The notes beneath the pieces are model-generated. The model searched no databases. It saw only the letters and a program-made list of their open reading frames with translations, and was not told the DNA's origin. Of a DNA stretch of 64,000 nucleotides, positions 1-64,000 are shown in pieces; positions within the stretch are counted from its first letter, which is position 1, and every line of letters starts with the position of its first letter. The position numbers and the translations under genes are program-made. Where the stretch lies: positions 5,580,001 through 5,644,000 of the forward strand of contig NZ_CP107947.1 in NCBI RefSeq assembly GCF_036059255.1, written 5' to 3'. Source of the stretch: Micromonospora sp. NBC_00389 (GTDB taxonomy: Bacteria > Actinomycetota > Actinomycetes > Mycobacteriales > Micromonosporaceae).

Positions 1-1
1 C

Positions 2-415
2 GACGGTCACCGCGGCAAGGTGCTGCGGGTCGGTAAGCGGGTCGCGATGGTGGCGGCGAACAACGACACCGAGTTGACCCTCGCTCCGGTACGCCCCGGA
101 GCGTTCAGCGGGTGGAGCGGTGACACGCCGAAGCCGGGCACCCCGTACGAGTTGGTTGCCGCGCCGGAGACCCGGGCCGGCATCGCCATCAACGCGCACT
201 TCGACTCTGCCACGGTGCGTGGCAACCGGATCTGGGACAACCACGACGACCAGACCCAGACCCACGGGTTGTGGATCACCGGGAGGGGTAGCTGCGTGGC
301 CTGCCGGGTGGAGGACAACGACCTGGCCGGCAACGGCGCCGGCGGGATGCGGCTCGACACCCCACCGGTCGGTGGGCGTTGGAGTGGTAACCACGACGAG
401 CACGACTGGAGTTGA
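2..415 (+). CDS. C-terminal part of a secreted parallel beta-helix-like protein (partial)
   Basis: The reading frame is open from the left edge, so only the last ~137 codons are present and the true start lies outside the window. The visible chain has a repeat-like pattern of short beta strands with Asn/Asp turns (for example 'VRGNRIWDN', 'CRVEDNDLAGN', 'GMRLDTP'), as seen in right-handed parallel beta-helix (NosD/pectate-lyase-like) proteins. Function cannot be assigned from this tail. It ends convergently with the next gene, with a strong hairpin between them. The fold assignment is an inference from the pattern, and no catalytic residues can be identified. Confidence 0.5.
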   Translation, partial: DGHRGKVLRVGKRVAMVAANNDTELTLAPVRPGAFSGWSGDTPKPGTPYELVAAPETRAGIAINAHFDSATVRGNRIWDNHDDQTQTHGLWITGRGSCVACRVEDNDLAGNGAGGMRLDTPPVGGRWSGNHDEHDWS

Positions 416-424
416 GCCCTGGCG

Positions 425-464
425 CGTCGGCGGCGGCGACCCGACCGGGCCGCCGCCGCCGACG
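425..464. terminator. Bidirectional hairpin terminator between convergent genes
   Basis: Perfect 14-bp inverted repeat (425-438 pairs with 451-464) with a 12-base loop, lying between the stop codons of two convergent genes. There is no T-run, as is usual in high-GC actinobacteria. Confidence 0.75.
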
Positions 465-469
465 GGCGG

Positions 470-2578
470 TCAGCCGGCCAGGCCGGCCACCGGGTCAGGA
501 TCCAGCACGACGGTCGCCGTGCCGGTCTGCGGCGGCACACCGGGCTCGGTCGGCGCGTCGGTGTACTCCGCGACGAAGACCGCGGTGAGGTTGTCCGCCC
601 CGCCGTGCCCACCGTCCACGAAGGTGGCGATGGTCCCGGCGCACCCGGTCGCCGAGGAGAGCGGGTGCCCGTGCTCGTCGTGGCCGAGCACGTAGGTGAC
701 CTTCACCCGGGAGCAGTCCACCGGCAGGTCGTCGGTGACCTTCACCTGGTACGCGACCGTCTGCCCGAACTCGAAGGGCTGCCCGGCCACCGGGGTGACG
801 AACTCGACGATCGGCGCGCGCGGCCCGACCAGCAGCGGCAAAGTCGCCGCCGCGGAGCGTCCGGTGCGGTCGGTCACCTTCACCGTGGGGGTGTACGAAC
901 CGTTCTCCTGGAAGGTCCAGGTCGGGTTCGGGTCGGTGCTGTCCACCGAACCGTCCGCGTTGAAGTCCCACGCGTAGCGCAGCGGGTCACCGTCCGGGTC
1001 GGTGGTGCCGGCGCTGGAGAAGGTGACGGTCAGCGGCGCCTGCCCGGCGGTCGGGTCCGCGCTGATCTTCGGGATCGGCGTCCGGTTGCCCCGGACGAAG
1101 TCGATCCGGGACAGCTGGGCGTCCGGGTTCTCGGCGAAGTAGCCGTCGCCGTACTCCAGCACGTAGAGCGCGCCGTCCGGCCCGAACTCCATGTCCATCG
1201 GGTTGTCCACCACCAGGGATGGCACCACCGGACGGATGTCCTTCACGTCGCCGTCGGAGTCGAGCCGGAACTCCTTGATGTAGTCCCGGGTCCACTCGTA
1301 GAACAGCGGCACCCCGTCGTAGTAGGCCGGCCACCGGGTGCGGGAGGTGCTGGTCCCGTCGTAGTCGTACGCCGGGCCACCCATCGGCCCGATGCCGCCG
1401 GTGCCCAGCTGCGGGAACTCCCCGGAGGCGGCGGACGGGTACCAGACCTCCGGCTGCTCGACCGGCGGCAGTTGCCGCTTGCCGGTGTTGTGGGGTGAGT
1501 CGTTGACCGGGCGCTTGCAGTCGAACTTCGCCCCGGACTCGCCGGTGGCGAAGTCGTAGTCGCGGTAGGCGATCGTCGGCGTCACGCAGTACGGCCAGCC
1601 GTAGTTCGCCGGCTTGTCGATCTGCATCCACCGGCCGTGCCCGGCCGGCCCTCGCGCGGGGTTGGACGACGAGGCGTCCGGGGAGTAGTCGGCCAGGTAG
1701 ACGTTGTCGGTACGCCGGTCGACGGCGAACCGGAACGCGTTGCGCAGCCCCATCGCGTAGATCTCCGGGCGCGTCTTCGCGGTCCCCGGCTTGAACAGGT
1801 TGCCGGCCGGCACCGTGTAGCCACCGCCGGGCTTCACCCGGATGCGCAGCAGTTTGCCGCGCAGGTCGTTGGTGTTGGCGGAGGTGCGCTGGGCGTCGAA
1901 CGCCGGGTTGCGGTCGGCCCGCTCGTCGATCGGAATGAAGCCGTCGGAGAAGAACGGGTTCGTGTCGTCGCCGGTGGACAGGTACAGGTTGCCCTTGCCG
2001 TCGAAGTCGATCTGGCCGCCGACGTGGCAGCAGATGCCCCGATCGGTGGGCACGTCGATGATCTGCTGCTCGGTGCTGAGGTTCAGCCGCATCCCGTCCA
2101 GCTTGAACCGGGACAGCCGCAGCGCGCCCCGGAACCGCTGCCAGTCCGCCTCGGTGCCGACCAGCGGCGCGTCCCCCTCGTTGACGTCGGGGGTGGCCGG
2201 GTCGTCCACCGGGGTGTTCAGGGGCGGCGAGTAGTAGAGGTAGACCCACTTGTTCTTGGCGAAGTCCGGGTCGATGGCGACCCCCTGCAGCCCTTCCTCG
2301 TCGTGCTCGTACACCGGGATGTCGGCGGCCAGGGTGTTCAGCCCGGTGCGGGGGTCGTGGATGCGCACCTCGCCGGTGCGGGAGGTGTGCAGTACCCGCA
2401 GGTCGGGCAGGACGGCGAGACTCATCGGCTCGCCCGGGAAGTCGTTCAGTGTCACCTTCTGGAAGCTGCTGTCCGGCGGCGCGGCGGCCGGCGCGGGCGC
2501 GGCGGTCGCGGCTGTCGGTGGTGCGGCCAGGCCGGCCGTCACCAGCAGCAGGGCGGACACGAATGCGGTCCTGTTCAT
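470..2578 (-). CDS. Secreted PQQ-type sugar dehydrogenase (GSDH beta-propeller) with PKD domain
   Basis: 702 aa. The chosen ATG (2578) follows a GGGGGA ribosome site and begins a classical signal peptide ('MNRTAFVSALLLVTAGLAA'), so the longer upstream reading frame is not used. Residues ~35-490 match the glucose/sorbosone dehydrogenase (GSDH) six-bladed propeller: 'EEGLQGVAIDPDF', 'YLSTGDDTNP', 'YAMGLRNAFRF', 'GPDGALYVLEYGDGY'. Residues ~499-584 are a PKD domain ('PLRYAWDFNADGS'), and the last ~118 residues form another beta-sandwich. Such proteins are extracellular and presumably oxidise or bind sugars with PQQ; no PQQ synthesis genes are visible here. It starts 25 bases after the stop of the TIM-barrel isomerase gene on the same strand, so the two are likely one operon. 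Specific substrate unknown. Confidence 0.85.
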   Translation of the reverse strand: MNRTAFVSALLLVTAGLAAPPTAATAAPAPAAAPPDSSFQKVTLNDFPGEPMSLAVLPDLRVLHTSRTGEVRIHDPRTGLNTLAADIPVYEHDEEGLQGVAIDPDFAKNKWVYLYYSPPLNTPVDDPATPDVNEGDAPLVGTEADWQRFRGALRLSRFKLDGMRLNLSTEQQIIDVPTDRGICCHVGGQIDFDGKGNLYLSTGDDTNPFFSDGFIPIDERADRNPAFDAQRTSANTNDLRGKLLRIRVKPGGGYTVPAGNLFKPGTAKTRPEIYAMGLRNAFRFAVDRRTDNVYLADYSPDASSSNPARGPAGHGRWMQIDKPANYGWPYCVTPTIAYRDYDFATGESGAKFDCKRPVNDSPHNTGKRQLPPVEQPEVWYPSAASGEFPQLGTGGIGPMGGPAYDYDGTSTSRTRWPAYYDGVPLFYEWTRDYIKEFRLDSDGDVKDIRPVVPSLVVDNPMDMEFGPDGALYVLEYGDGYFAENPDAQLSRIDFVRGNRTPIPKISADPTAGQAPLTVTFSSAGTTDPDGDPLRYAWDFNADGSVDSTDPNPTWTFQENGSYTPTVKVTDRTGRSAAATLPLLVGPRAPIVEFVTPVAGQPFEFGQTVAYQVKVTDDLPVDCSRVKVTYVLGHDEHGHPLSSATGCAGTIATFVDGGHGGADNLTAVFVAEYTDAPTEPGVPPQTGTATVVLDPDPVAGLAG

Positions 2579-2603
2579 CAGGTCGTCCCCCGAGGAGTGG
2601 TGG

Positions 2604-3560
2604 TCAGTACCGGAGTGAGGCGAGATAGTCGAAGCCGACCCGGGCGGTGTCCAGGGCGTCAGCGGGGGCGCGCGGCGGGGTGCCCGCATCGTCGCGTTCC
2701 ACGATGTACTCCTCGATGCCAGCCTCCCGCTCGTGGTCGAAGATCCGGCCGAAGTCGATGACGCCGTCCCCGAGATCGGCGAAGCCGCCCTCGACGTCGA
2801 GGTCCTTGACGTGCACCTGGCGGATCCGGCCGCGGTTGGCCCGGATCACGTCAACCGGGTCGTGTGCCCCGCGCCAGGTCCAGTAGAGGTCGAGTTCGAA
2901 GTGGACCAGCCGCGGGTCGGTCTGCCCGGTGAGGATGTCGAAGCCGGTGGAGCCGTCGGTCAGTGGCACGAACTCCAGTTGGTGGTTGTGGTAGCCGAAG
3001 TCCAGCCCGGCGCGCTCGGCGAGCCGGCCGGCCTGGTTCAGGTCCCGGGCCAGGGCGCGGTAGACGGCCGGGTCCCGGATCGGCTGCCCGTTGGCGTCTC
3101 GACCAAAGTACGGGTGGACGATCTTCTTGCTGCCCACCACGTTCGCGTCGGCGAGGGCGCGTTCCCAGGCGCCGGCGTCGAACGGTTGCGGGATGCCGGT
3201 GTGCCCGGAGGTGGACCGCAGCCCTGCCGCGTCCAGTGCGGCCCGGAACTGCGCGGCGGTACGCCCGACGAAGCCGGCGTGCTCCACCCGCCGGTAGCCG
3301 ATCCGGCGCAACGCGGCCAGGGTGCCGGGCAGGTCGGCGGCGAGCTGGTCGCGCACCGTGTAGAGCTGGATGCTGATCCGGTCCACCGGCACCCGCCGTC
3401 GGCCGTGGGAGTGCCCGGCCGACGAGGCGGTGGCCGGGCCGGCGAGCAGGCCGGCGGTGCCGAGGGCTGCGGCGGAGACGGTCGCGGCGCGGAGCACACC
3501 GCGCCGGCTGACCGGCCCGGAGACCGGTAACGGCTCCGCCTGGGTTGTCTGTTGATCCAT
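2604..3560 (-). CDS. Tat-exported sugar phosphate isomerase/epimerase-like TIM-barrel protein
   Basis: 318 aa, ATG with AAGGGA upstream. The N-terminus has a twin-arginine signal ('VSRRGVLRAATVSAAALG' followed by a hydrophobic stretch and an Ala-rich cleavage region), so the mature enzyme should be outside the membrane. The remainder is an AP-endonuclease-2/xylose-isomerase-like barrel: 'ISIQLYTVRDQL', 'VEHAGFVG', 'FGYHNHQLEF', 'HFELDLYWTWRGAHDP', 'VHVKDLD', 'VERDDAG'. The His, Glu and Asp residues in these segments are the usual metal ligands. It is paired with the GSDH/PKD gene downstream; similar pairs occur in actinobacterial sugar-catabolic or ThuA-type loci (family knowledge). The exact reaction is not known. 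Confidence 0.85.
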   Translation of the reverse strand: MDQQTTQAEPLPVSGPVSRRGVLRAATVSAAALGTAGLLAGPATASSAGHSHGRRRVPVDRISIQLYTVRDQLAADLPGTLAALRRIGYRRVEHAGFVGRTAAQFRAALDAAGLRSTSGHTGIPQPFDAGAWERALADANVVGSKKIVHPYFGRDANGQPIRDPAVYRALARDLNQAGRLAERAGLDFGYHNHQLEFVPLTDGSTGFDILTGQTDPRLVHFELDLYWTWRGAHDPVDVIRANRGRIRQVHVKDLDVEGGFADLGDGVIDFGRIFDHEREAGIEEYIVERDDAGTPPRAPADALDTARVGFDYLASLRY

Positions 3561-3784
3561 GGTGGTGGTCCCTTCCTGACGGCTGGCACGCCGTCGGCGG
3601 CGGTCGACCGGCTGCCGCCTCCGGGCGCGCCGAACCGGCCGGATCAGGGATCCGGCGGGGACGTGACGGACGGCGCGCGGGTGCGGCCCGGACCCATCAG
3701 GAGCGGAACGCGGCGACCCGGCAGAGGTCGGCGGCAGGCTGATCGACGAATGGGCAACCTTCTATCTGAATCGCGACCCTACCC

Positions 3785-3814
3785 TTGCCTCCGGACGAAG
3801 GCAAAGCTTCGTCC
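3785..3814 (+). promoter_or_regulatory. Two mutually exclusive hairpins in the long intergenic region
   Basis: GGACGAAG (3793-3800) pairs with CTTCGTCC (3807-3814) around a 6-base loop. An alternative stem TTGCCT (3785-3790) with AGGCAA (3799-3804) uses overlapping bases, so only one can form at a time. This could be an attenuator-like switch or simple chance; no function is proven. Confidence 0.3.
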
Positions 3815-4108
3815 CGATCAGCAGAAGTTTCGCTCCAGACAACAAAAGCCTGCCCTCGTGCTGCGCCAACGCCCTGACCTCCCTCGCTCCCCATGGGGCA
3901 AGCCGCTCCGTGCCGGACCACTCTCCGAGCCGAGACCGCGCCGATTCCTGCCCGGTCATTACGGGGCGAAAGCTGCGCAACGGCGGCAGAAAGTGCAAAC
4001 CCGCCGTGGTGAGGGCCGGACGGGACGTTGTGGGGCGGCTGGGCCGGGGTCGGTCGGACCGGTGCGCGGCGCGCAGGGGGGACCTGTCGTGTCTTTGTTT
4101 TAACAAGC

Positions 4109-4133
4109 GGCGCATTGCTGCGGAAAATGCGCC
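4109..4133 (+). promoter_or_regulatory. 8-bp dyad upstream of the L,D-transpeptidase
   Basis: GGCGCATT (4109-4116) is exactly complementary to AATGCGCC (4126-4133), with a 9-base centre, in an AT-richer stretch about 100 bases before the transpeptidase start. It could be an operator or a leader hairpin. Confidence 0.35.
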
Positions 4134-4229
4134 GATAAATGCGACGCCGATTATTTCCGAATGGCATGAGCACGCCAGTCGCGGCGGCGAGAATGTGGCA
4201 GAGGGAAGCCGAAAACGGGGGGACTGAAC

Positions 4230-5489
4230 ATGACGTTGAGGCGGCGATTGACGCTGTTGGCGGTAACCATCGCAGCCGTACCGCTGGCTGTCGGCGGGTG
4301 CACCGCCGACCGGGACCCGTCGGGCAAGGGGCACGCCGCCCCGCCGGAACTCACCGTGACGCCGGGGGACAAGGCCCGCGAGGTGCCGGTCAGCGCCGAG
4401 GTGGGCACTGCGGTCAAGGGCGGGCGGGTCACCGGCGTCAAGCTCACGGACGACAAGGGCAAGCAGGTCAAGGCGGAGCCGCGGGAGGATGGCTCGGGCT
4501 GGGTGCCGAGCACGCCGTTGCAACCGAAGCGGACCTACACCGCCGAGGTGACCGCGACCGGCGACTCGGGTGCCACGACGACCCGCACGTCGACATTCAC
4601 CACCATGGCCAAATCCACCAAACCGCAGATCACCAGCACCCTCTATTTCGTCGGCAACCGGACGTACGGCACCGCGATGCCGGTAACCGTGGCGTTTGAC
4701 CCGGGAATTCCGAAAGAGGCCAGGGCGGACGTCCAGCGTCGGTTGTTCGTAAAGACGAATCCGCCTCAGCCGGGTGCCTGGTCGTGGCTGGAAGACGGAA
4801 GTCAGGTCTATTACCGGGCACCCGATTTCTGGCGTCCGGGGACCACGATCAGCGTCCGGGCCGGCCTGCAGGGACTGCCGATCGGCAAGGACAAGATCGG
4901 CGACGCCGAGCGGACCGCGACCTCCAAGATCGGGAAACAGGTCGCGCTGGAGATCGACAACGACACCAAGCAGATGACCGTGCTGCGCGACGGGAAGCAG
5001 GTCCGCCGGATCCCGGTCAGCCTGGGCAAGCCGAGCACGCCGACCTCCAGCGGCAAGATGGTGATCATGGAGAAGCACGAGCGGACCACGTTCGACACCC
5101 GCGGTGAGCCGGACGGAGGCTACGTGGTCGACGTCGACGACGCCCAGCGACTCACCTGGGGTGGCGAGTTCATCCACTCGGCCCCCTGGTCGGAGGGCGA
5201 CCAGGGCAGCACCAACGTCTCGCACGGGTGCACGAACGTCGCCGCCACCGCGGCGGACTGGTTGATGGGTGTGACCCAGGTCGGCGACCTGGTCACCGTG
5301 AAGGGCACCGAGGTGGAGTTGCAGGCCGGCAACGGCTGGACGGCGTGGAACGTGAGCTGGGACGAGTTCATCCGGGGCAGCGCCCTGCCGGTGCCGGCCG
5401 GGCTGCGGCCCGCACCGGTCGCCCCGGCGCACCCGGGCGCGGTGGCCGGCGGGTCACCCGCACCGGCGCCCTCGGTCAGCGGTCGCTGA
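4230..5489 (+). CDS. Lipoprotein L,D-transpeptidase (YkuD) with Ig-like domain
   Basis: 419 aa. The ATG follows GGGGGGACTGAAC. The N-terminus is a lipoprotein signal with lipobox 'LAVGGC', so the protein is anchored outside the membrane. Residues ~35-250 form Ig-like domains typical of actinobacterial L,D-transpeptidases, and ~250-380 is the YkuD catalytic domain. The active-site signature is seen as 'IHSAPWSEGDQG' followed by 'SHGCTNV', where His and Cys are catalytic. The enzyme makes 3-3 cross-links in peptidoglycan by cutting the L-Lys/DAP-D-Ala bond of tetrapeptide stems (family knowledge). A Pro/Ala-rich tail follows. It sits alone in its own transcription unit and ends in a strong terminator. 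Confidence 0.93.
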   Translation: MTLRRRLTLLAVTIAAVPLAVGGCTADRDPSGKGHAAPPELTVTPGDKAREVPVSAEVGTAVKGGRVTGVKLTDDKGKQVKAEPREDGSGWVPSTPLQPKRTYTAEVTATGDSGATTTRTSTFTTMAKSTKPQITSTLYFVGNRTYGTAMPVTVAFDPGIPKEARADVQRRLFVKTNPPQPGAWSWLEDGSQVYYRAPDFWRPGTTISVRAGLQGLPIGKDKIGDAERTATSKIGKQVALEIDNDTKQMTVLRDGKQVRRIPVSLGKPSTPTSSGKMVIMEKHERTTFDTRGEPDGGYVVDVDDAQRLTWGGEFIHSAPWSEGDQGSTNVSHGCTNVAATAADWLMGVTQVGDLVTVKGTEVELQAGNGWTAWNVSWDEFIRGSALPVPAGLRPAPVAPAHPGAVAGGSPAPAPSVSGR

Positions 5490-5506
5490 GACACCACAGA
5501 CGGCCT

Positions 5507-5543
5507 CCGGGGCCGGCCCGCCGACTCGGCGGGTCGGCCCCGG
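5507..5543. terminator. Bidirectional hairpin terminator
   Basis: 17-bp stem with a single G-T wobble (5507-5523 with 5527-5543) and a 3-base loop, between convergent stop codons. Confidence 0.8.
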
Positions 5544-5561
5544 CCGGCTTTCGGCGGGCGC

Positions 5562-6578
5562 TCAGTCCAGCGGTACCCGGGCCACCCCAGGCCCGATCAG
5601 GCTGCCCAACCAGAGCTGGTCGCCGTGCTGGCGTACCCCGGTGATCATCCAGTAGTGCCCGGCCGGGCCGTGCAGCGTACGGAGGATCACGCCCGCGCCG
5701 TCGACCAGCGCGACCAGCCCGTAGCGCTTCGGTTGTGGCTGCATCGCGTCGGGCAGCAACGCGGCGATCTGGCGTAGGCGAGGGTGCGGCAGGAGCCGCT
5801 CGGCGATCGGGACCCGCGGGCTGGGTAGCGCGATCCAGTACGTCCCATCACCGACCGCGGAGAGATTGTCCGGATAGGCGGGCAGGTCGGCGAGCACTCG
5901 CACCCCGCCGCCCAGCTCGACGCGGAGCAGCCGGTGGGTGGTGGTCTCCACCAGCATCAGCGCCGACTCGCCCGGGGTCAGCGCGATCCCGTTGGGGAAG
6001 TACAGCCCGTCGGCCACCACCTCGGTGCGCCCGCTGCCCGGGTGGTGGGCCAGCACCCGGCCGTTGGGGCGGTGCTCCAGCAGGTCCCGCTTCCAGTGCG
6101 AGACAGGAAACCGATCGGAAGAGTCGGTGAAGTAGATGGTGCCGTCGCGGGCCACCGTCGCGTTGTTGGCCAGGTGCACCGGCGGTGCCGTCCCGGTCAG
6201 CTCGTGTACGGCGCCGTCCGGTGTGACCCGCAGCAACCCGCGGTACGCGTCGCAGACCACCAGCGCCTCACCGGACGGGTCCAACTCGATGCCGAGCGGT
6301 CGGCCGCCGGTCTCCGCCAGCAGCCGGGGTCGGGTGCCGGCCCGCGCGTCGGCCGGCCACCACCACAGCCGGCCATCCTCGTCGCCGCTGATCACCCGTC
6401 CGGTCGGGTCGACCAGTACGTCCTCCGGACCGACGGCGCCGTCGGGCAACGGCAGCAGGTCGACCTGGTCGAGCCGGCGGTCGATGGCGGCCCACGCTCC
6501 GGTGAGCGGGGGAGGGACGGTGGCCGGCTCGCGGACGGGCCGGATGAGCCGGGGCGGCCGGGGCCGGGGGATCAGCAT
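5562..6578 (-). CDS. SMP-30/strictosidine-synthase-like lactonase
   Basis: 338 aa. The ATG at 6578 has GGAG 10 bases upstream. The frame extends further 5' to 6815, but that part is Arg/Pro-rich with no domain and is probably untranslated. The protein is a six-bladed propeller of the strictosidine synthase/gluconolactonase superfamily: 'EDVLVDPTGRVISGDEDGRLWWW', split here as 'VLVDPTGRV' and 'GDEDGRLWWW'; also 'NATVARDGTIYFTDSS', 'FPNGIALTPGES' and 'YPDNLSAVGDGTYWIAL'. Members are Ca2+/metal-dependent hydrolases of lactones or esters. No signal peptide is obvious. The physiological substrate is unknown, and it is a single-gene unit convergent to the transpeptidase. Confidence 0.85.
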   Translation of the reverse strand: MLIPRPRPPRLIRPVREPATVPPPLTGAWAAIDRRLDQVDLLPLPDGAVGPEDVLVDPTGRVISGDEDGRLWWWPADARAGTRPRLLAETGGRPLGIELDPSGEALVVCDAYRGLLRVTPDGAVHELTGTAPPVHLANNATVARDGTIYFTDSSDRFPVSHWKRDLLEHRPNGRVLAHHPGSGRTEVVADGLYFPNGIALTPGESALMLVETTTHRLLRVELGGGVRVLADLPAYPDNLSAVGDGTYWIALPSPRVPIAERLLPHPRLRQIAALLPDAMQPQPKRYGLVALVDGAGVILRTLHGPAGHYWMITGVRQHGDQLWLGSLIGPGVARVPLD

Positions 6579-6849
6579 CGTTCCATTCTCCACCGCCGAT
6601 GCCCGGCCGGCCGGGAGCGCCGCCGCGGCGCGGCGCGCCGGCCGTCGCCGAGCACGCCTCGGACTCCCGTTGGCCGGCGCGCCCGCCGGGTGGCGTGGGG
6701 TGCCGGCGGCCGTGCGTCCCCCGCAGACCAGCGGGACCAAGGGGGCACCCTGGCCTCCGCCCTTAGGGGGATGCGGGTGCCCTCCGGGGATGACCCTGGG
6801 CGTACCCGGAATCACTCGGTGGAGGGGCGAAACTGTCGGTGGTGGGGGC

Positions 6850-6863
6850 TAGATTCGTCGGTA
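6850..6863 (+). promoter_or_regulatory. Leaderless promoter of the STAS gene
   Basis: TAGATT at 6850-6855 matches the actinobacterial TANNNT -10 box, and the ATG begins seven bases later, where transcription should start. No clear -35 was found. Confidence 0.55.
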
Positions 6864-7249
6864 TGGGAGAGCACAGCGACCGGTTGGACGTGCAGGTCAG
6901 CGTGGGTGACCAGGTGGTCCAGGTGCGGGTGGCCGGCGAGGTCGACATCGCCACGGTGGCCGCGTTCCGGTCCGCGCTGTGGTCCGCGCCGGCCCGTCCG
7001 GTGCTCCGGCTGGAGATGTCCGAGTTGCGGCTGCTCTCCGCCGCCGGGGTGCGCACCCTGCTCGCCGCGCACCTGCGCGTCCGGGCGCGTGGCGGCGAGC
7101 TGGTCCTGGTCGATCCGACCCCGGTGGTGGCCCGGGTGCTGCGCGCCACCGGTCTGCACCGGGTGATGCCGGTGTTGGAGCCGGCCCGGGTTGTCGAGGC
7201 CGAGCGACGCCGGATGCCCCCGTCCTCGACCCTGGTGCTGGCCGCCTGA
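6863..7249 (+). CDS. STAS-domain protein (anti-sigma factor antagonist-like)
   Basis: 128 aa from ATG 6863, which is preferred because a TAGATT -10 box (6850-6855) lies seven bases before it, implying a leaderless mRNA; a GTG at 6839 would precede the promoter. The STAS fold covers nearly the whole chain: 'VRVAGEVDIATVAAFRSAL', 'RLEMSELRLLSAAGVRTLL' and 'GELVLVDPTPVVARVLRATGL'. In SpoIIAA-like proteins a Ser in the 'D-S-S-G' loop is phosphorylated by an anti-sigma kinase. Here the loop reads 'LLSAAGV', with Ser retained and the usual second Ser replaced by Ala. No kinase partner is adjacent. Role: probably partner-switching control of a sigma factor. Confidence 0.85.
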   Translation: MGEHSDRLDVQVSVGDQVVQVRVAGEVDIATVAAFRSALWSAPARPVLRLEMSELRLLSAAGVRTLLAAHLRVRARGGELVLVDPTPVVARVLRATGLHRVMPVLEPARVVEAERRRMPPSSTLVLAA

Positions 7250-7304
7250 CCATCGCCGCCGGGCCAGGGCACCGCACGGCCGTCCGCCTCACCAGACCAT
7301 GACC

Positions 7305-7346
7305 ACCGCACCGGACCGTGGCACCGGGACCGCACCGGACCGTGGC
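7305..7346 (+). repeat. Two-copy 18-bp direct repeat
   Basis: The unit ACCGCACCGGACCGTGGC occurs at 7305-7322 and 7329-7346 (24-base period) in the gap between the STAS gene and the convergent FKBP gene. No function is apparent. Confidence 0.6.
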
Positions 7347-7421
7347 CACCCGGCCTTCCTCAGGCCCTGGTGGACGGGCCGAGCGGGGCCACCGGCGTGG
7401 GCCGGCGACCCCCACGTTCCG

Positions 7422-7814
7422 TCAGCGCACGTCGAGCAGGTCGACGACGAAGATCAGCGTCTCGCCCGGCTTGATGACGCCGGCCGCGCCGCGGTCGCCG
7501 TACCCCAGGTGCGGCGGGATGGTGAGGCGGCGCCGGCCGCCGACGCGCATGCCGATCACGCCCTGGTCCCAGCCGGCGATGACCTGGCCGCCGCCGAGCG
7601 GGAACTCGAACGCCTCACCCCGGTTCCAGGACGAGTCGAACTCGCCGCCGGTGGAGTGCGACACGCCCACGTAGTGCACGCTGGCCAGTTGGCCCGGCTC
7701 GGCCTGCGGGCCCTCGCCCACGGTGATGTCCTCGATCACGAGGTCGGCCGGCGGCGCACCCTCGATCGGACCCACCTCGGGCTTGCCGGATCGGGCGCCT
7801 GCTGCCTGGTTCAT
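7422..7814 (-). CDS. FKBP-type peptidyl-prolyl cis-trans isomerase
   Basis: 130 aa single-domain FKBP with no signal peptide, so cytoplasmic. The domain runs from ~residue 25 to the end. Conserved ligand-pocket residues are visible: 'SVHYVGV', 'EFDSSWNRGEAFEFPLG', 'VIAGWDQGVIGMRVGGRR' (with the pocket Trp), 'IPPHLGYGDRG' and 'LIFVVDLLDV'. It catalyses prolyl isomerisation in protein folding. It is a stand-alone gene with upstream regulatory space shared with the DoxX terminator; GGAGATC precedes the ATG. Confidence 0.95.
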   Translation of the reverse strand: MNQAAGARSGKPEVGPIEGAPPADLVIEDITVGEGPQAEPGQLASVHYVGVSHSTGGEFDSSWNRGEAFEFPLGGGQVIAGWDQGVIGMRVGGRRRLTIPPHLGYGDRGAAGVIKPGETLIFVVDLLDVR

Positions 7815-8011
7815 GCGGGGATCTCCTGCCGTGCTGGGTGATGTGTCCGGTCACCGTCGATCCTGCCGGATCGCACCCCACCGATGTGCGGCGGACCCGC
7901 CACCTGGCCCGGGAGCATTTTGGCGGAACCCGCTGCCGGTGGGCGGCACCCCCGGCGGAACGGCGCGACCCGCCGGGCGCACCGGGCGGCGGCGGGTCGG
8001 GCACACGTGTG

Positions 8012-8044
8012 TCGGCGGGCGTCACCGGTGGTGACGCCCGCCGA
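8012..8044 (-). terminator. Terminator of the DoxX gene
   Basis: Perfect 15-bp inverted repeat (8012-8026 with 8030-8044) with a 3-base loop, 18 bases beyond the stop of the minus-strand DoxX gene. Confidence 0.75.
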
Positions 8045-8062
8045 GGGGTGAAGCGGTGTGGG

Positions 8063-8611
8063 TCACCGCAGCCAGGGCATCCGCTGGACGATCGGCAGCC
8101 GTGCCCAGACCCGGCCGAGGCCCCAGGTGTCGCCGGCGTTGACCAGCGCCAGCACCGCCAGCACCGCGGCGTAGATCAGGTGGTCGTCCATGAAGGGGTT
8201 GTTCTCCGGAGGCAGGACCGCGGTCCACATCATGACCAGGAGCAGTCCGCCGGCCACGGCGGCGACCCGCATGCCGATACCGAGCAGCAGGGCGACACCG
8301 ATCCCGGCCAGGCCGATCATGAACAGCCAGTCCGCCCAGGCTGCCCCGGCGATGTTGGCGTAGATGTCCTTGAACGGTCCGGTCACGCCGAAGGTGAGGA
8401 ACCCCTTGGTCGGGCTGCCCCCGTTGATCCAGGCGTTCTTCGACTCGGTGGCCATCCCGAAGCCGAACAGCTTGTCGATGAACGCCCAGAGGAAGATCCA
8501 GCCGAGCGCCATCCGGGTGCCGGCCAGGATGTACCGGACGGCCCTCTCCCGGGTGGTGCCCGCCGCCGGAGCGTTGGTCTCGGCGGTGATCCGCTCGGTC
8601 GTCGCGGTCAT
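8063..8611 (-). CDS. DoxX-family membrane protein
   Basis: 182 aa from ATG 8611, with AAGGGA ten bases upstream; an in-frame GTG at 8620 lies too close to that site. There are four hydrophobic segments: 'LAGTRMALGWIFLWAFIDKLF', given here as 'ALGWIFLWAFIDKLFGFG', then 'WLFMIGLAGIGVALLLGIG', 'VAGGLLLVMMWTAVL' and 'YAAVLAVLALVNAG'. The 'GWIFLWAFIDKLFG' stretch is the DoxX/thiosulfate:quinone oxidoreductase DoxD-type first helix. Family members act in membrane redox or thiol stress complexes, but the role of this copy is unknown. It is divergent from the CBS-BON gene. Confidence 0.85.
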   Translation of the reverse strand: MTATTERITAETNAPAAGTTRERAVRYILAGTRMALGWIFLWAFIDKLFGFGMATESKNAWINGGSPTKGFLTFGVTGPFKDIYANIAGAAWADWLFMIGLAGIGVALLLGIGMRVAAVAGGLLLVMMWTAVLPPENNPFMDDHLIYAAVLAVLALVNAGDTWGLGRVWARLPIVQRMPWLR

Positions 8612-8811
8612 GGTCTCCACGTCCCTTCTCTGCCTCGCACCGCGCTTCTCGGTGGCATCTCAAGTGGACACCCGTCGCACTGTCGGGCAGCAGGGCCGAC
8701 GGACCGCAAAGGCCCGGGACCTTGGACCCCCCACGGCGCGGTCCGGCGACCCTGACCGTGGCCGTCGATCGGTCGTAGCGTCCGAGGTGGAGTTACGAAA
8801 GGGAGGCCGTG

Positions 8812-9501
8812 ATGAGGACCTGGCAGGTGGGCGACGTGATGACCCGGGAGGTCGTGACCGTGGTGGCGGACACCCCGTACCGGGAGATGGTCGACCTGTT
8901 GCTGCGCCGCGGCGTGAGCGCGGTGCCGGTGGTCGACGGGTTCCGCCGGGTGCTGGGCGTGGTGTCCGAGGCGGACCTGCTGCACCGCATCGAGCGTGCC
9001 GGCGAGCCGGCGCAGCGTCGGATCTTCGAGAGCCGCCGACAGCGCGACGCGCGGGGCAAGAGCGAGGCGTTGCTGGCCCGCGATCTGATGACCGCGCCAG
9101 CGGTCACCACGTGCCCGCAGGCGTCGTTGCCGGCCGCCGCCCGGCTGCTGGATCACGAACAGGTCAAGCGGCTGCCGGTGCTGGACGACCTGGGTCGGCT
9201 GGTCGGCATCGTCAGCCGCGCCGACCTGCTGCGGGTGCACCTGCGCTCGGACGCCGAGATCCGCGAGGACGTGGTGCAGGAAGTGCTGCGTCGGGTGCTC
9301 GCGGTGCGGGACGGTCTGGTCACCGTCGAGGTCCGCCATGGCGAGGTCACCCTGGCGGGCCGGCTGGACCGCCGCTCCGCCGTCGACCTCGCCGGCCGGC
9401 TCGCGGCCCAGGTCAGTGGCGTCGTGCAGGTGACCAACTCGATCGGTTACGACGCCGATGACACCGTTCCCGATCCGACGCAGGTGATGCCGGTCGCCTG
9501 A
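8812..9501 (+). CDS. Two CBS domains plus BON domain protein
   Basis: 229 aa. GGGAGG precedes ATG 8812 by five bases; a GTG three bases earlier is possible. Residues ~2-60 and ~80-140 are paired CBS domains ('VGDVMTREVVTV', 'VVDGFRRVLGVVSEADLL', 'ARDLMTAPAVTT', 'LDDLGRLVGIVSRADLL'), which bind adenosyl nucleotides. Residues ~150-220 are a BON domain ('VEVRHGEVTLAGRLDRRS', 'AAQVSGVVQVTNSIGYD'), usually for phospholipid or other ligand binding. This architecture is common and multicopy in actinobacteria as a hypoxia or stress-responsive protein. Cytoplasmic and soluble. Confidence 0.93.
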   Translation: MRTWQVGDVMTREVVTVVADTPYREMVDLLLRRGVSAVPVVDGFRRVLGVVSEADLLHRIERAGEPAQRRIFESRRQRDARGKSEALLARDLMTAPAVTTCPQASLPAAARLLDHEQVKRLPVLDDLGRLVGIVSRADLLRVHLRSDAEIREDVVQEVLRRVLAVRDGLVTVEVRHGEVTLAGRLDRRSAVDLAGRLAAQVSGVVQVTNSIGYDADDTVPDPTQVMPVA

Positions 9502-9514
9502 TCATCGCCGCCGG

Positions 9515-9542
9515 CCCGGCGGCCGGCGCGCCGGCCGCCGGG
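9515..9542. terminator. 28-bp perfect palindrome after the CBS-BON gene
   Basis: Bases 9515-9542 read identically on both strands (core GGCCGGCGCGCCGGCC), starting 14 bases after the stop codon. It probably acts as a terminator hairpin. Confidence 0.6.
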
Positions 9543-9546
9543 GCAT

Positions 9547-9588
9547 CGACTTCGCCGGAGCGACTTCGCCGGAGCGACTTCGCCGGAT
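9547..9588 (+). repeat. Three tandem 14-bp units upstream of terC
   Basis: CGACTTCGCCGGAG is repeated head-to-tail at 9547-9560, 9561-9574 and 9575-9588 (last base of unit 3 is T). It lies between the terminator palindrome and the TerC gene start. Confidence 0.85.
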
Positions 9589-9668
9589 CGGCCGCTCGCC
9601 TAGGCTCGGGAGCGGCCGGCCGGCGGGGCAGCGCGGCGGTGCACAGTGGTCGACGCGGGGGGCGCCGG

Positions 9669-10613
9669 GTGGACGAGGCGACGGTCGCGGTGCCGCTGTG
9701 GGCCTGGGCGGCGGTCGGCGCGGTGATCGCCGTGATGCTCGCGATCGACGTGCTCATGCACCGGGACAGCCACGTCATCGAGCTGCGCGAGGCGGTGGTC
9801 TGGAGTGCTGTCTGGATCAGCGCCGGCCTGCTGTTCGGGCTGGTCGTCTGGTTCGGCCTGGGCGGCGAGCCGGCCAGCGCCTACTTCTCCGGCTATCTGC
9901 TGGAGAAGGCGCTCTCGGTGGACAACGTCTTCGTCTTCGCCCTGATCTTCGGCTATTTCCGGGTCCCGCCGGGCTACCAGCACAAGGTGCTGTTCTGGGG
10001 CGTGGTGGGCGCGCTCGTGTTCCGGCTGCTGTTCATCCTCGCCGGTGCCGAGCTGCTGGACCGGCTCAGCTGGGCCGCGTTCGTGCTGGGTGCCTTCCTG
10101 GTCTGGACCGGCTGGCGGCTGGCCGTGCGCGGGAAGCCGGACGTGGACCCGGAGCGCAACCTGGTGGTCCGGCTGTTCCGGCGGGTGGTACCCACCGACG
10201 CCCAGTACCACGGCGACCGGTTCACCACCCGGGTCGCCGGCCGGCGCCAGGCCACCCTGCTGCTGGTGACGCTGGTCGCCATCGAGGCCACCGACGTGGT
10301 GTTCGCCATCGACTCGGTGGCGGCGATCCTCGCCATCACCACCAACACCTTCCTGGTCTGGACGGCCACCGCGTTCGCCGTGCTGGGGCTGCGCAGCCTC
10401 TACTTCTGCCTCGCCGGCCTGCTGCGGCACTTCGGTTACCTGCGCTACGGGCTGGCCCTGCTGCTGGCCTTCGCGGGCGTCAAGCTGATCCTGGCTGAGA
10501 CGCCGGTGGGCAAGCTGCCGGTCTGGTTGACCCTCGCGGTGGTGGTGCTGATCCTGGCCGTCTCCATCGCGGCCAGCATCCGGGCCATCCGGCGCGGCCG
10601 CGACGTCACCTGA
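9669..10613 (+). CDS. TerC-family integral membrane protein
   Basis: 314 aa from GTG 9669, which has GGGG seven bases upstream; an earlier GTG at 9639 would add ten Arg/Gly-rich residues. About eight to nine membrane helices. The family signatures are present: 'LEKALSVDNVFVFALIF' and 'LVAIEATDVVFAIDSVAAI', whose acidic residues are thought to bind metal. TerC/Alx proteins take part in tellurite resistance and, for Alx/MeeF types, Mn2+ export or metallation of secreted enzymes (family knowledge). No other ter genes are nearby, so a general metal-homeostasis role is more likely than tellurite resistance. Ends 10 bases from the convergent next gene. Confidence 0.93.
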   Translation: MDEATVAVPLWAWAAVGAVIAVMLAIDVLMHRDSHVIELREAVVWSAVWISAGLLFGLVVWFGLGGEPASAYFSGYLLEKALSVDNVFVFALIFGYFRVPPGYQHKVLFWGVVGALVFRLLFILAGAELLDRLSWAAFVLGAFLVWTGWRLAVRGKPDVDPERNLVVRLFRRVVPTDAQYHGDRFTTRVAGRRQATLLLVTLVAIEATDVVFAIDSVAAILAITTNTFLVWTATAFAVLGLRSLYFCLAGLLRHFGYLRYGLALLLAFAGVKLILAETPVGKLPVWLTLAVVVLILAVSIAASIRAIRRGRDVT

Positions 10614-10623
10614 CCCGCCGCGG

Positions 10624-11349
10624 TCAGCCGGCCAGCACGGGCCGGGACAGCTGGTCGGCCAGCAGTGTGGGCGCCTCGGCCAGGGACGGGCCGTACCAGG
10701 TGAGGTGCCGTCCGGAGAGCAGGGCGCACGGTACGCCCGGAAACGCGTCCGGCCCGTCGTCGGCCGTGAACCGGTACGGCTCGTCGGGCAGCACCACCAG
10801 CTCCGGCTTGCGCTCACGCAGCTCGGCCAGGCTCGGGCGGGGATAGCGCTCGGGCTGCTGGTCGTACGCGTTGACCACGCCGAGCCGGCGGAGCACGTCG
10901 CTGGCGAACGTGTCGTCGGCGAGCACCACCCAGGGTCGACGCCAGACCGGCACCACCGCCCGGCGGGGCGGCGCGAGCCGGGGCGGATCCGCCCACGCCC
11001 GCCGGGCCGCCCGCAGCCAGGTCGGCTCCGCTGGCGCACCCAGCTCGGCCAGCAGTTCGGCCAGTTCGGTCAACGCCCCGGAGACGGTACGTGGATAGGT
11101 GACCCTCACCGGCACACCGGCCGCCCGCAGCGCCTCCGCGTCGACCCGGCGGTTCTCCTCCACGTTCAGCAGCACCAGGTCCGGCCGCAGTGCCCGGACC
11201 CGGTCCAGGTCCGGGTACTTGGTGCCGCCGACCCGGGCGACGTCGAGCCCGGCCGGGTGGCTGCACCAGTCGGTGGCCCCGACCAGCACCCCCGGCAGGG
11301 TCAGCGCCACCGCCTCGGTCAGCGACGGCACCAGCGACACCACCCGCAT
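10624..11349 (-). CDS. Helical-backbone metal-receptor (BtuF/FecB-like) binding protein without signal
   Basis: 241 aa. GGAG lies nine bases before ATG 11349; the earlier in-frame ATG at 11358 abuts the site and is unlikely. Residues match the periplasmic-binding-protein type III fold: 'VVSLVPSLTEAVALTLPG', 'VGGTKYPDLDRVRALRPDLVLL', 'TFASDVLRRLGVVNAY' and 'LAELRERKPELVVLPDEPY'. Family members bind cobalamin or Fe-siderophores for ABC importers. This one lacks both signal peptide and lipobox and has no permease nearby, so it is probably a cytoplasmic ligand-binding protein of unknown partner. The 'TDWCSHP' Cys/His pair is typical of this subgroup. Confidence 0.8.
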   Translation of the reverse strand: MRVVSLVPSLTEAVALTLPGVLVGATDWCSHPAGLDVARVGGTKYPDLDRVRALRPDLVLLNVEENRRVDAEALRAAGVPVRVTYPRTVSGALTELAELLAELGAPAEPTWLRAARRAWADPPRLAPPRRAVVPVWRRPWVVLADDTFASDVLRRLGVVNAYDQQPERYPRPSLAELRERKPELVVLPDEPYRFTADDGPDAFPGVPCALLSGRHLTWYGPSLAEAPTLLADQLSRPVLAG

Positions 11350-11415
11350 CCCGCACATCTCCGTCCGCCACCCGTCCCGGTAGCGATCATGCAGGCTGGC
11401 GCCGCGCAGCGCGGG

Positions 11416-11976
11416 TCAGGGGCGGCCGGGCTCGATCCGGGCGGTCACGTCGAGGTGTGCCGGTTGGCAGTCGGCGGTCGTCGCGAACCGGCGGACCGCG
11501 GCGTGGACGTGCTCGCGTACGCCGGCGGCCCCGGCGTCGGCGGTCATGTCCACCCGGATCCACACGTCGGGGTGCGGTGGTGCGCCGGTGAGCATCACCT
11601 GGGCGCGGCGTACACCGGGGTTGCCGGTCAGGTCGCGTTCCAGCGCGTGGGCGAGGACCTCGGCGGCCAGTCGGGTACGGCCGGGCCGGCGCCCGGGGTG
11701 GCTCAGTGTGCCCCGCAGTGCCCGGCCGGGCCGGCGCAGTTCCCGGTCCAGCAGGCGCTGCCCGGAGAGGGCGACCAGCACTCCGGCCACTGCCGCGGCC
11801 AGGGTGCTCCACGGCGCTGCCAGCCGCCACCGGTCCAGCAGCCCGGCGCCGAGCAGTACCGCACCGGGATCACCGCCGGGCAGCACGCCGAAGCTGACGG
11901 CAAGCGCCGCCGCTCCGCTCGCCACCAGCAGCAGCGCGATGATGGTCCACAGCAGTCGGTGTGCGGCGTCGGTCAT
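11416..11976 (-). CDS. AmaP-like envelope stress membrane protein
   Basis: 186 aa. ATG 11976 overlaps the stop codon of the DUF6286 gene by four bases (ATGA), showing translational coupling. There are two membrane helices: 'LLWTIIALLLVASGAAALAV' and 'WSTLAAAVAGVLVALSG'. They are followed by a soluble beta-alpha domain ('AEVLAHALERDLTGNPGVRRAQV', shown here as 'DLTGNPGVRRAQVMLTG', then 'VWIRVDMTADAG' and 'HLDVTARIEP'), as in alkaline-shock membrane anchor AmaP. It likely tethers the Asp23-type protein encoded upstream to the cell membrane. The long frame continuing 5' of this ATG is the wrong frame of the upstream gene. Confidence 0.8.
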   Translation of the reverse strand: MTDAAHRLLWTIIALLLVASGAAALAVSFGVLPGGDPGAVLLGAGLLDRWRLAAPWSTLAAAVAGVLVALSGQRLLDRELRRPGRALRGTLSHPGRRPGRTRLAAEVLAHALERDLTGNPGVRRAQVMLTGAPPHPDVWIRVDMTADAGAAGVREHVHAAVRRFATTADCQPAHLDVTARIEPGRP

Positions 11977-13085
11977 GCGGGCCGCCCTCCGGGCAGCAAC
12001 CGGACCTCGATCCGGCCGGTGCGCTGCGCGGCGAGTCGGTGTAGCTCCTGGTGCACCGCGAACTCGACCTCGGCGCGGGTCGCCGGGTCGCCGCTGGCGC
12101 GCACCCGGGGGCGCCACTGGTCGCCGCGTCGACGGACCCGCACGCGGGCCCGGTGGACGCCCGGCACGGCACGCGCCGCGTCGGCCAGCCGGCGCTCCAC
12201 ACAGCGGCGGTGCAGGTACCAGCCGTCCCGCTCGTCGATGCGCAGCCGGACCGGCGTCCAGCGGCGCAACTGGGCGATCAGGATGGACAGCCCGAGCAGC
12301 AACGCCGCGCCGGCCAGCGCCCGGACCGTCGGGTCGCGCCACTGGGTGTTGGTCAGCGCGTCGTACCCGCCGGTCCGGGGGAACAGCGGCGCCGGGCGAT
12401 CCAGCGTGACCAGCAGCGCCTGTACGGCCAGCAGCGCGCCGCCGGCGAGCAGGGCGGCGGCCAGTAGCAGCGAGGTGATCCGGTTGGCGGTCCGCATGTC
12501 CGCCTCCGGCCGTCTTGCCGGTCGCCCTGTCCCGGCGCCGTCCGCGCCGGGGACGAGCAGGTCGTCCACCGTGACGGTCACCGCGGCCACGGCGAGCCCG
12601 GTGCCGGCGGATACCCGGTCGGCGACCGCCCTCCGGACCGCCTCGGCGACGGCGGGCACGCTGTGCCCGTACGAGGTGACCAGGTGCAGGTCGAGGCCCA
12701 CGGACCGGTCGGCCAGGCGGACGGCGGCCGGGTGTACGCCGGATACGCCCGGCACCCGGCCGGCCGCGTCGACCGCGATCCGCGCGACGTCCGGAGCCCC
12801 GACGGCGCCCCGTTCTCGCCGGTTCGCGCCAACGCGCGGGCTGCTCCCGGTGCTTGGATTCCCGCTGGCGCTCCGGGCTGGGCCGGCGGTCGGGGCGGAC
12901 GGGCGGGTGGCGATGGGTCGCTGGGGGAGTTTGTGGTGTCGCCCAGCTCGATCAGCGCGGGGTCGCCGGAGGATGGTCGGATCACCAGCCCGGCGAGGCC
13001 GGCGAGCAGGGCGAGGGCGGTCACTCTGGCGCGGGCGAGCGCCCAGACTGCCCTCGGCGAGGCCGCCGAACTGCTGTCGCGACAT
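11973..13085 (-). CDS. Asp23/Gls24 envelope-stress protein continuous with DUF6286 membrane domain
   Basis: One open frame of 370 aa. Residues ~88-180 are an Asp23 domain ('ARIAVDAAGRVPGVSGVHPA', 'VGLDLHLVTSYGHSVPAVAE', 'VAAVTVTVDDLLVPG'). Residues ~197-370 are a DUF6286 unit with two helices ('SLLLAAALLAGGALLAVQAL', 'ALAGAALLLGLSILIAQ') and a soluble tail. ATG 13085 has a good GGGAGG site, but a second ATG at 12497 also has GGAGG five bases upstream, so the DUF6286 part may also be made separately. The first ~85 residues are Arg/Pro-rich, and the codon pattern there favours another frame (see findings), so the N-terminus is doubtful. Operon with AmaP downstream; role in envelope stress is inferred from the family. 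Confidence 0.65.
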   Translation of the reverse strand: MSRQQFGGLAEGSLGARPRQSDRPRPARRPRRAGDPTILRRPRADRAGRHHKLPQRPIATRPSAPTAGPARSASGNPSTGSSPRVGANRRERGAVGAPDVARIAVDAAGRVPGVSGVHPAAVRLADRSVGLDLHLVTSYGHSVPAVAEAVRRAVADRVSAGTGLAVAAVTVTVDDLLVPGADGAGTGRPARRPEADMRTANRITSLLLAAALLAGGALLAVQALLVTLDRPAPLFPRTGGYDALTNTQWRDPTVRALAGAALLLGLSILIAQLRRWTPVRLRIDERDGWYLHRRCVERRLADAARAVPGVHRARVRVRRRGDQWRPRVRASGDPATRAEVEFAVHQELHRLAAQRTGRIEVRLLPGGRPA

Positions 13086-13221
13086 GCTGACCTCCCGGCC
13101 GGCCCGCTACCGGCGACCCCGCTGGATACACCGGGCGAGGACCTCTGGAACACGACGCTCCTGTGATGCCGGTCACAGTGGCGGTCCAGCGCTGGCACCG
13201 TCCGGCCGCCGTTGACGCTTC

Positions 13222-13233
13222 TACAACGTTGCA
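13222..13233. promoter_or_regulatory. Near-palindrome TACAACGTTGCA
   Basis: This 12-mer differs by one base from the perfect palindrome TACAACGTTGTA found before the GH43 gene at 31719. It lies ~135 bases before the Asp23 start. It has the central AACGTT of LacI-family operators, but no regulator is identified. Confidence 0.3.
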
Positions 13234-13461
13234 ATGCCTCCTTCGTCCCCAGGAGGGCCTCAATGCGGGTCCCCTCGGTTCCCTTGACCGATCCGGCAGA
13301 AGCACACCATCGAGGGCCCGGTGATGGGCGCGCCGAGGAGCTGTCGGTGGGCGCGCGGGTCCGGCCGGTTGGGGCGGCGCCGGCCGCACCGCCGAGGCGA
13401 GCACCATGATCGACCGCCTAGACTCGGCCCGGCGCGACCGACCGGCGGATGGATCAGGCAG

Positions 13462-14334
13462 ATGACGAGCACCGTCAGCGACGACCTCGGCTGGCTGCGG
13501 GCGCTGCCCGCCGACGGTGGGCGGGACACGCTGCTCACCCGCGCCGGCCACCGGGTCCACCCGGCGCGCCGGCTCAGCGAGCTGGTCCAGGGGCGTCCGC
13601 CCGGCGTCACCGGCAGCCAGTGGAGCTCGGCCAGCCGGGCCGGCTTCGACTTCGTAATCTGCGCTGCCGACACCGGGCGTCCGATCGTCGCCGTGGAGAT
13701 CGGCCCGGTCGCTGCGGTCGGCTCGGCACAGCAGCGCGCCGAGCGGCTCAAGGACGCGGTGAGCGCGGCGGTCGGGCTGCCGGTGCTGCGCGTCGGGTCG
13801 CCCACGCTGCGGGCGGCCGAGCACGGCCGACGCCTGGTGGAGTACGTGATCGACGCGCGCGCCTACGCGGCGGGCGGCGCCGGGGACGAGGCGGCCCCGG
13901 TGGGCTTCCGGGACATCCTCGGGCGGCTGCCGGACGGCCGTACCGGCCCGGTCAACGACCTCGGCGCGTTGGCCCGCGCGGCGGCGGTCGAGGCGTACGT
14001 GGCCCGGCGGCTCGCCGACCCGATCGTGCGAGGGCTGCACGTGCGCTGGTCGGACGGCCCCGCGCAGGGGTGGAGTTGGGTGCACGTACGCCCCGATGCG
14101 TGCCTGGTGGAACGGGTCTCGGTAACCGAGCACCGCTTCTCCTGTGGCATCGACGCGGCCCGGCTTGCCGAGGACCTCGCCACGGTCGCCGTCGGGGAAC
14201 GGCTACGCGCCGCCGAGATCGGTGGCCCCGATCTGCAACCGCGAGCCGAATTGACCGCGGACATCGTCGCGCTGAGCCAGCGCCGGCACGAACTGGTGGG
14301 CGGCTTCGCCTTCGACCACCTCTGCGCCGACTGA
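13462..14334 (+). CDS. DUF2726-like protein (possible PD-(D/E)XK fold)
   Basis: 290 aa from ATG 13462; the Arg-rich frame upstream is not coding-like. The middle segment 'FDFVICAADTGRPIVAVEIGP' (given as 'GFDFVICAADTGRP' and 'IVAVEIG'), followed by 'LKDAVSAAVGLPVLRVGSP', resembles DUF2726. In that family an Asp and a Glu in the 'D..V....G.P...IE' pattern recall restriction-endonuclease-like cores. The rest has no recognised domain. Promoter-like TAGACT at 13419-13424 gives a ~30-base leader. The gene stands alone between divergent and convergent neighbours. Nuclease activity is not established; this is a fold-level inference. Confidence 0.55.
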   Translation: MTSTVSDDLGWLRALPADGGRDTLLTRAGHRVHPARRLSELVQGRPPGVTGSQWSSASRAGFDFVICAADTGRPIVAVEIGPVAAVGSAQQRAERLKDAVSAAVGLPVLRVGSPTLRAAEHGRRLVEYVIDARAYAAGGAGDEAAPVGFRDILGRLPDGRTGPVNDLGALARAAAVEAYVARRLADPIVRGLHVRWSDGPAQGWSWVHVRPDACLVERVSVTEHRFSCGIDAARLAEDLATVAVGERLRAAEIGGPDLQPRAELTADIVALSQRRHELVGGFAFDHLCAD

Positions 14335-14627
14335 CCAGCGCCTGCCGCACCTGCTGACCCTTCTCCACACCAGCTCCGCGTCGGGTCGCGGCAATTTCCT
14401 GTGCGCCGGTTGAACCTTCCCGGTCGCCGTCCCGTACTCCTGCGCGAATGAACAGGATCTCCCCATCCGCGTCGACCGGACGCGGGAGACGGTGCGGAAA
14501 GGGCATCGTCGGCCATCGACACGTTACCGGGTAGGTCACGGTGGTCGCCGCTGTGGCGTGCCCTCTCACATCCGTCGGTCCGCCGAGGGCAGGAATCCAC
14601 TACCGGATCGAGAAGGAGAGCAATTCG

Positions 14628-15914
14628 ATGCGCAGGTCCACACGGGCGCGCCGGTCATCCGGCAACGCGCGGAGCAAGCGTCTGCTGGCCGTTGTCGGCA
14701 CGCTCGTGGTCTTCGGCGGAGTCGTCGCCGTGACCCAGATTTCGTCGGCCCAGGATCGGCGGACGAACAAGCCGCGACCGGCTGCGGGGCAGTGCGTGGA
14801 GCCGAGCCCGGGCGCGACCGCGCCGACTGGCGCCGGTTCGACCACCCGGACCTGGCAGAACGGTCGTTGGGTGCGTAACCACTGGGGTGACGGGCAGCAG
14901 TCGGTCCCCGAGTGCGAGGACGGCAAGGACGGTACGTCGGGCACCGGCTCGGCCATCGCCTGCCCGGACGTGACGGCGAAGCTGCCGCAGGTGCCGGACC
15001 GGGCCCGGGCCGAGGTGGACCGCAACCTCGCGCAGTTGCAGACCCAGATCGCGGAGGCCGACCGCCGGCTGGCCGCCGAGGGCAGCAAGGGTGAGGCGTT
15101 CATCCGCAGCTCGATCCTCCAGCCACTGGCCGCCAAGCGACGTGCGGTGCTGGATCGGATCACGACCGCCATCGACCGGGTCGGGCCCCGCCCGCAGGGG
15201 CTGGCGCAGCTCGCCGAGTGTCAGGTGCAGCCGACCGGAAACACGGGCGGCAACAATGGCGGGAACACCGGCGGAAACACCGGCGGCAACAATGGTGGGA
15301 ACACCGGCGGCGGCAATAACGGCGGGAACAACGGTGGCGGCAACAACGGTGGCAACGCCCCCGGCGCCGGGCTCGGCGTGCTGGCCAACGACTGCGACGA
15401 GAGTCAGCTCCAGCCGCACGACGGCTTCCAGAACGGCAACCGCTGCGTGAGCACCGAGTTCGGTGAGGTCGGCGCTGCCGCCAACAACCCGTCGCTGCTG
15501 ATCACCCAGTTCCCCGGTGAGGTCGGCCGCAACCAGGCCTTCACCCTGCGGGTCAGCACCCGCAACCTGATCCGGGACCGCTTCCTCGCGGCTGGTCAGG
15601 GCGGGTACTACGTGGAGAGCTCGCTGCTCAACGACCAGGGTCTGGTCCGCGGCCACTTCCACACCGCCTGCCGCATGCTGGACAGCCTGACCACCCCGCC
15701 GGAGCCGCAGGAGGTGCCCGCGTTCTTCGTGGCCACCGAGGACGGGCGCGGTAGTGCCCAGCCGGACGAGGTAACCATCCAGATCCCGGGTCTGCCGGAG
15801 TCGGGTACCGCGCAGTGTGCGGTCTGGGCCGGCGACGGCTCGCACCGGCTGCCGATGATGGAACGCGCCAACCAGACCCCGGCGTTCGACGCGGTGCGTA
15901 TCGAGGTCAACTGA
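14628..15914 (+). CDS. Secreted actinobacterial protein with Gly/Asn repeat linker
   Basis: 428 aa. ATG 14628 follows AAGGAGA by nine bases, an excellent site that decides this start over longer options. Layout: a basic N-terminus and one signal or anchor helix ('LLAVVGTLVVFGGVVAVTQ'); a low-complexity 'TWQNGRWVRNHWGDG' region; a helical segment ~115-195 ('DRNLAQLQTQIAEADRRL'); a linker ~203-243 made of NTGGN/NNGGN repeats; and a conserved C-terminal beta domain ('TEFGEVGAAANNPS', 'GGYYVESSLLNDQGLVRGHFH', shown as 'YYVESSLLNDQGLVRGHF', 'PMMERANQTPAFDAVRI'). The C-terminal domain recurs in secreted actinobacterial proteins, but I know of no assigned function. Confidence 0.75.
   Translation: MRRSTRARRSSGNARSKRLLAVVGTLVVFGGVVAVTQISSAQDRRTNKPRPAAGQCVEPSPGATAPTGAGSTTRTWQNGRWVRNHWGDGQQSVPECEDGKDGTSGTGSAIACPDVTAKLPQVPDRARAEVDRNLAQLQTQIAEADRRLAAEGSKGEAFIRSSILQPLAAKRRAVLDRITTAIDRVGPRPQGLAQLAECQVQPTGNTGGNNGGNTGGNTGGNNGGNTGGGNNGGNNGGGNNGGNAPGAGLGVLANDCDESQLQPHDGFQNGNRCVSTEFGEVGAAANNPSLLITQFPGEVGRNQAFTLRVSTRNLIRDRFLAAGQGGYYVESSLLNDQGLVRGHFHTACRMLDSLTTPPEPQEVPAFFVATEDGRGSAQPDEVTIQIPGLPESGTAQCAVWAGDGSHRLPMMERANQTPAFDAVRIEVN
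15235..15358 (+). repeat. In-frame Gly/Asn codon repeat
   Basis: Imperfect tandem units of about 12-15 bases such as GGCGGCAACAATGGCGGGAAC encode (N)(N/T)GGN repeats. They form a flexible linker between helical and beta domains and are prone to length variation. Confidence 0.85.
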
Positions 15915-15929
15915 GTCTGAGTCGACCTG

Positions 15930-15976
15930 CGGCGGCCGGTCACCCGGGGCGGACAGCCCGGGGTGACCGGCCGCCG
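15930..15976. terminator. Strong bidirectional terminator
   Basis: 16-bp perfect stem (15930-15945 with 15961-15976), with a further small inner stem, between the convergent secreted-protein and lsr2 genes. Confidence 0.8.
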
Positions 15977-16090
15977 CGCCGTGTCTACCGAGGGGAGTGA
16001 TGGGGAATGACCCATCGGCCCGAAAGGCGGCCGCGGACAATCTGACGGGGCCACGCCGTTTCCGGCGGGCCCCGTCTGTGTGTCGTCCGG

Positions 16091-16438
16091 TCAGCGGTTC
16101 TTGTACGCCTCAACCACCTCGACCGGGATCCGGCCCCGTTCGGAAATCTTGTAGCCGTTCTTGACGGCCCATTCCCGGATGGCCCGGTTCTGCTCCCGAT
16201 CCATTCCGGCGCCGCTGGGTCGCCCCGGCCGCCGGACTGCTCGAGCGCCCTCAACCGGGCCCCGCCCGATGCGCCGACCCGCATTGATGTACGGGTCCAG
16301 CGACTTGCGCAGGACGCCGGCATTCTCGTCGGAGACGTCGATCGTGTAGGCCACGCCGTCGAGACTGAACTCGACCGTCCGGTCTGCCTTCCCACCGTCG
16401 AGGTCGTCGGTCAGCACCGTGATTACTTTTCTCGCCAT
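16091..16438 (-). CDS. lsr2: Lsr2 nucleoid-associated protein
   Basis: 115 aa, the usual Lsr2 length. N-terminal dimerisation domain: '[21 protein letters not shown]' (first part '[13 protein letters not shown]'), '[18 protein letters not shown]' and '[14 protein letters not shown]'. C-terminal DNA-binding domain: '[18 protein letters not shown]', with the RGR hook that inserts into the minor groove of AT-rich DNA, and 'VVEAYKNR'. Lsr2 silences horizontally acquired AT-rich genes and bridges DNA, as H-NS does. It is monocistronic. The upstream region contains the remains of a LuxR regulator. Confidence 0.97.
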
Positions 16439-16596
16439 TGCCGATTACTCCCTGTGTGTGGCGGGATGTGTCCAAAGTCTGACCCACCACCCGGGGAAAC
16501 CGCAACAATATGCGCCCTTTTCATTTCGGCGCGTCGCGATTGGTTGGCGAGCAAATCCGCGAACGGACGCCGAATCGGGGCGCTGGCCGTCTTCAT

Positions 16597-17060
16597 TCAC
16601 CCGAGCAGACCGGCGTGTCCGGCGACGGCGGCGGCCTCCGCCCGGTTGGATACCCGCAGCTTCCGCAGCAGCGTGGCGGTCATCCGTTTCACCGTTCGCT
16701 ACGAGACGTGCAGTTCCTCGGCGATGTCGACGGTGCTACGGCCGGCGGCGATCGCCCGCAGCAGCCTGCGCTCCTCGTCACCCAGGTCGACCGGTGCGGC
16801 GCGCGCAGGCTGCAGCACGGCGCGCAGCAGTTCCGCCGGCAGCACCGCCCAGCCATCGAGGATGGCGAGCAGCGGGGGCAGGAGATCCCCCGGTTCGCTG
16901 GTCTTCGGTAGGTACCCCTCGGCGCCGGCGCGCAGCGCGTCCAAGGCGGGCGCCGGGTCGGTCGAACCGGACATCGCCACCACCCGCACCCGTGGGGTGG
17001 TCCGCCGGATCGCGGCCACCGCCCGGCCGCGATCAGCCTCGCCATCCCGCTCGCCGTGGC
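16597..17060 (-). pseudogene. Inactivated LuxR/NarL-type response regulator
   Basis: The minus-strand frame encodes the second half of a receiver domain ('VRVVAMSGSTDPAPALDALRAG', first part 'RVVAMSGSTDPAPAL', then 'GAEGYLPKTSEPGDLL'). A LuxR helix-turn-helix follows: 'RRLLRAIAAGRSTVDIAEELHVS', then a TAG stop (16699-16701), then in the same frame 'RTVKRMTATLLRKLRVSNRAE' up to a TGA at 16597. The stop sits where functional proteins have Tyr or Pro before 'RTVK', so TAC to TAG is the simplest change. The N-terminal part with the phospho-acceptor Asp is missing or out of frame near 17060. No cognate kinase is nearby. A degenerate gene; function lost. Confidence 0.75.
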
Positions 17061-17167
17061 GATCGCCGGTGGCGGACGGCTGACCCGTGAGCTGCTGCTG
17101 CCGGCCCGCCGACCGGAGCCGGACAGTGGCCTGGGTCACACCCCGGAACAAGGGGAACGCTTTGTTA

Positions 17168-17188
17168 CTTGAGTGAGACACGCTCAAG
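17168..17188 (+). promoter_or_regulatory. HAIR-type HspR operator before lon
   Basis: CTTGAGT (17168-17174), seven bases, then GCTCAAG (17182-17188). The HspR inverted repeat (HAIR) consensus is CTTGAGT-N7-ACTCAAG, so there is one mismatch. It lies 22 bases before the lon start, next to a possible GATAGC -10 (17196-17201). Confidence 0.85.
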
Positions 17189-17210
17189 TCAACGCGATAG
17201 CAGGTGTTCG

Positions 17211-19541
<2,331 letters not shown>

Positions 19542-19553
19542 CGATCCGACCAA

Positions 19554-19587
19554 GGAGCCCCCGTCGTCTTCGGACGGCGGGGGCTCC
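19554..19587 (+). terminator. lon terminator with UUCG loop
   Basis: 15-bp stem (19554-19568 with 19573-19587, one G-T pair) closed by a TTCG tetraloop, 12 bases after the lon stop codon. Confidence 0.9.
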
Positions 19588-19678
19588 CTGCTGTACGAGT
19601 CGATCAGCGAACCGTACTGTCCTGCTCGAACCCCTCAACTACCTCTCCGCCACGAGGCGGCCCCCGGGAGGAACCCCC

Positions 19679-20083
19679 GTGAACGTGGTCCTTTGGATCA
19701 TCCAGATCCTGCTCGCCGTCGTGTTCGGCGGTGCCGGCCTGGCCAAGCTGACCCAGCCCAAGGAGAAGCTGCGCGACCGGATGGGCTGGGTTGACCCCGT
19801 TCCGCCGACCCAGGTCAAGGCACTCGGCGCCGTCGAGCTGCTGGCCGCCATCGGGCTCGTACTGCCCGCCCTCACCGGCATCGCCACCGTGCTCACCCCG
19901 CTGGCCGCCGTCGGGCTGGTCATCGTCATGGTCGGCGGCATTCTGGTGCACCTGCGCGGCCTGAAGAGGCAGGACACCGAGGACCGGCGCCGGATGGAGA
20001 TGCAGGGCGCCGTGACCTGCGCCGTGCTGCTCGTCCTCGCCGCGGTGGTGGCGTGGGGCCGGTTCGGCCCGTACTCCTTCTGA
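19679..20083 (+). CDS. DoxX-family small membrane protein
   Basis: 134 aa from GTG 19679 with GGGAGG six bases upstream. Four hydrophobic helices: 'VVLWIIQILLAVVFGGAGLAKL' (start 'VLWIIQILLAVVFGGAG'), 'ALGAVELLAAIGLVLPAL', 'LTPLAAVGLVIVMVGGILVHL' (core 'AAVGLVIVMVGG') and 'GAVTCAVLLVLAAVVAWGRFG'. The first helix ending in 'GLAKL' is typical of the DoxX/SURF4 group. Unknown specific role; it is a second DoxX-type gene in this window and is not closely similar to the one at 8.1 kb. Single-gene unit ending in a hairpin. Confidence 0.85.
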   Translation: MNVVLWIIQILLAVVFGGAGLAKLTQPKEKLRDRMGWVDPVPPTQVKALGAVELLAAIGLVLPALTGIATVLTPLAAVGLVIVMVGGILVHLRGLKRQDTEDRRRMEMQGAVTCAVLLVLAAVVAWGRFGPYSF

Positions 20084-20089
20084 TCCTTG

Positions 20090-20123
20090 CGCCGGCGACC
20101 GTCGTACCCGACGGTCGCCGGCG
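20090..20123. terminator. Bidirectional terminator
   Basis: Perfect 15-bp stem (20090-20104 with 20109-20123) with loop TACC, between the convergent DoxX and helicase genes. Confidence 0.85.
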
Positions 20124-20129
20124 GCGCGC

Positions 20130-21860
20130 TCAGCGGTGGTCGCCGCCGCGATCCCGGCGCACGGTGGCCTTGCGGCCCTTGATGGTGCTGGAACGCAACC
20201 CGGAGATCACCTCGTCGGCCACGCCCTGCGGCACCTCCACCAGCGAGAACCGGTCGGCGATCTCGATCGAGCCGATGTCCCGGCCGCTGATCCCGGTCTC
20301 CCCGGTGATCGCGCCGACCAGATCCTGCGGGCGCACCCCGGCGCGCCGGCCCAGGCCGACGAATACCTGGACGGTGTTACCGCCCACGCGCGGCCGGCCG
20401 CCACCGCGCCGGTCACCGCCCCGGCCCCCGGCCTCCGGCCGACCCTCGCGGGGGCCGCGCACCGGCACCTGCGGGATCTCCTCCTCGTCGTCCGAGCCCG
20501 GCGAGGTCACCTCGTGCGCCAGCTTCACGGCGGCGAGAGCGACCTCCATCAGGTCGAACTCGTCGGTCAGCGTCTCCACGATCACCCGGAACGGGTCCAG
20601 GTCGTCCTCCAGCAGGCTCTCCCGCAGCGCCGCCTGGGTCAGCTCCAGCCGGCGGGTGCGCATGTCCGCCACCGTGGGGATCTTGTCGATGGTGATCCGC
20701 TGGCCGGTCACCCGCTCGATAGTCTTCAGCATCCGGTGCTCACGCGGCTCGGCGAGGGTGATCGCCACGCCCTCCCGCCCCGCCCGGCCCACCCGACCGA
20801 TCCGGTGCACGTACGACTCCGGCGCCGACGGCACGTCGTAGTTGACCACGTGGGTGAGCTGCTCGACGTCCAACCCGCGGGCGGCCACGTCGGTGGCCAC
20901 CAGCAGGTCGGCGGTGCCCGCCCGCAGCCGCCCCATCACCCGGTCCCGCTGCTCCTGGCTCATCCCGCCGTGCAGCGCCTCGGACCGGTAGCCCCGGCCG
21001 TTCATCGTCTCGGTCAGCCGGTCGACCTCTTCCCGGCTGCGGCAGAACACGATCGCGGCGGTGGGTGACTCCACGTCCAGCACCCGGCCCAGCGCGGCCG
21101 GCTTGTGCGCCCGGGTCACGATGTACGCGCTCTGCCGCACCCGGGGCGCCTCACCGGCCACCGTCTGCTCCCGGCCGATCTCGATCCGGACCGGCTCGCG
21201 CAGGTGCTGTCGGGCCATCCCGTCGATCCGCGACGGCATGGTGGCCGAGAAGAGTACGGTCTGGCGCTGCGCGGGGGCGTGCTCCAGGATCGCCTCGATG
21301 TCCTCGGCGAAGCCCATGTCGAGCATCTCGTCGGCCTCGTCCAGCACCACCGTGGCCAGCCCGCCCAGCCGCAGGGTGCCCCGGGCGATGTGATCGAGCG
21401 CCCGCCCCGGGGTGGCCACCACCACGTCGACCCCGCTGTCCAGCGCCCGCAGCTGCCGCCCGATCGGCTGCCCACCGTAGATCGGCAGCACCCGCGCCCC
21501 CAGGTCCTTGCCGTAGCGGTGGAACGCCTCGGAGACCTGCACCGCCAGCTCCCGGGTCGGCACCAGCACCAGCGCCACCGGGTCCCCGCCCTGGCGGTGC
21601 GGCGGCATCCGGTTCAGCAGCGGCAGCGCGAACGCCGCCGTCTTGCCTGTGCCGGTGGCCGCCTGACCCAGCAGGTCCCGACCCTCCAGCAGCGGTGGGA
21701 TCGCCTCCCGCTGGATGGGGGTCGGTTCCTCGTAACCGAGGGCGGCGAGCGCGCCCAGCAGTTCGGCGCGCAGCCCGAGCTCCGTGAAGGCGTTCGCCTC
21801 GTCGGTGCCGTCGGGGGTGGTGTCGGTAGGTGCGTCGTGCTGTGCAGGTGCGGAACTCAT
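20130..21860 (-). CDS. DEAD-box RNA helicase with DbpA-type RNA-binding domain
   Basis: 576 aa. All helicase motifs are present: Q motif 'GYEEPTPIQ', motif I 'ATGTGKT', Ia 'VPTRELAVQ', motif II 'VLDEADEMLD', motif III 'FSATMP', motif V 'ATDVAARGLD' and motif VI 'HRIGRVGRAG'. Residues ~490-565 form a DbpA/CsdA RNA-binding domain ('VFVGLGRRAGVRPQDLVGAI', 'IGSIEIADRFSLVEVP'). The region between is Glu/Arg/Gly-rich. It remodels structured RNA, probably in ribosome assembly or mRNA decay and cold adaptation (DeaD family). Monocistronic and cytoplasmic. Confidence 0.96.
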   Translation of the reverse strand: MSSAPAQHDAPTDTTPDGTDEANAFTELGLRAELLGALAALGYEEPTPIQREAIPPLLEGRDLLGQAATGTGKTAAFALPLLNRMPPHRQGGDPVALVLVPTRELAVQVSEAFHRYGKDLGARVLPIYGGQPIGRQLRALDSGVDVVVATPGRALDHIARGTLRLGGLATVVLDEADEMLDMGFAEDIEAILEHAPAQRQTVLFSATMPSRIDGMARQHLREPVRIEIGREQTVAGEAPRVRQSAYIVTRAHKPAALGRVLDVESPTAAIVFCRSREEVDRLTETMNGRGYRSEALHGGMSQEQRDRVMGRLRAGTADLLVATDVAARGLDVEQLTHVVNYDVPSAPESYVHRIGRVGRAGREGVAITLAEPREHRMLKTIERVTGQRITIDKIPTVADMRTRRLELTQAALRESLLEDDLDPFRVIVETLTDEFDLMEVALAAVKLAHEVTSPGSDDEEEIPQVPVRGPREGRPEAGGRGGDRRGGGRPRVGGNTVQVFVGLGRRAGVRPQDLVGAITGETGISGRDIGSIEIADRFSLVEVPQGVADEVISGLRSSTIKGRKATVRRDRGGDHR

Positions 21861-21945
21861 GCGCCAAGCCTTTCATCACGCCGCCGCCCCCGCTGCGCCG
21901 ACCGGCCCAACAGCCACCCGACCGCCCATGCCGGCCCGCGGTTGG

Positions 21946-22854
21946 TCAGCCGCCGGTGGTCAGGATCGCCAGGATCATCACGCCGGCGAGCGTCGCGTCC
22001 AGCACCCCGCACCACTCGGCGTAGCCGCGCGGCACCACCCGGCCGGTGCGGTGGTGCACCAGGTCCCACCCGGCATGCGCCAGCCAGCCGAACGCCACCA
22101 GCCACGCGCCGGTCCGTCCGCCGGCCGTGACCGCGACCAGCGTCAGGGCGACCCAGCCGGCCAGGCCGGCCAGTTGGGTGGCGAGCACGCCCGGACCGCG
22201 CAGCGTGCGGCGGACCACACCGATCAGCAGGTAGCCGCCGGGCAGCGCCAGCATCGTCCAGGGGCTGAGCACCTGCGGGTCGAACACCATGTCCAGGCCC
22301 ATGAGCAGCGCCAACCCGGTCGGCCAGCGGCGGGCGAGCGCCACCACGGCCGGGTGTCGGCGTACCGGCGCGGGCGCCTCGTGCCGATGCCGCACCGCCA
22401 CCAGCACCATCGCCGGCACCATCAGCAGATGGCCACCGAGCAGCATCGCGTCGGCGTCCAGCAGGCCGGCCCACATCGGCGCGAACAGCAGCAGGAAGGG
22501 GACGTACATGGCGGCGGCCATCTCGCCGACCGCGCTCCATCGGTGCGCCCGGTAACGCATCCACACCGTCATACCCACGGTCATGTTGGTGGCCATCACC
22601 AGCGCGGCCACCTCCGGTCGATCCAGCGGTCCGGCCAGCCCCAGTGCGGCACCGGCCAGGTCCCACCACGGGGCGAGCAGCAGCATCCCGGCGACCATCG
22701 CGAGCGCCATCTCGGCGAGGTGCCACAGCAGCCGCCGCGAACGGCCGGCCGCCGTCGTGGCCGGCGTCGTGCCCGGTGCTGCCGGCGAGTCGGCCGGCAG
22801 CGACCCGTTCGGTGGTACGGCCAGGGTGTCGGAGTGCGTCCGTGTCGTTTCCAT
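21946..22854 (-). CDS. Multi-pass membrane protein of unknown function
   Basis: 302 aa from ATG 22854 (GCAGGG eight bases upstream). The frame runs further upstream but that part is Arg/Pro-rich and crosses the neighbour's promoter. After a ~45-residue hydrophilic N-terminus there are about eight helices ('EMALAMVAGMLLLAPWW', 'MAAAMYVPFLLLFAPMWAGLL', core 'YVPFLLLFAPMWAG', 'GGHLLMVPAMVLVAV', 'VALTLVAVTAGG'). Many Met residues ('MATNMTVGMTVWMRY') and conserved His occur in or near the membrane, which could bind a metal, but this is speculation. It is divergent from a DesK-like kinase gene with a shared dyad operator, so it may be a target of that system. Confidence 0.65.
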   Translation of the reverse strand: METTRTHSDTLAVPPNGSLPADSPAAPGTTPATTAAGRSRRLLWHLAEMALAMVAGMLLLAPWWDLAGAALGLAGPLDRPEVAALVMATNMTVGMTVWMRYRAHRWSAVGEMAAAMYVPFLLLFAPMWAGLLDADAMLLGGHLLMVPAMVLVAVRHRHEAPAPVRRHPAVVALARRWPTGLALLMGLDMVFDPQVLSPWTMLALPGGYLLIGVVRRTLRGPGVLATQLAGLAGWVALTLVAVTAGGRTGAWLVAFGWLAHAGWDLVHHRTGRVVPRGYAEWCGVLDATLAGVMILAILTTGG

Positions 22855-22910
22855 GCCGTAGACCCTGCCCGCGTCCCGGCGCGGTGGGCAGGCTCGTCCG
22901 TCACCGGAAA

Positions 22911-22929
22911 ACCGTGCGTTTTGCACGGT
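22911..22929. promoter_or_regulatory. Dyad operator between membrane protein and DesK-like kinase genes
   Basis: ACCGTGC (22911-22917), loop GTTTT, GCACGGT (22923-22929), followed by a further half site ACCGTG at 22933-22938, all in the 131-base divergent region. Spacing suits a NarL/DesR-type regulator. The kinase gene has its own TAGGAT -10 at 22974-22979, six bases before its GTG. Confidence 0.6.
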
Positions 22930-22985
22930 CCAACCGTGACAACCGCAGGGGTGGATCGGGCGTCGGGCGGTCCTAGGATCGGTGC

Positions 22986-24140
22986 GTGGCGAGCGAGGCG
23001 GTGACTCCCCGGGCGGACCGCCGGCTGCACCGGGCCCGGCAGGCGACGCTGCTGTCGCTGGCCACCGGCGTCTGGGCGACCGCCCTGCTGCCGGCCGTCG
23101 GGCTGAGCCGCGAGCCGGACCCGGGCCGCGTCGCACTCGGCGCGGTCGGCATCCTCGCCTTCGTGGCCACCCAGACCGCCGTGCTGTACGCCGCCGTGAC
23201 GCCGTGGCTCGACCAGCGCTGGCGGCGTCGCGCCCAGCTGGGCCTGGCCGGGGTGGCGGTGCTGACCGTCCCGCTGGTGGGGCCGGTGGCGGCCGGTGTC
23301 TGGCCGACCTGGGCGTGGCTGGGTGCCTCGCTGATCGGGATGGCGCCACTGCTGGTCCGCCTCCCGGCCGGGCTGGCGGTCGCGGCCGGGGTCCTGCTGG
23401 TGTCGCTGGGCGTAGGGTGGTGGACCGGCGGATCGGTCTGGCAACACCTGGCCGTGACCGGCGGGGTCGGGGTGGGCATCGCCGCGGTCAACGGGTTCCA
23501 GGTCTGGTTCTGGGACGTGCTCGTGGAGGCCCGGCAGGGCCAGGCCGCCCAGGCCCGGCTGGCCGCCGCCGAGGAGCGGCTGCGCTTCGCCCGAGACGTG
23601 CATGACGTGCTGGGGCACAGCCTCACGGTGATCGCGTTGAAGGCCGAACTCGCCGCGCGGCTCGCCCACGTCGACCCGGAGCGGGCCGGCCGGGAGGCCA
23701 CCGAGGTGCAGCGCCTCGCCGCGTCCGCGCTGACCGAGGTGCGGGAGACCGTGCACGGCTACCGGGCCGTCGACCTCGGCGAGCAGTTGGCCGCCGTGGT
23801 GGGCGTACTACGTTCCTGCGGCGTGCGCTGCACGGTCGTGCCGCCGCCGGCCGACCTGCCGCAGCGCGCGGCCACCGAGCTGGCGGCGGTGCTGCGCGAG
23901 GCGGGGACGAACGTGCTGCGGCACAGCCGGGCCGACTGGTGCCGGATCCACATCCACCGGGAGGACGACGTGGTCAGGATGACGGTGGCCAACGACGGCG
24001 CCGACGGGCGGGGCCCGGACGGGCACAGCCACGGCCTGCGCGGGCTGGTCGACCGGCTCGCCGCCGCCGGCGGCGAGCTGCGGGTGCGCCGGGAGGACGC
24101 AGTGTTCACGCTCGAGGCCACCGTGCCGGTGGCGTCGTGA
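22986..24140 (+). CDS. DesK-like sensor histidine kinase
   Basis: 384 aa, GTG start placed by a TAGGAT -10 box six bases upstream (leaderless). Residues ~15-180 contain five to six membrane helices. The HisKA_3 dimerisation motif 'RDVHDVLGHSLTVIALKAEL' carries the phospho-accepting His (~residue 211), and it closely resembles the DesK H-box. The HATPase_c domain follows ('LREAGTNVLRHSRADWC', 'VANDGADGRG', 'HGLRGLVDRLAAAGGEL'). It autophosphorylates in response to a membrane or envelope cue and passes phosphate to the regulator encoded next, whose start overlaps its stop (GTGA). Signal unknown. Confidence 0.93.
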   Translation: MASEAVTPRADRRLHRARQATLLSLATGVWATALLPAVGLSREPDPGRVALGAVGILAFVATQTAVLYAAVTPWLDQRWRRRAQLGLAGVAVLTVPLVGPVAAGVWPTWAWLGASLIGMAPLLVRLPAGLAVAAGVLLVSLGVGWWTGGSVWQHLAVTGGVGVGIAAVNGFQVWFWDVLVEARQGQAAQARLAAAEERLRFARDVHDVLGHSLTVIALKAELAARLAHVDPERAGREATEVQRLAASALTEVRETVHGYRAVDLGEQLAAVVGVLRSCGVRCTVVPPPADLPQRAATELAAVLREAGTNVLRHSRADWCRIHIHREDDVVRMTVANDGADGRGPDGHSHGLRGLVDRLAAAGGELRVRREDAVFTLEATVPVAS

Positions 24141-24742
24141 TCCGCGTCCTGCTCGCCGACGACGAGGATCTGATCCGGGTCGCGGTCGGCGCGCTGCTCG
24201 CTCTGGAGCCGGACATCGAGGTGGTGGCCCACGCCGCCGACGGCCCGGCGGCGGTCACCGCGACACTGGCGCACCGCCCCGACGTGGCCGTGGTGGACCT
24301 GGAGATGCCTGGCCTGGACGGCATCGGAGTCGCCGCCGAGCTGACCCGCGCCCGCCCCGAATGCGGGGTGGTCGTGCTCACCGGGCACGGCCGTCCGGGG
24401 CACCTGCGCCAGGCGTTGACCGCCGGCGCCCGGGGGTTCCTACCCAAGGGCTCGCCTGGCAGCGCGCTCGCCGACGTGATCCGCCGCGTGCATGCCGGCG
24501 GCCGGTACGTCGACCCGTCGCTGGCCGCCGACGCGCTCACCCTGCCCGCGTGCCCCCTGACCCCCCGCGAGCTGGAGACACTGCGGCTGGCCGAGTTCGG
24601 CGCCCCGATCGCGGTGATCGCCCGCCGGGTGCACCTGTCCACCGGCACCGTGCGCAACCATCTCTCCGCCGCAGTGCAGAAGCTCGGCGCGTCCGACCGC
24701 GCCGAAGCGATACGCACCGCCCGCAACAACGGCTGGCTCTAA
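24137..24742 (+). CDS. DesR/NarL-family response regulator
   Basis: 201 aa. GTG 24137 overlaps the kinase stop codon by four bases. Receiver domain ~1-120: 'VLLADDEDLIR' acidic pocket, phospho-acceptor Asp in 'VAVVDLEMPGLDG', Thr in 'VVLTGHG', Lys in 'FLPKGSPG'. LuxR-type HTH ~140-200: 'LTPRELETLRLAEFGAP', 'VIARRVHLSTGTVRNHLSAA', 'VQKLGASDRAEAIR'. It probably binds the dyad at 22911-22929 and controls the divergent membrane protein and its own operon. Confidence 0.93.
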   Translation: MIRVLLADDEDLIRVAVGALLALEPDIEVVAHAADGPAAVTATLAHRPDVAVVDLEMPGLDGIGVAAELTRARPECGVVVLTGHGRPGHLRQALTAGARGFLPKGSPGSALADVIRRVHAGGRYVDPSLAADALTLPACPLTPRELETLRLAEFGAPIAVIARRVHLSTGTVRNHLSAAVQKLGASDRAEAIRTARNNGWL

Positions 24743-24790
24743 CCCCCCCCAACTTCCCCCCCGGGTCCGCGCTGACGCGTCCGCTCCGGT

Positions 24791-24845
24791 GATCATGAAG
24801 TTAGCGACGTCGGTGCCGGCGTGTCGTGACGCTAACTTCATGATC
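24791..24845. repeat. Interspersed palindromic element, copy 1
   Basis: GATCATGAAGTTAGCG (24791-24806) and its exact reverse complement (24830-24845) flank a 23-base centre. It is related in sequence and architecture to the element at 32576-32625. The 3' arm overlaps the end of the SMP-30 gene and supplies its stop codon. It may double as a terminator between convergent genes. Confidence 0.8.
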
Positions 24846-25776
24846 GACGCGGGGGCGGGCCAGCGGGAGCGGGGTAGCGGGCGCCGTTGAAGGTGACTCG
24901 GAGCGCGTACACGGAGTTGCCGGCGGTGATGAACAGGTGGTTCCGTCTCGGGCCGCCGAAGGTGAGGTTGGCGACCGATTCGGGCAGCAGGAGTTTCCCG
25001 ATGAGGGTGCCGTCGGGGTCGAAGCAGTGCACACCGTCCCAGGCTGCGGCCCACACCCGCCCGGCGTCGTCGACGCGGATGCCGTCGAAGCGGCCGAAAT
25101 CGCATTCGGCGAAGACCTTCCCGCCGGTCAGAGCGCCGTCGGCGGTGACGTCGAAAACGCGGATGTGGCTGGGTTCCTGTCGGGTGTCGACGATGTAGAG
25201 CTGCTGCTCGTCGCCGGAGAAGGCCAGGCCGTTGGGGCGGCAGAAATCGTCGGCGACGATGCGCAGGTCGCCGGTGGCCGGGTCGAGGCGGAACACGTAG
25301 CAGCCACCGTCGAACTCGTTGTCGCCCCTGTTGCCCTCGTAATCGGAGTCAATGCCGTAGCTCGGATCGGTGAACCAGATCGTGCCGTCGGCGCGTACCA
25401 CGACATCGTTGGGGCTGTTGAGCCGCCGACCCTGGTGGCGGTCGGCGAGGACGGTGATCGTGCCGTCGTGCTCGGTGCGGGTGACTCGCCGGTTGCCCTG
25501 CTCGCACGTGACGAGCCGGCCCTGGCGGTCCACTGTGTTGCCATTGGCGTAGCCCGAGGCGTGGCGGAAGACGCCGACCGCGCCGGTGCACTCGTCCCAG
25601 CGCAACAGCCGGTCGTTGGGGATGTCGCTCCACACCAGGTACCGGCCGGCTGGAAAGTAGGCCGGACCTTCGGTCTTGCGTGCGCCCGTGTACAGCCGTT
25701 CGGCGACGAAGTCGCCGTCGAGGTAACGGAACCGCTCGTCGAGCAGGTGGAACTGTGCGGGAACGGTCTCGGTCAT
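24838..25776 (-). CDS. SMP-30/gluconolactonase family protein
   Basis: 312 aa propeller with classical family motifs: 'KTEGPAYFPAGRYLVWSDIP' (metal-ligand Glu), 'ANGNTVDRQGRLVTCEQGNRR' (part 'NTVDRQGRLVTCEQG'), 'LNSPNDVVVRADGTIWFTDP' (ligand Asn and Asp), 'CRPNGLAFSGDEQQLYIVDT' and 'FDGIRVDDAGRVWAAAWDGV' (catalytic Asp). It hydrolyses sugar acid lactones. The last serine and the TGA stop lie in the arm of the palindromic element at 24791-24845. It is divergent from the Lrp/AsnC gene, which probably regulates it; TTGACC (25841-25846 complement) and TAGGAT (25816-25821 complement) are a plausible promoter. Confidence 0.93.
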   Translation of the reverse strand: MTETVPAQFHLLDERFRYLDGDFVAERLYTGARKTEGPAYFPAGRYLVWSDIPNDRLLRWDECTGAVGVFRHASGYANGNTVDRQGRLVTCEQGNRRVTRTEHDGTITVLADRHQGRRLNSPNDVVVRADGTIWFTDPSYGIDSDYEGNRGDNEFDGGCYVFRLDPATGDLRIVADDFCRPNGLAFSGDEQQLYIVDTRQEPSHIRVFDVTADGALTGGKVFAECDFGRFDGIRVDDAGRVWAAAWDGVHCFDPDGTLIGKLLLPESVANLTFGGPRRNHLFITAGNSVYALRVTFNGARYPAPAGPPPRRS

Positions 25777-25831
25777 CGCCGCGCCTCCTGGATCTCGTGC
25801 ACCACGTTCGGCCAGATCCTAGTCGCGCCGA

Positions 25832-25843
25832 ACCTGATAAGGT
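25832..25843. promoter_or_regulatory. Dyad ACCTGATAAGGT in the SMP-30/AsnC divergent promoter
   Basis: The inverted repeat ACCT-GATA-AGGT overlaps the candidate -35 (TTGACC, minus strand) of the SMP-30 gene and lies ~43 bases before the AsnC start. It is a candidate Lrp/AsnC operator. Confidence 0.4.
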
Positions 25844-25885
25844 CAACAGGCGCACTGGGCAGATCACATCTCGGGGAGCGGCTTC

Positions 25886-26353
25886 GTGGTAGATGACATC
25901 GACCGAGCGTTGTTGGCGTGCCTGCAGCACGACGCCACCCAGTCCTACGCCGTGCTGGGGAAGGCGGTGGGTCTGTCCGCCGGCTCGGCGCACGAACGGG
26001 TGCGCAAGCTGCGCGAACGCGGGGTGATCCGCCGCACCACCATCGACGTCGACCCGGCCGCCGTGGAGCGCGGCGTGTCGGCCTTCGTGATGGTCGACGG
26101 CAACACGTGGATGGGTGACACACGGGAAGCGCTCTCGGCCATACCCGGCATCCAGGAGGCGCACATCATCGCCGGCGCGGCCTCGCTGCTGGTGAAGATC
26201 CGCACCGCGACCACCGAAGACCTGCAGGCGGCGCTCCGCAGCATCTTCGACATCGGCGGAGTGACCAGCACCCAGACCATCGTCGTGCTCGAGACATTCT
26301 TCGAACGTCCGGTGAGCGTCCTCGATGGGAGCACCGAACCGCAGCCGGGCTAG
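25886..26353 (+). CDS. Lrp/AsnC-family transcriptional regulator
   Basis: 155 aa from GTG 25886 with GGGGAG seven bases upstream. N-terminal winged HTH ('DIDRALLACLQHDATQSYAV', 'LGKAVGLSAGSAHERVRKLRE', given in part 'GLSAGSAHERVRKL') and C-terminal RAM/AsnC effector-binding domain ('AFVMVDGNTW', 'IPGIQEAHIIAGAASLLVKI', 'IFDIGGVTSTQTIVVLE'). Regulates metabolism in response to small effectors, usually amino acids. Its divergent arrangement suggests it controls the SMP-30 gene and itself. Confidence 0.93.
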   Translation: MVDDIDRALLACLQHDATQSYAVLGKAVGLSAGSAHERVRKLRERGVIRRTTIDVDPAAVERGVSAFVMVDGNTWMGDTREALSAIPGIQEAHIIAGAASLLVKIRTATTEDLQAALRSIFDIGGVTSTQTIVVLETFFERPVSVLDGSTEPQPG

Positions 26354-26362
26354 CGTGCGGGG

Positions 26363-26884
26363 GTGCGTACGGTCGAGTTGATCTGTTCGGTGGAGCTGGA
26401 CGACGCGGTCCGGACCGCCTGGGACCGGTTGGCCGCGGCCGGACTGCCCAGCCTGGCGCGCAACATCCACCCGACCAACCGGCCGCACCTCACCCTCGCG
26501 GCGGTGGACGAGTTCCCGCCCGGCGCCGAGCATCGCCTGGCCGAGCTGTTCGACGCCGCGCTGCCGGTGCCGGTCACGCTCGACCGCGTCGTCGTTCTCG
26601 ACGGCAGCGCGCCGTTGGTCTGGCTCGTCCGACCCACACGCGCGCTGTCCACGCTGCACGCTGCCGTGTGGGACGTGCTCACCGACGCTGCCGGACATCG
26701 TCCGTGGCACGCGCCGGGGGCGTGGGTGCCGCACCTGAGCCTGGCGCTGCGGTTCCGCAACGCGGACCTGCGGCTCGCCCGCGCCGTCGCCGGCGGTCAG
26801 CGGCCGACGGGCGCGTTCGTCGCGGGCCGCAGCTACGACGGCACGGTTCGGACCGTGACGCCGCTGACCCGCCAGCGACGCTGA
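26363..26884 (+). CDS. 2H phosphoesterase / 2'-5' RNA ligase-like protein
   Basis: 173 aa with both catalytic H-x-T/S motifs: 'RPHLTLAAV' (residues ~50) and 'VPHLSLALR' (~125), which are the hallmark of LigT-type 2H phosphoesterases. Such enzymes hydrolyse 2',3'-cyclic phosphates or ligate RNA. The GTG start is six bases after a TAGCGT -10 that overlaps the stop codon of the AsnC gene (26351-26356), so it is probably leaderless with its own promoter. Substrate unknown. Confidence 0.85.
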   Translation: MRTVELICSVELDDAVRTAWDRLAAAGLPSLARNIHPTNRPHLTLAAVDEFPPGAEHRLAELFDAALPVPVTLDRVVVLDGSAPLVWLVRPTRALSTLHAAVWDVLTDAAGHRPWHAPGAWVPHLSLALRFRNADLRLARAVAGGQRPTGAFVAGRSYDGTVRTVTPLTRQRR

Positions 26885-26938
26885 TCTCCCGCGACCGTCC
26901 GGTTCGGATACTGTCGTGGCGCCGTCATCGGAGGGGGG

Positions 26939-27319
26939 GTGGTCCGGGTGCGGGACGTCGGCTACTTCAGGGATCTGCCGCACGGCGATTCGGCGGAGAT
27001 CAGCCTGCGGGACGCTCGCGGCAGTCTCGTCGAACACCTCGTCGCTCCGGTGGTCGGCTATCTCACCGGCGGCTGCACGCTCGCCGCGGCGGCAGGTTAC
27101 GCGTTCGACGAACTGCACCCGGCGCGGCCCGAGATCGCGCCACTCGCCATCCTCACCGACCGCGAATGGTCGTGGCCGAACGATCTTCCGTATTACGTGG
27201 AGACGTATCGGGTGGGTCTACCGGAGGAATTCCTCCGCCACGCAGAGGCTCTCGGTTGGCGTCCTCCGCAGCTGACCGCTCAGCGACTCGCGGAGATCGC
27301 TGGGGAGCCGGACGACTGA
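26939..27319 (+). CDS. Hypothetical protein, 126 aa
   Basis: I do not recognise a family. A GGAGGGGG purine run precedes two in-frame GTG codons (26939 and 26948); the second has the more usual spacing, so the N-terminus may be three residues shorter. The chain is soluble and mixed alpha/beta: 'GDSAEISLRDARGSLVEHLV', 'VVGYLTGGCTLAAAAGYAFDEL' (core 'GGCTLAAAAGYAFDE'), 'LTDREWSWPNDLPYYVETY' and 'GLPEEFLRHAEALGW'. Codon use is typical of the genome, so it is a real gene. It ends five bases from the convergent PP2C-like gene. Confidence 0.6.
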   Translation: MVRVRDVGYFRDLPHGDSAEISLRDARGSLVEHLVAPVVGYLTGGCTLAAAAGYAFDELHPARPEIAPLAILTDREWSWPNDLPYYVETYRVGLPEEFLRHAEALGWRPPQLTAQRLAEIAGEPDD

Positions 27320-27324
27320 GCTGT

Positions 27325-28176
27325 TCAGCGGTCATCGGCTGCCGGCCGCCGCAGGTCGGCCTCGGAGCGCGGCAGGCGGGTCCAGTGCGCAACGGTGGCG
27401 TCGTCCGGGACCGGCGCGTTCGGGCCTGTGGAGGCTTCGGCCTGGCGTACGCGGCCGATGATGTCGGCCGGCCCGTTGGTGCCGAGCAGTTGCAGTACGC
27501 CGCGCCAGTCCGTCAGGCCGTACGGGCTGACGATGCGGCTGGCGCCGTTGCTCAGCAGAGTGACGCTGTCCAGGTCGGAAATCGGCCGGCTGCCGGTTAC
27601 CGCCTCGTGCGCCGCCTGAGGGTCGTCCTTCGCAAGCCAGTAGCCACCGGGCTGGTTCCGGCGAGCCCGCAGCGCCTCGGCGCAGGCGTCTCGGATGCGG
27701 TCGTACTCCGGCGTTCCCCGGGGAACGCCATTTAGGGGCGCCGAGCAGATGCGCCTGGCGGTTACCTCACGTTCGTCGGTGAGGGCCTGCGGCCCGTCGC
27801 TGGCCCGGTCGAGGATGAGGAAGGAGTCCGCCAGCAGGAGATAGTCCAGACGGTCGCGGTGGGCGCGGACCATCAGAACGGTCGCCTGCGGGCTGCTCGG
27901 GTTCGTGATGTCGCAGGTGTCCCGGTGGTCGGCGGCTATCTCGCCGATCGCGGCGGCCAGGATCGCCGCGAGGTCCCGCCCGTCGGTACGTGACAGCCCG
28001 CCGAGCAGCGCGCCGCCGAGACGGTGCGTGTACCAGGTGACACCGTGGGAGCAGAGCGACTCGGTTCCCGGGATGCCGGCGCCGTCCAGCAGCACCGCGG
28101 CATCGGGAACAGCGCCGAAGAAGTCCTCGTTCGGCCGGCCGGGCCTACCGGCGCTGGTCGCCATGCTGACGCGCAC
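27325..28176 (-). CDS. PP2C-like (PPM) phosphatase family protein with altered metal ligand
   Basis: 283 aa from GTG 28176 with GAGGAG seven bases upstream. Recognisable PPM-type motifs: 'RPNEDFFGA' (residues ~14-22), 'AVLLDGAG' (metal Asp31), 'LLLADSF', 'DSVTLLSNGASRIV' and 'PDDATVAHW'. In active PP2C enzymes the segment equivalent to 'LLSNG' is 'L.SDG', where the Asp binds metal; here it is Asn210. Asp31 and the final Asp pair (258-259) are kept. It could therefore be a weak or pseudo-phosphatase. No kinase is adjacent. Soluble and cytoplasmic. Confidence 0.65.
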   Translation of the reverse strand: MRVSMATSAGRPGRPNEDFFGAVPDAAVLLDGAGIPGTESLCSHGVTWYTHRLGGALLGGLSRTDGRDLAAILAAAIGEIAADHRDTCDITNPSSPQATVLMVRAHRDRLDYLLLADSFLILDRASDGPQALTDEREVTARRICSAPLNGVPRGTPEYDRIRDACAEALRARRNQPGGYWLAKDDPQAAHEAVTGSRPISDLDSVTLLSNGASRIVSPYGLTDWRGVLQLLGTNGPADIIGRVRQAEASTGPNAPVPDDATVAHWTRLPRSEADLRRPAADDR

Positions 28177-28277
28177 TCGTGGGCTCCTCGGTCAGGGACA
28201 GCAGAGATGACAATCGGGCATTGCCGCCGCACCTGACTTCTTCGGCCGCTGTCGCTCGGCCTGGTGAGCCGCGGGCC

Positions 28278-28970
28278 TCAGTTGCTGCCCCCACCACCAT
28301 CGCCGCCCCCGCCATCGCCTCCGCCACTCAACTCGCCGCCACCACCGCCGCCTGCACCACCGGCGTAGCCGTGGCGGCCGTCGTTGAAGGGCAGATCGCC
28401 GCGGATGCCGCGTGGCCTGAGCCGCTTGCCCTGCCCTGCGAGGTGTTGCAGGCAGACCAGGTTGGAACCCGGGAAGCACTCGCCACGCCCTCCGCAATCG
28501 GCCAGGTAGCGGTTGCCATCTCGGAGGCAGAGCTCCTGGTCCACCCGGAACAGCAAGGGAAGGTCGGTTGGGCCACAACCCTCGTCCCGGCGGCCGTGGC
28601 TCAGCGTGGCCAGCAGCAGGGGCGTGCGATTGGTATTGACCGGGTCAGCGCTGATCTCAGACCTCGGCTGATGGTGCAGAAAGCCCCCGAACGCGGCGTC
28701 GCAGAAGGCGGCGTAATCCCGCGCATGCAGGGTCAGCTCCTGCCACAGATCGTTTACGACCACCGACGGCATCGAAAGCTTCGTGCTGGAATGGCGGACG
28801 ATGAGCCGGAACCACTGTCGGGTCGCGGTTTCGACCAGGCGAATGTCGTCGTCGCTGAGGTGGGGATACTGATTCTGTAGACGCTGACGCCCGCTGGCAG
28901 GAAACTGCAGGTCGGCAACGGCGCGAAGTCGGTGAGCAGTGCGGTCGTTTCTGAGCCTCGTCCAGATCAT
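28278..28970 (-). CDS. Conserved hypothetical protein with Gly-rich C-terminal tail
   Basis: 230 aa from ATG 28970; an in-frame TTG at 29021 is less likely. The core has a pattern found in uncharacterised actinobacterial proteins: 'DDIRLVETATRQWFRLIVRH', 'SMPSVVVNDLWQELTLHARD', 'YAAFCDAAFGGFLHHQP', with conserved Trp/His. A Cys-containing segment follows ('CGGRGECFPGSNLVCL'), and the tail from ~residue 205 is almost pure Gly with a few Asp ('GGGGELSGGGDGGGG'). No transmembrane segment. Function unknown; it is followed on the same strand by the PP2C-like gene 101 bases downstream, and they may be co-expressed. Confidence 0.6.
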   Translation of the reverse strand: MIWTRLRNDRTAHRLRAVADLQFPASGRQRLQNQYPHLSDDDIRLVETATRQWFRLIVRHSSTKLSMPSVVVNDLWQELTLHARDYAAFCDAAFGGFLHHQPRSEISADPVNTNRTPLLLATLSHGRRDEGCGPTDLPLLFRVDQELCLRDGNRYLADCGGRGECFPGSNLVCLQHLAGQGKRLRPRGIRGDLPFNDGRHGYAGGAGGGGGGELSGGGDGGGGDGGGGSN

Positions 28971-29021
28971 GCGGCTACTTCTATCCGCCCGGGGTGCGAG
29001 CGCTAGGGCCCGACTCGCCAA

Positions 29022-29437
29022 AGTGGCGTCGCGGCCCCTTCAGAGTACGACAGTAGGCAAGAACGGCATTCGACGCAGAAATTGATCTCTTGGAACGGGC
29101 TGGGTCTGTCGTCCCCGCAGGACTTCCCGATTACCGGTATCGACACTCACACTCAGCCTCGGGAGGCTGCCGCGGGCCGAACAGAGCAGGCATCATGGTG
29201 GCCGTGAACGCTGCCAACCCCGATTGGGTGACCATCGCGACCTATGACAACACACCTGGCTGTCCGCAGCCGATGGCTGCCGTCCGCGCTTGACTGCGGG
29301 ACCGGGGCATCGACTGGATGCCCTTCGGGTCGAACGACATCTACTGGGGCCTTGCCTGCGGCATCGGTGACGCTCGGACAGGGAGGAAGGGTCCCCTGTA
29401 CAACAGTGGGCGTTGACAGGGGACCCTTCCGCACGCC
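29022..29437. other. Intergenic region with possible decayed coding sequence and a terminator
   Basis: 416 bases. On the plus strand, 29195-29290 encodes 'MVAVNAANPDWVTIATYDN' and onward. After a TGA the same frame continues with 'RDRGIDWMPFGSNDIYW' (29293-29345) to a second stop at ~29415. Both halves look protein-like, so this may be a broken gene, but no family is recognisable. The rest is AT-richer non-coding DNA around 29030-29090 that probably holds a promoter for the minus-strand gene. Confidence 0.3.
29385..29430 (-). terminator. Terminator hairpin of the GH43 gene
   Basis: Perfect 15-bp stem GGAAGGGTCCCCTGT (29385-29399) with 29416-29430 and a 16-base loop, eight bases past the stop of the minus-strand arabinanase gene. 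Confidence 0.75.
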
Positions 29438-31663
29438 TCAGCGGTAGAAGCGCAGGTAGTCGAACTCGGCGGTCACCGGGGGCGCGGCGCCGCCGTGCGC
29501 GACCAGCCCGATCCGGGGAGTGGTGTCGGCCGGGAAGGTCCACACCGCACCCCACGTCCAGGTACGCCCGTCCCGGCTGGACCCGGCCCGGAACTCGTGC
29601 TCCCCGGTGACCGGGTCGACGTGGTGCGCCAGCCGCAACCAGGTGGTGGTGGCCGGGGTGCCGACGATGCTGCCGCCGTACACCGGCTGGCCGGCGAAGG
29701 GCAGCTCATAGCCGTACTCGACCTGCCGGGTGTTCCAGATCGCCACCTGAGCCAGCCGGGCGAACCGGTCGTCGTCGACGTACGCGACCAGCCCGGACTG
29801 CTGGTAGTTGCGGACCGTCTCCTCGCCCAGATCCAGCGTCACCCGGGTCTCGGCGACGTAGTCGCCGCTGGGCGCGTCGCGCAGCAGCACACCGGCGGTG
29901 TTGCCGGTGCCGGTCAGGTCGGCGGCCTGCACGGGCCAGCGCAACGCGCCACCGGAGACGGTCGCCGCCGGGTCCTCGCGTACCCACCGCCAGTCGGCGT
30001 CCAGCCCGTCGCTGAACTCGTCGGAGTACGCCCGCAGCGGCGCTCCGACACGGGGCTCGGGCACCGCCCGCTTCGCCGGCTCGTACAGCCGGACGGCGCT
30101 GACATTGTCGAACTCGGCGGCGCCGCCGGTGGCGGTCAACCCGGGCCGGCCGGCAGCCGGGCGGTCCAGCCGCAGCGACACGACGGCGAGTTGGTCACCG
30201 AGCCGGGCCGGGCTCAGCTCGGCGACCAGGTTCCGGTCGCGTACCTCGACGGCCAGGTTGTGCTGGTCGGCCGAGGCGAAGCCGGCGGGCAGCGGCGCGG
30301 TGGCCCGCCGGTCGCCGTCGCGGGCCACCAGCAGGCCGCCGGCCGCGTCCACCCGTACCTCGACCCGGTCGCCGAGGGTGATCCCGGCGGCGGCCGCGCC
30401 GGTGAGCCGCAGGTCGGCCTCCGCCCGCACGTCCCCGCCCACGGTGGTACGGCTGGTCAGCGCGCCGCTGCCGGTGAGCCGACCGTCGGCGACCCGCCAC
30501 TCGCCGGCGGACCGTCGCCAGCCGGCCAGCCCTGCGGTGTCGAACCGGTCGTCGACCGGGCCGGTGGTCACCGGTGCGGGCCGGGTGCCCTCGGACGGCC
30601 CGGCGCCGGCGTTCACCGTCGGCCAGCCGTCGATCCAGTCCAGCCGGTCCAGCAACATCGGGCGTTCGTTGATGCCGAACGGCTCGTCCAGGTACGGGTC
30701 GGCGCGGTCGATGGCGTGGTAGACGATCCAGTCCTGGCCGGACAGGTCGGTGAGGAACCCGTTGTGGCCGGTGCCGATCCACCGGTTGCCGTTCTGGGTG
30801 AGCACCGGTGTGCCGCCGGCCCGGGACGCGGTCAGCGCCACGCCGTCCCGGTCGGTGAAGGGGCCGCGCGGGGTGCGCGCCCGTCCGACCTGGACGGAGT
30901 AGCCGGTGGCCGGGCCGGCGCAGCAGTTCGCGGTGGAGGCGAACAGGTAGTACCAGCCGTCGTGGCGCAGCACGTAGCTGCCCTCGAACTTGTTGTCGAC
31001 GGCCACCAGGGTCGGCGTGCCGACCGCGGTCAGCCCGTCCGGGCTCAGCTCGGTGACCGAGATGCCGCCGTAGTAGCTGCCGTAGTAGAGATAGCTGCGG
31101 CCGTCGACGTCGGTGAACTGGCTCGGGTCGATGGTCCACAGGTAGCCACCACCGCCGCCGGGGCGCGGGGCGACAACCGGCTGCGTGGCGAAGGTCCACG
31201 GCCCGGTCGGGCTGGGGGCGGTGGCCGCGCCGATCGCGTAGTCGCTGCCCTCGGTGGAGACGGTGGTGTCGGTGACCGTCACGTACATGACCCACCGGTC
31301 GCCGAGGCGGCGCACGTCCGGTGCCCAGTACGCCGCGCCGGGCGCTGCGTAGGGCGGGCGCTGGTCGGGGCCGAACGCATCCCCGACGTACGTCCAGTCG
31401 ACCAGGTCGGCCGAGCGGGCCGTGGGCACCCGATGGAACTCGCGCTCACCCTCGCGCAGCGGGTCGGTCGTGCCGTAGGCGTACCAGAAGCCGTCGTCGC
31501 CGCGAACGATGACCGGGTCGGCGAAGGTGTCGCCCACGGCGGTGGAGATCGGATTTCGGTAGCGGGACGGGCCGTCGGAGCCGGCAGCGGGCGCAATCGG
31601 GGACGCGGCCAGGATCAGGCCGAGCGCGGCGGCGAGCGCGCCGCCGCGGCGGAGGTGTCGCAT
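29438..31663 (-). CDS. Secreted GH43 arabinanase-like glycoside hydrolase with two beta-sandwich domains
   Basis: 741 aa. A Sec signal peptide (residues 1-28) shows secretion. Residues ~33-345 are a five-bladed GH43 propeller with the triad visible: base Asp49 in 'FADPVIV', pKa-modulating Asp179 in 'TIDPSQF', acid Glu227 in 'NKFEGSYVLRHDGWYYLF'. A His in 'GTGHNGFL' fits the Ca-binding site. Two concanavalin-like modules follow (~365-530 and ~545-741), probably carbohydrate binding or a GH43 accessory domain. Likely substrate is arabinan or arabinoxylan; cleaves alpha-arabinosyl or beta-xylosyl links. An AACGTT-centred palindrome lies in its promoter. Confidence 0.92.
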   Translation of the reverse strand: MRHLRRGGALAAALGLILAASPIAPAAGSDGPSRYRNPISTAVGDTFADPVIVRGDDGFWYAYGTTDPLREGEREFHRVPTARSADLVDWTYVGDAFGPDQRPPYAAPGAAYWAPDVRRLGDRWVMYVTVTDTTVSTEGSDYAIGAATAPSPTGPWTFATQPVVAPRPGGGGGYLWTIDPSQFTDVDGRSYLYYGSYYGGISVTELSPDGLTAVGTPTLVAVDNKFEGSYVLRHDGWYYLFASTANCCAGPATGYSVQVGRARTPRGPFTDRDGVALTASRAGGTPVLTQNGNRWIGTGHNGFLTDLSGQDWIVYHAIDRADPYLDEPFGINERPMLLDRLDWIDGWPTVNAGAGPSEGTRPAPVTTGPVDDRFDTAGLAGWRRSAGEWRVADGRLTGSGALTSRTTVGGDVRAEADLRLTGAAAAGITLGDRVEVRVDAAGGLLVARDGDRRATAPLPAGFASADQHNLAVEVRDRNLVAELSPARLGDQLAVVSLRLDRPAAGRPGLTATGGAAEFDNVSAVRLYEPAKRAVPEPRVGAPLRAYSDEFSDGLDADWRWVREDPAATVSGGALRWPVQAADLTGTGNTAGVLLRDAPSGDYVAETRVTLDLGEETVRNYQQSGLVAYVDDDRFARLAQVAIWNTRQVEYGYELPFAGQPVYGGSIVGTPATTTWLRLAHHVDPVTGEHEFRAGSSRDGRTWTWGAVWTFPADTTPRIGLVAHGGAAPPVTAEFDYLRFYR

Positions 31664-31705
31664 ATGGACCTGCCTCGGGGGAGTGGGCGGTGTGTGCCCT
31701 CGTTC

Positions 31706-31730
31706 TTACAACGATGGATACAACGTTGTA
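31706..31730. promoter_or_regulatory. LacI-type operator before the GH43 gene
   Basis: TACAACGTTGTA (31719-31730) is a perfect 12-bp palindrome with the AACGTT centre typical of LacI-family sites, preceded by a half copy TTACAACG (31706-31713). It lies ~56 bases upstream of the minus-strand GH43 start and would fit sugar-induced derepression. No lacI gene is in this window. Confidence 0.6.
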
Positions 31731-31792
31731 AAGGGCTGGACATCCGCACCCCGGTTGCCCGTGCGGCACCGGGTCGGGGCGATGATGGGGCG

Positions 31793-32536
31793 ATGAGCGC
31801 TGTCACCGAGGGCCGGGGGATGGCGGAGTTGGCCGCCCTGTTGGCCGACGGCACCCGGGCCGGCATCTGCCTCGCGCTGCTCGACGGCCGGGCCTGGACG
31901 GCTGGCGAACTGGCCCGGCGGGCCGGGGTCGCGCCGTCCACGGCCAGTGACCACCTCACCCGGCTGGTCCGGGGCGGGCTGCTGGTCGAGGAGCGGCAGG
32001 GCCGGCACCGCTACCTGCGGCTGGCCGGGCCGTCGGTGGCCCAGCTGATCGAGAACCTGGTCGGGCACGCCCCGGCCCCACCCGCGCCAACCGGGTCGCT
32101 GCGCGCCGCCAGCACCGGAGCTGCCCTGGCGTACGCCCGGACCTGCTACGACCACCTCGCCGGGCGGCTCGGCGTGCTGATGTACGACGCGCTGCTGGCC
32201 GACGGACGGCTGGACCGGGCCAGCGGACTGACGCTGACCCCCGACGGGTGGGCGTGGGCCGCCGGGCTGGGCGTACCGGTGGACGTGCTGCGCACCGCCC
32301 GACGCCCGGTGGTCCGCGACTGCCTGGACTGGACCGAGCGCCGGTCGCACCTGGCCGGGGCGCTCGGCACGGCGCTCTGCCGGCGCTTCGCCGAGCTGGG
32401 CTGGACCGCCCCGGGCGCAGGCCGCGCGGTCCGCCTCACCGCGACCGGCCGGCCCGCCCTCGCCGCGACCCTGGCCATCCCCGAAGAAGCCCTCACCCCC
32501 ACCCAACCCCCGACGCCCACCAGCGGCCGCGCCTGA
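31793..32536 (+). CDS. ArsR-family winged-helix regulator
   Basis: 247 aa from ATG 31793; GATGAT (31781-31786) six bases before it is a plausible leaderless -10. The N-terminal ArsR winged helix: 'ELAALLADGTRAGICLALLD', 'WTAGELARRAGVAPSTASDH' and 'LVEERQGRHRYLRLAGPSV'. The C-terminal ~140 residues ('ALAYARTCYDHLAGRLGVLM', 'VVRDCLDWTERRSHLAGALG') occur in a large actinobacterial ArsR subgroup and contain Cys and His that may bind a ligand. No obvious metal-sensing CxC. Targets unknown; it is divergent from GH43. Confidence 0.88.
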   Translation: MSAVTEGRGMAELAALLADGTRAGICLALLDGRAWTAGELARRAGVAPSTASDHLTRLVRGGLLVEERQGRHRYLRLAGPSVAQLIENLVGHAPAPPAPTGSLRAASTGAALAYARTCYDHLAGRLGVLMYDALLADGRLDRASGLTLTPDGWAWAAGLGVPVDVLRTARRPVVRDCLDWTERRSHLAGALGTALCRRFAELGWTAPGAGRAVRLTATGRPALAATLAIPEEALTPTQPPTPTSGRA

Positions 32537-32575
32537 CCCCCCGGCCGCCGGGTCAGACGGAGCGGTGGACGCAAC

Positions 32576-32625
32576 ATCCTGGATTTAGTGGCCTCGGCGC
32601 GCGCGGAGGCCACTAAATCCAGGAT
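32576..32625. repeat. Interspersed palindromic element, copy 2
   Basis: ATCCTGGATTTAGTGGCCTC (32576-32595) is exactly complementary to 32606-32625 around a 10-base GC loop. The outer 13 bases match copy 1 (24791) at 10 positions. It lies in the intergenic gap between the ArsR and P450 genes and could also terminate ArsR. Confidence 0.8.
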
Positions 32626-32763
32626 CGAGCACGATCTTGGCGGCGCGGCGCGGCGCGGGGTGGCGCGGGGTGTGGCGGCCGGTTCGGTCCTGCGCGGTGC
32701 GGGGTGGCGCGGGGCGGGCATTGTTCGGTGGGGGGCGAACGGTCGGGATTCTAACGTCGGGCG

Positions 32764-33807
32764 GTGACTGACACCTGGCCTGTTGTTCCGCCCGCTGCCG
32801 GGACGCCGGCTTGTGGGCCGCCCACCTTCGAACCTGACGGCAGTTGGTGGGTGACGCGGCACGCCGACGTCCGGACGGCGCTGACCGACCCGGCCTTCCG
32901 TGTGCCGGCCGTCGACACCGGTCCGCCCGGCACCCTCGCCTGGCTGCGCGCCACGGTCAGCCGGTTCAGCCCGCCGGAGCGGCACGCCGAGCGCCGGGCG
33001 ATCGGGGTGACCGCGCTGGCCGCGCTGGATCCGGACGAGCTGCGGCAGGAGGCGGCCGGGCTGACCGCCGCAGCCCTGGACCGGGCCGGAGACCGCCTCG
33101 ACGTGATGCGCGAACTGGCCAGGCCGGTGCCGCTGCGGGTGCTGGCCGGCCGGCTCGGCTTCGGCGATCCGGCCGCCGCCGGGACGGCGGTCGAGGCCGT
33201 CGCCGCCGCGTACCACCCCGGGGTCGACCCGGCGCTGCTCGGTCGGGCCGACCGGGCGGTGGCGGCGCTGCTCGTGCTCTCGGCGCCGGCCCCGCCGGAG
33301 GTACGGGCGAACCTGATCGGCCTGCTGGTCCAGGCGTGCGACGCCACCGCCGGCCTGATCGGCGCCGCCGCCCACCACCTGCTGTCCCCACCCGCCCGCC
33401 GGCCGGCCGGTGACCCGGCGGGCTCGGGGACCGCCGCACTGCTGGCCGAGGTACTGCGGCTCGACCCGCCGGTCCGGGCCACCCGTCGGGTCACCACCGC
33501 CGGGGTACGGCTGGGCGGGCAGGACCTGCCGCCGGGTAGCGCGGTGCTGCTCCGGTTCGACGCGGCCAACCGCGATCCGCGCGCGTTCGCCGATCCGGAG
33601 GCGTTCCGACCCGACCGGCCCGCCGCGGAGCTGCTGACCTTCGGCGCGGGGGAGCGCGGCTGCCCGGGTGACCGGCGCGCCCTGGCCCTCGCCACCGGGG
33701 TGCTCGGCGTGCTGCGCCAGCGCTGCCGGCGTATCGAAGCCGACCTGCGCCACGGGCCCCATCCGACCCTGCGCGTTCCGGCGATCCTGGAGGTGACCGC
33801 CCGATGA
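32764..33807 (+). CDS. Cytochrome P450 (short)
   Basis: 347 aa, shorter than the usual ~400, with little before the B helix region. GTG 32764 is six bases after TAACGT (32752-32757), suggesting a leaderless start. The heme-binding loop 'FGAGERGCPG' has the axial Cys. The K-helix ExxR is 'EVLR', and the ERR-triad Arg is in 'FRPDR'. The I-helix reads 'LLVQACDATAGLIGAAA', so the usual acid-Thr pair is changed, which may alter oxygen activation. Needs ferredoxin and reductase partners encoded elsewhere. Its stop overlaps the next gene (ATGA), so the two act together in an unknown oxidation step. Confidence 0.88.
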   Translation: MTDTWPVVPPAAGTPACGPPTFEPDGSWWVTRHADVRTALTDPAFRVPAVDTGPPGTLAWLRATVSRFSPPERHAERRAIGVTALAALDPDELRQEAAGLTAAALDRAGDRLDVMRELARPVPLRVLAGRLGFGDPAAAGTAVEAVAAAYHPGVDPALLGRADRAVAALLVLSAPAPPEVRANLIGLLVQACDATAGLIGAAAHHLLSPPARRPAGDPAGSGTAALLAEVLRLDPPVRATRRVTTAGVRLGGQDLPPGSAVLLRFDAANRDPRAFADPEAFRPDRPAAELLTFGAGERGCPGDRRALALATGVLGVLRQRCRRIEADLRHGPHPTLRVPAILEVTAR

Positions 33808-34601
33808 CCGACCGCCGTGCGGCGTTCCGCGCCCTGCACCACGCCGGCCGACCCTTCTTGCTGCCGAACGCCTGGGACCACGCCTCGGCGGCGGCGCTCG
33901 CCGCGCGCGGCCATCCGGCGATCGGCACCACCAGCCTCGGGGTCGCAGCGGCAGCCGGGCGACCCGACGGCGTGGCGGCCACCGGCGCGGAGACCCTGGC
34001 CCTGGCCCGCCGGCTCGCCCGGCTGTCGGTGCTGCTCACCGTCGACGTGGAGGCCGGGTTCGCCGACGACCCGGCGGCGGTCGCCGGGTACGTGACGGAG
34101 CTGGCCGGGCTTGGCGCCGTCGGGATCAACCTGGAGGACGGGCGCGCCGACGGCACCCTGGCCGATTCCGAGTGCATCGCCGACAAGATCGCGGCGGTGA
34201 AGGCGGCGGTGCCGGACCTGTTCGTCAACGCCCGCACCGACACCTGGTGGCTCGGGGTGGCCGACCCGCTGCCGCAGACCCTGTCCCGGGCTCGGACCTA
34301 CCGGGCCGCCGGCGCTGACGGGATCTTCGTGCCCGGCACCGTCGACCTGGCGACCCTGCGGGTGCTCACCGAGCGGATCGATGCGCCGCTGAACGCGCTG
34401 TACCAACCGGGCGGGCCGGGACTGGACGAGTTTGGCCGGGCCGGGGTGGCCCGGGTCAGCACCGGCTCCCTGCTGTTCCGGGCCGCGCTGGCCGCCGCGG
34501 TCGCGACCGCCGACGCGGCCCGTGCCGACGGGTTTGTCGCGTCGCCGGGTCTGCCGTCGTACGCCGAGGTGCAGGGCCTGGTGGCGGCGGACGGCGACTG
34601 A
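33804..34601 (+). CDS. Isocitrate lyase/PEP mutase superfamily enzyme
   Basis: 265 aa TIM barrel, start overlapping the P450 stop by four bases. Signatures: 'LPNAWDHASAAALAARGHPA', 'IGTTSLGVAAAAGRPDG', 'LTVDVEAGF' (metal Asp), 'VGINLEDGRADG' (metal Asp/Glu), 'LFVNARTDTW' (Arg) and 'GADGIFVPG'. The usual 'K-x-C-G' catalytic loop of isocitrate lyases is absent, as in PEP-mutase-like oxaloacetate/methyl-isocitrate-related or uncharacterised members. It makes or breaks C-C or P-C bonds in 2-oxo acids; substrate unknown. Confidence 0.88.
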   Translation: MTDRRAAFRALHHAGRPFLLPNAWDHASAAALAARGHPAIGTTSLGVAAAAGRPDGVAATGAETLALARRLARLSVLLTVDVEAGFADDPAAVAGYVTELAGLGAVGINLEDGRADGTLADSECIADKIAAVKAAVPDLFVNARTDTWWLGVADPLPQTLSRARTYRAAGADGIFVPGTVDLATLRVLTERIDAPLNALYQPGGPGLDEFGRAGVARVSTGSLLFRAALAAAVATADAARADGFVASPGLPSYAEVQGLVAADGD

Positions 34602-34779
34602 CGGGCCCGGCCCCGCCCCCGGCGGTGGTTCGTCACCGCGCGCCGCGCCTGCCGGGCGTCAACCAGCCCGCTCCCTTCGGGGTGGATAGGAGGATTGTTC
34701 GGTCCATTCCGGTCCCGCTGATTACGGTGTGTTTAGGGCGATCCACCGAGAGTCGTGACCGGAGAAAGGGACCCCCGTC

Positions 34780-35748
34780 ATGCGAGTGCCCAGCCGTAGC
34801 CCCGGACAGCAGCCCGGCCCGCCCGTATCGCCCACCGCCCCGGCCCGTCGCCGGCCGTCCGGCACCACCCCTCGCCGCCTTCCCGCCACCGACCCGGATC
34901 TGGTCGCCTACCGGGCGGCCGTCGCGGAACTGCTCGTCGAGGTGGGCGCCCTGGCCGACGCGACCAGCACCCGCGCCCGACAGGTGCTCATCGATGAGCG
35001 GCTGCGCGAACCGGCGCTCGCCGCGGTGCTCGACGCCACGCCGCAGGGTCTGATCGGAGCGCGCGAGACGCTGCTGCTGGAGATGGCCCGCTACCAGCCG
35101 AACGAGCGCACCTCGGCGCGGGACCTCACCGCGCTGGTCCGGATCTACCTGCTCTCCCGCATTGACGTGCTGTGGTGGCAGGACGCTCCCACCTTCGTCA
35201 CCGACGACCAGGTCAACGGCAGCAGCGACCTCGTCGACCTGGAATGGCTGCGCCGCCGTGACCTGTTGCGCTTCCGCTATCAGGAGCAGCCCTCCACCGT
35301 GCTGGGCCGGGCAGCGCGCGGGCTACGTCGCCGGCTGCGGCCGGACGCCACCCCACGCACCGCCGGGCTGCTGTTCCGGCGCGCCCGGCGGGAGGTGGTG
35401 GCGCTGCTCAACGACATCGGACGGGAGTTCGCCGCAGCCACGCCGCCGGCCACCCCGCCACTCTGGGTGACCAGCCTGGTCCGCAGCACCGAGCACCAGT
35501 ACCGGCTGCGTCGGCTGGGCTACGCCGCGATGCTGCCCAGTGGGCACTGCCTCGGCTACTCGATGGACGTCGAACTCGCCTGGTACGAGCGCTTCGGCGC
35601 GCGGGACACGCTGGCGGAGCTGCTGCTGGCGCGGCAGGAGGCCGGCGAGCTCAACGTGATCGACGAGGGACAGGCCTGGCACCTGTGTCTCGCGCCCACC
35701 GCCCGGCGCCGGCTGCGCCGGGCGTACGAGTCCGAGATGGGGGTCTGA
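34780..35748 (+). CDS. M15-peptidase-like (DUF5715-type) protein paired with AsnB
   Basis: 322 aa, ATG with GGAGAAAGGGA upstream. The first ~40 residues are Pro/Arg-rich and disordered. Residues ~45-225 are helical with no known domain ('LLVEVGALADATSTRARQVL', 'RYQPNERTSARDLTALVRIY'). The C-terminal ~95 residues carry an M15-like zinc pattern: 'LPSGHCLGYSMDVE' (His256, Asp263) and 'IDEGQAWHLCL' (Glu296, His301). This arrangement is like D-Ala-D-Ala carboxypeptidases and L,D-endopeptidases. No signal peptide is seen, so the substrate may be cytoplasmic. It is four bases upstream of asnB and surely cotranscribed. Confidence 0.7.
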   Translation: MRVPSRSPGQQPGPPVSPTAPARRRPSGTTPRRLPATDPDLVAYRAAVAELLVEVGALADATSTRARQVLIDERLREPALAAVLDATPQGLIGARETLLLEMARYQPNERTSARDLTALVRIYLLSRIDVLWWQDAPTFVTDDQVNGSSDLVDLEWLRRRDLLRFRYQEQPSTVLGRAARGLRRRLRPDATPRTAGLLFRRARREVVALLNDIGREFAAATPPATPPLWVTSLVRSTEHQYRLRRLGYAAMLPSGHCLGYSMDVELAWYERFGARDTLAELLLARQEAGELNVIDEGQAWHLCLAPTARRRLRRAYESEMGV

Positions 35749-35752
35749 GTCG

Positions 35753-37342
35753 ATGTGCGGTATCGCGCTGAGCATCGGCCCCGAAGCCGACCCGACGACC
35801 TTCCGGCGGATGCTCGCCGTCCTCGCCTCCCGCGGTGAGGTCACCGAGACCCGGTCCGAGAACGGGCTGCTCGCCGGCACCCGCCGGCTGCGGGTGGTGG
35901 ACCGGGACCGGGCGGTGCAGCCGTGGACGTCGAACCACGAGCGCTGGCTGCTCTGCTTCAACGGCGAGATCTTCAACCATCGGGAGCTGCGCGCGCAGCT
36001 GAGCCGGCTCGGGCAGGTGTTCCGCACCGAGGGTGACACCGAGGTGCTGCTCGCCGCGTTCCAGCAGTGGGGCGAGGCGGCGGTGACCCGGCTGCGCGGC
36101 GAGTACGCCTTCGCGGTCGTCGAGCGTGCCACCCGGCGCGCGTACGTGGCCCGCGATCCGCTCGGGGTGAAGCCGCTGTACTGGTCCCGCCGACCCGGCT
36201 GCCTGCACCTCGCCTCCGAGGTCAAGGCGTTGGTCGGGCACGGCGTCCCGGTCAACGAGGTGCCACCCGGGCACCACGGCTGGGCGGATTCGGACGGGCA
36301 CGTACGGCTGCACCCGTTCGTCGACCTGCTCACCATCGGCGACGGGCTGCCGGTCATCGACGACCCGGACGAGGCCGCCCTGCTCGTCCGTGCCGCGCTG
36401 ACCGATGCGATCCGGATGCGGGTGGACACCGACCTCACCGTCGGGGTGGTGCTCTCCGGCGGCCTGGACAGCTCGTTGACGCTGCGGCAGGTGCGGGACA
36501 TACACCCGGACTGCGTCGCGGTGACCGTCGGCGTCCCGGACAGCCCCGACGTGACGTACGCCCGGCGGCTCGCCGCCGACCTCGTCGTGCCGCACGAGGT
36601 GATCGAGCTGCGCCCACGCGACATCCGGCTCGCCCACGTGCGCGAGGCGATCCGGATCTCCGAGCTGACCGAGTACGGCGACATCATCAACGCGGTGATC
36701 TCGGTGCCGATCTTCCGGCGACTGCGTGACCTGGGGGTCAAGGTGGTCCTCACCGGCGACGGCTCCGACGAGCTTTTCGGCGGGTACCCGATGTACCACC
36801 AGGTCGGGCCGACCGCGTCCCGTCGGCTCTTCCTGCACCGCATCCGCAACCTGTGCCGCACGGAGTTGCAGCGGGTCGACCGGGCCGCCATGGGGTACGG
36901 GGTGGAGGCCCGGGTGCCGTTCCTCGACCTCAGCGTGGTGGAGCTGGCGATGCGGCTGCCGCTGGAGCTGAAGCTGCGCGACGGGCAGGACAAGTGGATC
37001 GTCCGGCGGGCTTTCGCCGACGTGCTGCCGGACTACATCCGGCGTCGGCCGAAGAACCCGATGTCGTACTCCTCGGGTTTGCACGAGCGGGTCCGGCTGT
37101 ACAAGCCGCTCTTCGCCCGGCTGCACCGCTCGTTCGGCTACGACCTGCTGGAGCCGGTCCGTCGCGACTTCGACACCGTGCTGACCCGGTGCGGCAACGA
37201 CCTGGACCGGGCCATCGCCGACGGGCTGACCCGGCCGGACTACACGGTGCTGGAGCATGCCCGCGATCTGGTCGGGGCGGCGAAGTGGAACGCCGCGCCG
37301 GTGGTCCGCCGGCTGGTCGGCCCCCGTCCGGCCCGCCGCTGA
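35753..37342 (+). CDS. Glutamine-hydrolysing asparagine synthetase-like amidotransferase
   Basis: 529 aa. Class II glutaminase domain with nucleophile Cys2 ('MCGIALSIG'), 'FNGEIFNH' and 'EGDTEVLLAAF'; the usual 'HRGPDD' motif is degenerate ('ASRGEV'). Synthetase domain ~205-480 with the ATP/PPi loop 'LSGGLDSSL', 'GDGSDELFGGYP' and 'VEARVPFLDL'. It should form an amide on a carboxylate with ATP and glutamine. AsnB paralogues may amidate peptidoglycan precursors or natural products rather than Asp. Being coupled to an M15-like protein argues for a special substrate. The last ~50 residues are an extra Arg-rich tail. Confidence 0.88.
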   Translation: MCGIALSIGPEADPTTFRRMLAVLASRGEVTETRSENGLLAGTRRLRVVDRDRAVQPWTSNHERWLLCFNGEIFNHRELRAQLSRLGQVFRTEGDTEVLLAAFQQWGEAAVTRLRGEYAFAVVERATRRAYVARDPLGVKPLYWSRRPGCLHLASEVKALVGHGVPVNEVPPGHHGWADSDGHVRLHPFVDLLTIGDGLPVIDDPDEAALLVRAALTDAIRMRVDTDLTVGVVLSGGLDSSLTLRQVRDIHPDCVAVTVGVPDSPDVTYARRLAADLVVPHEVIELRPRDIRLAHVREAIRISELTEYGDIINAVISVPIFRRLRDLGVKVVLTGDGSDELFGGYPMYHQVGPTASRRLFLHRIRNLCRTELQRVDRAAMGYGVEARVPFLDLSVVELAMRLPLELKLRDGQDKWIVRRAFADVLPDYIRRRPKNPMSYSSGLHERVRLYKPLFARLHRSFGYDLLEPVRRDFDTVLTRCGNDLDRAIADGLTRPDYTVLEHARDLVGAAKWNAAPVVRRLVGPRPARR

Positions 37343-37379
37343 GCGGTGCCCCGCCGCACCGCCGGCAGGTGCGGGCCGC

Positions 37380-37410
37380 TTGACTCTGACACGGTGTCAG
37401 GGACGAGCGT
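37380..37410 (+). promoter_or_regulatory. MerR-type promoter and operator
   Basis: TTGACT -35 (37380-37385), then the dyad CTGACAC-G-GTGTCAG (37386-37400), then a weak -10 GAGCGT (37405-37410). The 19-base spacer with a central dyad is the classic layout of MerR-controlled, distortion-activated promoters. Confidence 0.7.
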
Positions 37411-37419
37411 GGGGGGACC

Positions 37420-38250
37420 ATGTTCACCATCGGAGACTTCGCCAGACTCGGCCGGGTGTCGGTCCGGATGCTGCGCCACTACGAAAGCATCGGGCTGCTC
37501 CGCCCGGCCAGCGTCGACCCGCACACCGGTTACCGGTTCTACCGCGCGGACCAGCTACGCCGGCTCAACCGGGTGATCGCCCTCAAGGATCTGGGTCTCA
37601 CCCTCGATCAGGTGCGGGCGATCCTCGACGACGCCGTCGACGTCGCCGAGCTGCGCGGGATGCTGCGGCTGCGCCGCTCCGAGCTGGCGGCCCGCCTGTC
37701 CGCGGACACCGCCCGGTTGGCGGCCGTCGAGGCGAGGCTCCGGACGATCGAGTCGGAGGGAACGATGACAACCCAGGACGTCGTACTCAAGGAGACCACG
37801 GCGGTCCGCGTCGCGGAGCTGACCGCCGTCGCGCCCAGTTACCAGACCGAGGACATCGGCCCGGTGATCCAGCCGCTCTACCCGGAGCTGTTCCGCCGCC
37901 TGGACGCCGCCGGCATCCACCCGGCCGGGCCCGCCATCGCCTGGTACGAGCCGGCCACGGCGGCCGGCGGCGAGGCGGTCGTCGTGCACGCCGGGGTCAC
38001 CGTCGCGGTCGAGGCGTCAACGGCCGGGGAGGTCGCCGTGGTCGACCTGCCCGCGGTGGCCACCGCCGCGACGATCATCCACCACGGTGCGATGGACGAC
38101 GTCGAACAGAGCATGCAGACGCTCGCCCGGTGGATCGAGGAGAACGGCTACCGCACCGACGGCTTCGCCCGCGAGGTGTACCTGGACTACTGCCAGGACA
38201 CCCCGGAGAAGGGCGTGACCGAACTCCAGCTCGCCGTGTACCGGGACTGA
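37420..38250 (+). CDS. MerR-family regulator with GyrI-like effector domain
   Basis: 276 aa. GGGGGG precedes the ATG. N-terminal MerR HTH: 'TIGDFARLGRVSVRMLRHYE', 'IGLLRPASVDPHTGYRFYRA' and 'LKDLGLTLDQVRAILDD'. The coiled coil (~75-115) leads into a GyrI-like/BmrR-type C-terminal domain (~125-276: 'DIGPVIQPLYPELFRRLDAA', 'AIAWYEP', 'REVYLDYCQDTPEKGVTELQ', part 'YLDYCQDTPEKGVTELQ'). Such regulators sense small lipophilic or cationic compounds and activate efflux or detoxification genes. It is likely autoregulated through the dyad at 37386-37400; DUF1203 follows 69 bases downstream. Confidence 0.92.
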   Translation: MFTIGDFARLGRVSVRMLRHYESIGLLRPASVDPHTGYRFYRADQLRRLNRVIALKDLGLTLDQVRAILDDAVDVAELRGMLRLRRSELAARLSADTARLAAVEARLRTIESEGTMTTQDVVLKETTAVRVAELTAVAPSYQTEDIGPVIQPLYPELFRRLDAAGIHPAGPAIAWYEPATAAGGEAVVVHAGVTVAVEASTAGEVAVVDLPAVATAATIIHHGAMDDVEQSMQTLARWIEENGYRTDGFAREVYLDYCQDTPEKGVTELQLAVYRD

Positions 38251-38319
38251 GCCCTGACCGCCCAGCGCCAGGTCCGATCGCCGCCAGCATCCGCGCCGTC
38301 GCCGGGCCAGGCTGGATGG

Positions 38320-38796
38320 ATGACGAACAGCACGACGTTCCACGTCCACGCCCTGCCGGCCGCGGCGCTCGACACCGTCCGCCGCACCGGCCGCGACGCC
38401 GCCGACCAGCCCGTCGAGGCGCGCCTGGCCGGTGGCGGAGAACCGCTGCGCTGCTGCCTGCGCGATGCCGAGGAGGGGGAGGCGCTGCTGCTCTTCGGCT
38501 ACCCGCCGCCGGGCACCGCCGGCCCGTACCGGGAAATCGGCCCGGTCTTCGCGCACGCCACCGCCTGTCCGGGCCCGGACTCCGCGGGCAGCCACCCGCC
38601 GGCCTGGCGGGGGCGACCCCAGGTCCTGCGGGCGTACGACCGGCAGGGCCGGATCCACGGCGGTCGGCTGCACGACGGCACGGACCCCGAGGCGGTGATC
38701 GCCGAGCTGTTCGCCGACCCGGCGGTGCACCAGCTGCACAGCCGCAACGTGGTGTACGGCTGCTTCATGTTCGCCGTGGAGCGGGCCGCCGGGTGA
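38320..38796 (+). CDS. DUF1203 domain protein
   Basis: 158 aa, single domain. The family pattern is clear: 'CCLRDAEEGEALLLFGYPPP', 'PYREIGPVFAHATAC', 'PQVLRAYDRQGRIHGGRLHD' and 'LHSRNVVYGCFMFAVERA'. It contains conserved Cys and His. The biochemical role of DUF1203 is unknown. It follows the MerR gene and could be part of its regulon. Soluble, no signal peptide. Confidence 0.88.
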   Translation: MTNSTTFHVHALPAAALDTVRRTGRDAADQPVEARLAGGGEPLRCCLRDAEEGEALLLFGYPPPGTAGPYREIGPVFAHATACPGPDSAGSHPPAWRGRPQVLRAYDRQGRIHGGRLHDGTDPEAVIAELFADPAVHQLHSRNVVYGCFMFAVERAAG

Positions 38797-38836
38797 CCTC
38801 GGCCGGAGGCAGCGCGATCGGTCGGGCGGCCGGCGC

Positions 38837-40087
38837 TCAGCTCATCAGCAGCAGCGCGCCGACCGCGGCGAGCGTGCCGGTGACCGCGAGCAGGATGCTG
38901 GTCAGCACGAACCGGGTCAGCGGCACCGCCACCCCGGCCGCCCGACACCGCCCGAACCACAGCAGGGTGGCCAGCGACGCCCAGGGGGCGGCCAGTGGGC
39001 CGACGTTGGCGCCGATCAGCAGGGCCAGCAGACGGGTCTCATCGCCGATCGGCAGCACCGACTCTCCGGCCAGGTAGGCCGGCAGGTTGTTCACCCCGTT
39101 GGCCAGCAGGGCGCCCGTCCCGCCGGCGCGCAGCGCCCCGGCGGCACCGCCGTCGGCGCCGAGCAGACCGGCGACCAGGTCGTCCAGCCCGTACCGGCCG
39201 AGGGTCTGCACCATCAGGAACAGACCGGTGACGAAGAGCAGCAGCCGCAGCGGCACCAGACCTGGGCGCAGCGTGGCGGGGGAGCGGACGACGAAGCCGA
39301 GCAGCACCAGTGCGACCGCGACGGTGGAGGCGACGCCGATCTCCACTCCGGCGACGATGCCGGCGACGAAGAGCAGACAACCGGCCAGCGCGGTGCGGTG
39401 CAGCACCGGATCGGCGGGCACGTGGCGGGCCGGCGGAACGAAGCGTCCGCCGGCCGGCCGGTCCCGCCGCCACCAGGCGTACCAGAGCAGCACCATGGTG
39501 ACCGCCACGGCGGCGAGCTGTGGCAGCGCCATCCGGGCCGCGTACGCCAGGGGTGCCAGACCGACCCGGTCGGCGGCCAGCAGGTTGGTCAGGTTGGACA
39601 CCGGCAGCAGCAGGCTGGCGGTGTTGGCCAGCCAGACCGTGGTGACCGCGAGCGGGCCGGCCGGGACGCGCAGGCTGCGGGCCAGCGCGAGCAGCACCGG
39701 GGTGAGCAGCACAGCGGTGGTGTCGAGGTTGAGTACGAGGGTGGTCAGCGTGGCGAGGCCGCCGCAGAGCAGGAACAGGGCCGCCCAACTGCCCCGGGAG
39801 GCGATGGCCAGCCGGCTGGCCAGCACGTCGAAGACCCCGGCCACGGCGGTCAGCTCGGCCAGCACGATCACGGTGCCGAGGAACAGCAGCAGCGGCAGGA
39901 TCCGGTGCAGGGTGTCGCTGGTCTCGGCACGGGGCAGCAGCCCGCTCACTGCGCAGGCCGCCCCGGCCACCGCGAGGAAGACCGCCACCAGGTCGAGCGG
40001 GTGGGGACGCCAGCGCGCGGTCGGCTCGGGCGGGGCGGGTGGCGCGTCGGCGGCGGCGGCTAGCTTCACGTCGGACCACGTTCGCAT
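38837..40087 (-). CDS. SLC13/ArsB-type anion permease
   Basis: 416 aa from ATG 40087; the frame is open to 40399, but that part has no helices and covers the promoter of the divergent lipoprotein. About ten to eleven helices: 'LDLVAVFLAVAGAACAVSGLL' (core 'VAVFLAVAGAACAVSG'), 'LLLFLGTVIVLAELTAVAG', 'LLPVSNLTNLLAADRVG', 'NGVNNLPAYLAGES' and 'LLIGANVGPLAAPWASLAT'. The 'SNLTN' and 'GANVGP' hairpins are the substrate/Na+ sites of the ion-transporter superfamily (ArsB, NhaD, DASS). Substrate may be arsenite or a dicarboxylate/sulfate; no ars genes adjoin, so it stays open. Confidence 0.85.
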   Translation of the reverse strand: MRTWSDVKLAAAADAPPAPPEPTARWRPHPLDLVAVFLAVAGAACAVSGLLPRAETSDTLHRILPLLLFLGTVIVLAELTAVAGVFDVLASRLAIASRGSWAALFLLCGGLATLTTLVLNLDTTAVLLTPVLLALARSLRVPAGPLAVTTVWLANTASLLLPVSNLTNLLAADRVGLAPLAYAARMALPQLAAVAVTMVLLWYAWWRRDRPAGGRFVPPARHVPADPVLHRTALAGCLLFVAGIVAGVEIGVASTVAVALVLLGFVVRSPATLRPGLVPLRLLLFVTGLFLMVQTLGRYGLDDLVAGLLGADGGAAGALRAGGTGALLANGVNNLPAYLAGESVLPIGDETRLLALLIGANVGPLAAPWASLATLLWFGRCRAAGVAVPLTRFVLTSILLAVTGTLAAVGALLLMS

Positions 40088-40250
40088 GATGTCCGGCCCG
40101 CCGCCCGCGCTGGACCCGTCGTGGTGACCAGCCCCACCAGCGCGGGGTCGGCGCGCTTCCGGCCCGTCGGGGTGGCCCGGTGCGGGGAACCCGACAGACC
40201 GCACCGGTGCGGTGGACAACCGTCGATCGGTCCCATAGCGTCCAACGGAT

Positions 40251-41249
40251 ATGCGGAGGACCCTGCCGGCCGCCACGATGGCCCTACTGCTTGCCCTGAC
40301 CTCCTGCACCACGGCTGGGCCCAGTGGTGCGCCCAACTCGGTGCCGGACGACATGCCGAACGCCTCGCGACAGGACGCGGCCCAGGCCGAGCGGACCATG
40401 GCCAGTCTGCGCCGGGTGGACGACCTACCGCTGTACGAGATGACCTACGTCGGGGCGTACGACCCGACGGCGGGCACCGACGCGACCCCGTCCAGCCCGT
40501 TCGGTTGCTCGTTGTTCGTCGCCGCGGGCGACCCGGCCCGACCGTTGTTCGCCCGCAACTTCGACTGGGATGCCAACCCGGCGCTCGTGTTGCGGACCGA
40601 TCCGCCGGACGGCTACGCGGCCATCTCGCTGGTCGACATCTCCTACCTCGGGGTCGGCGCGGATCCGACCGGTGACCGTCGGCTGCTCGACGCGCCGCTG
40701 CTGCCGTTCGACGGGATGAACGAGCGGGGCCTCGCGGTGGGGCTGGCCGCGGACGACGCGGCAACGGTCCGCGCCGACCCGGGCAAGCCCACCGTCGGCT
40801 CGGTGCGGATCCTGCGGCTGGTGCTGGACCGGGCTGCCACGGTCGACGAGGCGGTGGCCGTGTTCAGCCGGCACAACCTCGACTTCGACGGCGGACCGGC
40901 GCTGCACTACCTGCTGGCCGACGCGACCGGTGCGTCGGCGGTGATCGAGTTCGTCGACGGTGAGTTGCGGGTGGAGCGGGGCACGGGCAGCTGGCAGGCG
41001 CTGACGAACGTGCCGGTCGCCGGGGTCTCCGAGCAGCGGCGCCGCGAGGACCACCGGTACGGGCAGATCGCCGCCGCGCTGAGCCGGGCCGGCGGGGTGC
41101 TGGACGCCACCGCCGCGCACCGGGTGCTCGCCTCCGTCCGGCAGGGGCACACCCGCTGGTCGGTGACGTACGGCCTGCGCAGCGGCGAGGTCCGGCTGGT
41201 CACCGCCACCGGCGGCGGCGAGCGGCACTACCAGCTGCCGATGAGCTGA
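40251..41249 (+). CDS. Lipoprotein Ntn-hydrolase (linear amide C-N hydrolase, penicillin acylase/choloylglycine-like)
   Basis: 332 aa. Lipobox 'LLALTSC' shows a lipid-anchored extracellular protein. Family signatures: 'GCSLFVAAGDPARPLFARNFDWD', given as 'FGCSLFVAAG' (probable Cys86 nucleophile) and 'LFARNFDWD', then 'PFDGMNERGLAVGLAAD', 'LRLVLDRAATVDEAVAVF', 'HYLLADATGASAVIEF' and 'LTNVPVAG'. In this superfamily the Cys opens amide bonds such as in N-acyl amino acids, bile salts or quorum signals. The Cys is internal and would need no propeptide removal in the linear-amide group. TAGCGT at 40236 gives a nearly leaderless start. Ends at a strong hairpin. Confidence 0.88.
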   Translation: MRRTLPAATMALLLALTSCTTAGPSGAPNSVPDDMPNASRQDAAQAERTMASLRRVDDLPLYEMTYVGAYDPTAGTDATPSSPFGCSLFVAAGDPARPLFARNFDWDANPALVLRTDPPDGYAAISLVDISYLGVGADPTGDRRLLDAPLLPFDGMNERGLAVGLAADDAATVRADPGKPTVGSVRILRLVLDRAATVDEAVAVFSRHNLDFDGGPALHYLLADATGASAVIEFVDGELRVERGTGSWQALTNVPVAGVSEQRRREDHRYGQIAAALSRAGGVLDATAAHRVLASVRQGHTRWSVTYGLRSGEVRLVTATGGGERHYQLPMS

Positions 41250-41272
41250 TTCGCCGTACCCGCTGGAACGTG

Positions 41273-41310
41273 GCCGGGCCTGGCCCCCGAAATCGGGGAC
41301 CGGGCCCGGC
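41273..41310. terminator. Bidirectional terminator
   Basis: Outer 8-bp stem GCCGGGCC (41273-41280) with GGCCCGGC (41303-41310) and inner stem CCCCGA (41285-41290) with TCGGGG (41293-41298), between convergent genes. Confidence 0.8.
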
Positions 41311-41318
41311 GTCGTGCG

Positions 41319-41358
41319 CGGTGCCTACCAGATCAGTGCTCGGTGCCTACCAGCTCAG
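41319..41358. repeat. Tandem duplication over the LVIVD gene stop
   Basis: CGGTGCCTACCAGATCAG (41319-41336) and CGGTGCCTACCAGCTCAG (41341-41358) differ at one base. The second copy contains the stop codon and last codons of the minus-strand gene. Confidence 0.75.
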
Positions 41359-42792
41359 GTAGCTGGGCTGGGTCTGCACGTTGAGCTCCTTGTACTTGAC
41401 CAGCTTCGCCGTCCAGGTGCGCCAGTCGTTCAGCTCCAGGACGTCGAGGCCCTTCACCATGTCGTTGGAGTAGATGTGTCCGTTGTAGTAGTACGCGGAC
41501 CAGGTGCCACCGCCGACGAACGTGTCGGCCGAGAGCGGACCGCGCTCCCAGAAGGCGATCTCCTTCGGGTTGGCCGAGTCGGTGAAGTCCCAGACCGAGA
41601 TGCCGCCCTGGTACCACGCCTGGACCATGATGTCCCGCCCGAGCACCGGGATCAGCGAGCCGTTGTGCGCCACGCAGTTCTCGGTGTCCGCGTTGTTGCG
41701 GGGGATCTTGTAGTAGCTGCGGAAGTTCATCTTCCGGGCGTCACCGCGACCGGTGATGTCGTAGATGGCGTCCGCGCCACGGTTCGGGCCGATGGCCTCG
41801 TTGCAGGTCGCCGCGCCACCGCCACCCAGCTCGTCGGTGAAGATCACCTTGGTGCCGGAGTTGTTGAACGTGGCCGAGTGCCAGAACGCGAAGTTGGTCG
41901 TGTCCCGTACTCGGTTGATCACCCGGGGCGCCTCGCGGTTGCGGATGTCCAGCAGGATGCCGTCACCCATGCAGGCGCCGGCGGCCAGGTCCTTCTCCGG
42001 GTAGGCGGTGATGTCGTGGCAACCGGTGGTCGCCGAGCCGGTCCCGCTGCCCGGGAAACCGCCATCCGGGAAGAGGTTCGGCGTCGAGACCACGGCCGCG
42101 TCGGTGGGCTTCTTCAGCGGCACCTTGATGATGGAGATGGAGTCGTGCGGCGGCTGGCAGTCGGGGAACTCGGCCCGCGGGCTGTACGACGAGACGTACA
42201 GGTAGATCGCCTTGCGGTCCTTGCCCGGCACCAGGGTGTGGGTGTGCGAGCCGCAGGCGGTCTCGACGGACTTGATGTAGCGCGGGTTGGCCTTGTCCTT
42301 GATGTCGAAGACCTTGATGCCCTCCCACGACTGCTTCTCCGTCGCCGGCAGCCCCGTGCTGTTGCACGAGTCGTCGCTGCGCGGCGAGTCGGTGGAGAGG
42401 AAGAGTAGGTCACCGTGGATGGAGATGTCGTTCTGCGACCCCGGGCAGAGCACCCGGGACTTGACCGTCGGCGCGTTGGGCCGCGAGATGTCGTAGATGA
42501 CGAAGCCGTTGTAGTTGCCGGCGAAGGCGTACTTGCCCTGGAAGGCGATGTCGCTGTTGGTCGCGTCCAGCGGTGCGACCTTGGGGACGTTGGCGATCTG
42601 GCGGAGGTTGGGGCTGCTCACGATCTCGTCGACGCCGGGGATCGTGTTCGCAGCGGCGGCCACTGGGGCCGACTGCGTCACGACCTGCGCGCTGCTTGCC
42701 GGGGCGACGAGGACGCTGGCGACGAGGAGGCCGGTGGCGGCGAGGGCCACGATCCGGAGTTGTCGTAACCGTGGCATGTGGAGTCTGATCAT
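41347..42792 (-). CDS. Secreted LVIVD-repeat beta-propeller protein
   Basis: 481 aa from ATG 42792 (GAAGGG eight bases upstream). A signal peptide ('LRIVALAATGLLVASVLVAP') precedes a chain of LVIVD-type blades: 'AFAGNYNGFVIYDISRPNAP', 'LLFLSTDSP', 'GIKVFDIKDKANPRYIKSVE', 'ILLDIRNREAPRVINRVRD' and 'GISVWDFTDSANPKEIAFWE'. Several Cys pairs are expected to be disulfides outside the cell. The molecular function of LVIVD proteins is unknown. It is divergent from a DUF305 gene; this pairing is common in actinobacteria and suggests a shared cell-surface, possibly metal-related role. Confidence 0.9.
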   Translation of the reverse strand: MIRLHMPRLRQLRIVALAATGLLVASVLVAPASSAQVVTQSAPVAAAANTIPGVDEIVSSPNLRQIANVPKVAPLDATNSDIAFQGKYAFAGNYNGFVIYDISRPNAPTVKSRVLCPGSQNDISIHGDLLFLSTDSPRSDDSCNSTGLPATEKQSWEGIKVFDIKDKANPRYIKSVETACGSHTHTLVPGKDRKAIYLYVSSYSPRAEFPDCQPPHDSISIIKVPLKKPTDAAVVSTPNLFPDGGFPGSGTGSATTGCHDITAYPEKDLAAGACMGDGILLDIRNREAPRVINRVRDTTNFAFWHSATFNNSGTKVIFTDELGGGGAATCNEAIGPNRGADAIYDITGRGDARKMNFRSYYKIPRNNADTENCVAHNGSLIPVLGRDIMVQAWYQGGISVWDFTDSANPKEIAFWERGPLSADTFVGGGTWSAYYYNGHIYSNDMVKGLDVLELNDWRTWTAKLVKYKELNVQTQPSYLSW

Positions 42793-42930
42793 CGGCGAGG
42801 CCCTTCGCAAGGGGGAGACGATGGTTGGCACTTTACCGTCCAACGAAGAGCATCGATGTGACCTGGGTCACATCCTATCGTCTTCCTCAATGGATAACAT
42901 CGCGATGACCTCGACCCCAGGGAGTGGCCC

Positions 42931-43632
42931 ATGACCAGTCGGCGCGCACGGACCCTGGCGATCGTCACACTGGCGCTCCTGTTGCCGCTGGTGGCGTTCG
43001 TCGTTGTCCGCACAGGGGACGACTCCGGGACGCGCGCCGCGCAGCCGGTCTCCGCGCCCACCACCGCCGCGCCGACGGCCAGCCCCGTTCCCACCGACCT
43101 GACCGTGATCGCGCCCGGCCGCCCGGGCGAGTCGGCGTCCACCCGCGCGGCCCATGAGGTCCGCGACGCCGGCCCCGCCCCGCACAACTCATTGGACGTT
43201 TGGTTCGTACGGATGATGATCCCGCACCACGCGCAGGCCCTGGAGATGGCGGAGCTGGCGCCCGACCGGGCCGCCAACCCGACCATCCGCGCCCTCGCCG
43301 ACCGGATCCGGGCCAGCCAGGGCCCGGAGATGGGCATGATGCGCGGCTGGCTGCAGACCCGTGGCCTCCCGGCGGAAGCCCCGGGGCACGACCACGGCAG
43401 CATGCGCGGAATGCAGTCACCGGAGGCGATGCGGCAACTGGCCGTCGCCCACGGTGCCGACTTCGACCGGCTCTTCGTCCGGATGATGACCGACCACCAC
43501 GAGGGTGCCATCGAGATGGCCACCAACCTGCTCAAGGTCGGCTCCGACCTGACGCTCAGCGAGTTCGCCAACTCGGTCGCCACCGAGCAGACCGTCGAGA
43601 TCGACCGGATGCGCGAGGTCCTCGGCGGCTGA
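42931..43632 (+). CDS. DUF305 domain protein, membrane-anchored or secreted
   Basis: 233 aa. GGGAG precedes the ATG. An N-terminal hydrophobic helix ('TLAIVTLALLLPLVAFVVV') is followed by a Thr/Pro/Ala linker. The DUF305 four-helix ferritin-like domain (~85-233) has 'MMIPHHAQALEMAELA', 'EMGMMRGWL', 'HDHGSM' and 'MMTDHHEGAIEMA'. The paired 'HH..A.EMA' motifs and many Met/His residues suggest copper or other metal binding, as inferred for the family. It is divergent from the LVIVD gene and 34 bases before a two-component kinase gene on the same strand. Confidence 0.9.
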   Translation: MTSRRARTLAIVTLALLLPLVAFVVVRTGDDSGTRAAQPVSAPTTAAPTASPVPTDLTVIAPGRPGESASTRAAHEVRDAGPAPHNSLDVWFVRMMIPHHAQALEMAELAPDRAANPTIRALADRIRASQGPEMGMMRGWLQTRGLPAEAPGHDHGSMRGMQSPEAMRQLAVAHGADFDRLFVRMMTDHHEGAIEMATNLLKVGSDLTLSEFANSVATEQTVEIDRMREVLGG

Positions 43633-43672
43633 GCGAGGGCGATCGGGTATCCGGCACGTACGCTGGGTGACC

Positions 43673-44878
43673 GTGAGACGCACGATGTTCGGTCGCCCGC
43701 TGCGCGGCATCGCCTTCGACGTGGCCGTCGCCGGCGCGGTGGCGCTCCTCGGCCTGGCCGGGGCCGTGAACCAGCCGGGCGGCTGGGCGGCCACCCTGGT
43801 CGGCGTGGGGATGGCGGTGGCCCTGCTGTTCCGCCGCTCGTACCCGAGCGCGGTGACCGTGGTGATCGCGGCACTCGCCCTGGTCCAGGTAATCGCACAG
43901 TGGGGTCCGCTCGCCTACGACGTCGCCGTCCTGATCGCGCTCTACAGCGTGGTGAAGTACGGCCAGCGGCTGCGCGACGGGGTGCTCGCCGGCGCGGTCG
44001 CCGCCGTTGGCGTGCTGCTCGCCGCCGCGCAGACCCCCGGCGTCATCAAGTGGTGGGTGACCGCGCTGTGGTACGCGCTGGTCACCGGCGCGGTCTGGCT
44101 GGTCGCGCTGAACGTGCGAACCCGCCGCCTCTACGTGCTCAGCCTGGAGGAACGGGCCAGCACCCTCGAACGCGAACGGGAGGCCGAGTCGCGGGCGGCG
44201 GTCGCCGAGGAACGCACCCGGATCGCCCGCGAGCTGCACGACGTGGTGGCGCACAGCATGGCCGTGATGATCGTCCAGGCGGACGGGGCGCGCTTCATGC
44301 TCGACCGCGACCCCGAGCAGGCCCGGACGGCGGTGAAGGTGGTCGCGGACACCGGCCGGCAGGCCCTGGAGGAGATGCGCCGGCTGGTCGGCGTCCTGCG
44401 GGACGCTGGTCCCTCCGGCGCGGCCGGTTCGGTGGTGGCCGCCGACCCGGAGCACCGCCGGCTGGCCCTGACCGAGCTGCCCGACCTGCTGGCCCGGTTC
44501 CGTGACGCCGGGCTGCGCATCCGGCACACCGTCGACGGCGAGCCGCCGGCGCTGCCGCCGGGGCTGGAGCTGACCGTCTACCGGGTCGTGCAGGAGGCGC
44601 TGACCAACGCGCTCAAGCACGCCGGCGTCGGTGCCGGCGTCGAGGTGACCCTGACGTACGCCGCCGACGCCGTCGTGGTCCGGGTGGTCGACGACGGTCG
44701 CGGCCGGCCCGTGGTCAGCCCGGCGCCGTCCGGCGGTCACGGCCTGCTCGGCATGCGGGAGCGAGTGACGGTGTACGACGGCAGCCTCACCGCCGGCCCC
44801 CGGCTGGCCGGGGGCTGGCAGCTCGAGGCCCGGCTACCGCTACCGTCGGACAGCGCAACGGAGGTGATCGCGGCATGA
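43673..44878 (+). CDS. NarL-type sensor histidine kinase
   Basis: 401 aa from GTG 43673, eight bases after a TACGCT -10 (43659-43664); an in-frame GTG at 43667 would sit too near that box. Four membrane helices (~10-140) are followed by a short coiled coil. HisKA_3 'RIARELHDVVAHSMAVMIVQ' carries the phospho-acceptor His, and the HATPase_c part has 'VVQEALTNALKHAGVG', 'VVDDGRGRP' and 'GHGLLGMRERVTVYDGSL'. Stop overlaps the regulator start (ATGA). In this widespread type the kinase/regulator pair controls a neighbouring FtsX-type ABC exporter. Confidence 0.93.
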   Translation: MRRTMFGRPLRGIAFDVAVAGAVALLGLAGAVNQPGGWAATLVGVGMAVALLFRRSYPSAVTVVIAALALVQVIAQWGPLAYDVAVLIALYSVVKYGQRLRDGVLAGAVAAVGVLLAAAQTPGVIKWWVTALWYALVTGAVWLVALNVRTRRLYVLSLEERASTLEREREAESRAAVAEERTRIARELHDVVAHSMAVMIVQADGARFMLDRDPEQARTAVKVVADTGRQALEEMRRLVGVLRDAGPSGAAGSVVAADPEHRRLALTELPDLLARFRDAGLRIRHTVDGEPPALPPGLELTVYRVVQEALTNALKHAGVGAGVEVTLTYAADAVVVRVVDDGRGRPVVSPAPSGGHGLLGMRERVTVYDGSLTAGPRLAGGWQLEARLPLPSDSATEVIAA

Positions 44879-45540
44879 CGGTCCGGGTGGTGATCGTGGA
44901 CGACCAGGCGTTGGTACGCGCCGGGTTCCGGATGGTGCTGGACTCCCAGCCCGACCTGGAGGTGGTCGGGGAGGCCATCGACGGGGCGGACGCGCTGCGC
45001 GTGCTCGCCCGCACCGAGGCCGACGTGGTGGTGATGGACATCCGGATGCCGACCATGGACGGGGTCGAGGCGACCCGGCGGCTCTGCGCCGACCGCCCGG
45101 CCGGTCCACCCCGAGTGTTGGTGCTGACCACCTTCGACACCGAGGCGGACGCGTTCGCCGCGCTGCAGGCCGGGGCGAGCGGCTTCCTGCTCAAGAACGT
45201 CCCACCGGAGGAGCTGCTGGCCGCGATCCGGGTGGTGGCCGAGGGCGACTCGGTGGTCGCGCCGTCGATCACGCGGCGGCTGCTGGACCGGTTCGCCGGC
45301 CAGCTCGGCGCCGGCCCGACCGCCGACCCCCGGCTGGCGCAGCTCACCGAGCGGGAACGCGAGGTGCTGCTGCTGGTCGCGCAGGGGCTGTCCAACGCGG
45401 AGATCGCGGCGCGGGTGCACGTGGCCGAGGCGACGGTGAAGACCCACGTCGGGCGGATCCTGGCGAAGCTCCACCTGCGCGACCGGGTTCAGGCGGTGGT
45501 GCTGGCGTACGAGAGCGGGCTGGTCACGCCCGGCGGGTGA
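44875..45540 (+). CDS. NarL/LuxR response regulator
   Basis: 221 aa, ATG overlapping the kinase stop by four bases. Receiver domain with 'VVIVDDQALVRAGFRMVLDS' (acidic pair), 'DVVVMDIRMPTMDGVEATRR' (phospho-Asp), 'VLTTFDTEADAFAALQAGAS' and 'FLLKNVPPEELL' (Lys). LuxR HTH: 'LTEREREVLLLVAQGLSNAE', 'VHVAEATVKTHVGRILAKL'. The likely target is the ABC-type unit that starts ~150 bases downstream; a GTACGAC dyad lies between. Confidence 0.94.
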   Translation: MTVRVVIVDDQALVRAGFRMVLDSQPDLEVVGEAIDGADALRVLARTEADVVVMDIRMPTMDGVEATRRLCADRPAGPPRVLVLTTFDTEADAFAALQAGASGFLLKNVPPEELLAAIRVVAEGDSVVAPSITRRLLDRFAGQLGAGPTADPRLAQLTEREREVLLLVAQGLSNAEIAARVHVAEATVKTHVGRILAKLHLRDRVQAVVLAYESGLVTPGG

Positions 45541-45546
45541 CCCCGC

Positions 45547-45564
45547 GTACGACCTGAGTCGTAC
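45547..45564. promoter_or_regulatory. Dyad GTACGAC-ctga-GTCGTAC between regulator and FtsX unit
   Basis: Perfect 7-bp inverted repeat with a 4-base centre, seven bases past the response regulator stop and ~80 bases upstream of a TAACGT -10 (45643-45648). It may be the terminator of the kinase operon or the operator used by the regulator on the exporter unit. Confidence 0.45.
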
Positions 45565-45686
45565 CGGCCGGCGGGCACACCGCGGCCCGGGACGCACACA
45601 GGTCGAGCGCGCAGGTGGAGATCGACCGACCCTCGCCGGCCATAACGTCGGAGGGGTCCGATCCGCACCTCCACCGGGGAGCCCAC

Positions 45687-45770
45687 GTGTCCCTCGCACC
45701 TTCCACCCACGCCGGCACCGGCGTCGCGGTCACCACCCGTGACCTGGAATGCGGGGCGGTGACGGGATGA
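45687..45770 (+). pseudogene. 27-codon remnant of the ABC exporter ATPase
   Basis: A GTG with GGGGAG six bases upstream opens a 27-residue frame beginning 'MSLAPSTHAGTGVAVTTRDL' and ending 'CGAVTG'. The beginning is exactly what starts the ATPase of actinobacterial FtsX-type exporters (leader, then 'V.TRDL.K.YG'), but the Walker A, signature and Walker B regions are all missing. The TGA overlaps the ATG of the permease (ATGA), preserving the coupled start. The simplest reading is an in-frame internal deletion of ~650-700 bases that joined codon ~20 to the last ~7 codons. It could be translated as a leader peptide for the permease. Confidence 0.7.
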
Positions 45771-48247
45771 TCCGCCTGACTCTGCGCTCGCTGCGCGCCG
45801 AGGCGCTGCGCATGCTGCTCTCCGCGCTGGCCGTCGTGCTCGGTGTCGCGTTCATCGCCGGCACTCTGATCTTCGTCGACGGGATGCGCGCCGGCGCGTA
45901 CGACCGGGCCGGCACCTTCGACCGACACACCGACCTCGGCGTCTATCCGACCGGTACGAAACCGCTGCCCACCGGCCTCGTCGACCGGGTCCGGGCTCTC
46001 GACGGGGTGGCCGCCGCGGCCGGTGAACTGACCAACACCGGCGGCATCGTCGGCGCCGACGGTCGGCCGGTGCTCGGCTTCACCGTGCTCGTCGCCATTC
46101 CCACCGAGGACGCCCTGCGCTCGTACGACGTGGTCGCCGGCCGACTGCCCGACCGCGCCGGCGAGGTGGTGCTCGACGCGCCGACGGTGGCCGAGGAGGG
46201 CTTCGCCCTGGGCGCCCCGGTCCAGATCGGCGGCACCGGCGGCGCCGCCCGCCCGTACACCCTGGTCGGGACCGTCGACGTGGCTGGCACCACACGTGAC
46301 GTCGGCGGTCCGTTCATCGGCCTGGTCGGGCCGGACGCGCTCGCGGTCACCGGCGAGCGCGGATACGGCCGGATCATGATGGCGGCCCGGCCGGGCACCT
46401 CCGCCACCGCACTGGCCGACCGGGTACGCGCCACCGTCGGCGCCGACACCAGCGTGCGGAGCCGCCAGCAGATCCTCGACGACGCCGTCGACGAGGCGGT
46501 TCGTGACCTGGACCAGTTCACCATGGTGCTGATGATCTTCGCGGCGGTCGCTGTGGTGGTGGCCGGCTTCGTGATCGCCAACACCTTCGCGATCGTGCTG
46601 GCTCAGCGCACCCGGCGGACCGCGCTGCTGCGACTGGTCGGCGCGACCCGGGGGCAGGTCTTCCGGGCCACCCTGCTGGAGTCGGCGGTGATCGGGATGG
46701 TCGCCTCCGGGGTCGGGGTGCTGCTCGGGGTGGCGCTCGCCAGCGGAATTCGGCTGCTGACGTCCCGACTGGACGTGCCGGTCTCCGGCGGGCTGACCGT
46801 CACCGGATCGACCGTACTGACCGGCCTGCTGCTGGGCACCCTGCTCACCGTGGGCGCCGCCCTGCTACCGGCCTGGCGGGGGACTCGGGTCGCGCCGGTG
46901 GCCGCGCTCACCGACGCCGCGGTGCAGCCCAGCCGGGGCGCGGGTCGGCTCCGGCTGACCCTCGGTGCGGTGGTGCTGGCCGCCGGTGTCGCCGCGCTGG
47001 CTGGCGCCGCGAGCGCCGGTCAGGTGCTGCTGGTGGCTGTCGGAGGGGTGCTGGCCTTCTTCGGCATCGTGCTGTTCGGGCCGGTTCTCGTTCCCGCGCT
47101 GGTCCGGGCGTTCGGCTGGCCGGTCCGCCGTCTGGTCGGGGTGACCGCCGGGCTGGCCGTGGCCAACGCGGTCCGCAATCCCCGTCGGGTCGCCGCGACC
47201 GCCACCGCGCTGGTGATCGGGATCGGGCTGGTGTCGGCGTTCGTGGTCGGCGCACGCAGCACCAAGGACGGCATCGAACGCAGTGTGGACGCCGAGATCG
47301 GGACCGACTTCGTGGTCAGCGGAATCGGCTCGAACCTCCCCGCCGCGCTCGCTGGTGAGCTGGCGGCCCGTCCCGAGCTGGGTGTGGTGCACGAGCAGCG
47401 CAGCACGGTCGCCGCCGACATCGAGATCCGCGCCGCCCATCCGGCGTTGGTCGGCCGGACGCTGAGCGGCGTGCTGGCCGGCGAGGTCGGCCGGCTCGGG
47501 CCGGGTCAGGTGCTGGTGCACCGGGAGCTCGCGCAGGCGCGGGGTTGGCAGGTCGGCTCCCCGGTCACCGTCCGGGGGCGCCCGTTCCGGGTGGTCGCGG
47601 TGGTCGCCGACGACACGCCCGCCATGGCCGCCAGTGGTGCACCCGCCGGGCACGTCATCGAGATGGCCGACGCCGATTTCGCCGCGCTCTTTCCCGACCA
47701 GCGGGCCTTCCTGGCCGAGGCGGACCCAGCGGCCGGAGTGAGCGCCGAGCGGGCCCGGGACGCGATCGAGGCGGTGCTGGCCCGCTACCCGACGGTGAAC
47801 CTGATGGACCAGGGCGCGTACAAGAAGATGCTCACCGACACCGTGGACATGTTGCTGGCCTTCGTCACCGCGCTGCTCGGCCTCGCCGTGGTGATCGCCC
47901 TGTTCGGCGTGGCGAACACGCTGAGCCTGTCGGTGGTGGAGCGCACCCGGGAGAACGCGGTGCTGCGGGCGGTCGGGCTGACCCGGGGCCGGATGCGGGC
48001 CATGCTCGCCGTGGAGGTGGTGCTGGTGGCGCTGGTCGGCGCGGTGCTCGGAGTCGGGCTGGGCACCGGGGTCAGCGCCGCCGCCATGGCCCTGCTGGCC
48101 CGCCTGGGCGGGGACTTCCACGTGGTGCTGCCGCTCGGCCAACTCGGGCTGATTCTCGGCGGCGCGGTTCTGGCCGCCCTGCTCGTGTCGGTGCTGCCGG
48201 CCCGCCGGGCGCTGTCCCGGCCGGTCGTCGAGGCGCTCGGCGACTAG
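45767..48247 (+). CDS. FtsX/MacB-type ABC exporter permease without ATPase partner
   Basis: 826 aa. Start ATG 45767 overlaps the stop of the ATPase remnant. Layout: helix 1 ('MLLSALAVVLGVAFIAGTLI'), a MacB-like periplasmic domain (~40-235), FtsX core one (~250-375: 'FTMVLMIFAAVAVVVAGFVI', 'TRRTALLRLVGATRGQVFRA'), two central helices, a second periplasmic domain (~480-680), and FtsX core two (~690-815: 'ENAVLRAVGLTRGRMRAMLA'). This duplicated permease normally works with a MacB/LolD-like ATPase to export or extract lipid, peptide or antibiotic substrates. With the ATPase deleted it must use one encoded elsewhere or be non-functional. Confidence 0.92.
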   Translation: MIRLTLRSLRAEALRMLLSALAVVLGVAFIAGTLIFVDGMRAGAYDRAGTFDRHTDLGVYPTGTKPLPTGLVDRVRALDGVAAAAGELTNTGGIVGADGRPVLGFTVLVAIPTEDALRSYDVVAGRLPDRAGEVVLDAPTVAEEGFALGAPVQIGGTGGAARPYTLVGTVDVAGTTRDVGGPFIGLVGPDALAVTGERGYGRIMMAARPGTSATALADRVRATVGADTSVRSRQQILDDAVDEAVRDLDQFTMVLMIFAAVAVVVAGFVIANTFAIVLAQRTRRTALLRLVGATRGQVFRATLLESAVIGMVASGVGVLLGVALASGIRLLTSRLDVPVSGGLTVTGSTVLTGLLLGTLLTVGAALLPAWRGTRVAPVAALTDAAVQPSRGAGRLRLTLGAVVLAAGVAALAGAASAGQVLLVAVGGVLAFFGIVLFGPVLVPALVRAFGWPVRRLVGVTAGLAVANAVRNPRRVAATATALVIGIGLVSAFVVGARSTKDGIERSVDAEIGTDFVVSGIGSNLPAALAGELAARPELGVVHEQRSTVAADIEIRAAHPALVGRTLSGVLAGEVGRLGPGQVLVHRELAQARGWQVGSPVTVRGRPFRVVAVVADDTPAMAASGAPAGHVIEMADADFAALFPDQRAFLAEADPAAGVSAERARDAIEAVLARYPTVNLMDQGAYKKMLTDTVDMLLAFVTALLGLAVVIALFGVANTLSLSVVERTRENAVLRAVGLTRGRMRAMLAVEVVLVALVGAVLGVGLGTGVSAAAMALLARLGGDFHVVLPLGQLGLILGGAVLAALLVSVLPARRALSRPVVEALGD

Positions 48248-48279
48248 CAACCGGGCGGCGACGCGGAGGGACAGCCGCC

Positions 48280-48317
48280 GGCCGGCCCCGCCGTCTTCCC
48301 CGGCGGCGGGACCGGCC
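48280..48317. terminator. Terminator between FtsX and nucleotide-sugar dehydrogenase genes
   Basis: 14-bp stem with one mismatch (48280-48293 with 48304-48317) and a 10-base loop between convergent genes. Confidence 0.7.
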
Positions 48318-48330
48318 AGCGGTGCCGGGC

Positions 48331-49589
48331 CTACAGAAGCTCGACCATCGGGCCGGAGCACCGGTTGCGGGTGTCGAAGACGTAGCGGGCGTGCCGGACC
48401 ACCAGGTCGTAGTCGAAGCTGTCGTGGTCGGTGACCACCACCACCGCGTCGGCGGCCCGCACCTCCCGCTCGGTCAGCCCGACCACGGTCACCCCGGCGG
48501 GGATCTGGTGCGCCTCGGCGTACGGCTCGACCGCGTGGACCTGGGCACCGAGGGCAACCGGCGGGCCACGTCGACCGCGGGGGAGTCCCGCATGTCGCCG
48601 GTGTTCTTCTTGTACGCCAGCCCGAGCAGCAGCAGCCGGGCACCACTGACCGACCGGCCGGCCTTGTTCAGCCCTGCCATGATCCGCTGCGCGACGTGCT
48701 CGGGCATCTCGTGGTTGACGTCGTTGGCCAGCTCGATGAACCGGAACTGCCGGCCCAGGCGGCGCTTCACCTGCCAGGACAGGTAGCACGGGTCGATCGG
48801 CAGGCAGTGCCCGCCGACGCCGGGGCCGGGGCGGAACGGCAGAAAGCCGAACGGCTTGGTCTCGGCGGCATCGATCGCCTGCCAGACGTCGATGTCCAGG
48901 TGGTGCGAGAGCATGGTCAGCTCGTTGATCAGCGCGATGTTGACCTGGCGGAAGGTGTTCTCGATCAGCTTGGTCAGCTCGGCGACCTGGGTCGAGTCGA
49001 CCGGCACGGTGCGCTCCACGAGGCGCCGGTAGAACCCGTCCACCCGGGCCAGCGACGCCTGATCCACGCCCGAGACCACCTTCGGGGTGTTCTCCAGCCG
49101 CCAGGTCGGGTTGCCGGGGTCGATCCGCTCCGGGCTGTAGCCGAGGTGGAAGTCGCCGGGGCTCTGCAGCCCGCTGGCCGATTCCAGCAGCGGACGCAGC
49201 AGCTCCTGCGTGGTGCCCGGGTAGGTGGTCGACTCCAGGATCACCGTGCTGCCCGGCCGCACGTACGGGCCGATGCCGACGCCGGCCTGCTCGACGAAGC
49301 TCAGGTCGGGGGTTCCGTCGCGCAGTGGGGTGGGCACGGTGATGACGCAGAATTCGAAGCCCTCGGCATCGGTGTACGCGGTGCTGGGGTGGTACCGCCC
49401 ACTGCCCAGCGCCCGGCCCAGCCGGTCGGTCGGGATGTCCTCGACGAACGATTCGCCGGACGCGAGACGCTTCACCCGGTCGGCGTCGACGTCGAGGCCG
49501 ACGACGTCCAGCCCCGCCTCCACGGCACGCATGGCCAGCGGCAGTCCGACGTACCCCTGGCCGATCACGACCAGCTTCTCAGCACTCAC
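48331..49589 (-). pseudogene. UDP-glucose/GDP-mannose dehydrogenase family gene with a frameshift
   Basis: The 5' frame (49589 to ~48560) encodes the NAD-binding and central domains: 'LVVIGQGYVGLPLAMRAVEA', 'VITVPTPLRDGTPDL', 'ILESTTYPGTTQELL', 'ELTKLIENTFRQVNIALINE' and the catalytic Cys in 'GPGVGGHCLPIDP'. After 'MRDSPAVDVARRL' the frame changes. The UDP-binding C-terminal part ('ALGAQVHAVEPYAEAH', 'VVVVTDHDSFDYDLV') is in another frame ending at 48331. Two bases appear lost (or one gained) near 48553-48562. An intact gene would be ~420 aa, the normal length, oxidising a UDP-sugar such as UDP-ManNAc to its uronate. It may be a sequencing error or a real inactivation. Confidence 0.85.
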
Positions 49590-49708
49590 CCGGGCTCCTG
49601 CGGCAGATGGTGGAAATGACCTGCTGAGAGCCTAGAGGGGTCTTCGGTGCCGTAAGTCCGTTTTGGTGATACCGGTGCTGGTGGGGCTGATGAGCGGCAG
49701 TGGTCCGC

Positions 49709-51061
49709 TCAGCTGCCCGGCGGTGCCCCTGGTTCGGCCGGCGGGCTCGTGGTGGGGGTCGGCTCGACCGGCGTCGGGTCGGTCGTCGGGCCGCCCGTCG
49801 GGTCGGTCGTCGGGGGCGTGGTGGCGCTCGGCGACGGCGACGACGGGCTCGCCGTCTGGCTGGGCTGTGTGCTCGGCGTCGCGCTCACCGAGGCCGACGG
49901 GATGTTCTGGGGGGCGTGCGGCCGGTCCGGCCGGGTCGGATTCGTGATCTGCTCGTTCGCCGCCGGCAGGTCAACCTGGTCGGTCGGCGCCACGGTCGGC
50001 GAGGTGGTGGGCAGCTTGACCGCCGGGGCGTCCGCGTTCTTCGCCGCGCCCAGCGCCGTCACCAGGCCAGTCACGGCCACGAGCACGGTCGCCGCCGCGC
50101 CAACCAGCGCGCCCCGTCGACCGCGTCGACCGCCCGCCGGGGCGACCGCCGCGCCGACCGGCACGTCGGTACGGGTGCCCGGCCCGGCGTCGCGCAGCGG
50201 GACCGACGCCGCCATCGCAGTGGGCGGCTCCCCACCGGTCACCGCGGTCCGGGCCGCCTCGGCCATCGCCGCGCCACTGGTGAACCGCTCGAGCGGATCC
50301 TTGGCCAGTGCCCGGGACACCAGAGCGCGGACCGCCTCCGGAATCTCGTGCGGCAGCTCCGGCGGCTCGTCGTCCAGATGCCGGACGGCGACCTGGAGCG
50401 GGTTGTCGCCGGTGAACGGCGGACCGCCGGTGAGGCAGCAGTACGCGACCGCGCCGAGGGCGTAGATGTCGGTGGCACCGCTGACCGGCCGGCCGGCGGC
50501 CTGCTCGGGCGCCATGTAGAGGGCGGTGCCCGGCACCGCGTTGGTGCTGGTGATGCTGGTGACATTGGTGGAGCGGGCCACCCCGAAGTCCACCAGGACG
50601 ACGGTGCCGTCCTCGTGAACCAGTAGGTTGCTGGGCTTGACGTCGCGGTGCACGATGCCACCGCGGTGCGCCGCGTTCAGCGCCCGGGCCGCCTGAGCCA
50701 CGATCGACATCGTCTCGGTCACGTCGAGTCGGCCGGCCGACTCGATCCGCTTGGACAGCGGCTCGCCGTCGACGAACTCCATGACCAGGTAGTCCGCCCG
50801 GCTGCCGTCGGGCAGGTCGTCCTCGCCACAGTCGTAGACCTGCACGATGCCCGGGTGCCGCAGGGCCGCCATGATCCGCGCCTCGGCCCGGAACCGGGCG
50901 ATGAAATCGGGGTCGGAGACCAGCGCCGGCAGCAGGACCTTGACCGCGACCTGCCGGCCGAGGACCAGGTCAGTGCCACGCCAGACGTCGCCCATGCCGC
51001 CGGTGGCGACACGTTCGTCCAGGCGGTATCTACCGCTGAGCACGACCTCCGATGACAACAC
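49709..51061 (-). CDS. Membrane-anchored Ser/Thr protein kinase (Hanks type)
   Basis: 450 aa from GTG 51061, six bases after a TACGGT -10 (51068-51073, minus strand), so leaderless; the frame upstream is not coding-like. Kinase domain ~10-270: 'VATGGMGDVWRGTDLVLGR', Lys in 'VAVKVLLP', 'HRDVKPSNLLV' (catalytic loop), 'VLVDFGVAR' (DFG), 'GTALYMAPEQAAGRPVSGAT' and 'DIYALGAVAYCCLTG'. One transmembrane helix follows ('LVGAAATVLVAVTGLVTALG', ~355-375). The extracellular tail is low-complexity Pro/Thr/Ser with no PASTA repeats. Phosphorylates Ser/Thr targets; signal unknown. A small hairpin overlaps the stop codon. Confidence 0.95.
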   Translation of the reverse strand: MLSSEVVLSGRYRLDERVATGGMGDVWRGTDLVLGRQVAVKVLLPALVSDPDFIARFRAEARIMAALRHPGIVQVYDCGEDDLPDGSRADYLVMEFVDGEPLSKRIESAGRLDVTETMSIVAQAARALNAAHRGGIVHRDVKPSNLLVHEDGTVVLVDFGVARSTNVTSITSTNAVPGTALYMAPEQAAGRPVSGATDIYALGAVAYCCLTGGPPFTGDNPLQVAVRHLDDEPPELPHEIPEAVRALVSRALAKDPLERFTSGAAMAEAARTAVTGGEPPTAMAASVPLRDAGPGTRTDVPVGAAVAPAGGRRGRRGALVGAAATVLVAVTGLVTALGAAKNADAPAVKLPTTSPTVAPTDQVDLPAANEQITNPTRPDRPHAPQNIPSASVSATPSTQPSQTASPSSPSPSATTPPTTDPTGGPTTDPTPVEPTPTTSPPAEPGAPPGS

Positions 51062-51589
51062 AGCATTACCGTACCCAGAGTGGCGCTGAACGGCGCGCTG
51101 CGGTTGCTCGGCCGGGCGGTCCATACCACCGGTCCATCCGGTCTGACCTGTGTGGACGTGGTCGGTGTGTGACGAGACAGCGACGCCGTGTGACAAAAGC
51201 CGACACGCGGCGGCGTACGCTCGCTCACGACGCCGGAGAATCGTCCCGCGGCGCGCGTAGCGTCCGTAGGCCACCGCGCGTTACGGCAACGCGCCGCCCG
51301 AGCCGGTTGATAATTGTCACTCTTCCGTGACACGGTGCCAGCTTGTCGCCCCGTTGCTCCCCCTCCTAGCGTTAGCCCGGCTCAGGCCCGCTCGGGGCAG
51401 CGCGTCGACAACCGACCGTCATGGCGCTGGTCCAGACCACCAGCCCCGGCCACCGCGGACCCGGGCGCGATCAGAATCGGCGGAGGGCGGTGCGGTGCGG
51501 GAACTGATCCGGCCGACGGTCCGTGCCGTCCGGAACGCCCCGGCGCAACGGATCGGGCCGGGATGTCCCGGACGATCCGTGGTCCGCGG

Positions 51590-52330
51590 ATGAGCGGCGA
51601 GCTGTCGGACGCGGTCACCGCGGCGCAGGCCGGAGACGAGGACGCTTTCCGCTTCCTCTACCGCAGCCTCCAGCCCGGCCTGCTGCGCTACCTGACCGCC
51701 CTGGTCGGCGCGGATGCCGAGGACGTCGCATCGGAGACCTGGCTGCAGATATCCCGCGACCTGCCCAACTTCACCGGCGGTGAGTTCCGCGCCTGGACCG
51801 TGACCATCGCCCGCAACCGGGCGATGGACCACCTGCGCCGGCTGCGTCGGCGACCATCGGTGGCGGTTCCGGTGCAGGCGCTCGCCGAGTTGGCCGACGA
51901 CGCGGACACCGCCGAGCGGGCCGGCGAGACGGTCGGCACCGAGGCCGCCCTGGCACTGATCGCCACCCTTCCTCCCCGGGAGGCCGAGGCGGTTCTCCTA
52001 CGGGCCGTGATCGGGCTGGACGCGGAGTCCGCTGGCCGGGTACTGGGCCGCCGGGCCGGTGCCGTCCGGACCGCCGCCCACCGGGGTCTGCGGCGGCTCG
52101 CCGCCCTACTCGAACGGCAGGGCCTGGTCGCGCCGTTGCCCGGTGACGAGGGCACGGCGCCGCCGGTGGACGCCGAGGGCACGGTGCGGCCGGTGGACGC
52201 CGAGGGCACGGTGCCGCCGGTGGACGCCGAGGGCACCGTGCCGCCGGTCGGTGTCGAGGCGATGCCGCCGCCTCGTCAACGCGGCGGTCGATCCCGGCGG
52301 ACGTCGCGCGCCGAGCCGGCGGACGGCTGA
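51590..52330 (+). CDS. ECF-type RNA polymerase sigma factor with repetitive C-terminus
   Basis: 246 aa from ATG 51590; an in-frame ATG at 51563 is an alternative. Region 2: 'DEDAFRFLYRSLQPGLLRYL', 'DVASETWLQISRDLPNF', 'FRAWTVTIARNRAMDHLRRL'. Region 4: 'IATLPPREAEAVLLRAVIGL', 'VLGRRAGAVRTAAHRGLRRL'. After the sigma fold come about four copies of a nine-residue unit EGTVPPVDA and an Arg-rich end. Directs transcription of a stress regulon. The next gene starts 17 bases later and encodes a one-helix membrane protein that may act as its regulator. Confidence 0.9.
   Translation: MSGELSDAVTAAQAGDEDAFRFLYRSLQPGLLRYLTALVGADAEDVASETWLQISRDLPNFTGGEFRAWTVTIARNRAMDHLRRLRRRPSVAVPVQALAELADDADTAERAGETVGTEAALALIATLPPREAEAVLLRAVIGLDAESAGRVLGRRAGAVRTAAHRGLRRLAALLERQGLVAPLPGDEGTAPPVDAEGTVRPVDAEGTVPPVDAEGTVPPVGVEAMPPPRQRGGRSRRTSRAEPADG
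52148..52255 (+). repeat. Four tandem 27-bp units in the sigma factor gene
   Basis: Units at 52148-52174, 52175-52201, 52202-52228 and 52229-52255 encode EGTAPPVDA, EGTVRPVDA, EGTVPPVDA and EGTVPPVGV. The frame is kept because the unit is a multiple of three. Confidence 0.9.
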
Positions 52331-52346
52331 CGTGAGGGGATTCCGG

Positions 52347-53090
52347 ATGAACCCGTACCGGCGGGCCGACCGTGCCGAGACCGAACGACTGCTCGACGCG
52401 ACCCGCGCCGGCCAGGCCGCCGACCCGGACGCCGCGTCGGCCCAGGTCCGCGCGACCACCCCCGACCGCACGGCGGCCGACCCGGTGGCACGACTGCTCG
52501 CCGCGGCCGCCGGCCCGTCCCGGCCCGGGGAGCTGACCGGCGAGGAGGCCGCACTGGCCGCGTTCCGGGCCGCCCAGGTCAACCCGGCGCCGACCGTGGC
52601 CCGCCGGCCACACCGCCGCCGGGCGACCACCGGCGCGGTGGCCTGGATCGGAGCGGTGGCGGCCACCGCCACCGCGGGCGCCGCCTTCGCCGCGGTCCGT
52701 CTGGACCGGGCACCGGACCCGGTGCCACCGGCGCCGAGCAGCCCGTCGTCCAGCCCTTCCGACGTCGAGGCGACCGCGTCCGGTGATCGCACCGCCGCGC
52801 CCAGCCGGTCGGTGGCGCCGCCGCCCGGCATGCCATCCGCTTCCAGCACCCCGTCGGCCGCTGGCGAAGCGCCCGCCGGGCAGCTGCGGGGGTTGTGCCG
52901 CGCATGGCTGGCCAAGAAGCCCGACCAGCGGGAGAAGGCGCTGCGTACGCCGGCCTTCCAGAACCTGGTGACCGCCGCCGGCGGCGCTGGCGAGGTCGAG
53001 GCGTACTGCCAGCGGCTGGTGCCCGAGGCGGAGCCGACCACGTCGGCGAAGGTCAAGCCGTCACCGACCGGCGAGCCCGCCCAGGGGTGA
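52347..53090 (+). CDS. Single-pass membrane protein, possible anti-sigma partner
   Basis: 247 aa from ATG 52347, which follows AGGGGA by six bases; a GTG at 52332 is less favoured. The N-terminal ~95 residues are cytoplasmic and helical ('AETERLLDATRAGQAADPDA', 'ELTGEEAALAAFRAAQV'). One membrane helix follows ('TGAVAWIGAVAATATAGAAF'), then a Ser/Pro-rich stretch and a C-terminal extracellular domain with two Cys ('LRGLCRAWLAKKPDQREKAL', 'VEAYCQRLV'). It is coupled to the ECF sigma gene 17 bases upstream, the usual place for an anti-sigma factor, but there is no zinc HxxxCxxC motif. The anti-sigma role is inferred from context. Confidence 0.7.
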   Translation: MNPYRRADRAETERLLDATRAGQAADPDAASAQVRATTPDRTAADPVARLLAAAAGPSRPGELTGEEAALAAFRAAQVNPAPTVARRPHRRRATTGAVAWIGAVAATATAGAAFAAVRLDRAPDPVPPAPSSPSSSPSDVEATASGDRTAAPSRSVAPPPGMPSASSTPSAAGEAPAGQLRGLCRAWLAKKPDQREKALRTPAFQNLVTAAGGAGEVEAYCQRLVPEAEPTTSAKVKPSPTGEPAQG

Positions 53091-53248
53091 GCGTCCGACC
53101 GGCGGGGCGGTTCGTTCCGCCCTGCACCGGGAAATTCGTCTGTTAGACAGAGGTTGGTGGCGCCGTCGACGCCCCCGACGGTGTCGGTGGGCGGGTTTAC
53201 GGTGGCACAGTATCCCGGAGCCGGCACACGGAGAGGGGGCCACGACCG

Positions 53249-54484
53249 GTGGTGATGTCACCCGAGCTGGACCGCAGCGCCATCCTGCACGAGTCCGCCG
53301 CCGCAAACCGACACCTCGCCCGGATCTGCTTCAAGACCGGCCCACCCACCCGCACCGGCGTCGAACTGGAATGGACCGTGCACGACGCCGCCGATCCTGC
53401 CCGACCCGTCGACCCGACGCGGCTGCGGGCGGCGCTGGGGCGGCACAGCCCCGTCACGCTGGACGCCACCAGCCCGGCCGAGCCGCTGCGATACGGCGGC
53501 ACGGTGACCTTGGAGCCGGGCGGCCAGTTGGAGATCTCCACCCCACCCCGCCCCTCGGTCGCCGCGCTGATCCAGGCCACCGAGGCCGACATCGCCCAGG
53601 TCACCGACCTGCTGGCCGCCGGAGGGCTGGTCCTCGGTCGCAGTGGCATCGACCCACACCGCCGGCCCCGCCCGGTGGTGGACACCCCCCGCTATCGCGC
53701 GATGCGCGGTGCCTTCGACCGGCGTGGCCCGGCCGGCCGCACCATGATGTACAGCACCGCCGGCCTGCAGGTCTGCCTCGACGCCGGCGAGCCGGACCAG
53801 GTCGCGGCGCGCTGGGCCGCGGCCCACGCGGTCGGCCCGCCCCTGCTCGCCGCGTTCGCCTCCGCCACCCGGCACGCCGGGCGGCGCACCGGTTGGGCGT
53901 CCGCCCGGATGGCCGCCTGGTTGGCCATCGACCCGGCCCGCACCCGACCCGTCTGGGCGGCCGGCCGCCCAGACGAGGACCCGACCGCCGCCTGGATCCG
54001 GTACGTGCTCGCCGCGCCACTGCTCTGCCTGCGTCGGCACGGTTCGGACTGGACCGCGCCGCCCGGCGTGACCTTCGCCGACTGGCTTGACGGCGCGCTG
54101 CCCCGCCCGCCCACGACCGACGACCTCGACTACCACGTCAGCACGCTCTTTCCGCCGGTGCGGCCGCGCGGCTACCTGGAGCTGCGCTACCTGGACGCTC
54201 AGCCCGGTCGGGACTGGCGACTCCCGCTGGCGGTGCTGACCGCCCTGTTCGCCGATCCGGGCACCGTGCGCGCGGCGTACGCGATCGGCGCGCCGGTGGC
54301 GCACCGCTGGTCCATGGCGGCCCGGCACGGCCTGGCCGACCCGGCGCTGGCCGTCGCCGCGGCGGCGCTGCTCGACCTGACCCTGACCACCCTGCCCCGG
54401 CTGGACCTGCCGGTCGGCATCCACGACGAGATCCAGCGAGGCGTACGGCGGCGGCTGACCGCCGCGGAAAGGGGAGACCGGTGA
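53249..54484 (+). CDS. egtA: Glutamate-cysteine ligase of ergothioneine pathway (EgtA)
   Basis: 411 aa. GTG 53249 (alternatives GTG 53252 and ATG 53255) follows a GGGGG run. GCS2-type fold: 'GVELEWTVHD' (ATP/Mg Glu), 'GGTVTLEPGGQLEISTPPRP', 'RYRAMRGAFDRRG', 'MMYSTAGLQVCLDAG' and 'RGYLELRYLDAQPGRDW'. It makes gamma-glutamylcysteine, the sulfur donor for EgtB. First gene of egtABCD; its TGA overlaps a GTG at the egtA/egtB junction. Cytoplasmic. Confidence 0.95.
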   Translation: MVMSPELDRSAILHESAAANRHLARICFKTGPPTRTGVELEWTVHDAADPARPVDPTRLRAALGRHSPVTLDATSPAEPLRYGGTVTLEPGGQLEISTPPRPSVAALIQATEADIAQVTDLLAAGGLVLGRSGIDPHRRPRPVVDTPRYRAMRGAFDRRGPAGRTMMYSTAGLQVCLDAGEPDQVAARWAAAHAVGPPLLAAFASATRHAGRRTGWASARMAAWLAIDPARTRPVWAAGRPDEDPTAAWIRYVLAAPLLCLRRHGSDWTAPPGVTFADWLDGALPRPPTTDDLDYHVSTLFPPVRPRGYLELRYLDAQPGRDWRLPLAVLTALFADPGTVRAAYAIGAPVAHRWSMAARHGLADPALAVAAAALLDLTLTTLPRLDLPVGIHDEIQRGVRRRLTAAERGDR

Positions 54485-54540
54485 GTGCGAGGAGTGAGCC
54501 GGGGTTGCGAGCCCCGCAGTCGCGAACGAAAGGTGGCGCG
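54481..54540 (+). repeat. 60-bp insert at the egtA/egtB junction, possible interspersed repeat
   Basis: This segment lies between the egtA stop and the best egtB start. It keeps an open frame of 20 unusual residues ('SEPGLRAPQSRTKGGA'), includes GGGGTTGCGAGCCCC, which can fold, and ends in AAAGGTGGC, the egtB ribosome site. From memory, near-identical stretches occur at gene starts in other Micromonospora-type genomes; this needs a search. Confidence 0.45.
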
Positions 54541-55878
54541 GTGACCGCGAGCACGACGGCACACGTCGACGGGGAGCAACTGCGCGGCAGGATCGCGGCG
54601 GAGCTGGCGCGGGCCCGCTCCCGCACGGCGCTGCTGACTGAGGTGGTCGACGACGCCGACCTGATGCGCCAGCACTCGCCGCTGATGTCGCCGCTGGTCT
54701 GGGACCTGGCCCACGTCGGCAACCAGGAGGAGCTCTGGCTGGTCCGCGACGTCGGGGGCCGCGAGCCGGTCCGGTGCGACATCGACGAGCTGTACGACGC
54801 GTTCAAGCAGCCGCGCCGGGACCGTCCCACGCTGCCCCTGCTGCCACCGGCCGAGGCACGCGCCTACCTGGGCACCGTCCGGGACAAGGTGCACGACCTG
54901 CTCGACGCGGTGACCTTCAGCGAGCGGCCGTTGGTCGCCGACGGGTTCGCCTTCGGCATGATCGTCCAGCACGAGCAGCAGCACGACGAGACGATGCTCG
55001 CTACCCACCAACTGCGCTCGGGGCCGGCGGTGCTGCACGCCCCGCCGCCGCCGGAGCCGCCCGCCCGGGTCGGTGGGGAGGCCCTGGTGCCGGCCGGCCC
55101 CTTCACCATGGGCACCGACACCGACCCGTGGGCCCTGGACAACGAGCGCCCCGCGCATCGCGTCGACCTGCCCGCGTACGTCATCGACGCCGCCCCGGTG
55201 ACCAACGGCGAGTACGAGGGGTTCATCGCCGACGGCGGCTACTCCGACCCGCGCTGGTGGAGCGCCGAAGGGTGGGCGCTCCGGCTCCAGGAGCAGCTCA
55301 GCGCGCCGATGCACTGGCGCCGCGATGGCGATGGCTGGGCGTACCGGCGCTTCGGCCGGTGGGACCGGGTCCGCGCCGACGAGCCGGTGGTGCACGTGTG
55401 CTGGTACGAGGCGCAGGCGTACGCGGCGTGGGCCGGCAAGCGGCTACCGACCGAGGCGGAGTGGGAGAAGGCGGCCCGCTGGGATCCGGCGACGGGGCGG
55501 TCCCGCCGCTACCCCTGGGGTGACGACGACCCGACCGACACGCACGCCAACCTCGACCAACGCCACCTGCGGCCGGCCCCGGTGGGCGCGTACCCGGCCG
55601 GTGCCTCACCGCTGGGCGTGCACCAGCTCATCGGCGACGTCTGGGAGTGGACCTCGACGACCTTCGGCGGGCATCCCGGCTTCGCCGCGTTCCCCTACCG
55701 GGAATACTCGGAGGTCTTCTTCGGCGACGACTACCGGGTGCTGCGCGGTGGCTCGTTCGGCACCGACCGGTCGGCCTGCCGGGGCACCTTCCGCAACTGG
55801 GACTATCCGATCCGCCGGCAGATTTTCAGCGGTTTCCGCTGCGCCCGCGACGCCAGCCCGGACGAGTCGCACCGGTGA
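54541..55878 (+). CDS. egtB: Hercynylcysteine sulfoxide synthase (EgtB)
   Basis: 445 aa from GTG 54541, which has AAAGGTGG just upstream; using the junction GTG at 54481 would give 465 aa. N-terminal DinB_2 domain supplies the iron ligands: His58 in 'WDLAHVGNQEE', and His144 and His148 in 'VQHEQQHDET' (HX3HXE). The C-terminal formylglycine-generating-enzyme-like domain (~170-440) has 'AGPFTMGTDTDPWALDNERP', 'WYEAQAYAAWAGKRLPTEAE', 'GDVWEWTSTTFGG', 'VLRGGSFGTD' and 'FRNWDYPIRRQIFSGFRCAR'. The iron enzyme joins gamma-Glu-Cys to hercynine with O2. Core step of ergothioneine synthesis. Confidence 0.96.
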   Translation: MTASTTAHVDGEQLRGRIAAELARARSRTALLTEVVDDADLMRQHSPLMSPLVWDLAHVGNQEELWLVRDVGGREPVRCDIDELYDAFKQPRRDRPTLPLLPPAEARAYLGTVRDKVHDLLDAVTFSERPLVADGFAFGMIVQHEQQHDETMLATHQLRSGPAVLHAPPPPEPPARVGGEALVPAGPFTMGTDTDPWALDNERPAHRVDLPAYVIDAAPVTNGEYEGFIADGGYSDPRWWSAEGWALRLQEQLSAPMHWRRDGDGWAYRRFGRWDRVRADEPVVHVCWYEAQAYAAWAGKRLPTEAEWEKAARWDPATGRSRRYPWGDDDPTDTHANLDQRHLRPAPVGAYPAGASPLGVHQLIGDVWEWTSTTFGGHPGFAAFPYREYSEVFFGDDYRVLRGGSFGTDRSACRGTFRNWDYPIRRQIFSGFRCARDASPDESHR

Positions 55879-55918
55879 GCCGCCGCGCGACCGGCAGGCC
55901 CGCTGGCGGGGTGCGCTG

Positions 55919-56665
55919 ATGTGTCGCCACCTGGCCTACCTGGGGCCGCCGGTCACCCTGGCCGAGTTGCTGTTCGACCCCCCGTACTCACTGGTACGGC
56001 AGTCCTGGGCGCCCCGCGACATGCGCGGCGGCGGCACGATCAACGCCGACGGGTTCGGCGTCGGCTGGTACCCGAATGAGGGCGAGCCGGTGCGCTACCG
56101 GCGGGCCCAGCCGATCTGGAGCGACCCGACCATCGCCCAGCTCGCGGCGGTGACCCGCGCCGGCGCGGTCCTCGCCGCGGTCCGCTCGGCCACCGTCGGG
56201 ATGGCGGTGCTCGACGGCGCCGCTGCGCCGTTCGCCGAGGGGCGATGGCTGTTCAGCCACAACGGGGTGGTGCGCGGCTGGCCGGACGCCGTGGTGCCGC
56301 TCGCCTCCGGTCTGCCGGTGCGCGACCTGCTCACCCTGGACGCCGCCACCGACTCGGCGCTGCTCTGGGCGCTGGTCCGGCAGCGCCTGCGCGCCGGTGT
56401 CGACCCGGTCGAGGCGGTCGCGCAGACGGTGGCCGAGGTCGCCGCTGCGGCCCCCGGGTCGCGGCTCAACCTGCTGCTCACCGACGGGCACCGGGTGGTG
56501 GCCAGCGTGGCCGGGCACGCGCTGTCGGTGCGCGCGGCGGCGGGCACCGTGCTGCTCGCCTCGGAGCCGCACGACGACGACCCCGGGTGGCGGCCGGTGC
56601 CGGAGGGGCACCTGGTCACCGCCACCGCGAGCGAGGTGCGGGCGAGCCCGCTGCCGACCCGGTGA
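55919..56665 (+). CDS. egtC: Gamma-glutamyl hercynylcysteine sulfoxide amidohydrolase (EgtC)
   Basis: 248 aa class II glutamine amidotransferase-type hydrolase. Nucleophile Cys2 ('MCRHLAYLGPP'); substrate loop 'NADGFGVGWYPNEGEPVRYR'; 'LAAVRSATVGMAV' and 'LFSHNGVVRGW' (oxyanion Asn-Gly); 'TDSALLWALV'; 'LNLLLTDGHRVVASVAG'. It removes the glutamyl group from the EgtB product. It starts 40 bases after egtB. Confidence 0.95.
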   Translation: MCRHLAYLGPPVTLAELLFDPPYSLVRQSWAPRDMRGGGTINADGFGVGWYPNEGEPVRYRRAQPIWSDPTIAQLAAVTRAGAVLAAVRSATVGMAVLDGAAAPFAEGRWLFSHNGVVRGWPDAVVPLASGLPVRDLLTLDAATDSALLWALVRQRLRAGVDPVEAVAQTVAEVAAAAPGSRLNLLLTDGHRVVASVAGHALSVRAAAGTVLLASEPHDDDPGWRPVPEGHLVTATASEVRASPLPTR

Positions 56666-56714
56666 GTCGCACCGGTCGTGCCCCAACGGTTGACCGAGCA
56701 GAGAGGAAACACCG

Positions 56715-57680
56715 ATGACCGCGGAGCCGCTGGAGATCTACCTCGAGGAGCAGGACCTGGAGCGGGGCCTGCGCCAGGACGTTCGGGCCGGGCTGAGCGC
56801 GGAGGAGAAGTGGCTTCCACCGAAGTGGTTCTACGACGCCCGGGGCAGCGAGCTGTTCGAGGCGATCACCCGGCTGCCCGAGTACTACCCGACCCGGGCC
56901 GAGCGGGCCGTGCTGGCCGAGCACGCGCCCGACATCGCGGCGCTCACCGGAGCCAAGACCCTCATCGAGCTGGGCTCCGGCTCGTCGGAGAAGACCCGTC
57001 TGCTGCTGGACGCCTTCACCCGTCAGGGCGGGTTGGGCACGTTCGTTCCGCTCGACGTGTCGGTCAGTGCGCTGCTGGGGTCCACCGTGCAGATCGCCGC
57101 CGACTATCCAGGGCTACGGGTCCGGGGCATCGTCGGGGACTTCACCCGGCAGCTGGACCGGCTGCCCACCGGGGGCCGCCGGCTGGTGGTGTTCCTCGGC
57201 GGCACCATCGGCAATCTCCTGCCGGCCGAGCGGGCCGAGTTCCTGGCCGAGATGCGCGCCGCGCTGGAGGTGGGCGACTGGCTGCTGCTCGGCACCGACC
57301 TGGTGAAGGACCCGTCGGTGCTCGTGCCCGCGTACGACGACGCGGCCGGGGTGACGGCGGAGTTCAACCGGAACGTGCTGCATGTGATCAACCGGGAGTT
57401 GGGCGCCGATTTCGACCCGGAGGCGTTCGACCACGTCGCCCGCTGGGACCCGGACCATGAGTGGATCGAGATGCGGCTGCGGTCGACCCGGCCGTTGCGG
57501 GTCCGGGTGCTGGACCTGACCGTGGAGTTCGCCGCGGGGGAGGAGCTGCGCACGGAGGTGTCGGCGAAGTTCCGCCCGGCGGGGATCGCGGCCGAGTTGG
57601 CCGCGGCGGGCTTCACCGCGACGGAGTTCTGGAGCGACCCGGACGGGCTGTTCGGGGTCACGCTGGCCCAGGCGCGGTGA
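56715..57680 (+). CDS. egtD: L-histidine N-alpha-trimethyltransferase (EgtD)
   Basis: 321 aa, normal EgtD length. GAGAGGAAA precedes the ATG. SAM-binding methyltransferase of the DUF2260/EgtD type: 'PPKWFYDARGSELFEAITRL', 'PEYYPTRAERAVLAEHAPDI', 'IELGSGSSEKTRLLLDAF' (SAM loop), 'PLDVSVSALLGS', 'FLGGTIGNLLPAER' and 'LLGTDLVKDPSVLVPAYDDA', with the histidine-binding 'EFNRNVLHVINREL'. It makes hercynine, the precursor for EgtB. Last recognisable gene of the operon; no EgtE lyase follows. Confidence 0.96.
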   Translation: MTAEPLEIYLEEQDLERGLRQDVRAGLSAEEKWLPPKWFYDARGSELFEAITRLPEYYPTRAERAVLAEHAPDIAALTGAKTLIELGSGSSEKTRLLLDAFTRQGGLGTFVPLDVSVSALLGSTVQIAADYPGLRVRGIVGDFTRQLDRLPTGGRRLVVFLGGTIGNLLPAERAEFLAEMRAALEVGDWLLLGTDLVKDPSVLVPAYDDAAGVTAEFNRNVLHVINRELGADFDPEAFDHVARWDPDHEWIEMRLRSTRPLRVRVLDLTVEFAAGEELRTEVSAKFRPAGIAAELAAAGFTATEFWSDPDGLFGVTLAQAR

Positions 57681-57732
57681 GGCTGTTCACCCACCCGGCC
57701 GGCCCCACCGATGATCGGTTAGGCTGGTCGCG

Positions 57733-57836
57733 CGAAGGGGAGTAGCCCCCAATGTCGTGGTCGACATACTGGTGCGTTCCGCACCCGGCCACGCGGCCCC
57801 GGTTTCCGGGGCGGGCGAGACCTTCGACTCAGGCTG
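57733..57836 (+). promoter_or_regulatory. yybP-ykoY (Mn2+) riboswitch
   Basis: The two conserved blocks are present: GAAGGGGAGTAGCCCCC (from ~57735) with downstream GTCGACATACT (57761-57771), and GGGCGAGACCTTCG (57813-57826). These match the yybP-ykoY class, which binds Mn2+. The leader then carries a pyrimidine run TTTTCCTCCTCCC (57861-57873) that can pair with the ribosome site GGGAAGGA (57883-57890). It precedes a TMEM165-type Mn2+/Ca2+ transporter gene, the expected target. Confidence 0.85.
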
Positions 57837-57894
57837 TCGTGGCCGGGTCGAGGGCGCCTCTTTTCCTCCTCCCGGCGTGAACGGGAAGGACGTC

Positions 57895-58482
57895 ATGGAG
57901 GGTTTCTTCGCCGCGCTGGTGATCAGCTTCGGTGTCATCTTCGTCGCCGAGCTGGGGGACAAGAGCCAGCTGATGGCGCTGACCTTCGCCACCCGGTTCC
58001 GGACGATGCCGGTGCTGATCGGCATCACCATCGCCACGGCGGTGGTGCACCTGGCGTCGGTCGCCATCGGCACGGGTCTCGGCGCTGTGCTGCCCACCGA
58101 CTGGATCTCCCTGGTGGCCGGCCTGGCGTTCCTCGGCTTCGGCGCGTGGACGCTGCGCGGGGACAAGCTCACCGACGAGGAGAAGCGCAAGGCCGAGAAG
58201 ACCAACAAGACCGCGATCGTCGCGGTGTCCGTGGCGTTCTTCCTGGCCGAGCTGGGTGACAAGACGATGCTCGCCACGATCACCCTGGCCACCCAGTACG
58301 GCTGGTTCGGCACCTGGCTCGGCTCCACCGTCGGCATGGTGGCCGCGGACGCGCTGGCCATCCTGGTCGGCCGGCTGCTCGGCCGCCGGCTGCCGGAGAA
58401 GGCGATCAAGTACGGCGCCGCGGTGCTCTTCGCCATCTCCGGCCTCTGGTTGATCCTGGAGGCGGTGAGCGAGCTGACCTGA
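57895..58482 (+). CDS. TMEM165/GDT1 (UPF0016) family Mn2+/Ca2+ transporter
   Basis: 195 aa from ATG 57895, with AAGGA five bases upstream; this start is behind the riboswitch leader. Two homologous three-helix repeats each carry the family motif E-x-G-D-K/R-T/S: 'VAELGDKSQLMALTFATRF' and 'LAELGDKTMLATITLATQY'. These acidic residues form the metal site. In bacteria (MneA/Mnx type) they export Mn2+ to relieve toxicity. The Mn2+ riboswitch upstream strongly supports a manganese-export role. A hairpin follows the stop codon. Confidence 0.94.
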   Translation: MEGFFAALVISFGVIFVAELGDKSQLMALTFATRFRTMPVLIGITIATAVVHLASVAIGTGLGAVLPTDWISLVAGLAFLGFGAWTLRGDKLTDEEKRKAEKTNKTAIVAVSVAFFLAELGDKTMLATITLATQYGWFGTWLGSTVGMVAADALAILVGRLLGRRLPEKAIKYGAAVLFAISGLWLILEAVSELT

Positions 58483-58493
58483 ACGCCGCCGAC

Positions 58494-58514
58494 TACCCGC
58501 CTCGTTGGCGGGTA
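58494..58514 (+). terminator. Hairpin after the TMEM165 gene
   Basis: TACCCGCC (58494-58501) pairs perfectly with GGCGGGTA (58507-58514) around TCGTT, 11 bases past the stop. Confidence 0.65.
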
Positions 58515-58524
58515 ACGGCTCCGG

Positions 58525-58887
58525 GTGGAGCCGGCGGAACTGCTGCGCCACGGCGATGCGGTGCTGGTCGCCGTGGTGGAGGTCGCCGGTGCCGTAGTGA
58601 TCTTCGTCGGTGCGGTCTGGGCGGCGGTGCGGTTCGTGGTCGAGGGGCTGCGACACCGCACCGCCGCTGTCTTCACCCCGATCCGGCTCACCCTGGGCCG
58701 ATTCCTGACCCTCGGCCTGGAGTTCCAGCTGGCGGCCGACGTGCTGCGGACCGCGGTGTCCCCGTCGTTCGACCAGATCGGCCAGCTGGCCGCGATCGCC
58801 ACGATCCGGACGGCGCTGAACTACTTCCTGGGCCGGGAGATCCGTCAGGAGCAGCGTCAGGTGGCCGAGGCTGAGCACCGGACATGA
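58525..58887 (+). CDS. DUF1622 family membrane protein
   Basis: 120 aa from GTG 58525. Two or three helices with the DUF1622 pattern: 'VLVAVVEVAGAVVIFVGAVW', 'IRLTLGRFLTLGLEFQLAAD', 'VLRTAVSPSFDQIGQLAAIA' and 'IRTALNYFLGREIR'. Function of the family unknown. Its stop overlaps the next start (ATGA), so it is the first of three coupled small genes. Confidence 0.88.
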   Translation: MEPAELLRHGDAVLVAVVEVAGAVVIFVGAVWAAVRFVVEGLRHRTAAVFTPIRLTLGRFLTLGLEFQLAADVLRTAVSPSFDQIGQLAAIATIRTALNYFLGREIRQEQRQVAEAEHRT

Positions 58888-59216
58888 TCGGCGCGCTGGT
58901 CACGGCGGTCACCGCGCTGGCCCTCGTCGCCGGTGTGGTCACCGTGCTGAGCACCGGGGCCGGCCGGACCGCCATCCGGGTGCTGTTGGACCTGCTGACC
59001 GCGGCTGGCGTGCTCCGGCTCGCGGGCGGGCCGGGCTGGACCGACCTGGCCGGCGCGGCGGCGATCATCGCGCTGCGCCAGCTGCTCTGGGCGGCGCTGG
59101 GCGCCGCGCCGCCGTGGTCGCGTCGACAATCCGGACCGCCCGGCGCCGGGGACGATCACCACCTACCGTTGGCGGTACGAGGCGAAACCGGTGCACGCGG
59201 GAGGACGACCACATGA
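58884..59216 (+). CDS. Small membrane protein, unknown
   Basis: 110 aa, ATG overlapping the DUF1622 stop. Two to three hydrophobic stretches ('LVTAVTALALVAGVVTVLST', 'LDLLTAAGVLRLAGG', 'LAGAAAIIALRQLLWAALGA') and a polar tail. The pairing with DUF1622 suggests a small membrane complex. I do not recognise a family. Its TGA overlaps the next start. Confidence 0.65.
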   Translation: MIGALVTAVTALALVAGVVTVLSTGAGRTAIRVLLDLLTAAGVLRLAGGPGWTDLAGAAAIIALRQLLWAALGAAPPWSRRQSGPPGAGDDHHLPLAVRGETGARGRTTT

Positions 59217-59410
59217 GCAGGCACGACGAACCGAACGAGTACGGCTTCGCCGGCGGTGCCACCGCTCCCGAGCCGCAGCCTGGCGGGAAGCCCGACGAGC
59301 AGGATCAGGCCGAGGAGGTGGCGGTGCCCGGTGACGACCTCACCGAACCGGCGGCCGAGGCGCTGTCCGAGGAGACCGAGGAGCGCCGGCCCGTCGAACG
59401 CGGCCGCTGA
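59213..59410 (+). CDS. Small acidic hypothetical protein
   Basis: 65 aa from ATG 59213 with GGGAGG ten bases upstream; overlaps the previous stop (ATGA). Sequence is hydrophilic, strongly acidic and probably disordered ('EYGFAGGATAPEPQPGG', 'DEQDQAEEVAVPGDDLTEPA'). Unknown function; third in the coupled small-gene set. Confidence 0.6.
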   Translation: MSRHDEPNEYGFAGGATAPEPQPGGKPDEQDQAEEVAVPGDDLTEPAAEALSEETEERRPVERGR

Positions 59411-59488
59411 CCGCCGGCGGGGCCGGGTCCCGGGCTGAGGCCGACCGCGGGGCGGGTAGCCCGGTCGACCGCCGGGTGCGCGTCCCGG

Positions 59489-60859
59489 TCAGCCGTCGCC
59501 CTTCCGCTGGTAGACGTCGGGCACGCCGTCGCCGTCGGCGTCCAGCCGCTCGCGCTCCGCCACCCGGCGGTACGCGGCGTTGCGGCGGGCCAGCACCGTG
59601 GCGGCCAGTCCGGCGGAGATCACCGAACCGGCCAGGACGGCGGCCTTGACCCGGTCGTCGGCCGTGCTGCCGACGCCGAACGCCAGGTCGCCGATGAGTA
59701 GCGACACGGTGAACCCGACGCCGGCCAGCAGGGCGATCCCGAGCAGGTCGGACCAGGTGATGTCCTCGTCCAGTTCAGCTCGGGTGAACCGGGCCAGCAG
59801 GTAGGTCGACCCGAAGATGCCGATGCTCTTGCCGAGCACCAGGCCGGCGACGATGGCGATCACCACCGGGTCGGTCACCAGGGCGCCCAGGTCGGTGCCG
59901 TGTAGGGTGACCCCGGCGGCGAACAGGGCGAAGATCGGCACCGCGAAGCCGGCCGACACGGGTCGCCAGCGGTGCTCCAGGTGCGCGGCGAGCCCGCCGG
60001 TATCCCCGTTGGCGGGCGGCCGGTCGTCGGTCTGGGCGGCACCCGCCCGACGACGGGTGGTCAGCACCGGCACCGTGAAGCCGAGCAGGACGCCGGCCAC
60101 CGTGGCGTGCACGCCGGAGGCGTGCACCAGGGCCCAGGCGGCGACCGCGAGTGGGATCAGCGCCCACCACCAGCTACGCCCGCGCTGTACCAGCAGGGCG
60201 AAAAGTCCGATCGGTGCCAGCGCGGCCACCAGCGGTACGGGATGGAAGTCGGCGGTGTAGAAGACCGCGATGATGGTGATCGCGAACAGGTCGTCGACCA
60301 CGGCGAGGGTGAGAAGGAAGGCACGCAGGCCCTGGGGCAGGTGTGAGCTGACCACCGCGAGCACGGCCAGCGCGAAGGCGATGTCGGTGGCGGTCGGGAT
60401 CGCCCAGCCGCGCAGCCCTTCCCCACCTGCCGTCAGGACGACCGCTACATAGATCAGCGCGGGCACCAGCATCCCGCCGAGGGCGGCCACCACAGGCAGC
60501 GCGGCACGCCGAGGGTCACGCAGTTCACCGGCGACGAACTCCCGCTTGAGCTCCAGACCCACCACGAAGAAGAAGATGGCCAGCAGTCCGTCCGCGGCCC
60601 AGGTGGCCAGGTCCAGGTCGAGATGCCAGCGCGCGCCGCCGGGCCAGGGCTGCCACTGACCGAGCCGAGTGTACGAGTCGGCCCAGGGGGAGTTCGCCCA
60701 GGTCAGCGCCAGCACGGCGCCGAGTAGCAACAGGGCGCCACCGACGGTCTCGGTGCGCAGCACGTCGGCCAGGTGCCGGGCCTCGGGCCACGACGATCGC
60801 GAGAAGAGCCGGGCCGCCGCCGGCCGCGACCGGTTGGGGGGCGGGGTGCGGTCGGTCAT
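59489..60859 (-). CDS. nhaA: Na+/H+ antiporter NhaA with C-terminal Ca-binding-like tail
   Basis: 456 aa with about twelve helices. Conserved NhaA features: '[18 protein letters not shown]', '[20 protein letters not shown]', the Asp pair in '[19 protein letters not shown]' and '[14 protein letters not shown]'. The Asp pair is the Na+/H+ site; the protein exports Na+ in exchange for H+ and controls pH. Unusually the last residues read '[16 protein letters not shown]', a DxDxDGxxD calcium-binding (EF-hand/thrombospondin-3-like) loop not part of the classical NhaA fold. Confidence 0.94.
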
Positions 60860-61196
60860 CTGTGGGGCTCACCTCGGGCTGTCGGGACGGCAGGAATCCA
60901 CTCGCCGACCAGACTTCCCGGCACACCGTTGCCGACCCTATCCGTGCTCGCCGGTCACGGCGACCGCAGGGGCGATGGAACGCCGCCCGATCGGCCGCCG
61001 ACTTTTCCCCGATGTCACCGCTGCCGATCGGACGTTTGTCGGGTTGGTCATTCGGGCGCACTTGTCGCCGCTGAAAACACATAACTCCGGACATAAGCCG
61101 TATGAGCCGGTTTAATGGTTTCACGAGTTTGCAGACGACCTTGGGGGTTTTCGTGAAGTTCTCTGGCGTAACCGGACCGGCACGGAGGCGCACCTG
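60860..61196. other. Intergenic region before the polysaccharide locus
   Basis: 337 bases between the divergent nhaA and tyrosine-kinase genes. 61060-61160 is clearly AT-richer than the surroundings and should contain the promoter of the exopolysaccharide locus. I could not fix a -35/-10 pair. No gene, tRNA or riboswitch recognised. Confidence 0.5.
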
Positions 61197-62657
61197 ATGG
61201 ACCTGCTCCGCCAATTGCGTCACGTGCGTCGGCACTGGTGGGTCGCGCTGCTCACGGTCATGGTGGCCCTGGGCGTGTCGGCGTTCCTGACCGTACGGGC
61301 CCAACCCCGGTACGTCGCCTCGGTGACCTTCTTCGTCACCATCCCCAACCAGGGCGTCACCGACGCCTACCAGGGTGAGCTCTTCCTTCAGCAGCGCGTC
61401 AAGTCGTACGCCGACCTGCTCAGCAGCGACCGGCTGGCGCAGAGCGTGGTGGCGGAAAACCCGGTCGGGCTCACCGCGGACGAGGTGCAGCGCCGGGTGA
61501 GCACCTCCACCGAGGCCGGCACCGTCCTGCTGCACGCGTCGATCACCGACACCGACCAGACCCGGGCGTTGCGGGTGACCGAGACCCTCGCCGCGAAGTT
61601 CGTCGAGCTCGTGCAGAAGGTCGAGACACCACCCGAGGGCAAGGCGCCGGTCAAGATCGAGGTGGTCAGCGGCCCACGGGTCAGCGCCAGCCCCGTCTCG
61701 CCGCAGCCGGTGCGGAACCTCACCCTCGGCGGCCTGCTCGGCCTGATGCTCGGCGTCGGCCTGGCGATCCTGCGTGGCGTGGCCGACGTCCGGCTGCGCG
61801 ACGCTGCCGGTCTGCAGAGGGCCACCGGCAGCCCGCTGCTCGGTGAGATCCCATTCGAGAGCAACGCCCGCTCCGCGCCGCTGATCGTCGGCGACGCCGC
61901 AACCTCGGCGCGCGCCGAGGCGGTCCGCAAGCTGCGCACCAACCTGCGCTTCGTGGACGTGCACGAGCCGGCCCGGGTCATCGCCGTGACCAGCGCGCTG
62001 CAGGGCGAGGGGAAGACCACGCTCTCCTGCAACCTGGCCATCGCGCTGGCTGAAGCGGGCTGGCGGGTGCTGCTGGTCGACGCGGACCTGCGCCGCCCCA
62101 AGGTCGACGATTACCTGGGCCTGGACGCCGGGGTCGGCCTCACCGACGTGCTGGTCGGCGACGTCCAGGTCGGCGACGTGGTGCAGCGCTGGGGGGACAA
62201 GTCGCTGCTGGTGCTGCCCAGCGGCTCCGCCCCGCCGAACCCGAGCGAGCTGCTCGGCTCCAAGGCGATGGCGGACCTGCTGCTGGAGCTGCGCGAGTCG
62301 GCGGACATCGTGATCATCGACACCCCGCCGCTGCTCGCGGTGACCGACGGTGTGGTGGTGGCCGTCCAGGCCGACGGCGCGCTGCTGGTGACCCAGCAGG
62401 GCCGCACCTCGCGGACCCAGGTGGCCGCGGCGGCCCGCTCGCTGCACTCGGTCTCGGTCCGGCTGCTCGGCTGCGTGCTGAACAGGGCCAAGGTGGCCAA
62501 GGCCGAGGCGTACCAGTACGAGGCCTACCGGGTGGTCGCCTCCACGGCCACGCCGTCGGTGCCGGCCGACCGGGCCACGTCCGCCCGGCACAGCGTGAGC
62601 ACCGGGGTCAACGGCGTCAGCGACCGCACCCAGGAACTCACCCGGTCGCCCCGATGA
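61197..62657 (+). CDS. Polysaccharide co-polymerase/bacterial tyrosine autokinase (Wzz-BYK)
   Basis: 486 aa fusion. Residues ~1-195 are a Wzz chain-length domain with flanking helices ('WWVALLTVMVALGVSAFLTV', 'NLTLGGLLGLMLGVGLAILR'). Residues ~230-430 are the cytoplasmic kinase: Walker A 'SALQGEGKTTLSCNLA', Walker A' 'LLVDADLRRPKVDDYLGL' and Walker B 'ADIVIIDTPPLLAVTD'. The C-terminal 'YQYEAYR' supplies phospho-Tyr residues. Autophosphorylation cycles control capsule or exopolysaccharide polymer length. The 3' end overlaps the convergent phosphatase gene by 20 bases; GGAGG lies upstream of the ATG. Confidence 0.95.
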   Translation: MDLLRQLRHVRRHWWVALLTVMVALGVSAFLTVRAQPRYVASVTFFVTIPNQGVTDAYQGELFLQQRVKSYADLLSSDRLAQSVVAENPVGLTADEVQRRVSTSTEAGTVLLHASITDTDQTRALRVTETLAAKFVELVQKVETPPEGKAPVKIEVVSGPRVSASPVSPQPVRNLTLGGLLGLMLGVGLAILRGVADVRLRDAAGLQRATGSPLLGEIPFESNARSAPLIVGDAATSARAEAVRKLRTNLRFVDVHEPARVIAVTSALQGEGKTTLSCNLAIALAEAGWRVLLVDADLRRPKVDDYLGLDAGVGLTDVLVGDVQVGDVVQRWGDKSLLVLPSGSAPPNPSELLGSKAMADLLLELRESADIVIIDTPPLLAVTDGVVVAVQADGALLVTQQGRTSRTQVAAAARSLHSVSVRLLGCVLNRAKVAKAEAYQYEAYRVVASTATPSVPADRATSARHSVSTGVNGVSDRTQELTRSPR

Positions 62658-63192
62658 GCGTGGCGAGGGGTCGCAGCGACCGTTCGATCTCCTCGGCGCA
62701 GCGTCGGAAGTCGGCGGCGGTGCCGCCGATCGGGTCCCGTAGGTCGTCCGCGTCCGGGGCGGCGGGTTGCAGCCCCCCCCGGGCGTGGGCGGCGGCGGCG
62801 ATCGCGGCCCGCAGCGGGTCGTCGGTCGGCTCGGCGGGCGGCTCGGCCGCCGCGGCCAGCCGGCCGAACTGGCGCAGGGTGAACGTCCGGTGCAGCGCGG
62901 CTGGCGCCAGCGCGGTGCAGACCGAGCGCTGGCGCCGGGTCGCGGTCAGCACCAGCGTCGCGTCGGCCAGGTATTCGGGGCGCAGCAAGCGGCTGCGGAA
63001 CGCCGCCGGGTCCGCGCCGCTCTCGGCCGCGATCTCCATGGCGTACGGGTGCATGGACAACCCGTCCATCGCGTCGATGCCGGCGCTGGCCACGATGACC
63101 GGCCGATCGGCGAGCATCCGGCGGGCCAGGTACTCGGCCATGGGCGATCGGCACAGGTTGGCGTGGCAGACGAACAGCACGCGGTCGGCCAT
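62638..63192 (-). CDS. Low-molecular-weight protein tyrosine phosphatase
   Basis: 184 aa from ATG 63192 with GAGGGG six bases upstream. P-loop 'VLFVCHANLCRSPMAE' has the C-x5-R-S signature (Cys nucleophile and Arg); the general acid Asp lies in 'DDLRDPIGGT'. It dephosphorylates tyrosine kinases, so it probably acts on the autokinase encoded on the other strand, as in Wzb/Wzc pairs. Convergent with the kinase, with overlapping 3' ends. Confidence 0.93.
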   Translation of the reverse strand: MADRVLFVCHANLCRSPMAEYLARRMLADRPVIVASAGIDAMDGLSMHPYAMEIAAESGADPAAFRSRLLRPEYLADATLVLTATRRQRSVCTALAPAALHRTFTLRQFGRLAAAAEPPAEPTDDPLRAAIAAAAHARGGLQPAAPDADDLRDPIGGTAADFRRCAEEIERSLRPLATLIGATG

Positions 63193-63360
63193 CGGTACCC
63201 CTCTCGTCGGTGCGGACGCGGGCGGCCGCACCGCGAGGGCGGTGCGTCGACGCCGGTGGCCGCGCGGGGAGGGGTTGTCGGCATCGTACGCGGGCCGGGT
63301 GCCCGCCGGTCGTGGTGCCGCGCCGACGGACGCCGATCCGCGGCGGACGGCGGTGGCCCG

Positions 63361-64000
63361 GTGAGGATCGGCATCCTGTCGTACCACTTTCCGCCCGAGC
63401 CGGCGTTCATCCCCGGCAGCCTCGCCGAGGAGTTGGCCGCACGCGGGCATGAGGTTCGGGTGCTCACCGGGTTTCCGGACTACCCCGGCGGCCACGTCTA
63501 TCCCGGCTGGCGGCAGCGCTGGCACCACCAGACGCACAGTGAGCGGCTGACCGTCCGGCGGGTGCCGCGGTACTCCGGCCGCCCCGGGGCCGCCGGCGTC
63601 CGGATGGCCAGCTACCTGTCCTTCGCCGGCAGCGCGACGCTGGCCGCGCGCCGGTACCTGGGCGACGTGGACGCGCTCTACGTCTTCCAACTGCCGGCCA
63701 CCACGTTCGCCGCCGCCGGCGTGCTCCGGCTGCTCAGGCGGGTGCCGGCGGTGCTGCACGTGCAGGATGTCTGGGCGCGCGACGGCGCTGACGAGGCCGG
63801 TGACGGACGCTGGGCAGCGCGGATGAGCACCGCGATGACCCGGATCTACCGGTCAGCCGCCCGGGTTGCCGTCGCCGCGCCGTCGATGCGGGACCTGGTG
63901 GTCGCCGCTGGCGCTGACCCGGCCCGCGTCCGGCTGGTGCTGAACTGGACCGACGAGCGGATCTTCCACCCGGCGACGCCGGGTGCGGCGGCCCGCCAGT
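63361..64000 (+). CDS. Glycosyltransferase family 4 (WbuB-like), partial
   Basis: Begins with GTG 63361 and runs off the right edge after ~213 codons. N-terminal GT-B donor/acceptor domain: 'MRIGILSYHFPPEPAF', 'GSLAEELAARGHEVRVLTGF', 'YPGWRQRWHH', 'VQDVWARDGADEAG' and 'VAVAAPSMRDLVVAAGADPA', then 'VLNWTDERIFHP'. Such enzymes add sugars to polyprenyl-linked intermediates of exopolysaccharide. Its position after the tyrosine autokinase and phosphatase marks the beginning of an exopolysaccharide locus. Confidence 0.9.
   Translation, partial: MRIGILSYHFPPEPAFIPGSLAEELAARGHEVRVLTGFPDYPGGHVYPGWRQRWHHQTHSERLTVRRVPRYSGRPGAAGVRMASYLSFAGSATLAARRYLGDVDALYVFQLPATTFAAAGVLRLLRRVPAVLHVQDVWARDGADEAGDGRWAARMSTAMTRIYRSAARVAVAAPSMRDLVVAAGADPARVRLVLNWTDERIFHPATPGAAARQ

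Follow-up and report, generated by a model that had tools for sequence, protein, structure and literature searches.

A MacB/FtsE-type ATPase gene reduced to a 27-codon scar before a full-length FtsX/MacB-type permease gene in Micromonospora sp. NBC_00389

Organization of the locus and origin of the short frame

We analyzed a 64,000-nt stretch of the Micromonospora sp. NBC_00389 genome (the window), in which the genes of interest lie on the plus strand. By domain matches, the first encodes a sensor histidine kinase (HisKA_3, HATPase_c and DUF7134; 43667-44878) and the second a NarL/LuxR-type response regulator (44875-45540). A perfect inverted repeat with 7-bp arms, GTACGAC-CTGA-GTCGTAC, lies 3' of the regulator gene (45547-45564) and is followed by TAACGT (45643-45648), read from aligned sequences, which we liken to a -10 element and which presumably has a promoter role. 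A frame of 27 codons (45687-45770) then precedes an intact frame for a full-length, 826-aa FtsX/MacB-type permease (45767-48247), as the earlier note on this DNA had described downstream of a kinase/regulator pair. The permease contains two FtsX (PF02687) and two MacB_PCD (PF12704) stretches, and its sequence matches in the PDB were MacB, LolC, LolE, YtrF and the permease of 5xu1. The gene adjoining the permease gene (48331-49589, minus strand), which we take from its similarity to encode a UDP-sugar dehydrogenase, is split over two frames near 48550 and is one longer open frame in relatives; this is either a frameshift or a small assembly error.

The short frame runs from GTG at 45687 to TGA at 45770 (translation VSLAPSTHAGTGVAVTTRDLECGAVTG*). 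It is preceded by GGGGAG (45676-45681, plus strand), the putative ribosome site of a former ATPase gene, and overlaps the permease gene by ATGA, the permease ATG being at 45767. All of these elements had been listed in the earlier note, which proposed that the entire nucleotide-binding domain of an exporter ATPase was gone. We aligned the region with the same locus of the six nearest ATPase-bearing species (L082-L087; 88-90% permease identity), all of which hold an intact MacB/FtsE-type ATPase gene in the gap between regulator and permease. Positions 45687-45749 matched the first 21 codons of the intact gene in all six, at 59 of 63 nt in L087 and 55 to 58 of 63 in the five others, and positions 45750-45766 aligned with the last bases before the permease gene. 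The frame therefore begins with 63 nt of the ATPase gene and continues directly with the last 17 nt before the permease, with the deletion junction at 45749/45750 and the 3' end of the former gene, including the ATGA overlap, at 45750-45770. Relative to L087, ~764 bp was missing, corresponding to the whole nucleotide-binding domain, and the regulator-to-permease gap measured 229 nt here, 994 nt in L087 and 1006 nt in L083. We found no ATPase match at the locus, nor any of the Walker A, signature and Walker B motifs.

Since both ends match the intact ATPase gene of relatives, the short frame is no chance frame; on this alignment it is the remainder of a MacB/FtsE-type ATPase gene after internal deletion, hereafter the scar. 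The N-terminal leader that the earlier note had called typical of exporter ATPases was indeed present but is in fact the lost gene's own 5' end, and the 3' end does come from that gene, although only ~17 nt of it. These 17 nt show a single-base gap relative to the relatives, and whether the scar frame ends at ATGA or runs into the permease depends on this one assembled base. We also looked among the relatives for the same short frame in a clade with no ATPase anywhere, and found none.

Occurrence of the ATPase gene across Micromonospora and beyond

We searched 160 Micromonospora genomes with the permease (E<=1e-100) and obtained a match in 118, of which 111 were full-length orthologues. The remaining matches were cut by contig ends (G016, G023), broken (G163, G165, G060 and G174, the last of which also meets a contig end) or distant (G015, 39% identity); a separate search added two further broken permeases, G014 and G007. 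An ATPase gene adjoined the permease at 68 of the 111 full-length loci and was missing at 43. All three strict ABC motifs were present at 65 of the 68 (L132, L171 and L190 missed a strict match to at least one), while none of the three occurred at any of the 43 ATPase-less loci. When the same 160 genomes were searched for the ATPase, orthologues with 76-100% identity were found in 70, namely the 68 plus G016 and G023. Each of these 70 has the permease, so that the ATPase without the permease was seen in none of the 160 genomes, and no orthologous ATPase was found anywhere in the 43 ATPase-less genomes. None of the six genomes with a broken permease had an intact ATPase adjoining. Among named species, the ATPase was missing at the locus in M. 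lupini (strain Lupac 08), M. orduensis and Micromonospora sp. MH99; M. deserti retained a remnant, and M. acroterricola the gene.

A kinase match of more than 370 aa lay upstream in all but one of the 43 ATPase-less loci and all but three of the 68 ATPase-bearing ones, the exceptions including contig-cut and displaced copies. The regulator was found at 43 of 43 and 66 of 68, respectively. A search with the kinase matched 122 genomes, seven of which had no permease match. In six of the seven (L253-L258) the kinase and regulator genes were present but the stretch read contained no ATPase or permease gene, and the seventh, G131, had only pieces. Because these six keep the pair without the transporter, the pair probably has other targets. 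The motif TACG[AC]C-N4-G[GT]CGTA stood 3' of the regulator gene at 61 of 67 ATPase-bearing loci (one without a regulator match was left out) and at 39 of 43 ATPase-less loci. We regard the inverted repeat as a likely candidate site for the regulator, and its retention where the ATPase is missing suggests that the permease is probably still under that regulator. In most relatives shown, the -10-like element has the form TAGCGT and stands before the ATPase or permease start.

Outside the genus we read 20 of 35 matches, with 37-64% permease identity, a distance at which orthology is only presumed; 14 had an ATPase match and six had none. Three of the latter (L217, L221, L231) have the regulator upstream with no ATPase between it and the permease, and the other three (L226, L232, L233) have no kinase pair. 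In L231, L217 and L221 a TAGCGT-type element lies just ahead of the point where the permease match begins, an arrangement that would suit a leaderless messenger. L217 also seems to carry an insertion of other coding sequence 3' of the regulator gene.

Number and kinds of ATPase losses

Losses were counted by parsimony, with loss treated as irreversible, on a FastTree tree of regulator, kinase and permease from the full-length loci. This gave 10 losses, or eight when weakly supported branches were merged. The largest group of ATPase-less loci, L088-L116, was split 22+7 in the tree; however, AU tests rejected neither these 29 loci as one clade (p 0.154) nor the 29 together with the window's genome (p 0.217). 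As older common losses are thereby permitted, we give the number as a range (10, 9 or 8).

The junctions differed. Besides the 27-codon scar of the window, we found internal deletions leaving 83 and 90 codons (L125 and L187), a degraded remnant of 119 codons (L138), a 19-codon scar (L182), five scars of 34-90 codons within one clade (L139, L159, L161, L163, L167) and an ATPase start fused in frame to the permease (L189, L191, L192). The 29 loci and L169 carry no scar, the permease start standing directly after the old ribosome site; G163 has this type of junction with its permease frame split. In L159, the 90-codon remnant seems to have been lengthened by repetition of a short Pro/Val-rich unit with the frame kept. 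The deletion proposed for the window's genome is thus supported by the comparison, yet it is one of many such losses in the genus.

Probable translational coupling of the remnants

The ATPase stop falls no more than 7 nt from the start of the permease in 67 of the 68 ATPase-bearing loci, and the remaining one was read as a fused frame. We classified eight losses that left remnants (the window's own, L125, L138, L182, L187, L198, the five-species clade and the three-species clade), leaving out the broken loci G163, G165, G060, G174 and G007; remnant start codons were chosen by pattern, and the ribosome site or the position decided between two candidates in L159, L167, L182 and L191. All eight either end no further than 5 nt from the permease start or are fused to it in frame. 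Six end in the frame most often seen among the intact genes (p 0.02 relative to a chance of one in three), a test to be read with stops being rare in such GC-rich DNA and with L198 standing before a broken permease; of the other two, one ends 4 nt before the permease start and one is fused in frame.

Within the scar, all four codon differences from L087 were nonsynonymous, and against the six intact genes there were 4-5 nonsynonymous and 0-2 synonymous differences. Over the same stretch, 15 pairs of intact genes differed by 0-2 nonsynonymous and 0-5 synonymous codons. The peptide sequence of the scar probably no longer matters, although this argument from peptide drift is weak. From the anatomy of the junctions, its ribosome site and frame probably do matter, as a leftover that keeps the permease translated. 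The earlier note had offered deletion and a translational leader as alternatives; both appear to apply, the ATPase gene having been deleted in the window's lineage and the leftover probably serving permease translation.

Constraint on the permease without its ATPase

We compared constraint by Nei-Gojobori counts, made without correction for composition or transition bias. Pairwise dN/dS of the permease was 0.273 in the 29 ATPase-less species (406 pairs), as against 0.256, 0.303 and 0.297 in three ATPase-bearing groups of our choosing (31 of the 68 loci). Values were higher in two small ATPase-less clades (0.349 and 0.406). On the terminal branch of the window's genome dN/dS was 0.24, compared with 0.18-0.26 for two ATPase-bearing sisters; the other ATPase-less terminal branches gave 0.30 (L182), 0.31 (L187), 0.31 (L138), 0.24 (L125) and 0.51 (L169). 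The permease measured 823-828 aa at all 43 ATPase-less loci. These values support a permease that is functional and under selection without its own ATPase.

Conservation of the putative ATPase-contact segments

Passages of PMC7468199 describe the loop NTIRITIISRSREIQIMRLVGA, which lies between TM2 and TM3 of S. pneumoniae FtsX, as a binding site for FtsE in which mutations harm growth. Two segments of the permease resemble this loop: residues 272-293 (NTFAIVLAQRTRRTALLRLVGA; 46580-46645, plus strand) and 717-738 (NTLSLSVVERTRENAVLRAVGL; 47915-47980, plus strand). We equated them with the loop by eye, from sequence, so that contact function and topology are putative; a structure prediction from 15 sequences reached a mean pLDDT of 47 and was not used.

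The two segments make up 5.3% of the sites. Of the inferred substitutions, they took 42 of 4868 on ATPase-bearing branches and 15 of 1591 on ATPase-less branches (p 0.76), while on the ten loss branches they took 15 of 663 (p 0.003 relative to ATPase-bearing branches). The changes on loss branches fell chiefly on L169, L187 and the stem of L189/191/192, and none on the branch of the window's genome. A wider set of residues chosen by eye and tested earlier (279-305 and 724-750) gave 120 of 4868, 49 of 1591 (p 0.20) and 30 of 663 (p 0.005), respectively. Residue T294 was changed in eight of 43 ATPase-less and one of 68 ATPase-bearing permeases. The extra change on loss branches can mean either refitting or relaxation. 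The contact surface appears to have been kept after the ATPase was lost, which favors a continuing ATPase partner.

Candidate ATPases elsewhere in the genome

A match to the lost ATPase at E<=1e-80 was present in 160 of 160 genomes. In the ATPase-less genomes the best match had 64-68% identity among the matches listed, its orthology across genomes being only presumed. The window's genome encodes 18 related ATPases at E<=1e-40, the best of which (67% identity) lies at G000:C1:5869412. Over the Q-loop segment this paralogue is identical to the lost ATPase at 28 of 35 residues, compared with at most 24 of 35 at the other 17 loci (two of which, L247 and L249, returned the same frame), and we consider it the best candidate for an ATPase acting in trans. 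It adjoins a permease of its own, whose coupling segments are rather different. By position, 12 of the 18 ATPases adjoin an FtsX-type permease, and among 13 FtsX-type permeases the one studied here is the sole one without an ATPase match adjoining.

Two further ideas were set aside. Relocation of the ATPase within the genome was rejected, since the best match stands at 67% and beside another permease. A switch to the paralogue through converging coupling segments was unsupported, as the segments of the orphaned permease showed no general shift toward those of the paralogue's permease. A plasmid search returned two short matches.

Discussion

An ABC permease is usually expected together with its own ATPase. 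We propose that an operon of kinase, regulator, ATPase and permease had, by comparison with relatives, its ATPase gene cut by an internal deletion, and that the ribosome site and frame of the scar would still bring ribosomes to the permease start. The permease would have lost only its dedicated ATPase and would be powered in trans by another MacB-type ATPase, for which the 67% paralogue is the best candidate. Borrowing of another ATPase, which the earlier note had raised, is plausible, and we rank it first because the contact segments are kept. On balance we hold it probable, with some reserve, that the scar is the remnant of the operon ATPase and that the permease is functional and most likely driven by such a partner.

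Alternatively, the permease might have become independent of ATP and work without any ATPase, either sensing for or assisting the neighboring kinase or serving as a static anchor. The near-universal retention of kinase and regulator at ATPase-less loci fits this, as do the rise of contact-segment changes on loss branches and, in S. aureus, the reported sensing by GraS through the permease VraG independently of efflux activity (passages of PMC9223312). However, the contact segments are as conserved after loss as in ATPase-bearing lineages, and the kinase seems not to need the permease, because six genomes keep the kinase pair with no transporter found adjoining. We therefore consider such an ATP-free role possible but rather unlikely. 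A broader proposition is that a whole bacterial group, its motor having been removed repeatedly, uses a MacB/FtsX-type permease without any ATPase, as a sensor or a part of the envelope that works independently of ATP; this we regard as unlikely.

A different reading is that the operon decays stepwise, losing first the ATPase, then the permease and then the kinase pair, and that the permease here is merely not yet broken. Genomes that could stand for later steps do occur, six with a broken permease and no intact ATPase and six others with the kinase pair alone, and the window's genome may have lost its ATPase only recently. Yet the 29 permeases of the large ATPase-less group keep both their length and an unchanged dN/dS, and on the window's own branch the ratio is within the range of the two sisters; decay is accordingly a poor prospect in our judgment. 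An assembly error is barely credible: the frameshifted neighboring gene indicates that small errors are possible in this assembly, but no long repeat was seen at the two deletion ends, 42 other assemblies lack the ATPase at this place too, with junctions of several kinds, and the one-contig genome holds no copy better than 67% identity elsewhere.

Close relatives that differ by this one gene make it testable whether type VII permeases share or dispense with an ATPase. Within a single genus, ATPase and permease have become separated about 8-10 times, always in the same direction where this is visible, with the permease kept under selection. For annotation, the lack of an ATPase gene should not be taken as a sign that the transporter is dead. 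Among the matches listed in a search of literature titles and abstract starts, with most subscription journals outside its scope, we found no description of a type VII permease with a lost ATPase.

The permease resembles the type VII transporters (the MacB superfamily: MacB, LolCDE, FtsEX and YbbAP) in its FtsX and MacB_PCD domains, and its coupling loops resemble the pneumococcal FtsX loop by sequence (PMC7468199, in part). Like YbbP as presented in passages of PMC5985334, it has a single chain that contains two permease units as well as two MacB_PCD stretches. In those systems, so far as the passages describe them, the ATPase is fused or a separately encoded partner, whereas here and in 42 other species it is missing from the operon. 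An operon without an ATPase but with a conserved permease recalls the importers that share an ATPase. A shared ATPase has been shown for sugar importers with MsmK (passages of PMC4519317), and one encoded elsewhere has been proposed for UspABC of M. tuberculosis (passages of PMC8603345); those are sugar importers, however, whereas an FtsX-type permease is involved here and the loss is repeated within one genus. As in BceAB and VraFG, an FtsX-family permease adjoins a kinase-regulator pair. Unlike these, which have one large extracellular domain, the Micromonospora permease has two MacB_PCD stretches, its regulator is of the NarL/LuxR type, its ATPase is missing and the kinase can persist without the permease.
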